DNA of 32,463 nucleotides. Origin: a virus. The translations under genes and the position numbers were made by a program. The notes below the pieces were generated by a model. The model saw only the letters and a list, made by a program, of their open reading frames with translations. It searched no databases and had not been told where the DNA came from. Positions 1 through 32,463 of the stretch are shown one piece after another. The stretch spans positions 1 to 32,463 of IMG/VR virus record IMGVR_UViG_3300044716_001156; one strand, 5' to 3'. Numbering within the stretch: the stretch's first letter is position 1; every line of letters begins with the position of its first letter.

Positions 1-1
1 C

Positions 2-289
2 GCAGATGTTGCTATTTCAAATACACTCACTTTGATCACATCTATATCAACCACCGGAAGCGAGCAGTGGAAACTGTTTAAGAACGGCGCGGAATGGGAT
101 AGCGCAACAATTACGACCGTCTTTACGGGGGTCAATAGCGCGATAGGTTCGTTGAATGGAACTGGATCATCGTTACCATTTGACGGCACTTTTTCAGAAT
201 TGATTTCGTTCCCCTCCGTCCTTTCCACCACCAACCGCCAAACGCTTGAGCGTAACCAAGGGCAATACTACGGCATCGCAGTAGCATAA
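2..289 (+). CDS. C-terminal end of a lectin-like tail/fibre protein (5' end outside window)
   Basis: The reading frame is open from the first bases of the window, so the gene begins upstream; a TTG at 32 is not needed as a start. The visible 95 residues contain Gly/Ser/Thr-rich beta-strand sequence ending in FDGTFSELISFPSVLS and RQTLERNQGQYYGI. This ending (small hydrophobic strand, a 'Ls..r..le.nq..YYgI' helix, then stop) is what I recognise as the C-terminal strand and helix of concanavalin A-like/LamG lectin domains found on phage tail and receptor-binding proteins. The position before accessory genes fits a receptor-binding protein at the end of a late operon. The family call is from pattern memory only. 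Confidence 0.65.
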   Translation, partial: ADVAISNTLTLITSISTTGSEQWKLFKNGAEWDSATITTVFTGVNSAIGSLNGTGSSLPFDGTFSELISFPSVLSTTNRQTLERNQGQYYGIAVA

Positions 290-293
290 AATC

Positions 294-665
294 ATGAAAT
301 ATTTAATTTTAAAAACACCATCAACCGCATACGCTCAAGCAATTAGCCGTTTTATCTATGGGATGAGCGTTCCCGCTTTTAATGAAACAACTCAATATTA
401 TTGCGGTTGGATTGAACATCCCGAAAATAACGAAGTGGCATTAGTATTCCCAGAAAACGATTTACTGCCAATCTCACCAGAAGCAAATCCTATTTTATTG
501 GTAGACACAATTAAAGCTACAATTACAGCCAGTGAAGCAACTGAGTTAGAAAACTTGATCGCAAATAGTCAGAGCATCAAGCCGATTGAACATATACCTG
601 CAAGCTTAGCGAGTAATATAAAAACAGAAGCAGAAATGGAGGCGGGGGGATGGTTTCAGAAATAA
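294..665 (+). CDS. Hypothetical protein following the fibre gene
   Basis: A 123-residue soluble protein with no signal peptide or membrane segment. It starts with ATG four bases after the fibre-like gene stop and runs 16 nt into the next gene, so the three genes are likely co-transcribed and translationally coupled. The sequence is mixed alpha/beta with a Trp/Tyr-containing centre (YYCGWIEHPENN) and an acidic helix near residues 85-95. Its place after a tail fibre would fit a fibre-assembly or fibre-associated protein, but I do not recognise the family. Confidence 0.75.
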   Translation: MKYLILKTPSTAYAQAISRFIYGMSVPAFNETTQYYCGWIEHPENNEVALVFPENDLLPISPEANPILLVDTIKATITASEATELENLIANSQSIKPIEHIPASLASNIKTEAEMEAGGWFQK

Positions 666-1111
666 GAGTAATTCGAGACAGAAAGGGCGGCACTGGTACG
701 CTTTCTTATACCCATAATGGGATAAACATTGGGGATATTAAAATCCGTACTGGTGCAGCTAATCAGCTAGAAAACAGTGAATGGCTTAGAGGAATATCAG
801 GGATTCCAATTGGTGATTTTTGGCTTTGGAACAAAAAAGGATATATACAGCAGCCAAACGACTTAGACGCTACCGAAAAAGAAATAGGCCGCTTTTACCC
901 GCTTAGTACCTACGCCCATGACCATAGAACTATCTGGAATCAAGACAAGTCTAAAAAGCGTGAAGAAATAGGGCTGCATGACGAAAACGGAATTAAGGGA
1001 TCTGCTGGTTGTGTAGTGGTAATACTTAATCCATTATGGCGGGTATTGTGTAAGCACCTAGACGATACACCAGAAGGGCTTATTACGTTTAGGACTAGGT
1101 GGAGACAATGA
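650..1111 (+). CDS. YkuD (L,D-transpeptidase)-like phage protein, putative peptidoglycan enzyme
   Basis: A 153-residue protein. Residues 108-124 (GLHDENGIKGSAGCVVV) hold a His110...Ser118-x-Gly-Cys121 arrangement, the hallmark of YkuD L,D-transpeptidase active sites (HxxxxxxxSxGC), in which Cys is the nucleophile. Upstream GIPIGDFWLW and GRFYPLST are typical of phage proteins with this fold, some of which are grouped under DUFs rather than as proven transpeptidases. The start is fixed by a strong Shine-Dalgarno, GGAGG at 638-642, inside the end of the preceding gene. No signal peptide is seen. Its location after the fibre genes suggests lysis or cell-wall modification. A second, unrelated wall enzyme lies at 6839-7537. 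Enzymatic activity is inferred. Confidence 0.65.
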   Translation: MVSEIRVIRDRKGGTGTLSYTHNGINIGDIKIRTGAANQLENSEWLRGISGIPIGDFWLWNKKGYIQQPNDLDATEKEIGRFYPLSTYAHDHRTIWNQDKSKKREEIGLHDENGIKGSAGCVVVILNPLWRVLCKHLDDTPEGLITFRTRWRQ

Positions 1112-1335
1112 AAGCCTTAAGAACTAGACATATACCAGGCTGCTTAACCCCCCGTCAGGTTGAAGCTCAGTATGGCGTATCAGCAATCAGAATAAGGAAA
1201 CTGTTGGTCAACCATCCAAATTATTTAGATGGAATAGTAAGGATTCCGCATGGTGGACGGTCTTTGCATACCTACCATATACCAGAATCTGAAGTTAGCA
1301 AGTTATTCTTTTTGAAAGGGAAGCAAAAAAAGTGA
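1108..1335 (+). CDS. Small helix-turn-helix protein
   Basis: 75 residues. LTPRQVEAQYGVSAIRIRKLLVNHP reads as a helix-turn-helix of the excisionase/MerR-like kind (a scanning helix, a GVS turn, a recognition helix with RIRKLL), followed by a short wing (GRSLHTYHIPESEV). An in-frame GTG lies nine bases upstream, but ATG at 1108 is preferred because AGGTGGAG sits just before it. It overlaps neighbours by a few bases on both sides. It could regulate this accessory operon or bind DNA in packaging; no integrase is present to make an excisionase role likely. Confidence 0.7.
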   Translation: MKALRTRHIPGCLTPRQVEAQYGVSAIRIRKLLVNHPNYLDGIVRIPHGGRSLHTYHIPESEVSKLFFLKGKQKK

Positions 1336-1544
1336 TTAACTGGGAAACACTCAACTTATTATCAGCCGCTAGACCTGATCACGGGATCAAGAAAGCCGTT
1401 GACGCATTCCTGAAAATCCAAGAAAAAAAAGAATTAAAAAAGCAAAAACCACAAGGTGAACAAGTAGGCAAGTATACTAGTTGGATAACCAAGCAAACAG
1501 GAATAAATACTAGAAATGACAGCGATTTTACTAGAAGTTGTTAA
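1332..1544 (+). CDS. Small basic hypothetical protein
   Basis: 70 residues starting at a GTG that overlaps the preceding stop (GTGA). The centre is a Lys/Gln/Glu-rich helix (residues 22-42) with no recognisable domain. It overlaps the next gene by 29 nt. A poor match to any family and the GTG start make it less certain than its neighbours, but without it a gap of about 180 nt would break an otherwise gap-free operon. Confidence 0.5.
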   Translation: MINWETLNLLSAARPDHGIKKAVDAFLKIQEKKELKKQKPQGEQVGKYTSWITKQTGINTRNDSDFTRSC

Positions 1545-1869
1545 AGCGGCTTGTCCTCACCTAAGCGAAGAGGAGATACTAGAAAAAGACAGAAAGATAT
1601 TAGCCAGAAAGATACGAGAGAGGAAGTATTCAACAACCGTTCAGAAAGGGAGAATGTATTCTTCAGCGAAACATTGCAATATGACAGAGCTAGCGAACAA
1701 ATACCCAGATCGCATATCCATGAACGAAATGCTAACGATTGTAAAAAGAACAGCTAAAACAATTCAGCTCAGGATGAAACAAGCGGGTGTAATTCCCCAA
1801 ATAATACAAGTGGGAAGAAAGACCTACACAGTGACCAGAGAAGAGTTTAAAGGGGTGTTTGGAGTATGA
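1516..1869 (+). CDS. Putative DNA-binding hypothetical protein
   Basis: 117 residues, strongly basic in the first half (KDRKILARKIRERK). The second half (ISMNEMLTIVKRTAKTIQLRMKQAGVIP, then VGRKTYTVTREEF) resembles a helix-turn-helix with a trailing beta wing, similar in layout to the protein at 1108-1335. ATG at 1516 lies inside the previous gene; the stop overlaps the next start (ATGA). A competing 68-codon frame at 1551-1757 lacks a ribosome binding site and was rejected. Role unknown; a small regulator is a reasonable guess. Confidence 0.65.
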   Translation: MTAILLEVVKAACPHLSEEEILEKDRKILARKIRERKYSTTVQKGRMYSSAKHCNMTELANKYPDRISMNEMLTIVKRTAKTIQLRMKQAGVIPQIIQVGRKTYTVTREEFKGVFGV

Positions 1870-2183
1870 GCAAAAAAGCATTAGGTAATTACTACGGGGC
1901 TTGTAACGAGCTAGTGAAAGCATTCTGCGAAAAACAAGACTTTACTTTTGATGGCTGGATAGCGAATGAAGTCGGAGAACATGCAAGCTTTGAATCTTAC
2001 TGGGTTTTTCATTGTCATGATATTGTCACTGACCTTGAATTAAAGGCTCCAAAAGGGTTAATTAAAAAATGGGTTGAAGCCGCTTGTGAACACAATGAAG
2101 GTAAGGAATACAAGGACTGGAAAACAATCAATTACAAATCATATATAGAGGGGGCTAGGTATGAGCAAATTAACCCCACCTGA
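1866..2183 (+). CDS. Hypothetical protein
   Basis: 105 residues, alpha-helical, with several aromatic and His/Cys residues (WVFHCHDIVTDLEL near residues 46-59; AACEHNEGKEYKDW near 72-85). No membrane segment or signal peptide. The start overlaps the previous stop by four bases (ATGA), indicating translational coupling, and its end overlaps the nuclease-like gene by 23 nt. I do not recognise the family. Confidence 0.7.
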   Translation: MSKKALGNYYGACNELVKAFCEKQDFTFDGWIANEVGEHASFESYWVFHCHDIVTDLELKAPKGLIKKWVEAACEHNEGKEYKDWKTINYKSYIEGARYEQINPT

Positions 2184-2454
2184 GCAAAAGTTTGTTGACT
2201 GGTGCAAACTGGAAAATATAACAGGTTATGAAATGCAATATAGATACGAACCATCTAGAAAGTGGAGAGCTGACTTTGCATTTGTTGACCAAAAGATACT
2301 AATTGAAATAAATGGCAGTGATCATTTTCGCAGTTACACAAATATTCACAACGATTACGAAAAGTGGAATCATGCCCAGATGCTTGGTTGGAAGGTGTTT
2401 TGTTTTGCCACAGGGAAACTATATTTCGAACAAATTAAGGAGCTGATTAAATGA
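2161..2454 (+). CDS. Small Vsr/DUF559-like endonuclease fold protein
   Basis: 97 residues that fit a minimal very-short-patch-repair/DUF559-type PD-(D/E)XK fold. RADFAFVDQKILIEINGSDH supplies the paired acidic residues Asp38 and Glu49 (pattern D-F-x-F...I-E-I-x-G). It is followed by His55, a YEKWNHAQMLGW helix and a hydrophobic strand KVFCFATG, the order seen in Vsr-like proteins. In that family these residues bind the metal and cut DNA. The usual second catalytic Lys is not obvious (E-I-N in place of E-x-K), which is common in DUF559/Vsr relatives. It lies in an accessory operon, so genome processing, homing-like activity or host-DNA attack are all possible. Confidence 0.55.
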   Translation: MSKLTPPEQKFVDWCKLENITGYEMQYRYEPSRKWRADFAFVDQKILIEINGSDHFRSYTNIHNDYEKWNHAQMLGWKVFCFATGKLYFEQIKELIK

Positions 2455-2693
2455 ACAAAATAATAATGACAGCGCCAAACCTCAAAGAGAGGGCAGAGGC
2501 AGTAATAAAAGAATTAAAAATAAAAGATGTTGAAGTGTCTGATTTAGAACTTTTGTTTTACATTGCGAAGAATTATCCTGATACCGCTTTTGTAAGATAT
2601 GACAATGGTGGTTATACTACTGATTACGATTCAGGAATTATGCTAACTACTGAAGAGCTCGGACTAGATCCAAGAAGGGCAAAAATAATATGA
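2451..2693 (+). CDS. Hypothetical protein
   Basis: 80 residues. The N-terminal helix (NLKERAEAVIKELKIKDVEVSDL) is charged and amphipathic, and the second half is Asp/Gly/Tyr-rich (YDNGGYTTDYDSG). ATGA overlap with the upstream nuclease-like gene and with the downstream gene indicates a coupled operon. No known domain recognised. Confidence 0.7.
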   Translation: MNKIIMTAPNLKERAEAVIKELKIKDVEVSDLELLFYIAKNYPDTAFVRYDNGGYTTDYDSGIMLTTEELGLDPRRAKII

Positions 2694-3007
2694 ATATAGC
2701 GATACCAGAAACACCAAGAGCGGCTTGGTTCAAGGAAGCAGGGGGCAACGGACTAATAGACATACGCAAAGACGAGCGGGAAAAGACGCTTGACGAAGTG
2801 ATTAGCTATATTGGTGAAATGAGTGTCATGGTAAGTCAAAGAGGCGTGTTAGAAAGGCTAAAACAAAAGTTCTTAGCGCCTGACCCAGTGGAGGAATTGG
2901 CTAAGGAGCTTAACGAATTAGACATAGACAATATGTGCTCTCGCGAAATAGCCGCATACATACTAGACAATTATGAGATTAAAAAAAAGCCAGTTGATGG
3001 CGTATAG
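2690..3007 (+). CDS. Hypothetical helical protein
   Basis: 105 residues, mostly alpha-helical and acidic, with a central helix EKTLDEVISYIGEMSVMVSQRGVLERLKQKF and a second acidic helix DPVEELAKELNELDID. It is coupled to the preceding gene through a TATGA junction. The following 32 nt precede the Tad2-type gene. No membrane segment; family not recognised. Confidence 0.7.
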   Translation: MNIAIPETPRAAWFKEAGGNGLIDIRKDEREKTLDEVISYIGEMSVMVSQRGVLERLKQKFLAPDPVEELAKELNELDIDNMCSREIAAYILDNYEIKKKPVDGV

Positions 3008-3039
3008 TAATTAAATACAGAAGAATTGAGGCTAATTAA

Positions 3040-3324
3040 ATGAATCCAGATGAAATCAACATTGTAGAATTTGGCTTTGGAACTGCTTTAGAAGAATTAA
3101 AAGCAGGCTCAAAAGTTGCCCGCTCTGGCTGGAATGGCAAAGGAATGTTTATATATTACGTTCCCGCTGCATCATACCCAGCACAAACCGAAATAGCAAA
3201 AGAGCATTTTGGTGAAACTGTTCCTTATGGTGCATACATTGCAATGAAAACAGCTCAAGGTAATGTTGTTCCATGGCTTGCATCTCAAACAGATGTACTT
3301 GCTGATGATTGGCAAGTAGTTTAA
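3040..3324 (+). CDS. tad2: Tad2-type (DUF2829) anti-Thoeris protein
   Basis: 94 residues, the usual length for this family. The recognised signature is an N-terminal helix (FGTALEELKAGSKVARSGWNGKG), a strand MFIYYVP, then AYIAMKTAQGNVVPWLASQ and TDVLADDWQVV, matching the W-x-x-S-x-x-D-x-L-A-x-D-W ending of DUF2829. Characterised family members (Tad2) are oligomeric phage proteins that sequester the cyclic ADP-ribose-type signal made by the ThsB TIR protein, blocking Thoeris-driven abortive infection; they act in the host cytoplasm. Not all DUF2829 proteins have been tested. It has its own 32-nt upstream gap and lies in an operon of unknown small genes, a plausible counter-defence cluster. Confidence 0.8.
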   Translation: MNPDEINIVEFGFGTALEELKAGSKVARSGWNGKGMFIYYVPAASYPAQTEIAKEHFGETVPYGAYIAMKTAQGNVVPWLASQTDVLADDWQVV

Positions 3325-3335
3325 AAGGAGATTAA

Positions 3336-3629
3336 ATGAAAGACTCACTCAAGCTAATGCTAGGCCTTGCCATAACTTTCTTTTTGTTTGTTTTGGGGTG
3401 TTTTGTATGCGCATTATCTGAAGAATTGAAGCCTGAAGACTTTAAGCCCGTCCTATTAGGCCGCAAAGACCTAATCAGAAACAATTTGATTTTGTCAAAC
3501 AACGAATTGTGTAAGCATGTTGTTGATTCAATGAGCTTGCAAACTACCAGCCTAAACAAGCAACTGTTTATATTACTTGATGAAAACAAGGAGCTAGGTC
3601 GCCAATTGAAGGAGTGCAAGAAGAAATAA
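3336..3629 (+). CDS. Single-pass membrane protein with C-terminal helix, possible spanin-like
   Basis: 97 residues. A hydrophobic segment at about residues 7-26 (LMLGLAITFFLFVLGCFVCA) is followed by a polar helical tail with heptad-like spacing (NKQLFILLDENKELGRQLKECKKK). V-L-G-C within the segment resembles, imperfectly, a lipoprotein signal-peptidase II site. One N-terminal membrane segment plus a periplasmic coiled coil is the layout of phage i-spanins (Rz), and neighbouring genes could contribute to lysis, but no o-spanin was found. A good AAGGAG ribosome binding site precedes the ATG. Confidence 0.65.
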   Translation: MKDSLKLMLGLAITFFLFVLGCFVCALSEELKPEDFKPVLLGRKDLIRNNLILSNNELCKHVVDSMSLQTTSLNKQLFILLDENKELGRQLKECKKK

Positions 3630-3632
3630 GTA

Positions 3633-4040
3633 ATGGAAGCATTACCTCCAAATATTGAAAGTTATGGAGTGCTTGGCTTAGTTGCTTGGCTAGTCGGCAA
3701 AGAGGCATTGAAGCCGTTATTAGATAGTTTTATTGAAAAGAATAAAAAACAGTTAGATAGTGAATTAAGCATACGCAAAAGCGATCAGGAAGTGCTTCAA
3801 AGTATTTTGATTGATGCAGTTAAAAGAATTCCTGATTGCTTGGATAATTTGAGGGATTGCATCAATAGGCAAATCGAGAAAGACAATCACAGAACGGACT
3901 TACTAGAGCAAATGCTAGAAAGAAATGGCCGTATCGATGAAACTTTCAAAGTAGTCTCACAAATAGAAGCGAGTTTGCGAAATATTGACGGCAGGATCGA
4001 TGCAGCACTTATTGCGTCTGGGCATGTACAAAAACAATGA
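3633..4040 (+). CDS. Amphipathic coiled-coil protein, possibly membrane associated
   Basis: 135 residues. Residues 11-31 (YGVLGLVAWLVGKEALKPLL) are hydrophobic to amphipathic and could associate with or cross the membrane. The remainder is a long charged helix with recurring Leu/Ile (residues 45-125), predicted coiled coil, ending GRIDAALIASG. It begins three bases after the putative spanin-like gene and overlaps the next start by four bases (ATGA). A holin-accessory or lysis-regulating role would fit the position but is inference; family not recognised. Confidence 0.65.
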   Translation: MEALPPNIESYGVLGLVAWLVGKEALKPLLDSFIEKNKKQLDSELSIRKSDQEVLQSILIDAVKRIPDCLDNLRDCINRQIEKDNHRTDLLEQMLERNGRIDETFKVVSQIEASLRNIDGRIDAALIASGHVQKQ

Positions 4041-4447
4041 TTTACGATAGCGAAACAATTAAGCTAAGCCGCATCGATAATTATATTTATCATCAGTATT
4101 TTCAATTGCCCAGCGAAGAAAACTGGAAAGGTGGATTCAAGGCGGGGCTAGCATACTATGACGGTACGCCTGAATTATTACACTGGCTAAATGATTTGAG
4201 TGGTTGCTGGGGTACTGATTGTAATAATGTGATCTGGCTTTATGACAATGTGAATAAAAAAATTAATCCAACTAAAGGGTTAATGCGAATTGCATTTGTT
4301 AAGCCGCAGCCTGAATTCAGACAAATGAATGATGCAATTGATTTTTATATTACCTATTCCAACGCTGGGTTTAAAGATAAAAAAGAAGCGCTGATTTGTG
4401 CTTTTAATACGCTCGAAAAAGCTAAAGAATGGCTGAGTATGGGGTAA
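4037..4447 (+). CDS. Hypothetical protein, last gene of the plus-strand operon
   Basis: 136 residues, soluble, aromatic-rich (ENWKGGFKAGLAYYDGTPELLHWLNDLSGCWGTDCNNVIWLYDN). It begins with ATGA overlapping the previous stop and is followed at 4525 by a strong terminator, so it closes this operon. No recognised domain. Confidence 0.7.
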   Translation: MIYDSETIKLSRIDNYIYHQYFQLPSEENWKGGFKAGLAYYDGTPELLHWLNDLSGCWGTDCNNVIWLYDNVNKKINPTKGLMRIAFVKPQPEFRQMNDAIDFYITYSNAGFKDKKEALICAFNTLEKAKEWLSMG

Positions 4448-4524
4448 TATAAATATAGTTTTTTACTTTTGTTCAACTAGGTCTAATTCATTTAAGAGAT
4501 GAGCTAGACCTTTGACATGACTTT

Positions 4525-4562
4525 CCCCTCTAGTTTTTTGTATTTCTAGAGGGGGGTTTTTT
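4525..4562 (+). terminator. Rho-independent terminator ending the plus-strand operon
   Basis: A perfect 9-bp inverted repeat, CCCCTCTAG (4525-4533) with CTAGAGGGG (4546-4554), encloses a 12-nt loop and is followed by two further G residues and six T residues (4557-4562). This is a textbook intrinsic terminator for transcripts coming from the left. Confidence 0.9.
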
Positions 4563-4579
4563 ATTTAGGCAAAGTTGTG

Positions 4580-4747
4580 TATAATATTCTTCATATAGAC
4601 GTTGCCTTATTTCTAGAATATGCGTCTTCGATAGATTGCAGCAACAGTAACTATCGCTCTAGATTGGGGAGTTATTCCGTCAAGCCTACGTACGAAGCCA
4701 ATCAAAGGCAAAACCCTCAGATTATTAATTTAGTCTGGGGGTTTTTT
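4580..4747 (+). ncRNA. Candidate structured small RNA between two terminators
   Basis: No credible protein gene lies between 4448 and 4785. After the first terminator there is a TATAAT (4580-4585) with only a weak T-rich -35 region, then a stretch with several inverted repeats: AGACG/CGTCT (4597-4601/4623-4627) and CGATAG/CTATCG (4629-4634/4651-4656). The first hairpin's loop holds TTGC (4602-4605), which can pair with GCAA (4641-4644) in the second hairpin's loop, a possible kissing interaction. The stretch ends in the terminator at 4710-4747. Promoter-like box, structure and terminator together suggest an independent transcript of about 155 nt. It has no tRNA T-arm. Existence of the RNA is inferred. 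Confidence 0.4.
4710..4747 (+). terminator. Second intrinsic terminator, probably bidirectional
   Basis: AAAACCCTCAGA (4710-4721) pairs along its full length with TCTGGGGGTTTT (4734-4745), with one G-U pair and a 12-nt loop, and six T residues follow G4741. Read on the minus strand the same hairpin ends in TTTT, so it can also stop the leftward operon whose last gene ends at 4786. It separates two convergent transcription units. Confidence 0.85.
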
Positions 4748-4785
4748 ATTTCGAAAAGGGGATTCCTTTAATTCTAAAAGTGTTT

Positions 4786-5253
4786 TCATTCAATCAAACT
4801 CCTTCCGTATTTATTCAGGATGGCTTCTAGTTTTGACGACAGTGTGTCCATGCTAACGCCTTTGCATATTTCATAAACTAAATCTGGAATTGTTTTTGAG
4901 CCGTAAACATTAACGACAAAATGCTCTTCAATGCGATAGTTTTCAGAATTAGTAAAAGTTTTAAGGTACTCCCTCGCAACCCTCACAAGCTCATCTGACC
5001 ATGCTTTTTGGGTGAGCTGGTGGTTCCATGCTTCTTGAAAAGTGTATTCTTGATGACTGCTTGGATCAAAGCTTTCAAATGAAATACAGCTTTTTGTGAT
5101 AACAATATGTCTGTAATAAGTGCCTGCATCTAGGTCAGTGTCGCTCCACCCAAAATTCCCTAAATGTCTTGGGCTAGGCTCCTCCTGCATCCTCAACAGC
5201 TCAATCAGTCTGTTAACCAAGCTTACTTGTTTTGCCATTTGTTCTAAGTTCAT
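4786..5253 (-). CDS. Hypothetical protein, last gene of the long leftward operon
   Basis: 155 residues, soluble. The N-terminal helix (LEQMAKQVSLVNRLIELLRMQEE) is followed by a mixed region with HIVITKSCISFESF and a Trp-containing segment (EAWNHQLTQKAWSDELVRVAREYL). The start overlaps the stop of the 52-residue gene upstream (ATGA). Family not recognised; position at the operon end before a terminator supports it as a real gene. Confidence 0.75.
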   Translation of the reverse strand: MNLEQMAKQVSLVNRLIELLRMQEEPSPRHLGNFGWSDTDLDAGTYYRHIVITKSCISFESFDPSSHQEYTFQEAWNHQLTQKAWSDELVRVAREYLKTFTNSENYRIEEHFVVNVYGSKTIPDLVYEICKGVSMDTLSSKLEAILNKYGRSLIE

Positions 5254-5408
5254 CCCTCGGCCTCCTTTTCTACAAAATATCTCATCCTTACACTTTCAGT
5301 TTTGCCAGTTAAACTACTAGTCAGCTGTTCGGGAACCGCAATCCGTCCGTCTTCCCCTTGAAGAAGCGGATCTATTTCTCTTAAATCTTCAATATTGTAT
5401 TGTTTCAT
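5250..5408 (-). CDS. Small hypothetical protein (52 aa)
   Basis: A short gene encoding 52 residues beginning MKQYNIEDLREIDPLLQGED and ending RMRYFVEKEAEG. Both ends form ATGA overlaps with neighbouring genes, and the upstream gene end supplies GGAGAG as a ribosome binding site. Translational coupling at both junctions is the main evidence that it is expressed. No known domain. Confidence 0.65.
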   Translation of the reverse strand: MKQYNIEDLREIDPLLQGEDGRIAVPEQLTSSLTGKTESVRMRYFVEKEAEG

Positions 5409-5761
5409 GTACTCTCCTTTGCTAGTGCGCTTTTTGCATCTTTTCTGAACTGCCTAATTTCTTGTTCTGTTAAGTCGTCAAAAGTACCATCAATTGAGCC
5501 CTCCATTGAGTGCCAGCCACAACGCAAAGCGTTTTTCAGTATCTCTTCAAGCTTTTTGATGCGGGCTTGCAGATCGAAATTAGCAACATGAAAACGGTGA
5601 CAATCAACGTCTAAATTATCGTATTTGGTTTGCAACTCATCATACTCATCTTTGCGGATGTATTCAACAAAGCCAGCTTCCCCAAATTCTTTATCCTCCT
5701 CAAAAAAGAGAAGTCTAGGTATATCATCTGATAAAAATATTGTTTTTGGTGCTTCGCTCAT
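5405..5761 (-). CDS. Coiled-coil phage hypothetical protein
   Basis: 118 residues from ATG at 5761, chosen because it makes an ATGA overlap with the upstream gene and follows GGAGG; the longer frame begins within that gene. FLSDDIPRLLFFEEDKEFGEAGFVEYIRKDEYDEL is typical of a short N-terminal domain found in phage early proteins. It is followed by a coiled coil containing LQARIKKLEE, a segment shared with the neighbouring protein at 5758-6024. Function unknown. Confidence 0.75.
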   Translation of the reverse strand: MSEAPKTIFLSDDIPRLLFFEEDKEFGEAGFVEYIRKDEYDELQTKYDNLDVDCHRFHVANFDLQARIKKLEEILKNALRCGWHSMEGSIDGTFDDLTEQEIRQFRKDAKSALAKEST

Positions 5762-6024
5762 CCTTCGGCCTCCTCTGATAGTGCGTTGTGGGCAGTTGTG
5801 CCAAAATCTTCTAAATTCCCATGAATATCTTCCACTAGGCACAATGGCTCATCAGTTGGATCTTCCTGCACGTTGTCAAAATTATCTGCATCCGTATAAA
5901 ACCTAAGCGCCTCTTCAAGCTTTTTGATGCGGGCTTGCGCTTCTTGTATTTCTGTCTCACGGCTACGCTTCCCGTCAGCATATCCATCATCATAAGCAGC
6001 CCCTTGAAGTGTTCCCAGTCTCAT
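5758..6024 (-). CDS. Small coiled-coil phage protein
   Basis: 88 residues from ATG at 6024, preceded by GGAGGTGG; a TTG codon upstream is less likely. YDDGYADGKRSRETEIQEAQARIKKLEEALRFYTDADNF is the frequent phage pattern of an Arg/Glu-rich coiled coil followed by an 'ALR.Y.D.DN' motif. QARIKKLEE is repeated in the adjacent gene, so the two may share a duplicated coiled-coil module. Role unknown. Confidence 0.75.
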   Translation of the reverse strand: MRLGTLQGAAYDDGYADGKRSRETEIQEAQARIKKLEEALRFYTDADNFDNVQEDPTDEPLCLVEDIHGNLEDFGTTAHNALSEEAEG

Positions 6025-6527
6025 CAATCCACCTCCAACAAAATATTTAAACGCTTGCCAAAATGCTCAAGGAAATAGTGTATATTGGCGTCAAAGCCAA
6101 AATAAATACCCAAAGGGCTGCGAAGATCTGAAGCTTCTTTCAAATCCCAAAGCGCTTCCCTGACATTCCAAACAAGCTCCCACTTGTCAGAATCTTCATC
6201 TTCCCAATCAAGCTTAAAGCTCTCTGGGTCATGCTTGCCTCTCCATTGCTTGATTTCTTCTAGTAGTTTGAGCTTGTCAACGTGCTTTTGTGCGAGTTCT
6301 TCTGTCTTAAAGTAGTTGCCTATTGCGATTTTTTGTTGATCGTACTGATAACCACTTTCAAAGGTGGTTGAGTCCACGCCGTGAAAGGCAAGATAGTAAT
6401 ACTTTTCTTCATCCTTAGTAGGCATCCAAAAAGGCAATTTAGCGGGCTCAGGTTTGGGCTGCTTGCCTTCAAGTTCCTCAATTCTCTTTTTTAATTCTTC
6501 AATTTCTTTTTCTAATTTTTTACTCAT
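6024..6527 (-). CDS. Hypothetical protein with N-terminal coiled coil
   Basis: 167 residues from ATG at 6527. It opens with a highly charged coiled coil (MSKKLEKEIEELKKRIEELE), a Pro/Lys linker, then an aromatic-rich domain (EKYYYLAFHGVDSTTFESGY, later SPLGIYFGFDANIHYFLEHFGKRL). The start lies in an 8-nt overlap (ATGAGTAA) with the 34-codon gene upstream. A longer frame to 6590 would remove that coupling and begins with atypical sequence. No family recognised. Confidence 0.7.
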   Translation of the reverse strand: MSKKLEKEIEELKKRIEELEGKQPKPEPAKLPFWMPTKDEEKYYYLAFHGVDSTTFESGYQYDQQKIAIGNYFKTEELAQKHVDKLKLLEEIKQWRGKHDPESFKLDWEDEDSDKWELVWNVREALWDLKEASDLRSPLGIYFGFDANIHYFLEHFGKRLNILLEVD

Positions 6528-6624
6528 TTGTTTTTTTCTCCAATTCTTGTATTCTGTTTTTTGTAATTTCCAGAGCTTTTGTTGTTCCAAGTATTTGTAT
6601 GTCTTCTCGGGTGAGTGTTTTCAT
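6520..6624 (-). CDS. Tiny hypothetical protein (34 aa)
   Basis: Encodes 34 residues beginning MKTLTREDIQILGTTKALEI and ending QELEKKTNE. It begins with an ATGA overlap with the upstream gene, has AAGGAG about ten bases before the ATG, and ends in an ATGAGTAA overlap with the next start. Without it the gene-to-gene coupling of this operon would be broken. The size makes function unpredictable; a single helix is likely. Confidence 0.55.
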   Translation of the reverse strand: MKTLTREDIQILGTTKALEITKNRIQELEKKTNE

Positions 6625-6842
6625 CTGTTTCTCGCTCCTTCTTTTTCAATATACTTAATACACTCTTCAACGCTTGTACAGTTTTCTTTGATCTCCCGCA
6701 AGTCAACTTCAGATACTAAGTATTGTGCTACAGCGGGGAAAGCAACTAAACCTAATTCGAGCCCTAAATCCTTTAAGGCTTCTTGTAACTCTGCCATGGA
6801 AACACTACTTTGTTTAGATTCTATAGTTATTACTAATTTCAT
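6621..6842 (-). CDS. Small hypothetical protein (73 aa)
   Basis: 73 residues from ATG at 6842, which overlaps the upstream lysozyme-like gene stop (ATGA) and follows AAAGGAA. A short beta strand (MKLVITIESK) precedes two helices (MAELQEALKDLGLELGL; SVEECIKYIEKEGARN). No recognised domain. Coupled on both sides. Confidence 0.7.
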   Translation of the reverse strand: MKLVITIESKQSSVSMAELQEALKDLGLELGLVAFPAVAQYLVSEVDLREIKENCTSVEECIKYIEKEGARNR

Positions 6843-7537
6843 GCTATTCCTTTCCATGCTCTAAGAGCCCTTTGTCCGTAAAAATGTGTACTGTATTTAT
6901 CTTTGAATTGTCCAGAGTTGTAGTATGTGAGAGCAGCTCTATGAGGGTCTGCTATTCCTTTAGCCTTAGCTCTTTGATAGCCTACTAAAAGCACTTTGCT
7001 AATGGCATAATCTCCAGACTCTTCAAACGTTGTTAATTTAAACCAACCCTTATGCCAGCGTTTATCTATCTGCCATGCATGGCAACCATTCCCACCATCT
7101 CCCAATTGCAAGTATTTTTGATTTCTTGATTTTGGAACAAACCGCTTAGAATTGCCCGTTTCATTCTTTAATAAAGCCGCTAAATATTTAGCCATTTCAC
7201 GCTCTGAGAGGTTGAATGATTTGTGATATTTTTTGGCTAGTGGCTGAAGATATGGTATAAATGGAGAGCTAATCTCTTTTACCTTGATTGAGCCGTGAGA
7301 CTTAACCCTTTCGGCTCTTTCTTGTTTTAGTACCTTATTAGCTTCTGCTGGTGGAATCTTACTGCAACCCACAAAAGCAAATATTGCTAACAATCCAATT
7401 ACAGTAGTGGCACAAATCAACCTTTTACCGAATAGACGATTCTGTTTGTATTGAATCCATCTTTCAATCAAGCGCAATTGTACTTTTTCGTTTAGCATTC
7501 GACTTTTGAGTAAGTCAGCGTAATAGTATTCATTCAT
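6839..7537 (-). CDS. Membrane-anchored lysozyme/transglycosylase-like endolysin candidate
   Basis: 232 residues from ATG at 7537 (an upstream in-frame TTG is less likely). A cytoplasmic basic stretch precedes one membrane segment at about residues 40-57 (LICATTVIGLLAIFAFVGC), ending in A-F-V-G-C, which resembles a lipobox. The C-terminal half is lysozyme-like: LLKNETGNS supplies a candidate catalytic Glu (about residue 126), followed by GDGGNGCHAWQIDKRWH and AALTYYNSGQFKDKYSTHFYG, the order seen in SLT/goose-type lysozyme domains. It probably cleaves peptidoglycan from the inner membrane or periplasm. It sits among early-type genes rather than in the late operon, which is unusual for a lysis enzyme; an entry or signal-anchor-release role is also possible. 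Confidence 0.65.
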   Translation of the reverse strand: MNEYYYADLLKSRMLNEKVQLRLIERWIQYKQNRLFGKRLICATTVIGLLAIFAFVGCSKIPPAEANKVLKQERAERVKSHGSIKVKEISSPFIPYLQPLAKKYHKSFNLSEREMAKYLAALLKNETGNSKRFVPKSRNQKYLQLGDGGNGCHAWQIDKRWHKGWFKLTTFEESGDYAISKVLLVGYQRAKAKGIADPHRAALTYYNSGQFKDKYSTHFYGQRALRAWKGIA

Positions 7538-7694
7538 TTGCTTCTTGTCTCCCAATCAGGAATAGTAATTTTGACAACGCTTCTAATGCCAAAAGAGCTA
7601 AATCGTTGACATGTGGATTGCTTTCGCCGTGAGTAAGTTCGAGCAAATTGCGCCTCATTCGCTCAAGCAATTTCTGTTTTTCTTGATTGGTCAA
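7530..7694 (-). CDS. Small hypothetical protein (54 aa, TTG start)
   Basis: I chose the TTG at 7694, which overlaps the upstream stop (TTGA) and sits directly after GAGGTG; a longer frame to 7748 reads into the zinc-finger gene. The 54 residues form two helices (NQEKQKLLERMRRNLLEL and VNDLALLALEALSKLLFLI). The second is hydrophobic but amphipathic, so membrane insertion is uncertain. Unknown role. Confidence 0.55.
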   Translation of the reverse strand: MTNQEKQKLLERMRRNLLELTHGESNPHVNDLALLALEALSKLLFLIGRQEANE

Positions 7695-8020
7695 TTTTTC
7701 ACCTCTATTTTTACGTATCCAGAACCGCCACAAACAAGGCATTCGCAAGAATCTTCGCCCGCATCAAAGCTGCCATCGCCGCCACAATGTTTACAAATTT
7801 CGATATTGTTAACGCTGGCCAAAACACCAGTTAAGCGAACATTCAAACCCTTACATTGCTTCAATTCCCGCTCTGCAAGTTCAAGCTTTCTTTTAAGAGA
7901 TTTGTTTTCTTCTTCAAAGTGTTCTTCTCTGGTCGCCTTGCTGGCAGCAATCAATAGTGTGTTGAAATAGTCTTTCTGTTTCCGTGCATAGTTTAAAGCA
8001 TCATCAATATCAGTTAACAT
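7691..8020 (-). CDS. Coiled-coil protein with DnaJ-like zinc-binding tail
   Basis: 109 residues. An N-terminal helical/coiled-coil region (residues 1-60, with HFEEENKSLKRKLELAERELKQC) leads to a cysteine-rich C-terminus: CKHCGGDG ... CECLVCGGSGY. The paired CxxCGGxG motifs are those of the DnaJ zinc-binding region, where four Cys bind one zinc. Phages encode many such minimal zinc proteins of unknown partner. ATG at 8020 follows a perfect GGAGGTGA. Confidence 0.75.
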   Translation of the reverse strand: MLTDIDDALNYARKQKDYFNTLLIAASKATREEHFEEENKSLKRKLELAERELKQCKGLNVRLTGVLASVNNIEICKHCGGDGSFDAGEDSCECLVCGGSGYVKIEVKN

Positions 8021-8405
8021 TCTTCACCTCCATCAATTCGGAATTGTCGTGGGTGTTGCCGATTACTTTTGTTGCAAATGCATGAGCAATCGGCAGCGGG
8101 GCATAAAAATTCCCTCGCTTTAACTTAAATCCATGTTCAAAAACAACCAAACAAGGCTCTTGAAGAGCTACTACAACATCATTAGTTACAATATCCCCTT
8201 CAAAAATGCGACTTCTATTTGCGTTATACAAGCCTGTAAACTGCCCAACCGTGACTGGGTCTACATAAACCCAGTCAAACTCTTTTACTTGACCCTTACC
8301 AGTTTGAAAATAGATTGCTGGTTGTATGTCATCCGAGTAGACTAATGAGCCATAAGCCCAATTTCCAGAGTTGGTTTTCCCTCTAAATATTATTTCTCTA
8401 TCCAT
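8010..8405 (-). CDS. YopX family protein
   Basis: 131 residues. REIIFRGKTNSGNWAYGSLVYSDD at the start, VDPVTVGQFTGLYNANRSRIFEGDIV in the centre and a C-terminal IGNTHDNSELM are the signature blocks of the YopX family, widespread phage early proteins of beta-rich fold and unresolved function. A 48-nt part of this gene (8151-8198) has a degenerate copy at 9587-9634, a recombination scar. Confidence 0.85.
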   Translation of the reverse strand: MDREIIFRGKTNSGNWAYGSLVYSDDIQPAIYFQTGKGQVKEFDWVYVDPVTVGQFTGLYNANRSRIFEGDIVTNDVVVALQEPCLVVFEHGFKLKRGNFYAPLPIAHAFATKVIGNTHDNSELMEVKNVN

Positions 8406-8964
8406 TTTTCAACAGCTCCTCTCTGACTTTGCCTTCAAACGGAAAAGAATCAGCTGGGTATTCATCATCAAACAATTTATTTAAATCGTATTGTAAAGTT
8501 TTTGCTCTTTCAGCAATAGCCTTGGCTAGTGGCTTTGGAGGACTAGGAATAATAGAATATTCGGTTTTTATCCCTTCCCCTTTCTTCGTAACGGTGAAGT
8601 CGTAGCCTTCGATTTGAACGCCGTAGTCAGGATTATTGATATATTCTCTGATGCTCTTAAGTAAGCCGATTTGAGTTAAGGACAGTATTTTGAAGCTGTC
8701 TGAGTTGTAGTCATAGACACAGCAAGCCATAAAATATTGGGGCTTTTGTCCAGGTTTGGAAGGTGGCAACATTGCCAACTCTTCAAATGTAAATGGATTC
8801 TTTTCGAGTCTGGTTAGCTTCATCGTTTTGTCTTCTAGTTTCACGAAGTATTCATAACCAGTGACAGGCAAGCCAATAAAGCGAAATTTGTTTGTTCCTG
8901 CTGTAAATTTTAGAAATTGGTCTTTTTGGTTTGGTAATTGGTAATTTGGATCAAAAAAGTTCAT
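8398..8964 (-). CDS. Putative phage single-stranded DNA-binding protein
   Basis: 188 residues from ATG at 8964, with AAGGGAAAA upstream; the in-frame extension to 9033 lacks a ribosome binding site. The opening MNFFDPNYQLPNQKDQFLKF, then GTNKFRFIGLPVTGYEYF, FMACCVYDYNSDSFKILSLT and DFTVTKKGEGIKTEYSIIP, matches a phage family commonly annotated as ssDNA-binding or recombination proteins with an OB-like core followed by an acidic tail (LFDDEYPADSF). In such proteins the acidic tail recruits partners. It would coat ssDNA during phage replication. The assignment is from pattern memory. Confidence 0.55.
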   Translation of the reverse strand: MNFFDPNYQLPNQKDQFLKFTAGTNKFRFIGLPVTGYEYFVKLEDKTMKLTRLEKNPFTFEELAMLPPSKPGQKPQYFMACCVYDYNSDSFKILSLTQIGLLKSIREYINNPDYGVQIEGYDFTVTKKGEGIKTEYSIIPSPPKPLAKAIAERAKTLQYDLNKLFDDEYPADSFPFEGKVREELLKNG

Positions 8965-9097
8965 TGTATTTTCCCTTTGCGTAGAGCGTTTAATTAATGG
9001 GGATTTGGCGCAAGTTCCCCTTCTCGCTGACATCCTAGTTTAACGTCTAATGTCCGACGTGGAAGCTTTGGTTTAGGGTTTACCAACCCGCCTAAAT
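8965..9097 (-). other. Intergenic region with two small hairpins
   Basis: A 133-nt gap in an otherwise gap-free operon. It contains ACGTC/GACGT (9043-9047/9056-9060) and GGGTT/AACCC (9076-9080/9085-9089) inverted repeats, neither followed by a T-run on the minus strand. It may hold an internal promoter, processing site or attenuator for the ssDNA-binding gene; no convincing promoter was found. Confidence 0.35.
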
Positions 9098-9364
9098 TTA
9101 TTTGCTTGCATAGAGCGTTATCATGTCTCTGTAATACTCACGGCGGCGTTGAGCTTGTTTGATTAGCTTTTTCTTTAAGCCTATATTTGGAAATTTAATA
9201 GCTAAATAAGCCTCTCTTTGGGATTCAATGGAGCCGTAGGTTTTATGGTCGGTTAGAGAGACAAAGTCATTTTCTTCTTCTTGTGCAGCCTCTAGCTCAT
9301 TCTCAAGCCTTTCAAGCTCCTTAATTACTGTTATATAGCTTGTTTGTAGTGTTTCTTTGTCCAA
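9098..9364 (-). CDS. Coiled-coil hypothetical protein (TTG start)
   Basis: 88 residues. The start is a TTG at 9364 with GGAGG five bases before it, a combination that favours TTG over any later Met. The protein is almost wholly helical and charged (ITVIKELERLENELEAAQEEEND; a second helix IGLKKKLIKQAQRRREYYRDM). It lies inside the end of the upstream gene (44-nt overlap). Function unknown. Confidence 0.65.
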   Translation of the reverse strand: MDKETLQTSYITVIKELERLENELEAAQEEENDFVSLTDHKTYGSIESQREAYLAIKFPNIGLKKKLIKQAQRRREYYRDMITLYASK

Positions 9365-9554
9365 CTTGTCCTCCGTTTATAAATGTATGTGTAAATTCTG
9401 TATTGTTGTGATTGCCAGACTGAATGGCCCTGTAGCTCCTGAGCTCTGCTTCAATAACGGAAATTGGTCTAGAGTTTTCTAATTTTCCCGATTGCATACG
9501 CTCTTTTTCAAGCTGATTGATTTTATGATCTACGTATAGTGGGTTTTGTGTCAT
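9321..9554 (-). CDS. Hypothetical protein behind a shared A-rich leader
   Basis: 77 residues from ATG at 9554 (MTQNPLYVDHKINQLEKERM). The 26 bases before the ATG are nearly identical to the spacers that precede the Gly-X repeat genes (CCCTAAACAAATTAAAC), although the protein itself is unrelated to them. The frame can be extended upstream to 9590, but only through that repeated spacer. There is no Shine-Dalgarno. Function unknown; Asn/Gln-rich tail (GNHNNTEFTHTFINGGQVGQ). Confidence 0.6.
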   Translation of the reverse strand: MTQNPLYVDHKINQLEKERMQSGKLENSRPISVIEAELRSYRAIQSGNHNNTEFTHTFINGGQVGQRNTTNKLYNSN

Positions 9555-9586
9555 TTTGTTTAATTTGTTTAGGGTATTATTCAAAA

Positions 9587-9634
9587 ACAAGGCTCTTGAA
9601 GAGCTGCTACAACATCACTAGTTGCAATATCCCC
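9587..9634 (-). repeat. Degenerate copy of part of the YopX gene
   Basis: Bases 9587-9634 match 8151-8198 of the YopX gene at 45 of 48 positions. The adjacent 11 bases 9580-9590 match 8136-8146, the intervening bases of the original being missing. The copy is out of frame: the last Gly-X gene reads into it, gains GYCN and stops. It marks an illegitimate recombination event at the edge of the Gly-X array. Confidence 0.85.
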
Positions 9635-9884
9635 CGTCACCATCGCCATAACCATAACCATCGCCCCAGCCATCGCCGTAACCATAACCGCCGCACCAGC
9701 CATAACCATCGCCATCGCCATCGCCACGACCATTGCCATAGCCTGAGCCGTCACCATTGCCATAGCCTAAGCCATCGCCACAACCATCGCCATGACCATA
9801 ACCATAACCATCGCCATAGCCACAACCTGAGCCTAAGCCGTAGGAATTTTGATTCACCTCAAAATTTATAGTACGTTTAGTCAT
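9618..9884 (-). CDS. Gly-X repeat protein A (fifth gene of the array)
   Basis: 88 residues from ATG at 9884. The N-terminus MTKRTINFEVNQNSYG is the conserved head of this family; the rest alternates Gly with Tyr, Asp, Asn, Ser, His, Cys or Trp (for example GYGDGYGYGHGDG). The last four residues come from the YopX-derived fragment, so this copy's end is a recombination junction. No Shine-Dalgarno precedes the ATG, only the A-rich spacer shared with other copies. No enzyme motif or membrane segment. Function unknown. Confidence 0.65.
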   Translation of the reverse strand: MTKRTINFEVNQNSYGLGSGCGYGDGYGYGHGDGCGDGLGYGNGDGSGYGNGRGDGDGDGYGWCGGYGYGDGWGDGYGYGDGDGGYCN

Positions 9885-9906
9885 TTTGTTTAATTTGTTT
9901 AGGGTA

Positions 9907-10185
9907 TTAGCCATCGCCGTCACCCCAACCGTAGCCATAGCCTGAGCCATAACCGTCACCGTCTATACCATCGCCATCACCAAAGCCATCGCCACAACCG
10001 TCACCGTCACCAAAGTTATCGCCATGACCATCACCATAGCCATTACCGCAACCATTGCCATAGCCGTCACCAAAGCCATCGCCATCATAAAAATAGTCAT
10101 TGCCACAACCATTGCCATAGCCTGAGCCATAACCGTCACCGTAGGAATTTTGATTTTCGTCAAAATTTATAGTACGTTTAGCCAT
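9907..10185 (-). CDS. Gly-X repeat protein B (fourth gene of the array)
   Basis: 92 residues from ATG at 10185. Head MAKRTINFDENQNSYG, then alternating Gly-X with several Asp and aromatic positions (GDGYGSGYGNGCGN, later DNFGDGDGCGDGFGDG). The single non-repetitive stretch is DYFYDGDGFGDG near residue 32. Stop TAA lies at the beginning of the next spacer, 22 nt before the next ATG, so termination-reinitiation is possible. Function unknown. Confidence 0.65.
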   Translation of the reverse strand: MAKRTINFDENQNSYGDGYGSGYGNGCGNDYFYDGDGFGDGYGNGCGNGYGDGHGDNFGDGDGCGDGFGDGDGIDGDGYGSGYGYGWGDGDG

Positions 10186-10208
10186 TTTTGTTTGATTTGT
10201 TTAGGGTA

Positions 10209-10466
10209 TTAACCGTTACCGTAATTGTCGCCATAGCCAAAGCCATTACCATCATAACCATAACCATAGCCACAGCCATCGCCATTACCGTTACCATCGT
10301 TACCATAACCGTTACCATAACCGTCACCGTCATGACCATAACCGTCACCATAACCGTCACCGTCGTCACCATAACCGCAGCCGCAGCCGCAGCCGTTGCC
10401 GTTGCCGTTGCCATCGTCGCCGTGGGAACTTTGATTTAACTCAAAATTTATAGTACGTTTAGCCAT
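10209..10466 (-). CDS. Gly-X repeat protein C (third gene of the array)
   Basis: 85 residues from ATG at 10466. Head MAKRTINFELNQSSHG, the most divergent head in the set, followed by GNGNGNGCGCGCGYG and then units such as DGDGYGDGYGHDGDGYGNG in which D-x-D-G spacing recurs. The end is GFGYGDNYGNG. Same SD-less A-rich upstream spacer. Function unknown. Confidence 0.65.
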   Translation of the reverse strand: MAKRTINFELNQSSHGDDGNGNGNGCGCGCGYGDDGDGYGDGYGHDGDGYGNGYGNDGNGNGDGCGYGYGYDGNGFGYGDNYGNG

Positions 10467-10488
10467 TTTGTTTAATTTGTTTAAGGTA

Positions 10489-10722
10489 CTAGTCGTTGTC
10501 GTTGTTCCAGCCATCGCCCCAACCGTCACCATCGCCATAACCATCGCCATCATAGCCAAAGCCTGAGCCAAAGCCATCGCCACGACCATTGCCATAGCCT
10601 GAGCCATCGCCGTCACCATTGCCATAGCCTGAGCCATAGCCTGAGCCAAAGCCATCGCCATAGTCATCGCCTGAACCGTAGGAATTTTGATTATCGTCAA
10701 AATTTATAGTACGTTTAGTCAT
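10489..10722 (-). CDS. Gly-X repeat protein D (second gene of the array)
   Basis: 77 residues from ATG at 10722, the shortest copy. Head MTKRTINFDDNQNSYG, then Gly-X alternation with more Phe and Arg; GSGYGNGRGDG is shared with copy A and GSGFGYDGDGYGDG with copy E, indicating mosaic exchange between copies. It ends GWGDGWNNDND. The upstream spacer is a diverged version of the common one. Long overlapping Met/Ala-rich frames on the same strand are artefacts of the repeat and were not called. Confidence 0.65.
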   Translation of the reverse strand: MTKRTINFDDNQNSYGSGDDYGDGFGSGYGSGYGNGDGDGSGYGNGRGDGFGSGFGYDGDGYGDGDGWGDGWNNDND

Positions 10723-10798
10723 TTTGTTTAATGAGTTAAGGGTATTAGCCGTAGCCATAGCCAGATTCCCGACTTCGGCAAAGTGGTACTCACTAGTA

Positions 10799-11068
10799 CT
10801 AGCCGTTACCATTGACGTAGCCATAGCCTGAGCCATAGCCTGAGCCATCACCACAGCCATAGTCTGAGCCATCACCATAGCCATCGCCATAACCATCGCC
10901 ATCATAGCCAAAGCCTGAGCCGTAACCTGAACCATTGCCATAGCCTGAGCCATCGCCGTAACCTGAACCATTGCCATAGCCTGAGCCATAGCCTGAGCCA
11001 AAGCCATCGCCATAGCCCTTGTCGTAGGAATTTTGATTCACCTCAAAATTTATAGTACGTTTAGCCAT
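10799..11068 (-). CDS. Gly-X repeat protein E (first gene of the array)
   Basis: 89 residues from ATG at 11068. Head MAKRTINFEVNQNSYD followed by the most regular Gly-X region (GYGDGFGSGYGSGYGNG and similar units). This is the only copy with a Shine-Dalgarno (GAGGAA about five bases before the ATG), located within the end of the preceding gene (19-nt overlap). It is therefore the likely founder copy; copies A-D carry the duplicated spacer instead. Function unknown; candidates include a structural or phase-separating low-complexity protein or a precursor peptide. Confidence 0.7.
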   Translation of the reverse strand: MAKRTINFEVNQNSYDKGYGDGFGSGYGSGYGNGSGYGDGSGYGNGSGYGSGFGYDGDGYGDGYGDGSDYGCGDGSGYGSGYGYVNGNG

Positions 11069-11370
11069 TTTGATTCCTCGGCAGCTAAGGTGAAAACAAC
11101 TGTTAAGTAATCAAATTCAACGAGTCCGTTACATTTATCCAATTTTGTATTTGTTAAAGGGCCATTTTGTGCAAGCTCTCCAAGCCCTCTTGAAGTGCCC
11201 CAAGATCTAATAACCGAGGCATTGTGCAATTTGCACTCAGAGCCATCTCTTTCAAATCGCCCAATCAGAACGTGCCCTCTTTGCAAAACGCAAATTTTAA
11301 TATCTCCAGCGGCTTCTGTTGGTGGATTTTTGTAATACACTTCGCCATTTATTGTTATTGATTCGTTCAT
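11050..11370 (-). CDS. DUF6948-like phage early protein
   Basis: 106 residues. It begins ESITINGEVYY, continues IKICVLQRGHVLIGRFERDGSECKLHNASVIRSWG, then GLGELAQNGP and closes with EFDYLTVVFTLAAEE. This order (short 'ITING' strand, a 'v.R...v..G.......g....L.nA..i..W' core, 'l..lA..G', a final strand) is one I associate with small phage proteins of the DUF6948 type, without known function. AAGGAAC precedes the ATG. Its end carries the ribosome binding site of the Gly-X array. Confidence 0.65.
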   Translation of the reverse strand: MNESITINGEVYYKNPPTEAAGDIKICVLQRGHVLIGRFERDGSECKLHNASVIRSWGTSRGLGELAQNGPLTNTKLDKCNGLVEFDYLTVVFTLAAEESKWLNVL

Positions 11371-11383
11371 TTTGTTCCTTTCG

Positions 11384-11548
11384 TTAAATACTTTTTTTAA
11401 TTGTAAGCGTGTTTAATACGTCTTTTTGTCTCGCTAAATTACTTGCTAGGTATTTAGCGTAATGCTCTGGAATCTTAAATTTAGCAGCGTTTGCTTCGAG
11501 CCATTTAATCGTTTCTTCAATCGCTAAAAATTCTTCTTCTGGTGTCAT
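11384..11548 (-). CDS. Small helical hypothetical protein (54 aa)
   Basis: Encodes 54 residues, opening MTPEEEFLAIEETIKWLEAN and closing KDVLNTLTIKKSI. It overlaps the stop of the upstream gene (ATGA) and leaves 13 nt before the next start. The composition (acidic first helix, then KIPEHYAKYLASNLARQ) is that of a normal folded small protein, not a chance frame. Function unknown. Confidence 0.65.
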   Translation of the reverse strand: MTPEEEFLAIEETIKWLEANAAKFKIPEHYAKYLASNLARQKDVLNTLTIKKSI

Positions 11549-11850
11549 TTAGACATACTCCTGTTCTTGATCAGCTCATAATTAAGGTCTATGCGTTCTT
11601 GCAAAATTGCTTCTGCTTCTTTTTCGTGATCGTGCTTGAGGGCAAATTGATAACGTTGATCATAATAAAGCTCGCAAATAGATTCTTTTTCGGCTCGCTC
11701 TAGCGAGTCAATATCTTTCTCGACCTGATTGCGATTGCTAATGATTTCTCGGCGTTCGAAATCAGAGAGGAATCTGTCTTTCAACTGATTATCCAAGCAG
11801 CTGAAACGGCTGTTCAGAAACTCTATCTTTTTAGTTAGTGTACTATTCAT
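11545..11850 (-). CDS. Coiled-coil hypothetical protein, first gene of the leftward early operon proper
   Basis: 101 residues, nearly all helix, with heptad-like spacing (KKIEFLNSRFSCLDNQLKDRFLSDFERREIISNRNQVEKDIDSLERAEKE). It is separated by 127 nt from the regulator upstream and is followed by coupled genes, so the leftward operon may begin here or at the regulator. The Shine-Dalgarno (AGGAT) is weak. Function unknown. Confidence 0.7.
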   Translation of the reverse strand: MNSTLTKKIEFLNSRFSCLDNQLKDRFLSDFERREIISNRNQVEKDIDSLERAEKESICELYYDQRYQFALKHDHEKEAEAILQERIDLNYELIKNRSMSK

Positions 11851-11977
11851 GATCCTAATTTACCTTTGATTAGGGATTGATTTGTAAAGCGAATTAAGCT
11901 TTTTGCTAATTGCTTACAGAAGATATTAACCCAATTTCAAGATTAATGTAACCCTACTGTCAAACTTCTTTAGTTAA

Positions 11978-12178
11978 TTAATTCTCATTTTTCTTTTTGA
12001 TTTTTCTTTTTAGTTTGACAAAATCTTCCACATCGTACCAACGATCCACCCCTGCGCCTTTTATCTGTTCCCCTTTTGGAACAAGGTTATATTTTTCCCA
12101 GCGTATAACTTGCCTATTATCTACACCGAAATAATCCGCTATCTCTTTCCTCGAAACTTTGCTGTCTGGAATATACAT
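11978..12178 (-). CDS. Small helix-turn-helix transcriptional regulator
   Basis: 66 residues. VSRKEIADYFGVDNRQVIRWEKYNLVPKG is a clear helix-turn-helix (helix, GVD turn, recognition helix with RQVIRWEK), followed by a wing-like segment (VDRWYDVEDFVKLKRK) and a basic tail. This resembles the compact DNA-binding domains of phage regulators and of some small terminase (Nu1-type) proteins; another protein in this window fits the small terminase role. It is transcribed divergently from 12257-12445 with a strong promoter and an inverted repeat between, so it probably controls the early/replication switch. Confidence 0.7.
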   Translation of the reverse strand: MYIPDSKVSRKEIADYFGVDNRQVIRWEKYNLVPKGEQIKGAGVDRWYDVEDFVKLKRKIKKKNEN

Positions 12179-12203
12179 TTATTATTTATTTACTGTCACT
12201 CAA

Positions 12204-12231
12204 TTGACATAATACCCTAATTGTGTACAAT
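12204..12231 (+). promoter_or_regulatory. Strong sigma70-type promoter with possible operator
   Basis: TTGACA (12204-12209), a 16-bp spacer and TACAAT (12226-12231) form a near-consensus promoter firing right, predicted start about 12238. An inverted repeat ATTGT-gt-ACAAT (12220-12231) overlaps the -10 box, a natural operator position for the adjacent HTH protein. The spacer holds TAATACCCTAA (12210-12220), the same 11 bases found in several spacers of the Gly-X array. The promoter call is firm; operator assignment is inference. Confidence 0.8.
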
Positions 12232-12256
12232 AGTAATAGAGATCGGGAGAAGGCAA

Positions 12257-12445
12257 ATGAATAAAAAAATCGACAGGTTGCAAATTATAATTGATGCATA
12301 CACGCCTGAACCTATTCACGGGATAGGCAAGCTGGGCGAAGACTCACAACAGCTCAAAGATTTGTATGAGATCCAAAAAATGGTTGAAAATTACCAAGAC
12401 AGTCTGATTCACAAGTTTTACGAAAAATATCCAAATGTTATTTAG
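12257..12445 (+). CDS. Small hypothetical protein, first gene of the rightward operon
   Basis: 62 residues from ATG at 12257, with GGGAGAAGG directly upstream. An in-frame TTG at 12221 lies inside the promoter and cannot be the start. The protein is helical (MNKKIDRLQIIIDAYTPEP, later LKDLYEIQKMVENYQDSLIHKF). As the first gene behind the strong promoter it is probably expressed very early. Family not recognised. Confidence 0.7.
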   Translation: MNKKIDRLQIIIDAYTPEPIHGIGKLGEDSQQLKDLYEIQKMVENYQDSLIHKFYEKYPNVI

Positions 12446-12448
12446 CGA

Positions 12449-12604
12449 ATGTATGAATTAGGAAAACTCAGAGACCCTAAAATTATTCGCTTGATTCCCG
12501 CAAAGAAAAAGAGAATAAATTGGGGTCCATGTTTTCAAGCCGTTTTAGCCGCTTTTGTTTTGCTAGGTTTGGCGATGCTGTCGTTGATTTACGTTAACAA
12601 ATGA
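12449..12604 (+). CDS. Small single-pass membrane protein (51 aa)
   Basis: Encodes 51 residues: a basic N-terminus (RLIPAKKKRINWG) and one membrane segment (CFQAVLAAFVLLGLAMLSLIY) ending four residues before the stop. Basic-in topology predicts a cytoplasmic N-terminus. It begins three bases after the previous stop and overlaps the next start (ATGA). Tiny early membrane proteins of phages often modify host functions or affect superinfection; the role here is unknown. Confidence 0.65.
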   Translation: MYELGKLRDPKIIRLIPAKKKRINWGPCFQAVLAAFVLLGLAMLSLIYVNK

Positions 12605-12897
12605 GAAAATACTATATTTTAAATGACAATAAAGAGCCAATAGAGGCGGACTTGAAGGAGTATTGTAAATTTTTGGACATTCTAGAAAACAAAATAGTCA
12701 AGCAAGAAACAATTGGCAATACAAAGATAAGCACTGTTTTTTTAGGTCAAGACATTGGGGATGACAGCGAGGCACCAATTTTGTTTGAAACAATGTGCTT
12801 TGGAGGTGCATTGGATGGCGATCAATGGAGATATCAAACATTTGATGAAGCTTTAAAAGGGCATCAAAAAGTGAAAGAAATGGTTACTGACTCTTAA
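12601..12897 (+). CDS. Conserved phage hypothetical protein
   Basis: 98 residues. The C-terminal half, APILFETMCFGGALDGDQWRYQTFDEALKGHQKVKEMV, follows a pattern I know from many phage hypothetical proteins ('ILFET..FGG.LDge..RY.T...A..GH'). The N-terminal half has a helix (DLKEYCKFLDILENKIVKQ) and a strand with FLGQDIG. Function is not established. ATGA coupling to the membrane protein upstream. Confidence 0.7.
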   Translation: MRKYYILNDNKEPIEADLKEYCKFLDILENKIVKQETIGNTKISTVFLGQDIGDDSEAPILFETMCFGGALDGDQWRYQTFDEALKGHQKVKEMVTDS

Positions 12898-12912
12898 ATA
12901 TCTTTATACATA

Positions 12913-12941
12913 TTGCAATTAAATTGTTAACAGTTTATAAA
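12913..12941 (+). promoter_or_regulatory. Promoter for the replication genes
   Basis: TTGCAA (12913-12918), a 17-bp spacer and TATAAA (12936-12941), with a predicted start near 12948, immediately before the leader hairpin. The TTGCAA-17 arrangement recurs at two minus-strand promoters (15096-15124 and 15622-15650), which supports it as a real phage promoter type. Confidence 0.55.
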
Positions 12942-12950
12942 TAGTAGTCT

Positions 12951-13005
12951 AGCTGTAGTGTGCAAGCTACAGCTTTAGTTATTACTCCTACTTGCACGGG
13001 AGAAG
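12951..13005 (+). promoter_or_regulatory. 5' leader pseudoknot candidate next to the initiator ribosome binding site
   Basis: AGCTGTAG (12951-12958) pairs with CTACAGCT (12967-12974), a perfect 8-bp stem with an 8-nt loop. Seven of the loop bases, GTGCAAG (12960-12966), are complementary to CTTGCAC (12991-12997), which directly abuts the Shine-Dalgarno GGGAGAAG (12998-13005). An H-type pseudoknot is therefore possible, with translation of the initiator depending on it. The pairings are seen directly; the regulation is inferred. Confidence 0.5.
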
Positions 13006-13009
13006 ATGG

Positions 13010-13837
13010 ATGACAATATACAGCCCAATTCAGCTCGCATTTATCAAATTTCTTAAAGCTTCTATAACCAAAAACAAGAAATACGGATATATCAATTTGA
13101 CGAATAAGCAAATTGCCGAAAGATTTGAATTTCAAGATAGGAAATATTCCTTGGATTACATCTCAAAATTAGTCCAGAAAGTCAAACACGAATTTACACT
13201 TCAGTCAAAGGGTAGTACAAGATATATTTTACTCAAAAATACAATGTGTCAGACAGTACAGAACAATGTGTCAGACAATACAGAGCAAGTACAGAGCAAG
13301 TACACTGTAATTTGCCAGACAGTACAACCGAGACAGGAAACCTTAGAGCCACAAGGCTTAGAAGACCCCCTTTTAAGTATTAAGAATCAAGATTTAATAA
13401 ATAAGAATCAAGATCAAGTAAAAGAAAAAAGTAATAAAAAAGAAAAAGTTTCTAGGAATTATCAATACACAGAAGAATTCGAGGAAGCGTGGTGTTTGTA
13501 TGGCAGAAGAGGAGACAAGAAAGCCAGCAATGATGAGTTTGAGCTAGCAAAGAAGCGAGAGCCCCATTTAATGGAAAAACTTCGAAGTAGCATACCCCGT
13601 TATCTTCGCACTAGGAGGGTGTTAGATGGCTATAAGAGAGATTTTGAAAGATTCCTGAAGGGAGACATGTTTGATTCAGAGTGGCAAGTAGATTTTGCCG
13701 AAAATGTAGAAGAGCTGCAAGAGAAGTATGAGCAGAATGAAAGTTTAAGCAACACCCTTAATTTCCTCGCTGAGTCAAAGCGAGTCCAAAGATTACAAGA
13801 CGCAATGAGAAGAGGAGAAATACAACGTGTCGCATAG
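13010..13837 (+). CDS. Replication initiator-like protein with intragenic origin
   Basis: 275 residues from ATG at 13010 (an upstream in-frame TTG lies in the leader pairing). Residues 1-75 form a winged-helix type domain (PIQLAFIKFLKASITKNKKYGYINLTNKQIAERF ... YISKLVQKVKHEF). Residues about 78-106 are encoded by the 22-bp iterons, then a Lys/Asn/Gln linker encoded by AT-rich DNA. The C-terminal domain begins YTEEFEEAWCLYGRRGDKKAS, resembling phage replication proteins ('FE.fW..YgrRg.K..A'). Like lambda O it would bind iterons in its own gene and recruit a helicase loader, supplied next door. Assignment rests on domain layout and iterons, not a clear family match. Confidence 0.6.
   Translation: MTIYSPIQLAFIKFLKASITKNKKYGYINLTNKQIAERFEFQDRKYSLDYISKLVQKVKHEFTLQSKGSTRYILLKNTMCQTVQNNVSDNTEQVQSKYTVICQTVQPRQETLEPQGLEDPLLSIKNQDLINKNQDQVKEKSNKKEKVSRNYQYTEEFEEAWCLYGRRGDKKASNDEFELAKKREPHLMEKLRSSIPRYLRTRRVLDGYKRDFERFLKGDMFDSEWQVDFAENVEELQEKYEQNESLSNTLNFLAESKRVQRLQDAMRRGEIQRVA
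13250..13326 (+). repeat. Iterons: candidate replication origin inside the initiator gene
   Basis: Four copies of an 11-bp core start at exact 22-bp steps: 13250 CAGACAGTACA, 13272 CAGACAATACA, 13294 GAGCAAGTACA, 13316 CAGACAGTACA. The first two are part of a 21-nt repeat with one mismatch (from 13241 and 13263), and GAGCAAGTACA also occurs at 13283. A 22-bp step is about two helical turns, as in iterons bound by initiators. An AT-rich stretch follows. The lambda origin has the same arrangement within gene O. Confidence 0.65.
13365..13460 (+). other. AT-rich candidate DNA unwinding element
   Basis: Directly after the iterons comes a strongly purine/AT-rich stretch with few G or C residues, including a 13-bp direct repeat TAAGAATCAAGAT at 13381-13393 and 13402-13414 (21-bp step). 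Position and composition match a duplex unwinding element beside an iteron array. In the protein it encodes the charged linker. Confidence 0.5.
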
Positions 13838-14405
13838 CATCAACCACCTTAGAACAATTCTAGGCAATCTAAAAATCTTAGGTTACTTTAAAGCCACTCT
13901 CACGGAGGAAAGCGTTTCACTTTGGAGTGATGCCCTCGAAGACTTGTCCGATGAACAGCTTACAGCAGGCTATAATCAAATCAAAAAAAAAGGAATTGAT
14001 GGAGGGTTAACTACTGTTAGCTTTATTGATGTTTGCAAGCAATCATCCTTCCAGCGCCCTGAATACCGTATTCCAGAAAGCAACCAGATCGAAGACTCAC
14101 AGGGACTTTCCGCCCGTGAATGGATTCAACGCTTGATTAAAAGGGAAGTGTTGATATTTAACAATCTTCCAGAGCCAGAAGGAACCGAGAATTACAAGAA
14201 ACATCTAAGAGTAATATCAAAGCATTCTCACTGGTTTCAGTCATTACAAGCCGATGCTCACAAAAGGAGTAACAAACTAGAAGCAATACTAGACAAAGCT
14301 TCGACCTACCCGCAAGAGCAACAGGAGCAACACAAGGAACGAATAGATCAACTAACAAAGGCATACACGGATTCATTAATTGAATTGGAGGCATTGAGCG
14401 CATGA
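13827..14405 (+). CDS. Putative helicase loader (lambda P-like position and layout)
   Basis: 192 residues from GTG at 13827, with AGGAG upstream and an 11-nt overlap with the initiator. INHLRTILGNLKILGYFKATLTEESVSLWSDALEDLSDEQLTAGYNQI resembles the N-terminus of phage P-like or 'replicative helicase inhibitor' proteins, where a short domain docks on DnaB. The C-terminus is a charged helix (HKERIDQLTKAYTDSLIELEAL). No ATPase motif is present, so it would be a P-type loader rather than a DnaC-type. Location after the initiator is the main support. Confidence 0.5.
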   Translation: MSHSINHLRTILGNLKILGYFKATLTEESVSLWSDALEDLSDEQLTAGYNQIKKKGIDGGLTTVSFIDVCKQSSFQRPEYRIPESNQIEDSQGLSAREWIQRLIKREVLIFNNLPEPEGTENYKKHLRVISKHSHWFQSLQADAHKRSNKLEAILDKASTYPQEQQEQHKERIDQLTKAYTDSLIELEALSA

Positions 14406-14632
14406 AGAACACAGTAGTTAACCAAATCGTAGAATGTTATCAAGATGCGATGTTTGATGTGTGTACAGGGATAGATGCAGCTTTAGCTAATGAAAAATGT
14501 AACGCACGCATAAAAAAGATTTATGAGCAAAATCCTGAATTCCTGAAACAGCCCAATTGCGCAGAGCCAGATGTCCACCCCGCAATTCTTGAAATCTTTC
14601 AGCGATTGAAGAAAAAGAAGTTAGCAGCATGA
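14402..14632 (+). CDS. Small hypothetical protein in replication operon
   Basis: 76 residues, helical, with four Cys (ECYQDAMFDVCTGIDAALANEKCNARIKKIYEQ; QPNCAEPDVHPAI) that are too scattered for an obvious zinc motif. ATGA overlaps on both sides couple it to the helicase loader-like gene and to the 40-codon gene downstream. Function unknown. Confidence 0.7.
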   Translation: MKNTVVNQIVECYQDAMFDVCTGIDAALANEKCNARIKKIYEQNPEFLKQPNCAEPDVHPAILEIFQRLKKKKLAA

Positions 14633-14751
14633 CCCAAGAAGGCCTATTAAATCGCAAAGACTACATTTTACCCTCGGCAAACATTTACATAGCCAAGAAA
14701 AGCCAATGGCTTAAGGATAAATTGAATTCTTTGCAGAAAAGAATTGGTTGA
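14629..14751 (+). CDS. Tiny hypothetical protein (40 aa) ending the replication operon
   Basis: Encodes 40 residues starting MTQEGLLNRKDYILPSANIY and ending KDKLNSLQKRIG. It is coupled through ATGA to the preceding gene. The next gene is on the opposite strand 21 nt further, and no terminator separates them. The size limits confidence; composition is ordinary for a basic helical peptide. Confidence 0.5.
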   Translation: MTQEGLLNRKDYILPSANIYIAKKSQWLKDKLNSLQKRIG

Positions 14752-14772
14752 GTGCGCTTTGTGCGTTTGTCA

Positions 14773-15057
14773 CTATGCGATCTCCTTGATTGTTAGCCTA
14801 ATTTTGTTTTTAAGATCTTGAAAATCAGTTGCTTTGATTTTTTTAATTTTTGCAATTAAAGATCTACAGCGAGATTTGCTATACATCTTAAAATCGGGGA
14901 TGCCCCAATACGGCACGTCAAAACCTCCATATGAATCTTGCCTGCCTATCGTAAAGCAGTCAGAACAATCATCTGTTTCTAGCTCTATTTGATATTTTTC
15001 GCCATATTTTGACGTGATTTTGAGAATAATGAGTTTTTTCGTTTTTAACTTTGTCAT
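14773..15057 (-). CDS. Hypothetical protein
   Basis: 94 residues: a basic beta-rich N-terminus (TKLKTKKLIILKITSKYGEKYQIELETDDCSDC) and a basic helix near the end (CRSLIAKIKKIKATDFQDLKNKI). No known domain. It has its own leader of about 70 nt with a TTGCAA-type promoter (15096-15124) upstream, and it converges with the replication operon. Confidence 0.7.
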   Translation of the reverse strand: MTKLKTKKLIILKITSKYGEKYQIELETDDCSDCFTIGRQDSYGGFDVPYWGIPDFKMYSKSRCRSLIAKIKKIKATDFQDLKNKIRLTIKEIA

Positions 15058-15095
15058 AATATTTAATTCCCTTGATTTGATTTATCTCTACTATT

Positions 15096-15124
15096 ATTAT
15101 TGCAATATCTTCAATAAATTGCAA
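15096..15124 (-). promoter_or_regulatory. Promoter candidate, TTGCAA type
   Basis: On the minus strand TTGCAA (15124-15119), a 17-bp spacer and AATAAT (15101-15096). A second TTGCAA lies at 15100-15105. Matches the spacing of the promoters at 12913-12941 and 15622-15650. It would drive the gene ending at 14773. Confidence 0.45.
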
Positions 15125-15126
15125 GA

Positions 15127-15294
15127 TTATTTTTCTAAACTTTTTTTAAGTTTTCTTGCTTTATGAAGCGAAATTCCTAGTTTTTGAGAAAGCCATCTCT
15201 CGGAGCCTTCCCTGAGAGTTCCTTTGTCAACTCTGGGCTTTTCAGAAGGTTTGTATTTGCCTCGTTTGTAGGCAGGTTGTTTGTTGCTAGTCAT
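15127..15294 (-). CDS. Small basic hypothetical protein (55 aa)
   Basis: Encodes 55 residues, opening MTSNKQPAYKRGKYKPSEKP and closing HKARKLKKSLEK. Highly basic; the second half (EGSERWLSQKLGISLHKARKLKKSL) could form a helix-turn-helix-like pair (W-L-S-Q-K-L-G-I-S-x-x-K-A-R). The ATG overlaps the stop of the gene upstream (ATGA). A nucleic-acid-binding role is plausible but unproven. Confidence 0.6.
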   Translation of the reverse strand: MTSNKQPAYKRGKYKPSEKPRVDKGTLREGSERWLSQKLGISLHKARKLKKSLEK

Positions 15295-15587
15295 ATAAAA
15301 TATATTTCACCTTTTTTAGTTGCACATACATCTAAGCGACTTCCCGCTGCGTTATATAAAAAATACTCACCCCAAACTGACTCTGCGAGATCATACCCTT
15401 CGGGGACTTCAACTTCTCTGCAAGGTAAATTTTCCCAGTTTTCTGATTCGTTTTGCGGGCTGAAAGAGGCTATTATTTTTCCTTCTTCGATGAAAGTGTG
15501 GCCCGGATTGGAGGCGATCCAGCATCCTCGTACTGCTTTGCTTAAATATATCTTTATTGTTTTTTGTGTTTGTGTTGCGTTTGTCAT
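15291..15587 (-). CDS. Hypothetical protein
   Basis: 98 residues from ATG at 15587, chosen because AGAGGT sits just upstream; a longer frame to 15650 would start inside the promoter. Beta-rich content: KTIKIYLSKAVRGCWIASNPGHTF, EVEVPEGYDLAESVWGEYFLYNAAG, then CATKKGEIYFI. Single domain without recognisable family. First gene of a short leftward operon between the replication and packaging modules. Confidence 0.7.
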   Translation of the reverse strand: MTNATQTQKTIKIYLSKAVRGCWIASNPGHTFIEEGKIIASFSPQNESENWENLPCREVEVPEGYDLAESVWGEYFLYNAAGSRLDVCATKKGEIYFI

Positions 15588-15621
15588 TTGATTTACCTCT
15601 TTTGTTTTATTTACATTTATA

Positions 15622-15650
15622 AATATATCAAGATTTTGAATATCTTGCAA
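15622..15650 (-). promoter_or_regulatory. Promoter, TTGCAA type
   Basis: Minus-strand TTGCAA (15650-15645), 17-bp spacer, TATATT (15627-15622), about 35 nt before the ATG at 15587. It belongs to the same promoter class as 12913-12941. The remaining region up to 15754 is AT-rich and should contain the rightward packaging promoter, for which I see only weak boxes (TATATT near 15714). Confidence 0.6.
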
Positions 15651-15754
15651 GTTATTAATTCCCTTTTCCGCAAATGGATATCATTAATTAATTCTAATAA
15701 TTGAGTTTATGCTGTATATTAAAAACAATTACTGATTGAGTGAGCTATTTAGCC

Positions 15755-16273
15755 ATGTGTGACCCAAGCAAACCGCTTACAGACAAGCATCAAGCCTTTG
15801 TGGACTTTTATTTACAAAATGGACGTAATGCAACTAAGGCTTACGAAGAGGTTTATGGAAAAAAGAGTGGCAATTCTACTTGCAATTTGGGTTCAAGATT
15901 GTTGCAAAAAGTTGAGAAACATCCATATTTTGTTAAAAAATGTGCAGAACTTGAAAAGTCCTTTGGTGTGAGCTTTGAGTGGGCTGTCAAGATGAATAAA
16001 GAAATCTTAGAGGACGCAATGAGAGGCGATGAAATACCGACTGAGAACGGTTTTTATACAAAAAAAGAAAGAGCGGCTGCACTTAAAGCTGTAAAGCAAA
16101 TAACGGATCTGTTTGGTTGGGAAGCAGCAACGAAGCAAAAACTCGAAATAAGCGGTCAAGGTAAAAACGGAGAAGTTGAATTAACTCACAGACAACTAAC
16201 AAAGTCGCAAACAACAGCAATTAGTATTGTTGATGAATTAGCACAGGAAGAAGATAATGCCAGCACAGATTAA
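15755..16273 (+). CDS. terS: Terminase small subunit
   Basis: 172 residues from ATG at 15755; a GTG at 15740 would add five residues and neither start has a good ribosome binding site. LTDKHQAFVDFYLQNGRNATKAYEEVYGKKSGNSTCNLGSRLLQK is the classic Terminase_2 signature (helix-turn-helix with N-A-T-K-A and the 'gsrLL' helix). The following acidic helices suit oligomerisation, and the C-terminus is a polar tail. It recognises phage DNA and presents it to the large subunit, encoded immediately downstream with a 17-nt overlap. Confidence 0.85.
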   Translation: MCDPSKPLTDKHQAFVDFYLQNGRNATKAYEEVYGKKSGNSTCNLGSRLLQKVEKHPYFVKKCAELEKSFGVSFEWAVKMNKEILEDAMRGDEIPTENGFYTKKERAAALKAVKQITDLFGWEAATKQKLEISGQGKNGEVELTHRQLTKSQTTAISIVDELAQEEDNASTD

Positions 16274-17933
16274 AGACGCAGCTCATTTATTAGCAGCTGC
16301 TAATCAGCTTGTCAAAACAAATAAAGGGTTTAATGCTCTTCACCTAGTTGCTCAATGCGATAAAGCCTTTCACGCTGATATCAAGGCTTATTACAAGCAT
16401 AATGCAATTGCATTTATTAATCATTGTGTAGTAGCTGTTGATGAGTCTCAGCGAGGTCAAAAGCTTAGACGATTTATTCTGTATCCTGAGCAAGAGCAGC
16501 TAATAAGAGAAATTGAGGAGTTTTTTAACACCCGAAACCCTGATGAAAAGCTGATTTATGTAATTAAGAAATCTAGAAGGGTTGGAATGACAAATACGAT
16601 TCTTTGGTTTATGTTGCATCGCCTCATTTTTTGGAATGATTCATCAGGCCTGTCTTGCTTGACATTAACCAAAGTTGACGAAATAGGAAATCCATCATCG
16701 CTTATGGAAAGATTGCGCTCTGCTATCAAGTTTGTTCCCTATTATTTGCTCCCCGAAAGCTTTAATCCTGATCGTGATTGTCCTCAAAAGTTAATTAGAA
16801 TTGGTGACGGTGCGACTAGTGCGGCAATATCAGGCCATCCAATCAATGATCCAAACGCAGCCAATGAATTCCTTAAATCGGGCCGTTATTCGATTGCTTT
16901 AATTGATGAGGCAGCAGCACTTGATTCATTGAGCTTAGATTTAGCTCTCACTGCTTGCCGTGCTAGTACAGATTTAACAGTAGTATTGAGCACCGCTGCA
17001 ACAAGTGCCAGTCACTCATTTGAGCGGATGAGTGATGAGACTAGTGATTATTTTGCAGATAAAAATATTATTAGGATTCGCTGGTTTCCTCATTCCATCA
17101 ATCCTGACAATACGGATACATGGGTTAACAGCTTTAGAACGGACGAAGAAACATTCGAGCGTGAGATCATGGGTAATCCGTTTGGTGTGTCCAATGTTGT
17201 TATCAAAAATCCTGATCACAATATAATCACTAATGTCAAAACCCTCAAACCATGGGCTCTAACAGACAGCTTTATTAGCAAACAATTAACAAATGCAAAA
17301 GTATATTTATTTGGCGATGGTGGTGGAAACTCCAATTTTCATACGCTTACAGTTGCACTCAAACCAAAAGAAAATGACCGCTTAATATTAGTAAACAGTT
17401 TTGCCTCTCAACCACCACGAGAGGAATTTATGCCAGTTGCTGAACGAGCTTTGAGCTGGGTAAGAGATAATCTATCTCAATACGAAGTGCATAAAGATGT
17501 CCATTGTGATCCCGTTTTGGCTTCAGAGGCTTTAGAGTTTCAAGCAAAGTACGGCCTAAGGCTAGTCTGTATGGAGCATTTGCAGCATCCATCTAAACAT
17601 TATTCCGAAAAGACTCAGCAATTCTTTAAGTCACTCTTTGCAACTAGTGGCCGTTTAACTCATCGGCTTGCTAGGCTTAGATGGTATATGCAGTTAAAGT
17701 TAGCTGATAATCATCCCGCTCTTATCATCCTACCTGAATGTAAGAACATTATTAAAGGCTTAATTGGTGGTGATTATCAATTTGAAGTTAAGCACAAGGT
17801 AATAACAAGCGACTTACTCCAAAATCATCCAATCTGTGATGAGTGTGACGGCGTGAGTTATGGAATAATATCGTTATATCCACTCTCACAAATCACAACC
17901 ACCACTCAAACAGGAAAACATGGAATCTTTTAA
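16257..17933 (+). CDS. terL: Terminase large subunit (packaging ATPase/nuclease)
   Basis: 558 residues, standard length. The ATPase half has a Walker A-like KKSRRVGMT at about residue 104, Walker B IALIDEAA near 213-220 and the coupling motif STAATS near 245. The nuclease half has RNase H-like acidic residues: FGDGGG (Asp about 354), VHCDP (about 418) and DECDGVSYG near the C-terminus. The adenine motif region YPEQEQLIREI lies near residue 76. It cuts and translocates the genome into the prohead by docking on the portal encoded three genes later. Intact, no frameshift seen. Confidence 0.92.
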   Translation: MPAQIKDAAHLLAAANQLVKTNKGFNALHLVAQCDKAFHADIKAYYKHNAIAFINHCVVAVDESQRGQKLRRFILYPEQEQLIREIEEFFNTRNPDEKLIYVIKKSRRVGMTNTILWFMLHRLIFWNDSSGLSCLTLTKVDEIGNPSSLMERLRSAIKFVPYYLLPESFNPDRDCPQKLIRIGDGATSAAISGHPINDPNAANEFLKSGRYSIALIDEAAALDSLSLDLALTACRASTDLTVVLSTAATSASHSFERMSDETSDYFADKNIIRIRWFPHSINPDNTDTWVNSFRTDEETFEREIMGNPFGVSNVVIKNPDHNIITNVKTLKPWALTDSFISKQLTNAKVYLFGDGGGNSNFHTLTVALKPKENDRLILVNSFASQPPREEFMPVAERALSWVRDNLSQYEVHKDVHCDPVLASEALEFQAKYGLRLVCMEHLQHPSKHYSEKTQQFFKSLFATSGRLTHRLARLRWYMQLKLADNHPALIILPECKNIIKGLIGGDYQFEVKHKVITSDLLQNHPICDECDGVSYGIISLYPLSQITTTTQTGKHGIF

Positions 17934-18369
17934 AAAGCCAGCAGAAGAGCTCGTTAAGCTGTATTTAATCAGGACGCACAAAGGACAGATTGATTTGTGC
18001 GAAAGGTCAATGGGGGCTTTTTACCCTTCGCCCAAATGTAGCTTTGGCAACTTAAGTGATGCAGTAAATCGTGCGAATGAAGGTTATATTGCTAAGCCTT
18101 TCTTTTGGTCTCCTGGGTATTCTAAAAGCGACGTCCAATTTTATGCACCGTTAGACAATTACATGACAGAAAAAGGTTTACACATAGCTAAGTTTATTGA
18201 GGACGCAGACAATGCAAATCTCACAATCGCAGACAAGGTGACAGAATTGATAGATTATTGCAAGAGAAATGGCTTTTTTGTTGATGATCAATACCGCCTA
18301 ATCAACGGGCCACAAGAAATGAGTATTGCAATTAGTGGCACCGAAAGGGTAACAATCACATACAAATGA
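17920..18369 (+). CDS. Hypothetical protein between terminase and portal
   Basis: 149 residues. It opens with a helix (KKPAEELVKLYLIRTHKGQIDLCERSMGAFYPSPKCSFGNLSDAVNRA). A C-terminal helical segment ADKVTELIDYCKRNGFFVDDQYRLINGP leads to a beta ending. It overlaps terL by 14 nt and the next gene by four bases (ATGA). No family recognised; proteins at this position can be packaging accessories. Confidence 0.75.
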   Translation: MESFKKPAEELVKLYLIRTHKGQIDLCERSMGAFYPSPKCSFGNLSDAVNRANEGYIAKPFFWSPGYSKSDVQFYAPLDNYMTEKGLHIAKFIEDADNANLTIADKVTELIDYCKRNGFFVDDQYRLINGPQEMSIAISGTERVTITYK

Positions 18370-18791
18370 CCGATTTTAAGCCATACAAAGCAAATCCCAC
18401 AATCGCAACAGGCGACCAAATGAAGAAGGTGGAAGATTTAGACCTGCCTACCAGTTGGAAGCCCGTAAACAATCTGGCCTATATAAAGCCTAATACTGAT
18501 ATTACGGTTATAGTTAGAGAAAGCGGTTGGAGCACAAATGCGCTCGGAATTTCGATGCCATACAGGCAAATAGAAGAACATATTACGCTTGATGCGGCTT
18601 GCTCAGTGCGAGTAATCGACGAAGTAGATCCAGGCAAATTTCTGTGTCGTTATACAGGAGATGACATGGTAGATAACTTTATGGTAGTCCCTTTTGAGGC
18701 GCTTACCTTTGACGAATGGAGTCAAGAGATATGCACTTTACAGCAACGCAACGACAAAGTAATTGATGACGTAATGCAGCTATTAGAATAA
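18366..18791 (+). CDS. Hypothetical protein upstream of portal
   Basis: 141 residues, beta-rich with barrel-like strands (DITVIVRESGWSTNALGISMPYRQIEEHITLDAACSVRVIDEVDPGKFLCRYTG) and a C-terminal helix (LQQRNDKVIDDVMQLLE). The middle resembles a small SH3/OB-like barrel. Coupled on both sides (ATGA and TAATGA junctions) within the packaging operon. Family not recognised. Confidence 0.75.
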   Translation: MTDFKPYKANPTIATGDQMKKVEDLDLPTSWKPVNNLAYIKPNTDITVIVRESGWSTNALGISMPYRQIEEHITLDAACSVRVIDEVDPGKFLCRYTGDDMVDNFMVVPFEALTFDEWSQEICTLQQRNDKVIDDVMQLLE

Positions 18792-20980
18792 TGAGCAATT
18801 TACAACAACTTGGACTCTCTGGAATGCCCCAAATGATGGAGGCTGATAGCAAACCCTCTTTAGATGATGTTATGAGGGCAGTAGAAAGAGCCGATCAAGT
18901 ATTCGAAAAAAATATTACAGCGAGAGCAAACCTGAATAGCGATTGGGCAAAACACGTAAAAGCGGCAATTGATGGAGAAAATGAATCAGAAATCACTTCG
19001 CTGGCTCAAAGATATTTGCATGTTGGGGATAATACATTTGCCACTAATTGGAGACAAGGGAATCAAAGACGAGTCAAATTTATGGATGATGACTGGTTTA
19101 GATTGATTCCAAATGATACTTTCAATGCTGATCCTTTTCTGTGCAATATCAAAGCTTCTTATCTAGCTGCAAATCTCAAAAAGCCTAAATCTTATTTCAA
19201 GATGACTTGGCAAAATGTAGATGCTCAGTTTGGTCTATTAAACAGTACAGCAATGCATTATCGCTATGCTTGCGATGTTAAGCCCGACAGGAAGACCAGA
19301 AGAGTCACAGAAAACGGCCGCACCAAGATGACATTTGAGCAGGGGGAAAGCAAATTAGTTCATCAGGGCGGGGTTGCAACCTTTGTGAATATGTTTAACT
19401 GCTATCCAGACGTTATCAATTGCGCAACACAAAACCCGTTTGAGCGAGATGTTTATTACAAAGAAGCTGCAATGTTTGATGCAGTGATAAATAATCCCTT
19501 ATTTGATGCGTCTAAAGAGTATGTTTACGAAGATTGCGTGATTTACAGGGGGATTGAATCACTTAGTGAGTTAGAAGCTAGAAGCGTTAGCTACGAAAAG
19601 AGTTCAGCCGAAAAAGAATTAGAATACAAAGCAAATACTAGGCCAACTGTTGGACAAATAGCCATTAGGAGCGCTTATCTGAATGAATTTAAGATAAAAG
19701 ACCAAGTTTATGAAGACGTAAATGTATTCTGGGCAAAAAATGGGGGAAATTGCTATCCATTATTAGTTGAATTCAATCAACTTCCTTACAAAGCTATTCT
19801 TACAGCCACTAATTGGGCTAATCCTTGGGATTTATACGGCAAATCACAGGCTCAATTAACCTACAATCAGCATTCAACCCGTGGGTTTTTACTTTCAGCT
19901 TTAGCTTATGAAGTAGTTTCAAGCATATTTGACCCTGTCTTAATTCCCTCTGAGTTTATTGACGCTGTAATCAAAGCTGGTGGTGACAAAAACATTCTGC
20001 AAGCGGCTTTTAGAAGAGATCCAAAAGCCCTTAACAAAATGATTCCTTACCAATATGCAGGTGATGGAATTGGAGCAAATATTGATTACAGAGGCTTGAT
20101 CGGTGGAGTTAATCAAGGTAAGTCAAACTACAACCTTCAATTGATTCAGCAAGGCCTAGCAATGACCACAGGCGAAATGCAAAATACGCAGGTTGATTTA
20201 AAATCGGTTGATGTTAATGCTTCAACTGCTAAGGGAGTTGAATTTATTACAGCTCAACAAGGGGACGCGCTTAGATCCAGCTTAGATATACTCTCAGAGT
20301 GCATTCTTAAGCCATTCCTTGAGATGTGCTTGCATGATATGAGTACAAAGCTTTTCCCTGAACAATTCGGCTTAGAATTGCCTGATGAAGTGAAGGCAAG
20401 AATGGAACAAAGCCCAGAATATCAAAATCTGGCTAATGAATATGAAAGAGTATTTCAGTTAAATAATGTAATCACCCTTCCAAATGGTCAATCGGTACCA
20501 ATTCAATATAACAATCTGACAAATAAGGTAAGCCTAGAAATAACTAGAGAATTTATTGAATCAATTGATGCAGATATTGAGATTCAGATTGAAAACAATG
20601 ATTATGACAAGCAACAAATAAGGGCTGCTATCACTGATTTAACAAATCTAACGGCTTCACTACCAGCAGAGGCACAAGAATTTAAAACAATGATGCTAGC
20701 GGCACTTACTGAGCAAACGCTTGAACTATACAAATTCCCTAAACGCAAAGAATTGATTCAAAAACTGCAAATGGGAATTATTAATCCAGAGCAACAAGCA
20801 CAGCAACAGGCTCAAACTCAATTAACTCAAGCTGAAGCGGTTAAAACTCAAGCACAAGCCGAAAAATACAGTGCAGAGGCAAAGGAAGAAGCCACTAGAG
20901 CACAAGCGCAAGGAATGGCAAATGAAGACAAGATTAAGCAGGATGAAATGATTGATCAGCTAGTTGGTCGGGGTGTTTAA
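18791..20980 (+). CDS. Portal protein
   Basis: 729 residues, the size of podovirus (P22-like) portals. The N-terminal region carries helices and the conserved-looking VGDNTFATNWRQGNQRRVKFMDDDWFRLIPN. The middle is mixed alpha/beta (wing), with QAQLTYNQHSTRGFLLSALAYEVVSSIFDPVLIPS and the stem-like NIDYRGLIGGVNQGKSNYNLQLIQQGLAMTTGEM. The C-terminus (about residues 655-720) is a Gln/Ala/Glu-rich coiled coil typical of portal barrels that project into the capsid. It forms the dodecameric DNA entry pore and contacts terminase. Its last 47 bases overlap a convergent gene on the other strand. Confidence 0.85.
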   Translation: MSNLQQLGLSGMPQMMEADSKPSLDDVMRAVERADQVFEKNITARANLNSDWAKHVKAAIDGENESEITSLAQRYLHVGDNTFATNWRQGNQRRVKFMDDDWFRLIPNDTFNADPFLCNIKASYLAANLKKPKSYFKMTWQNVDAQFGLLNSTAMHYRYACDVKPDRKTRRVTENGRTKMTFEQGESKLVHQGGVATFVNMFNCYPDVINCATQNPFERDVYYKEAAMFDAVINNPLFDASKEYVYEDCVIYRGIESLSELEARSVSYEKSSAEKELEYKANTRPTVGQIAIRSAYLNEFKIKDQVYEDVNVFWAKNGGNCYPLLVEFNQLPYKAILTATNWANPWDLYGKSQAQLTYNQHSTRGFLLSALAYEVVSSIFDPVLIPSEFIDAVIKAGGDKNILQAAFRRDPKALNKMIPYQYAGDGIGANIDYRGLIGGVNQGKSNYNLQLIQQGLAMTTGEMQNTQVDLKSVDVNASTAKGVEFITAQQGDALRSSLDILSECILKPFLEMCLHDMSTKLFPEQFGLELPDEVKARMEQSPEYQNLANEYERVFQLNNVITLPNGQSVPIQYNNLTNKVSLEITREFIESIDADIEIQIENNDYDKQQIRAAITDLTNLTASLPAEAQEFKTMMLAALTEQTLELYKFPKRKELIQKLQMGIINPEQQAQQQAQTQLTQAEAVKTQAQAEKYSAEAKEEATRAQAQGMANEDKIKQDEMIDQLVGRGV

Positions 20981-21254
20981 TCAGTAAACAGTCTGATTGA
21001 GTAATTAGCCAAATATCTACATCTAAAGAAAACTCATTTTTGATTTCTTCAAGCTTTTTGATTTTGCAGCCTGAATGAGCCGCAATAATTCGAGCACCAT
21101 TAAAACCAGTTTTTACTACTTCATTTGGGTCTACAATGTAAATCGTCGGTTTTGACAATGGTCTTTTAAGGTAAATCCAGCCGTTGCTTTCTTGAGCTGC
21201 TGTTAATGTTTTTTTCCAAGCCTCATCATATTCTTTAAATTCTTGGTATTTCAT
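20934..21254 (-). CDS. Hypothetical protein, antisense to the portal 3' end
   Basis: 106 residues from ATG at 21254 (MKYQEFKEYDEAWKKTLTAAQE). A central beta segment WIYLKRPLSKPTIYIVDPNEVVKTGFNGARIIAAHSGC and an acidic tail follow. It is the last gene of the leftward cassette and its final 47 bases overlap the portal gene on the other strand. No Shine-Dalgarno; the ATG lies within the end of the upstream gene (20-nt overlap). Family not recognised. Confidence 0.65.
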   Translation of the reverse strand: MKYQEFKEYDEAWKKTLTAAQESNGWIYLKRPLSKPTIYIVDPNEVVKTGFNGARIIAAHSGCKIKKLEEIKNEFSLDVDIWLITQSDCLLIKHPDQLADQSFHPA

Positions 21255-21465
21255 AAATAATTTTGACAACAATTTCCTTTTGTTTGAGTAAAGATTCACA
21301 ATCAAGTAAGTCTGTAAAGTCATATTCTTTGTAGCTCAAATATCTTCTTTCTTCTTCAGCTTTTTTCATTTCAGCAAGAATTAATTGCCTAGCTTCTAGA
21401 ACTGAAAGGTTTTTTTTTGATTTGATGTGAGTGTCTAGAGCTGTTGAAGCGTCTTGATATTTCAT
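21235..21465 (-). CDS. Small helical hypothetical protein
   Basis: 76 residues. It opens MKYQDASTALDTHIKSKKNLSVLEARQLILAEMKKAEEE, a helical, charged protein, and ends VVKIIYEIPRI. Its first four residues are nearly the same as those of the next gene (MKYQE), suggesting a short shared start module. Three bases separate it from the upstream gene. Function unknown. Confidence 0.65.
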   Translation of the reverse strand: MKYQDASTALDTHIKSKKNLSVLEARQLILAEMKKAEEERRYLSYKEYDFTDLLDCESLLKQKEIVVKIIYEIPRI

Positions 21466-21468
21466 TAA

Positions 21469-21657
21469 CTAAAGCTCTCCTAATTCATACAAACGCAGGC
21501 GGGCTTTTGCTCCCATTACATGCGCTTTTAATATCTCAAGATTGCGGGTGGATTCTTCTGACAAGGGTTGAGGGCTTGATTCGGCTAGCCTTATTGATTC
21601 TTCCCCTACTGAAACACTCTCTGTTAGTAAGTCAATTACTGCTTGTCTATCCATCAT
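21469..21657 (-). CDS. Small helical hypothetical protein (62 aa)
   Basis: 62 residues: MMDRQAVIDLLTESVSVGEESIRLAESSPQPLSEESTRNLEILKAHVMGAKARLRLYELGEL, that is two helices joined by a Ser/Pro-rich loop. The first ATG overlaps the upstream stop (ATGA). Typical of small phage early proteins of unknown role. Confidence 0.65.
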   Translation of the reverse strand: MMDRQAVIDLLTESVSVGEESIRLAESSPQPLSEESTRNLEILKAHVMGAKARLRLYELGEL

Positions 21658-21953
21658 TCAAACTCCATTTGATATATCTCTTTGTATCTCTCTATTTTTC
21701 TGTTTAATTTCTCAATCTCATTCATTTTTTTTGCTACGTGAAGCTTTTCAACTTCAATTACTTGCTCTAAGGTTTTTAATTCCCAGTGTGATGGGTGCGG
21801 AAGTCTAACCGAACAAGTAGGCCATAAATGCATTTTCCTTATTTTGCTGGGTGCGGAAACTATCTCGTAATTCTCCCCATTGGCAGAAATATTGGCAGCC
21901 AAAAAACATTTAGCGGCCTCGGCCTTTTCTGCTAGTTCAATCCAAGTGTTCAT
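21654..21953 (-). CDS. Hypothetical protein with C-terminal coiled coil
   Basis: 99 residues. The first half holds WIELAEKAEAAKCFLAANI and a Trp/Cys/Pro/His-rich patch (LWPTCSVRLPHPSHW). The second half is a coiled coil (LEQVIEVEKLHVAKKMNEIEKLNRKIERYKEI). It overlaps the small membrane protein gene upstream by 17 nt and couples to the next gene. Function unknown. Confidence 0.65.
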   Translation of the reverse strand: MNTWIELAEKAEAAKCFLAANISANGENYEIVSAPSKIRKMHLWPTCSVRLPHPSHWELKTLEQVIEVEKLHVAKKMNEIEKLNRKIERYKEIYQMEFE

Positions 21954-22047
21954 TTTTAATCCTTTTCATAATACTCAAGTAACAAATTAGTAAATCTAGG
22001 CTTATCAAACAAGCCCATAACCTTAGCTTAATAAGTAAGCGTTTCAT
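21937..22047 (-). CDS. Tiny single-pass membrane protein (36 aa)
   Basis: 36 residues: basic start MKRLLIKLRL, then a hydrophobic stretch WACLISLDLLICYLSIM and a basic tail KRIKNEHLD. The ATG overlaps the upstream stop (ATGA) and follows GAGGAG, a strong ribosome binding site. One internal Asp in the hydrophobic stretch is unusual. Candidate holin-like, antiholin or host-modulating peptide; no homology evidence. Confidence 0.55.
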   Translation of the reverse strand: MKRLLIKLRLWACLISLDLLICYLSIMKRIKNEHLD

Positions 22048-22058
22048 TCTGGCTCCTC
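22040..22058. repeat. 19-bp gene-boundary duplicate (copy 1)
   Basis: The minus-strand sequence GAGGAGCCAGAATGAAACG occurs identically here and at 22264-22282. Here it contains a normal ribosome binding site, stop and ATGA overlap between two genes. The other copy lies inside the continuous frame of 22044-22559, where it marks the likely former gene boundary. Confidence 0.85.
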
Positions 22059-22559
22059 AAGATGGAATGGCTGACTTTTAAGTTCTTCTTGTAATTCAGG
22101 CTTCTTTAAAAGCATCATTATTGCAAAGTCGCTCATGTCAGGGATTGGAGTACCTTCCACCACATGATTAAACTGATTGCAAAAAGCATCATCAAAGCCC
22201 AATTCCTCCGCTAAATCAGCTAGGTAATACTTTTTGTCAGTTGTTTTGGATCTTATATATGCTCGTTTCATTCTGGCTCCTCTTCCTTTAGCGGCTTGAC
22301 GTAAAGCAGCATATCTTTCTGCTACTTTGTCAGCGTGTTCCATTTTTCTATCAATCTTTTCTTTTTGTCTTTTGATTGCATCTTCTAAGCTTTGTCTAAA
22401 CACTTTAGCGATTTGGTAATCACCCTCATCCGTCAAGGAATCAATGTAGTCTTCCGCTTCTTCGTAAGTGTCAAACTCATCTAATTCTCTTTGTTCTAAC
22501 CATGTGCTAGAACCGCTGTGTTGGTGTACTGCTTTTACAACTACAAATATTGATTTCAT
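22044..22559 (-). CDS. Hypothetical protein, apparent fusion of two ancestral genes
   Basis: 171 residues as one continuous frame. The first part (MKSIFVVVKAVHQHSGSSTW, then FDTYEEAEDYIDSLTDEGDY and a coiled coil to about residue 92) and the second part (from internal MKRAYIRSKTTDKKYYLADL to LEEPE) look like separate proteins. At the join, GAGGAGCCAGAATGAAACG (22264-22282) is identical to the true gene boundary at 22040-22058. In the alternate frame the upstream gene would end VKPLKEEEPE and stop exactly in an ATGA overlap. Removing one A from the AAA just upstream would restore that. The second part may still be made alone from ATG at 22271, which has a good Shine-Dalgarno. Confidence 0.7.
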   Translation of the reverse strand: MKSIFVVVKAVHQHSGSSTWLEQRELDEFDTYEEAEDYIDSLTDEGDYQIAKVFRQSLEDAIKRQKEKIDRKMEHADKVAERYAALRQAAKGRGARMKRAYIRSKTTDKKYYLADLAEELGFDDAFCNQFNHVVEGTPIPDMSDFAIMMLLKKPELQEELKSQPFHLEEPE

Positions 22560-22714
22560 CTCTTCTCCTTATCATCCTTCATGGCGGCTCTCATAAACGC
22601 AACACAAAAAGCCATATAAGACATTTCTTCATAAGTCATTTCAACGCCGTTTTTTTCATTATCTGCTTTTATAAAGTCATATTCTTTTTGAATTGCGGCT
22701 CTAGTGTCTATCAT
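22556..22714 (-). CDS. Small hypothetical protein (52 aa)
   Basis: Encodes 52 residues, opening MIDTRAAIQKEYDFIKADNE and containing VEMTYEEMSYMAFCVAFMRAAMKDDKEKR. The 'sYmaFcvAFMRAA' helix is amphipathic and Met-rich. ATGA overlaps at both ends link the regulator gene upstream and the fused gene downstream. Function unknown. Confidence 0.65.
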   Translation of the reverse strand: MIDTRAAIQKEYDFIKADNEKNGVEMTYEEMSYMAFCVAFMRAAMKDDKEKR

Positions 22715-22941
22715 CTTTCACTTCCTGCCCATAAACGTCTTAAAACATCATTTACCCAGCGGTTAATACTAGGTGCTTTGGTTTTTCTTACTTGTTCTCT
22801 AACAAAAGACATTAAATCTTTATCAATGCTTATTGTTTGTTGATACTTCCTAAAAGGCACAGTTTTTTTTAGTGAAGTCTTATCCAAGGCTTCTTTAAAT
22901 TCGTCAGGAGTACCTTCAAAAGTAGCTAATTGTTTATCCAT
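22711..22941 (-). CDS. Ribbon-helix-helix (CopG/Arc-like) regulator
   Basis: 76 residues. After a short N-terminal region, YQQTISIDKDLMSFVREQVRKTKAPSINRWVNDVLRRLWAG gives the ribbon-helix-helix order: a beta strand (TISID), helix A, a P-S turn, helix B with W-V-N-D-V-L. Such proteins dimerise and bind short inverted repeats with the paired strand. It is the first gene of the leftward cassette. An inverted repeat (22953-22966) lies between its promoter and its ATG, so negative autoregulation is likely. Confidence 0.75.
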   Translation of the reverse strand: MDKQLATFEGTPDEFKEALDKTSLKKTVPFRKYQQTISIDKDLMSFVREQVRKTKAPSINRWVNDVLRRLWAGSER

Positions 22942-22952
22942 TATCGTCTCGC

Positions 22953-22966
22953 TTAAGTGTACTTAA
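22953..22966. promoter_or_regulatory. Candidate operator for the ribbon-helix-helix protein
   Basis: TTAAGT-gt-ACTTAA, a perfect 6-bp inverted repeat with two central bases, lies at the predicted transcription start between the -10 box and the ATG at 22941. Short dyads at this position are typical binding sites of autoregulating ribbon-helix-helix proteins. Binding is inferred. Confidence 0.5.
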
Positions 22967-22970
22967 TTAT

Positions 22971-22999
22971 ACTATAGCCGATTAATTCGATTCTATCAA
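22971..22999 (-). promoter_or_regulatory. Promoter of the leftward cassette
   Basis: Minus-strand TTGATA (22999-22994), 17-bp spacer and TATAGT (22976-22971), followed by a predicted start near 22964. An overlapping TATAAT lies five bases further on. It drives the ribbon-helix-helix gene and the coupled genes behind it. Confidence 0.65.
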
Positions 23000-23022
23000 T
23001 CATTATCCTTTACAGTGATTAC

Positions 23023-23286
23023 ATGAGCAGCGAACACATAAAAACAGTATTAGGACTCATAGATAGCAGAATCAGCCTTTGCAAAGCTGGAACAATAAAC
23101 GAGCTTACCCGCTCTGAATCCCTTTTTGCAATGACACAACTGTTTGACTTGAGAATGACAATACTTGAAGAACTTGTGCTCACTGAAGAATATCAGCTTA
23201 GAAAAAATGCTGAAAAACACATTGTCGAACAAAGGAAAAATTTAGTAGCCGAATGGACAGTGAATACTACGCCCCTCTTGATTTAA
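23023..23286 (+). CDS. Hypothetical helical protein before scaffold
   Basis: 87 residues, helical throughout (IKTVLGLIDSRISLCKAGTINELTRSESLFAMTQLFDLRMTILEELVLTEEYQLRKNAEKHIVEQRKNL). It resumes rightward transcription after the leftward cassette and overlaps the scaffold gene by 34 nt. There is no clear Shine-Dalgarno and no evident promoter in the preceding 80 nt besides the divergent one. Function unknown. Confidence 0.65.
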   Translation: MSSEHIKTVLGLIDSRISLCKAGTINELTRSESLFAMTQLFDLRMTILEELVLTEEYQLRKNAEKHIVEQRKNLVAEWTVNTTPLLI

Positions 23287-23903
23287 ATGAAGAGACTCAA
23301 GCTCCTCAAGAAACAGTCGCCGATATAGAAGCCCGCCTTAATAAAACTTTTGAAGAAAAAATTAGCGCTTATGAGCAAAAAACAGCTCCAGCCGTTGATT
23401 TTTACCAAAAGATTCAACAAGGATTTCAACCCAGTCAGGAAAATCAGCTTGATCCAGTTCAACAACTGAGTCAACAAGTGAAAGATTTGCGTACTCAATT
23501 GATGGATAAAGAAGCCGCCCAGCATGGTTTTTCAAACTATGCACAAGCCATTTCACTCTATGAAGCGATGAGTGTTGACAGAGATCCAAATGTTAGAAAT
23601 AAGGCCGAAGCAGCTGATGCAGCTTGGAGAAATGGAAACATTGAAGAAGCAGCAAAAATAATCAGTTCTCATTTCGGGAGTAAGCAGGCAGATGCTCCAC
23701 CACTTGGAGCCAATTTAAGTCAGGGATATTCACCAGGGGCAAATTCAGGTCAAACTCAATCATTTCCTAAAATGGACGGCTCGCAAATCACTGGTTATCA
23801 AATGAGTACCAATCCAGAGCACAAAAATTATTTAAACAATTATGTGAACTATTGGAGCCAGAAAGACCCGCAACACATAAGGGATTTGATGAGTAGTTTC
23901 TAA
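23253..23903 (+). CDS. Putative capsid scaffolding protein
   Basis: 216 residues, acidic, helical and Gln/Ala-rich with a coiled coil (QQLSQQVKDLRTQLMDKEAAQHG), then AAWRNGNIEEAAKIISSHFG, a flexible Gly/Ser/Gln region and a C-terminal basic-aromatic helix (NPEHKNYLNNYVNYWSQKDPQHIRDLMSSF). Composition, size and location immediately before the capsid gene are those of phage scaffolds, whose C-terminal helix binds capsid protein during prohead assembly. The sequence family itself is not recognised. Confidence 0.65.
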   Translation: MDSEYYAPLDLNEETQAPQETVADIEARLNKTFEEKISAYEQKTAPAVDFYQKIQQGFQPSQENQLDPVQQLSQQVKDLRTQLMDKEAAQHGFSNYAQAISLYEAMSVDRDPNVRNKAEAADAAWRNGNIEEAAKIISSHFGSKQADAPPLGANLSQGYSPGANSGQTQSFPKMDGSQITGYQMSTNPEHKNYLNNYVNYWSQKDPQHIRDLMSSF

Positions 23904-23930
23904 ACATCCTTACTACTTTTTAATCAAAAA

Positions 23931-24908
23931 ATGTCATACCCCCTTAATAACACAACAAATCAAGCTAACGTAGCTTTCCAGCTTTTGAGCGGAACTACAT
24001 TGAGTTTTCTTGGTGATGAGACTCTCTTGTTCGGGAAAGAATTCACCGCACCAAATTCAAGCACAAAATCAAGCCCTGATAGACCTATTGTCCTCCGCAA
24101 GATTGAAGCAAGCGCAGGATCAATTATGAAAGGTCAACGTTACACAATACGTAAAGAACGCCCAGTAACTGCAACAGATAGATCAGAAAACAGCCCTGTT
24201 AATCTTCAAACTCGTACCTATGAACTTATCGACTTATTTGTAAACAGATACAAAGAAGTCGGTGTTGGTACTACTAGAAGAGCAAAAGCTCAAACATCTA
24301 CCTATGATGCTCAATCCAATGCAGCTGCAAATGCCAGCGCTTTGGCTCGTGCAATGGAACAAGATATTTATGCAATATTCCCCACCTTTAGCCGTTCTTT
24401 AGGTGATGGAACCACTTCAAGAACTAGTGCCGATATTGTTAACGCCTTAAACGTTTTTCAAAATAACGGAATGGATGTCAGAAATTATCAAATCTATGAC
24501 TTATGTACTCCTGAAGTTTACTCATCTTACAAACTAGAAGACCAAATCAGAAGATGGGATCATATTGGACAAACAGGCGCAAATAACTACATTAAAGGCT
24601 ATATCCAAGAAACAGTAAACGGCGCTAAACCAATTCCTACTTCTTATGGTGGTAGTCCTGATGGTTTGCCAATTAATAGAGCTGGTTCAGCACCTTATCA
24701 GGCTGTAATGGTAGGCAATGGAGCTGATCCAATCTTCTTAGGGGTTGGCCTCAAATACAACGCCACTAACGAAACTATTCCGTTAATGGATGGCGCTGAA
24801 GCCGATTACGCAACCATTCTTTACGGTGTCACTAGAGGCCGTGACGAAGCTGGTGTATACATGAACTACCTAAATCTCAACGGCAGGCCAGCATCCGTGC
24901 TGAATTAA
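23931..24908 (+). CDS. Major capsid protein
   Basis: 325 residues. It opens MSYPLNNTTNQANVAFQLLS; then PIVLRKIEASAGSIMKGQRYTIRKERPVTATDRSENSPVNLQTRTYELIDLFVNRYKEVGVGTTRRAKAQTS suggests the P-domain/spine arrangement of HK97-fold capsids. YNATNETIPLMDGAEADYATILYGVTRGRDEAGVYMNYLNLNGRPA gives a beta-rich end. Placement after scaffold and its length support major capsid. The ATG has no Shine-Dalgarno, only an A-rich AATCAAAAA run, notable for a gene that must be highly expressed. Confidence 0.75.
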   Translation: MSYPLNNTTNQANVAFQLLSGTTLSFLGDETLLFGKEFTAPNSSTKSSPDRPIVLRKIEASAGSIMKGQRYTIRKERPVTATDRSENSPVNLQTRTYELIDLFVNRYKEVGVGTTRRAKAQTSTYDAQSNAAANASALARAMEQDIYAIFPTFSRSLGDGTTSRTSADIVNALNVFQNNGMDVRNYQIYDLCTPEVYSSYKLEDQIRRWDHIGQTGANNYIKGYIQETVNGAKPIPTSYGGSPDGLPINRAGSAPYQAVMVGNGADPIFLGVGLKYNATNETIPLMDGAEADYATILYGVTRGRDEAGVYMNYLNLNGRPASVLN

Positions 24909-24926
24909 CCCTTACAAATAAAACAC

Positions 24927-25628
24927 ATGTTAGACATTAAGCCCTTTCAACCTGAAGAACTCAAAGCGATATCACTCGATTCAACTGCCACAGTTCGCCT
25001 TAAACCTACTGATATTGAGCATTATTCACGTGCAATTATTCAGAGAGTAGAGCATTCTGACAAGCCGAATAGTGAGGAATACCGCTTAGCAGATGCTCAG
25101 GCAAAGCGTTTATGGGCTGATGAGTGTTTAGTAAGGACTCCAGACAATCTATATATCGTATACAGCCATGCAGGTTTTGAATCTTACTGGAATTGTTTGG
25201 CTCCTGAAGTACGTGAATATGTAAAAGTGATTCGTCCTTTTTGGTTTGGATTATGCGGGAATCGTCTTGATTTCAAAATTGTAGGAGCCCGCACCCAAAT
25301 TGAAATAGATGAATTTATTTCTAAAAGGTTGATTGAATCAATCAAAAAGCAAATCGGGCTTTATAAAGAAAAGGCAATGGTTTGTAACTTTTACAGAGAC
25401 AAAATTACAGGCAAGCAAATTCCTAAGGATGATGTCAATTTTCGTGAAGCTTTTGTGAGTAATTTTAATGGAGTTGGACTTGAATATTCAACTTATAAAC
25501 TTGCTCTTATAAAGGCATTAGCAGGAGAAGGTGCTTATCCTGAAATTCCTGAAGATTCACTTAGCAAGGCTGAATACGATGAACTCAAAAAAGAATTCAC
25601 CCCCGCAAAATTAAAGGAAAATAAATAA
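24927..25628 (+). CDS. Hypothetical structural-module protein
   Basis: 233 residues, soluble, mixed alpha/beta. Recognisable pieces are YSRAIIQRVEHSDKPNSEEYRLADAQAKRLWADECLV, VKVIRPFWFGLCGNRLDFKIVGARTQIEIDEF and a Lys-rich tail. It lies 18 nt after the capsid gene, also behind an SD-less A-rich leader, and overlaps the next start (TAATG). Likely a head or neck component; family unknown. Confidence 0.7.
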   Translation: MLDIKPFQPEELKAISLDSTATVRLKPTDIEHYSRAIIQRVEHSDKPNSEEYRLADAQAKRLWADECLVRTPDNLYIVYSHAGFESYWNCLAPEVREYVKVIRPFWFGLCGNRLDFKIVGARTQIEIDEFISKRLIESIKKQIGLYKEKAMVCNFYRDKITGKQIPKDDVNFREAFVSNFNGVGLEYSTYKLALIKALAGEGAYPEIPEDSLSKAEYDELKKEFTPAKLKENK

Positions 25629-26386
25629 TGTCAACTGAACAAGGATGGTTTCCAACTGATGCAACCTTGCTAAATGCTACAGCTGCATCAACTGCCAGTA
25701 TTACTGTTCGTAGAAGTGGAACTTTAGACGTTCTTAATACTTTCGCTCAGGTATCAGGCGCAGCAATTAACGCAGGTTTAACCGCATCTCCATTAATAAC
25801 CCTTGGTATTACCCGTACTACTTGGGCAGCTCCTACAACTAGAACAGTAGGAACAATTAATCCAGGTGTGGGGATTACGGTTACCCCCGGAAGTAATACC
25901 AATAACTACGCTAATTTGGCTGGTGTTTTGCCCGCTGAAGGGATTCAAGCATCTTCTGGAATTGGTGTTTCGTTCCAATTCCGCCCAGCATTTGGAGGTT
26001 TGATTAAGTATCCAGGTACTGTAACCACGGCTTCTGCCTCTCCTAACGTCACAGGCGTTGGAACTTCCTTCACGAGAGATTTCATCGTAGGAGACATCAT
26101 CCTAATTAATGGAGTTGAAAGGGTTGTAATCACAATCACTTCAGATACTGCAATTGTTACAAATGCCAACTGGGGTGTTGTTAACACTGCTGTTTCATAC
26201 CGTAATGGTCAAGCTTCAGCACCAGGTGACAAATTCAATGACGCTGGTATTGGTTCAGTTGGATCAGGCAAGATTCGTGTCATTAAAAATGATGTGATTG
26301 TTGCCACAGTGGTTCAAGCTGGTGTCGGTGGTACTGTAGCTGGTTCTCTTCGTTTACTTGCATCTTTAGCTTTAGATCCTAACTAA
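25628..26386 (+). CDS. Beta-rich virion protein (head decoration or fibre-like)
   Basis: 252 residues, Thr/Ala/Gly/Val-rich and low in charge, typical of beta-sandwich virion proteins. GTVTTASASPNVTGVGTSFTRDFIVGDIILINGVERVVITITSDTAIVTN is a module seen in many phage fibre, collar and decoration proteins ('gt..V.G.GT.Ft..l.vGD.I.v.ge...V..I.sdt.l.v'). AAGGA precedes the ATG. Between capsid and connector, a capsid decoration or neck fibre role is most likely. Confidence 0.65.
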   Translation: MSTEQGWFPTDATLLNATAASTASITVRRSGTLDVLNTFAQVSGAAINAGLTASPLITLGITRTTWAAPTTRTVGTINPGVGITVTPGSNTNNYANLAGVLPAEGIQASSGIGVSFQFRPAFGGLIKYPGTVTTASASPNVTGVGTSFTRDFIVGDIILINGVERVVITITSDTAIVTNANWGVVNTAVSYRNGQASAPGDKFNDAGIGSVGSGKIRVIKNDVIVATVVQAGVGGTVAGSLRLLASLALDPN

Positions 26387-26388
26387 TC

Positions 26389-27111
26389 ATGGTTTCAACC
26401 GTACTATCAATTATTAATAGTGCAAGAGGTAGAGGGGGGCTAGGCAAAAGCCCTCTTACTGCTTCTCAATTTGATGCAATTGGAAATGTTGACAAAGATA
26501 TCACCACTCTAAAAACCGAATTCGCAAGGCTGTACAAAGAACTAGCTTTGATGAAAAAAGAAGATTTCAGACAGTTATTTACTGTAACTACTGCAATCGG
26601 AGTAAATGAATATTCTTTGACTTTTGATCCTAATCAAATTGTTGAAATGGACTTAAGGGTTATTAACATAGCTAATAGCGCACCTTGGATAGTCAATTAT
26701 GTTTCTGAAGCTGATGTGCTTAATCGTTATCCTGATGCTGATTTGATTCCATCTGGCAGGCCTTATCAATGGTGGATTAAGTCAACAACTAATCAACAAA
26801 TCAAGAAGCTGGCATTTGTTGGAATTCCTGATGCTGTATACACAATTGAAGGTTTCCAAAATGTTAGAGCTGAAACTTTAACTGCAAATTTAGCCACTAA
26901 GTGTGTTCAAGAGGGCGATTTATGGTTAGAAGATAAGCTGTATGAAATGATGCTTATGTCATTTGGTTTGATTGATGGATATACAGAGCAATATAGCCAT
27001 AACAGCAAGATGAAGTATATCGGTCAAGGCAATTCACAAGAATTGCAAGGGGAGGCTTATTTCCCAGCACAAGACGGATTAAACCAGAGGGATTTTGTAG
27101 TATGGCGATAG
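26389..27111 (+). CDS. Head-to-tail connector / head completion protein (P22 gp4-like)
   Basis: 240 residues. The middle, RLYKELALMKKEDFRQLFTVTTAIGVNEYSLTFDPNQIVEMDLRVINIANSAPWIVNYVSEADVLNRYPDADLIPSGRPYQWWI, followed by IKKLAFVGIPDAVYTIEGFQ, matches the pattern of phage adaptor proteins (ring proteins binding below the portal, T7 gp11/P22 gp4 type). The C-terminal helices (DLWLEDKLYEMMLMSFGLIDGYTEQ) would dock on the portal. Overlap with the next gene is 10 nt. Confidence 0.65.
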   Translation: MVSTVLSIINSARGRGGLGKSPLTASQFDAIGNVDKDITTLKTEFARLYKELALMKKEDFRQLFTVTTAIGVNEYSLTFDPNQIVEMDLRVINIANSAPWIVNYVSEADVLNRYPDADLIPSGRPYQWWIKSTTNQQIKKLAFVGIPDAVYTIEGFQNVRAETLTANLATKCVQEGDLWLEDKLYEMMLMSFGLIDGYTEQYSHNSKMKYIGQGNSQELQGEAYFPAQDGLNQRDFVVWR

Positions 27112-27794
27112 GCGAACTTGAAATAAGTAACGTAATTCCAATTGAATTAAAGCCAAAAAAGGTTTTAACAGTTGGTTTATTTGTCCCTGAAAAAGATATA
27201 CCTAGGCTATCACGTCAAAACCTGATAAACATTGGTAAGCTATATTTTAGGACCCTTGATGATGGCAGATTTTTTGAACAAGCCGCAATCAAAATGAAGG
27301 TTCCTAAGCCACAAAACGCAACCGAAGCTAAAGTTATTCGAAATATGTGTTTGAAAAACTGGGAGGAATTACCAGTAGAAGAGCAATATGAGATTGTGGT
27401 TAGGCATCCAAGAAGTATTTTGAACGAATGGATCAGGGAATACAACAAAGCTATTCACTTTATGCTAGATGGGAGTGAGATAGTTTCAGCCTTATTAATA
27501 ACCGAAAGAGAAAAAGGATTTAGTTTAAGCGCAGATTTCCCTTTTGTTGAAAATGGAATAAATAGCGTTGCTAAAGTCCGTAAATGGCTTAAAGTCAAAG
27601 ACCAATTATTTTCAGACCTAGGCGCAGAAGGCTATAAATATCTATTTGCAATTGCAGCAGATGAGAAAAGCAAGAAGCTACTTGAGCTTATAGGCTCCAC
27701 AAACAAAGGTTTTCGCTCGATTAAACAGCTTGATAGTAGTGTTTATAACGGCAAGATAACAAGATATTCCCAGTATAGATTCAAGTTAAAATGA
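27102..27794 (+). CDS. Virion-module protein, possibly GNAT-like
   Basis: 230 residues. The second half (EIVSALLITEREKGFSLSADFPFVENGINSVAKVRKWLKVKDQLFSDLGAEGYKYLFAIAADEKSKKLLELIGSTNKGFR) has the strand-helix order and late 'l...iGf...' ending of GNAT acyltransferase folds, which occur as small proteins in podovirus head-tail modules. The acetyl-CoA loop is not obvious, so activity is doubtful. Forty bases separate it from the next gene. Confidence 0.4.
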   Translation: MAIGELEISNVIPIELKPKKVLTVGLFVPEKDIPRLSRQNLINIGKLYFRTLDDGRFFEQAAIKMKVPKPQNATEAKVIRNMCLKNWEELPVEEQYEIVVRHPRSILNEWIREYNKAIHFMLDGSEIVSALLITEREKGFSLSADFPFVENGINSVAKVRKWLKVKDQLFSDLGAEGYKYLFAIAADEKSKKLLELIGSTNKGFRSIKQLDSSVYNGKITRYSQYRFKLK

Positions 27795-27834
27795 GCATTA
27801 ACAATACAGGCTTTTTCCAACGAGGATTGAGATA

Positions 27835-28551
27835 ATGGGTAGTAAGAAAAAAGCACCACAAGTAGATCCAAGCCAAGCAATAAACGCCCAGAGAGAGGCT
27901 TTAGCGTATCAAGAGAAATACACACCAACTAGTCAAAATTATGATTCAGGCGGTTTTGGTTCAACCTTTAGCAGCTTTGATCCTACTACTAAGCAAATCA
28001 AGACTAGTGTAAATGCTGACCCTAGAATACAAAAGGGATTAAGCGATTATCTTGACAGTGCAAACAATTTTGACAATGATGTAAATGCTGAACAGCAAAA
28101 TACAGATGTTCAAGTAAATGACTTTATAAAATCTCAAATAAACAATCTACAAGGTGATTTAGGGCCCGCTGGACGTGCTAGCTCTAAAGGTGGCTATTAT
28201 GCTGGGCAATTCGGTAAGTCATTGTCTTATGATGCTCAGAACATGAGAGAAGCCGCTCGTCAAAGAGTGGTTCAAAGAAATCAAGATAGATACAACATGT
28301 TCTATCAGCCTTATGCAGTACTTGCAGGTAGCGCAAATCCTGGAATGGTTAATCAAAATGTGGCTGGACTCGGAGCTGGTGGAGCTAGCACTTATAACAA
28401 TATGGGGCAAACATATTCCAATGCAGCTAACACAAATGCTCAATTGAGAATGCAAGCCCGTATGCAGCCCGCACCATGGCAAACAGCGGTGGGTGTACTT
28501 GGTGGACTTGGTTCAAGCGCCATTGGAGCATATACGGGGGGTGGAAGATAA
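27835..28551 (+). CDS. Putative ejection/internal virion protein
   Basis: 238 residues: Gln/Asn/Ala-rich, helical with Gly-rich segments. It opens KKKAPQVDPSQAINAQREAL, has a central DNFDNDVNAEQQNTDVQVNDFIKSQINNLQGDLGPAGRASSKGG, and ends in a glycine-zipper-like stretch (AVGVLGGLGSSAIGAYTGGG). This is the composition of small podovirus DNA-ejection proteins (P22 gp7 type), which leave the capsid and line a channel across the cell envelope. Family match is by composition and order only. Confidence 0.55.
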   Translation: MGSKKKAPQVDPSQAINAQREALAYQEKYTPTSQNYDSGGFGSTFSSFDPTTKQIKTSVNADPRIQKGLSDYLDSANNFDNDVNAEQQNTDVQVNDFIKSQINNLQGDLGPAGRASSKGGYYAGQFGKSLSYDAQNMREAARQRVVQRNQDRYNMFYQPYAVLAGSANPGMVNQNVAGLGAGGASTYNNMGQTYSNAANTNAQLRMQARMQPAPWQTAVGVLGGLGSSAIGAYTGGGR

Positions 28552-29669
28552 TGTCACAAGGAATTCTTCAAGGGCTTCAAATTGGTTCTCAACTTGGCGA
28601 AAACATGTTTGGTCCAAGGCAAAAAAGACAATTATGGGAATTGCAACAAGAGGCCGAATTTGAAAGACAAAAACAATTAGCTCAATTCAATTCGGATTTA
28701 GCAGAAAACAAAGAAAACAGGCTTTACGACAGAAACGCAAAAATCTTAGAGCAAATGATGGGCAATAGTACCCAGCAGCCAGCTAAACAGGGGCTTGCTG
28801 AAGGTGCTTTGATGGATTTAGGAGTTAGGGGAGCACCCGCAGCGCAAGGCGAATATTTAACACCAACACCCAAAGAAGGCGGAGGATTCAGCTTTGCCCC
28901 TTCTGGTGAAAAGTTTAATAATCCAGCTGCCAATAGAAGCACTTATATTGCACCTCAAAGCCTTGGACTTTCAGGAAAGCAACAACTAGCAGAAGGGGCG
29001 GGAAATGCTCAAGATGCAAGAGTCAATTATTCAAGCGCTATGTCACCTGATAGTGTTGATAAAACAAACAAGGTAATTCAGGCTAATTCCTTGGCTCAGG
29101 GGTTAAACGTAATGGGGAATAATCCTCAAGCTCAGCCTGAAGGTTCTGATAGGCAAGCCCATAAACGGGAATACATTAAAGCTTATGGGCCCGCTTTCTT
29201 AAACCAAAAAGGGGGAGTTGCAGCGCTTTTAAAAGCCGAAAATGATGATTGGTACAAGAGCCAACAAGACAGCTACAACCAAAAGAAACAACCGCTTGAA
29301 CTTGAAAAACTAACAAATGATATTGAATTTAATAAGAAGCACAGAGAATACACGCTTAAGCGTGACAAATTACTAACTGAGCTTGAAACAGAAATCAATC
29401 CGCTAAAGATTAAACAAATAGAATCACAAATTAAGAATCTGGACATTAGAAACCAGTATCAACCAGCAATGTTCCAGAACACGTTAGACAGTGGAAGAGC
29501 ATATAGAGAAAATGTAAATGCTCCAACTTTTAGTAATTCAGTTTCAAGCATGAACGAAAAAGGGGAGACAGTAACAAGCACAGTCAGAACAAAAGGGAAC
29601 GCACCATCTTCTCAACCCAAGCAAAAACCAGCCATCATCTTTAATTACAGTCCAGTTTTAAAGAGGTAG
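28551..29669 (+). CDS. Putative ejection/internal virion protein
   Basis: 372 residues from ATG at 28551, which overlaps the upstream stop (TAATG) and follows GGTGGAAG; an earlier in-frame ATG lies inside the preceding gene. It opens with QGILQGLQIGSQLGENMF, a Gly-spaced helix, then a long coiled coil (QLWELQQEAEFERQKQLAQFNSDLAENKENRL), a low-complexity centre and a second coiled coil (LEKLTNDIEFNKKHREYTLKRDKLLTELETEINPLKIKQIESQIKNL). The pattern fits an internal virion protein of the P22 gp20/gp16 class. Confidence 0.6.
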   Translation: MSQGILQGLQIGSQLGENMFGPRQKRQLWELQQEAEFERQKQLAQFNSDLAENKENRLYDRNAKILEQMMGNSTQQPAKQGLAEGALMDLGVRGAPAAQGEYLTPTPKEGGGFSFAPSGEKFNNPAANRSTYIAPQSLGLSGKQQLAEGAGNAQDARVNYSSAMSPDSVDKTNKVIQANSLAQGLNVMGNNPQAQPEGSDRQAHKREYIKAYGPAFLNQKGGVAALLKAENDDWYKSQQDSYNQKKQPLELEKLTNDIEFNKKHREYTLKRDKLLTELETEINPLKIKQIESQIKNLDIRNQYQPAMFQNTLDSGRAYRENVNAPTFSNSVSSMNEKGETVTSTVRTKGNAPSSQPKQKPAIIFNYSPVLKR

Positions 29670-29672
29670 GAC

Positions 29673-32463
29673 ATGACTCAAGGCTATATTCCAAATCAAG
29701 CAATTGTAAAAAAAGCGGGAATTCCCAGAATAGAAGATGCAATGGGGGGATTGTTCAGCCGTGGCCTTTCAGGGGCTCAAGACATTATTAGTGGATTGTC
29801 AAACCGTGCAGATGTAAATCAGCTTAAGTCAATTCAGGCCGCTCAATCAATAATTCCTAATAGAAATAATGTTTTAGATGCAAATGATTTATTCCAAAGC
29901 GTTTCAGGCAGAGTTTCAGGACAACAAGCTAGAGGTCTAGCCCAAAAAGAAAATCAATTAGCTTCTCAAGGACTAGCAAGCAAGCTTTCAGATAAAAACA
30001 AAATAGTTAATAGAATTGCAAGCGAAGAAGCTAAAAGCATTGATTCAGCCAGATTAGATTTAGACAGGCAAGGGAAAGAAGCTTTAACTCAATTTGAGAA
30101 GCAATTAAGAGATTCCAATTCATTTGATGACAATGAAATTCAAGACGCTTTAAATTCTGCAAGAAAGCAAATTGAATCAAAAAATAAAGAATTAGTATTT
30201 GGAGAAGCAAAAAAAGTTACTCAATTCCTTGACAAAACAGGGGGGATGAATCCAATTGAGAGCGCATCATTTAAAGGGAATGAACTCACTAGGGCGATAG
30301 GTGGACAGCCTTCGATTCAAGCACAAGCATTGCCAATAGCAGCCAAAGCAGCCGCAATCTATCAAGGTGGTGGAGCTCCATTGGTTAGAACCGCTGGGCA
30401 AATTCTTTCAGCTCCTGAAAACTTAATGAAACAGGTAGGCTATCAACCAGAAAAGCCAGGGCTATTAAAATATGCTGGTGATTATCTTCAAGGGGTAAAT
30501 CAGGATGTTCAAGAAAGTCCTCAAGTCCAAATGTTGCAAAATCAAAACCCTATTGTTGCTGGTGGCACTGGACTTACAGGTGAATCTATTCCCTTCATGA
30601 TTGCCCCTGAGGGTGCATTAGCAAGGAACGCCGCTGCTTCAACAATTAAAACACTTGCAAAAGCTGGAGCTCCTTCAATTGTCAAAAAAATTGCAGGCGC
30701 AGCCATAAAAGAGGGAGTCCAAGACGCAGGATTAAGCGCATTACAAACTGGAAGCGATTTGCTTTCACAAGTTGACTCAGGAGCATTGACCAAAGAACAA
30801 GCATTATCACAGTTGCCAAGTCAATTAGCCATTAATGCAGCTGGTGATTTTGTAGGTGCTGGTGCATTGCGTGGAGCGGGTGATTTAGCTGGTAAAGCCT
30901 TAAAAGGACAAATCAAACTCCCTGAAATGCCTAAGACTGAGACGGTTGGAGGTGAGGGCGGCGCAAATGCTGTATTAGAAAGACCAACTACCGCCAAGCC
31001 GTCAAATGATTTCAACATGTCTGAAACTTATAGACAAATTGGCCAAGAAATGGAGAAAGCGGGCTTGCTTGAACAAGCTACTAAGTTTTACAAAAAAGCG
31101 GATGCGAATGATCCTTTATTAGTAAATGCAAAGCTCAAAAAGCAAAAGGGAATTACCCAAGTTCGAAAAAGGATTGCAGAAGAAGAAGCTAATCTTCAGA
31201 AGTCTCAACAGGTTGCACCTGACAATAACATTCCTTCACAGGTGGACAATTTAGGTAACCAAGCGAAGCCACCGACAGAAACAGAATCGCCCAAATATAA
31301 AAACTCGGAATTGGATCGTCCTCAGACATTGGCTCAAGATAGCAATTTGCGGACAAATACGCAAACACAAGCCCAAGTTGAATTCGCCATAAGGGCAAAA
31401 GCTGGACGAATAGAGCAGCTTAACAAACGAATTAAAGGGAATTCTCTGGAGCTAGCAAACCTAAAAAAAGGCGGTAAGTCTTGGAGAGGTCTTACTACTA
31501 AAGATATACCTGCACTAGAAAAGAAAATACAAGAAGATAAAGAAGCTTTAAAGCAGATTAAAAACCCTTCTCCCGATCTCGCTTATCAATCCAATTTGCG
31601 TAACCAACAAACAGGAAATAGCACACAATCCCGTGAAACAATTCGTCAAAACGAAAATGCCAATACACCCCCACTAAAAGAACAGCAATTAATAAGTGAA
31701 GGTATGGGTGCCACCAAGCTCGTTTCTTCAAATGAAAACCTCTTAAATAAAAACCAAGATAGCAATTTAGGCAAGAATGCGCAAAAAGATTTAAAGAAAC
31801 AACCCTCACCAGTTGAAACGGAAACAGGCAAAGCGACTGAGCAAAATTCCAGATTCGTAAGGCGAGAGTTAGCAGATGAAAAAGCCGATCCAGATTTTGG
31901 TAAGGATTATGTTTTGGAATCCAAAAAGGGGGATTATGTTGAAAAGATTTACCGCAAACCCCTTAACAATGCGGTGATTGTCAATAGCGAATTGCCACCT
32001 TCTAAATTTGACAACAGTAAGCCTTATCGTACTCAATGGACAAGAGAGACATTTGAAACGCCAGAACAGGCAGATTTATTCGTTAGTAAGCTGCAGAAAG
32101 AAGCAAACTCTTCTTCTTTTAAGGATCTTGGTGAATCAAGAATTAAAAATATTGCAAAAGAAGCAAGGGAATCACAATCAGAATCTCCAACCAGTAAGCC
32201 ACCCTCCCCAGTTCAAACACCACGCAATCAAGCCGAACTAGAACAAACCTACAAAACCACCTTTGGACTTGATGAACCTAAAGCCAAAGCCGCAGCGGTT
32301 GTTACTGACAGGATATTTGACACCATTGCAAGGCGTAAAGGGATAACCAAAGAAGCTGCTTATGCTGAGGTTGGTTTTAAGAAGAGTAATGTAAGTGAAG
32401 TTGGCAAAGGTGCTAAGTTTCAAGGAGCCCAAACAGACACGCCCGAATTTAAAAACTGGTTTG
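29673..32463 (+). CDS. Giant polyvalent ejection protein, N-terminal 930 codons (runs off window)
   Basis: The frame opens with ATG at 29673 after GAGGTAGG and is uninterrupted to the window end. Residues 1-200 are helical and Gln/Ser-rich. About 200-430 is Gly/Ala-rich with glycine-zipper-like helices (GGTGLTGESIPFMIAPEGAL; NAAGDFVGAGALRGAGDLAG), expected of membrane-crossing ejection proteins. About 430-850 is low-complexity linker with a repeated S-N-L motif near DSNLRTN, QSNLRNQ and DSNLGKN. The last stretch has the helical VVTDRIFDTIARRKGITKEAAYAEVGF and ends TDTPEFKNWFG. That final motif normally introduces the ADP-ribosyltransferase-like or nuclease domains of phage large polyvalent proteins, which would lie just outside the window. 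Confidence 0.75.
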   Translation, partial: MTQGYIPNQAIVKKAGIPRIEDAMGGLFSRGLSGAQDIISGLSNRADVNQLKSIQAAQSIIPNRNNVLDANDLFQSVSGRVSGQQARGLAQKENQLASQGLASKLSDKNKIVNRIASEEAKSIDSARLDLDRQGKEALTQFEKQLRDSNSFDDNEIQDALNSARKQIESKNKELVFGEAKKVTQFLDKTGGMNPIESASFKGNELTRAIGGQPSIQAQALPIAAKAAAIYQGGGAPLVRTAGQILSAPENLMKQVGYQPEKPGLLKYAGDYLQGVNQDVQESPQVQMLQNQNPIVAGGTGLTGESIPFMIAPEGALARNAAASTIKTLAKAGAPSIVKKIAGAAIKEGVQDAGLSALQTGSDLLSQVDSGALTKEQALSQLPSQLAINAAGDFVGAGALRGAGDLAGKALKGQIKLPEMPKTETVGGEGGANAVLERPTTAKPSNDFNMSETYRQIGQEMEKAGLLEQATKFYKKADANDPLLVNAKLKKQKGITQVRKRIAEEEANLQKSQQVAPDNNIPSQVDNLGNQAKPPTETESPKYKNSELDRPQTLAQDSNLRTNTQTQAQVEFAIRAKAGRIEQLNKRIKGNSLELANLKKGGKSWRGLTTKDIPALEKKIQEDKEALKQIKNPSPDLAYQSNLRNQQTGNSTQSRETIRQNENANTPPLKEQQLISEGMGATKLVSSNENLLNKNQDSNLGKNAQKDLKKQPSPVETETGKATEQNSRFVRRELADEKADPDFGKDYVLESKKGDYVEKIYRKPLNNAVIVNSELPPSKFDNSKPYRTQWTRETFETPEQADLFVSKLQKEANSSSFKDLGESRIKNIAKEARESQSESPTSKPPSPVQTPRNQAELEQTYKTTFGLDEPKAKAAAVVTDRIFDTIARRKGITKEAAYAEVGFKKSNVSEVGKGAKFQGAQTDTPEFKNWF

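Follow-up and report, generated by a model that had tools for sequence, protein, structure and literature searches.

We found that an array of five small genes in a phage genome arose by amplification of the second gene in a two-gene module that is widespread among phages. The first gene of the module encodes a protein of the DUF6948 type and the second a low-complexity protein built on a Gly-X pattern. With near certainty, the two genes form a near-obligate, co-inherited and usually overlapping pair. The stretch of DNA analysed here (the window) is a 32,463-base IMG/VR virus record, and its features at this locus are the following:

11050..11370, minus strand: DUF6948-type gene, 106 aa, predicted Sm/LSm fold (iterated HMM, AlphaFold, Foldseek)
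10799..11068, minus strand: Gly-X copy 1, ORF, 89 aa
10723..10798, minus strand: spacer between copies 1 and 2, 76 nt
10489..10722, minus strand: Gly-X copy 2, ORF, 77 aa
10467..10488, minus strand: constant 22-nt spacer of the TACCYTAAACAAATTAAACAAA type, between copies 2 and 3
10209..10466, minus strand: Gly-X copy 3, ORF, 85 aa
9907..10185, minus strand: Gly-X copy 4, ORF, 92 aa
9618..9884, minus strand: Gly-X copy 5, ORF, 88 aa
10186-10208, 9885-9906 and ~9556-9577, minus strand: spacers like that at 10467..10488, the last one before the next gene
9585..9634, minus strand: 50-nt fragment at the 3' end of copy 5, 94% identical to a YopX-like gene (8149-8198)
9321..9554, minus strand: small non-Gly-X gene (MTQNPLYVDHK...), preceded by the same spacer
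8398..9033, minus strand: downstream ssDNA-binding-protein-like gene (phrog_8542, 8e-10; phrog_1192, 1e-8)

The five ORFs (11068-9618, minus strand) encode proteins of 77-92 aa, each with a Gly-X body behind the common head M[AT]KRTINF[ED]xNQ[NS]S[YH]. A sequence-only reading of this DNA had described five tandem paralogues with a constant head and a variable low-complexity body, and our analysis confirmed this description. Gly-X alternation was also present, but calling it strict was a slight overstatement, as it is broken at, for example, GNDYFYDG, GYDGDG and GDDGDG; the glycine content of the bodies is 43-49%. None of the Pfam and PHROG families accounts for the five proteins (best PHROG E value 0.057, not real members). 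Matches of the bodies to the Pfam families TrAA12, keratin and keratin-associated protein were below cut-off and were dismissed as composition artefacts.

Most copies are set apart by a 22-23-nt spacer of the TACCCTAAACAAATTAAACAAA type, and the same spacers occur in the related array of contig L004. Since this spacer also precedes the unrelated next gene (9321..9554), which has no convincing family match in Pfam or PHROGs, the array looks like a unit of gene plus spacer that was inserted repeatedly between the upstream gene and its small downstream neighbour. Between copies 1 and 2, the spacer is ~54 nt longer than its 22-23-nt counterpart in L004, and this extra sequence has no other match within the window. 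At the other end of the array, the YopX-like fragment provides copy 5 with its last residues and stop codon; this junction is also found in L002 and L004.

The array is not a product of chance: when the head motif, written as a degenerate pattern of 24 bases, was run against 2.9 million viral contigs, only eight stretches matched. The same locus was recovered with seven copies in L004 and with four in L002, and L001 carries a single-copy homologue with the same head beside the same upstream gene. The matches in L003 and L005-L008 (MAKRTINFYSI* or an unrelated protein) were discarded as chance hits. The terminase and portal of L001 look unlike those of the window phage, whose lineage is far from cultured phages. 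The portal-sized and capsid-sized genes of the window (18791-20980 and 23931-24908) had no PHROG match and its terminase only a distant one.

For the five orthologous gene pairs between the window and L004, pooled pS was 0.106 and pN 0.030 (pN/pS ~0.28). Frame and head are kept in orthologous copies, and the differences consist of in-frame indels and exchanged tracts. The substitution pattern indicates that the Gly-X genes of the window are open and under purifying selection, and the copies appear to behave as real coding genes with a fast turnover of the array. Loss of the head at this locus in related phages, or frameshifts in close relatives, would have spoken against the original description; the head was present in L004 and L002, and none of the five window-L004 pairs contained a frameshift. 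Multi-copy arrays elsewhere, which had been proposed as something to look for, exist in these two contigs and in other lineages as well.

The gene directly upstream of copy 1 (11370-11050) overlaps it by 19 nt, so that the first six codons of copy 1 overprint its end. The sequence-only reading had recognised the array at this locus but missed this key neighbour, which is the best functional clue. Its product matched PF22253 (DUF6948), a phage family of unknown function, only weakly (5e-4, 20.6 bits; Pfam cut-off 27). Iterated HMM searches joined it to bona fide DUF6948 proteins at 6e-32, and its structure model matched models of annotated viral DUF6948 proteins with a Foldseek E value of 3e-7. 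Canonical members score above the Pfam cut-off (E about 1e-30), and those of L105, L073, L021 and L068 pass it at 73-105 bits. Through these intermediates and the same predicted fold, the window protein belongs to DUF6948 as a member of a divergent subfamily.

How regularly the two genes occur together was determined in two directions. In the forward test, loci were collected by a Gly-X DNA pattern and DUF6948 genes were then identified by iterated HMM; a Gly-X run was located ≤300 nt downstream of 63 of the 72 DUF6948-type genes. Because this set had been chosen for Gly-X, a reverse test was run from DUF6948 alone, with the window-like subfamily against viral contigs and the canonical subfamily against 84,980 prokaryote species genomes. 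The queries were two subfamily alignments, which had themselves been derived from Gly-X-flanked loci. A Gly-X ORF was present at the expected place in 118 of 124 evaluable loci, i.e. those with enough downstream sequence (76/77 on viral contigs and 42/47 on prokaryote contigs); not all of these loci are independent (L141 is L004, and L142 is L002), and MAG contigs with tentative host names account for many of the genome contigs. That the pair occurs together in ~95% of tested loci from very different hosts suggests that it serves a frequent phage need.

The start of the second gene usually lies inside the end of the first. The commonest overlaps are 19, 13 and 16 nt, and the overlap is kept across phages, which points to translational coupling. 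DUF6948 proteins have ~100 residues and Gly-X proteins about 55-130, and DUF6948 is single-copy in nearly all loci, also beside Gly-X arrays. No in-frame fusion of the two genes was found in any locus examined, so a contact between the two proteins is suggested by their linkage. Two candidate fusions were rejected: phrog_18306 (Gly-X-like at 58-131, DUF6948 at 151-237), which yielded two matches in 399 genomes, both long unrelated ORFs, and an apparent fusion in the uncultured phage ctRVW222, which was due to wrong-frame annotation.

The pair is also present in cultured and other named phages. In the Rheinheimera Barba phages it corresponds to gp018 (DUF6948) and gp017 (Gly-X), and we found it in Iodobacter phage phiPLPE, Pectobacterium phage Ymer, Vibrio phage IKEMa6-1 and Chlorobiaceae phage CV-1-33. 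In ctRVW222 (L274) the order is reversed, with the Gly-X gene (1429-1663) preceding DUF6948, and the pair is intact. The Gly-X ORF of phiPLPE (L136, 1161-1407) is unannotated and that of CV-1-33 (L137, 3292-3537) is annotated in the wrong frame (MAMALAM...); with such cases, ctRVW222 among them, the family must be under-counted in databases. The genes near the pair are often early or recombination genes coding for ERF, a YqaJ-like exonuclease, an ssDNA-binding protein or a DNA methyltransferase; the names of ERF, the YqaJ-like exonuclease and the methyltransferase were assigned by reading the sequences. In the window, the ssDNA-binding neighbour that had been proposed earlier (9033-8398) does match phage ssDNA-binding families.

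The heads of the Gly-X proteins differ between lineages and comprise INFEDSQNS-, PVG- and SKLNKP-types as well as short MExL-types. When head class was mapped on the DUF6948 tree, 15 changes were required, compared with at least 64 in 200 shuffles. This concordance would fit a head that docks on DUF6948, but plain co-inheritance alone could also produce it. Constant-head arrays arose repeatedly, also in lineages whose heads are of other types: at least seven copies of the M(K)IAINFEDSQNSH-type are present in L196, most with a constant GVGY tail, L012 and L212 have four copies each, and several loci have two or three.

AlphaFold predicted a confident structure for the window-type DUF6948 protein (pLDDT 90.3, pTM 0.76) and for the second subfamily, which was modelled separately (pLDDT 96.0, pTM 0.87); both are monomer predictions. 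For each model, the best 50 Foldseek matches in the PDB were all Sm/LSm-fold proteins, among them archaeal and spliceosome/snRNP Sm/LSm chains, 3BY7, the LSm-built TIP60 cages and the LSm-fold subunit of NatC. The best matches reached a target-normalised TM score of 0.74 with an rmsd of ~2 Å, at E values of only ~1e-3. The models thus make it very probable that DUF6948 adopts an Sm/LSm fold. DUF6948 proteins had no match to the Pfam LSM family, PF01423 gave none over the window, and sequence searches of the PDB linked DUF6948 to no Sm protein. In classical Sm proteins the RG motif contacts RNA, and the Sm2 RG(D/N) motif is absent from both subfamily alignments (A3 and A4). With modest E values, and with sequence searches blind to the Sm link, our result is a fold assignment and not proof of RNA binding.

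Sm-like phage proteins are known in general, and 3BY7 is an Sm-like metagenomic protein which we take to be of putative cyanophage origin. DUF6948 shares its predicted barrel with 3BY7, archaeal SmAP and LSm1-7. It differs from them in a helix inserted between strands 3 and 4, and not only at the N-terminus, in the absence of the RG motif and of any sequence match, and in having its low-complexity part encoded by a separate gene. Low-complexity tails also take part in the function of some eukaryotic Sm/LSm proteins.

We hypothesized that the module couples an Sm-like hub to a low-complexity 'sticker' partner. The DUF6948 protein would form a ring and bind phage or host RNA (or ssDNA), and the lineage-specific head would dock the Gly-X protein on this ring. 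Tyrosine stickers, spaced by Gly-Asn/Ser/Asp, would then cross-link the rings through weak, multivalent interactions, giving rise early in infection to a ribonucleoprotein-like assembly or condensate. With several Gly-X copies for one Sm-like gene, a phage would tune the mixture and valency of the assembly. As only composition and register would matter, the body could drift by slippage and recombination of 6-nt units. We infer RNA binding and condensation from fold and composition, and we give the full mechanism somewhat less than an even chance. An argument against it is that the bodies are without Arg, which many RNA-granule proteins use. A wider version, in which phages of many bacterial phyla build an RNP condensate in trans from a viral Sm-like ring and a rapidly evolving Gly-[Tyr/Asp/Asn/Ser] scaffold, in some cases with up to seven paralogues sharing one docking head, we consider rather unlikely.

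Across 116 Gly-X proteins encoded at loci anchored on DUF6948, X was Tyr in 37%, Asp in 25%, Asn in 19% and Ser in 14% of cases, with other residues at <2% each. Tyr occurred in 104 of 104 bodies long enough to count, at 12-60% of X, and Asp was absent from two of them. Asn and Ser interchange: 50 bodies were of the N-type, 34 of the S-type and seven of both. Net charge had a median of -9 and ranged from -21 to +1. The bodies keep a grammar (Gly, Tyr and register) and not a sequence, with Asp dispensable and Asn or Ser mostly alternatives; their low complexity goes along with a conserved composition and with aromatic stickers. Retention of Tyr and Gly in an otherwise free sequence makes the earlier suggestion of a phase-separating low-complexity domain the best fit.

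Leader/core peptides, metal sites and DNA mimicry are all disfavoured by this conservation of composition over sequence, DNA mimicry because Asp is dispensable and net charge reaches +1. That the proteins are RiPP-like precursors, with the head as leader and the body as a variable core processed by a maturation enzyme, was suggested by the constant head, the variable body and the tandem copies. We found no modifying enzyme or protease conserved beside the pair, and DUF6948, with its ~100 aa, has no catalytic signature. Moreover, the single-copy form is the rule, the bodies have no conserved core residue or cleavage site, and the heads change between phage lineages. The idea is unsupported for these reasons and highly improbable. 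Equally improbable is binding of calcium or another metal by RTX-like or EF-like Asp-Gly repeats: DGDG stretches are present in the window copies, but the earlier proposal of calcium binding is unsupported because Asp can make up 0% of X in family bodies, and the nonapeptide spacing of RTX repeats is absent.

A silk- or amyloid-like material is another possibility, in which Gly-X proteins would form fibres, a gel or a virion-associated layer nucleated by the Sm-like ring, with no role for RNA. Its appeal is that, in a two-residue register, the X side chains would all point to the same face of a beta-strand; this register survives indels, and Tyr is always present. The Asp-rich net charge, however, makes tight beta stacking unfavourable, most X residues are polar and Ala is missing among them, and the genes lie in the early/DNA-metabolism region and not among tail and head genes. 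We therefore regard such a material as unlikely.

Indels seen in the Gly-X genes comprised whole dipeptides. Among 115 Barba records, the locus measured 866, 872 or 896 bases in the variants listed, and the three variants compared differed by +6 or +30 nt in the Gly-X gene, i.e. by one or five net dipeptides. One Gly codon dominates each gene (median 97%); it is GGC in 92 of 111 genes over a GC range of 24-69%. In the Gly-X genes of the window, GGA or GGG made up two of 164 Gly codons; in five other genes from this phage the figure was 44 of 108. The Gly-X gene of Barba18A consists almost purely of (T/A/G)ACGGC. These observations could indicate that the nucleic acid itself is functional, the 6-nt repeats being a recombination hotspot or an RNA ligand of the Sm-like protein, with the protein secondary. 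However, GGT, GGG or GGA is the Gly codon throughout in other phages, with Ser encoded by TCN or AGY, so the common feature is the protein pattern and not one DNA sequence. Codons vary by phage, yet Gly-[YDNS] is maintained along with the start codon, the gene overlap and the frame; the indels seen are multiples of six, and His (CAC), only one base away, is nearly absent. Hexamer slippage and recombination explain the codon uniformity in part, not fully, and slippage together with avoidance of internal Shine-Dalgarno-like GGAG would account for the codons. A primary function of the nucleic acid is therefore very doubtful. Queuosine codons as the basis of the pattern (X mainly NAY codons) were rejected, since Ser is common and His nearly absent. 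Almost pure (T/A/G)ACGGC hexamers are found in Gly-X genes more generally, for example in L135 (4253-4462).

The module could also act in counter-defence or host takeover, with Gly-X proteins as cheap, fast-changing decoys that trap, inhibit or aggregate a host factor, and with the Sm-like protein as their chaperone, neutraliser or regulator. Both genes are small and lie in the early region, turnover is rapid (four, five or seven copies), DNA methyltransferase, ERF or YqaJ-like exonuclease genes are often nearby, and the distribution is patchy but very broad; a coupled small pair also resembles many anti-host cassettes. Yet the body conserves composition and no surface, which would be odd for a specific inhibitor. 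We saw no pattern of variation pointing to a host target, and the constancy of one partner fold across very diverse hosts speaks for a function internal to the phage. An anti-host role is thus improbable, if slightly less so than a silk-like material.

Among known proteins that resemble the Gly-X bodies, hnRNPA1 and FUS have prion-like, Gly-Tyr-rich low-complexity domains, and Bombyx mori fibroin is a Gly-X repeat. The phage bodies resemble the former in their composition of G, Y, N, S and D and in retaining aromatics while order is free; they differ in their dipeptide register, in having almost no Arg or Lys, and in the lack of a folded RNA-binding domain in the same chain. With fibroin and plant glycine-rich proteins they share the Gly-X dipeptide repeat, but X is mainly Ala or Ser in fibroin and Tyr, Asp, Asn or Ser in the early-region phage proteins. 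The profiles of PHROGs 18306, 10432, 20392, 815 and 11232 (unknown function) hold DUF6948-like and/or Gly-X stretches.

In the open-access literature, we found no paper on DUF6948 or on an Sm-like/Gly-X pair, and nothing relevant on Gly-X phage proteins, phage condensates or phage Sm-like proteins. As far as this literature goes, the module is newly recognised, including the Sm-like fold of DUF6948 and its pairing with Gly-X, and an Sm-like phage protein with an obligate low-complexity partner has not been described. Both halves have so far been left without annotation, labelled 'hypothetical' or annotated in a wrong frame. If our reading is true, bacteriophages use the logic of eukaryotic RNP granules, a ring hub and a sticker-spacer protein, with the parts in separate genes. 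The module is directly testable in cultured phages such as the Rheinheimera Barba phages and phiPLPE. The arrays, moreover, are a natural experiment on what a low-complexity protein needs: Tyr and the register persist, Asn can stand in for Ser and vice versa, and Asp is optional.

Several variants of the locus were observed. In L091 (9147-10420) the entire pair is duplicated in tandem. The module also occurs in Neisseria contigs with the head MSYLDxxL (L264 and L259, titled N. gonorrhoeae and N. sicca), and DUF6948 was present in two of 46 Neisseria genomes. A larger uncharacterised domain follows the Gly-X stretch in L023, L056, L248 and L275, and in one subfamily (L021, L081, L123, L127, L050 and L038) the head is replaced by a domain of 50-60 residues (DVLDxGACxDGVxxF...).
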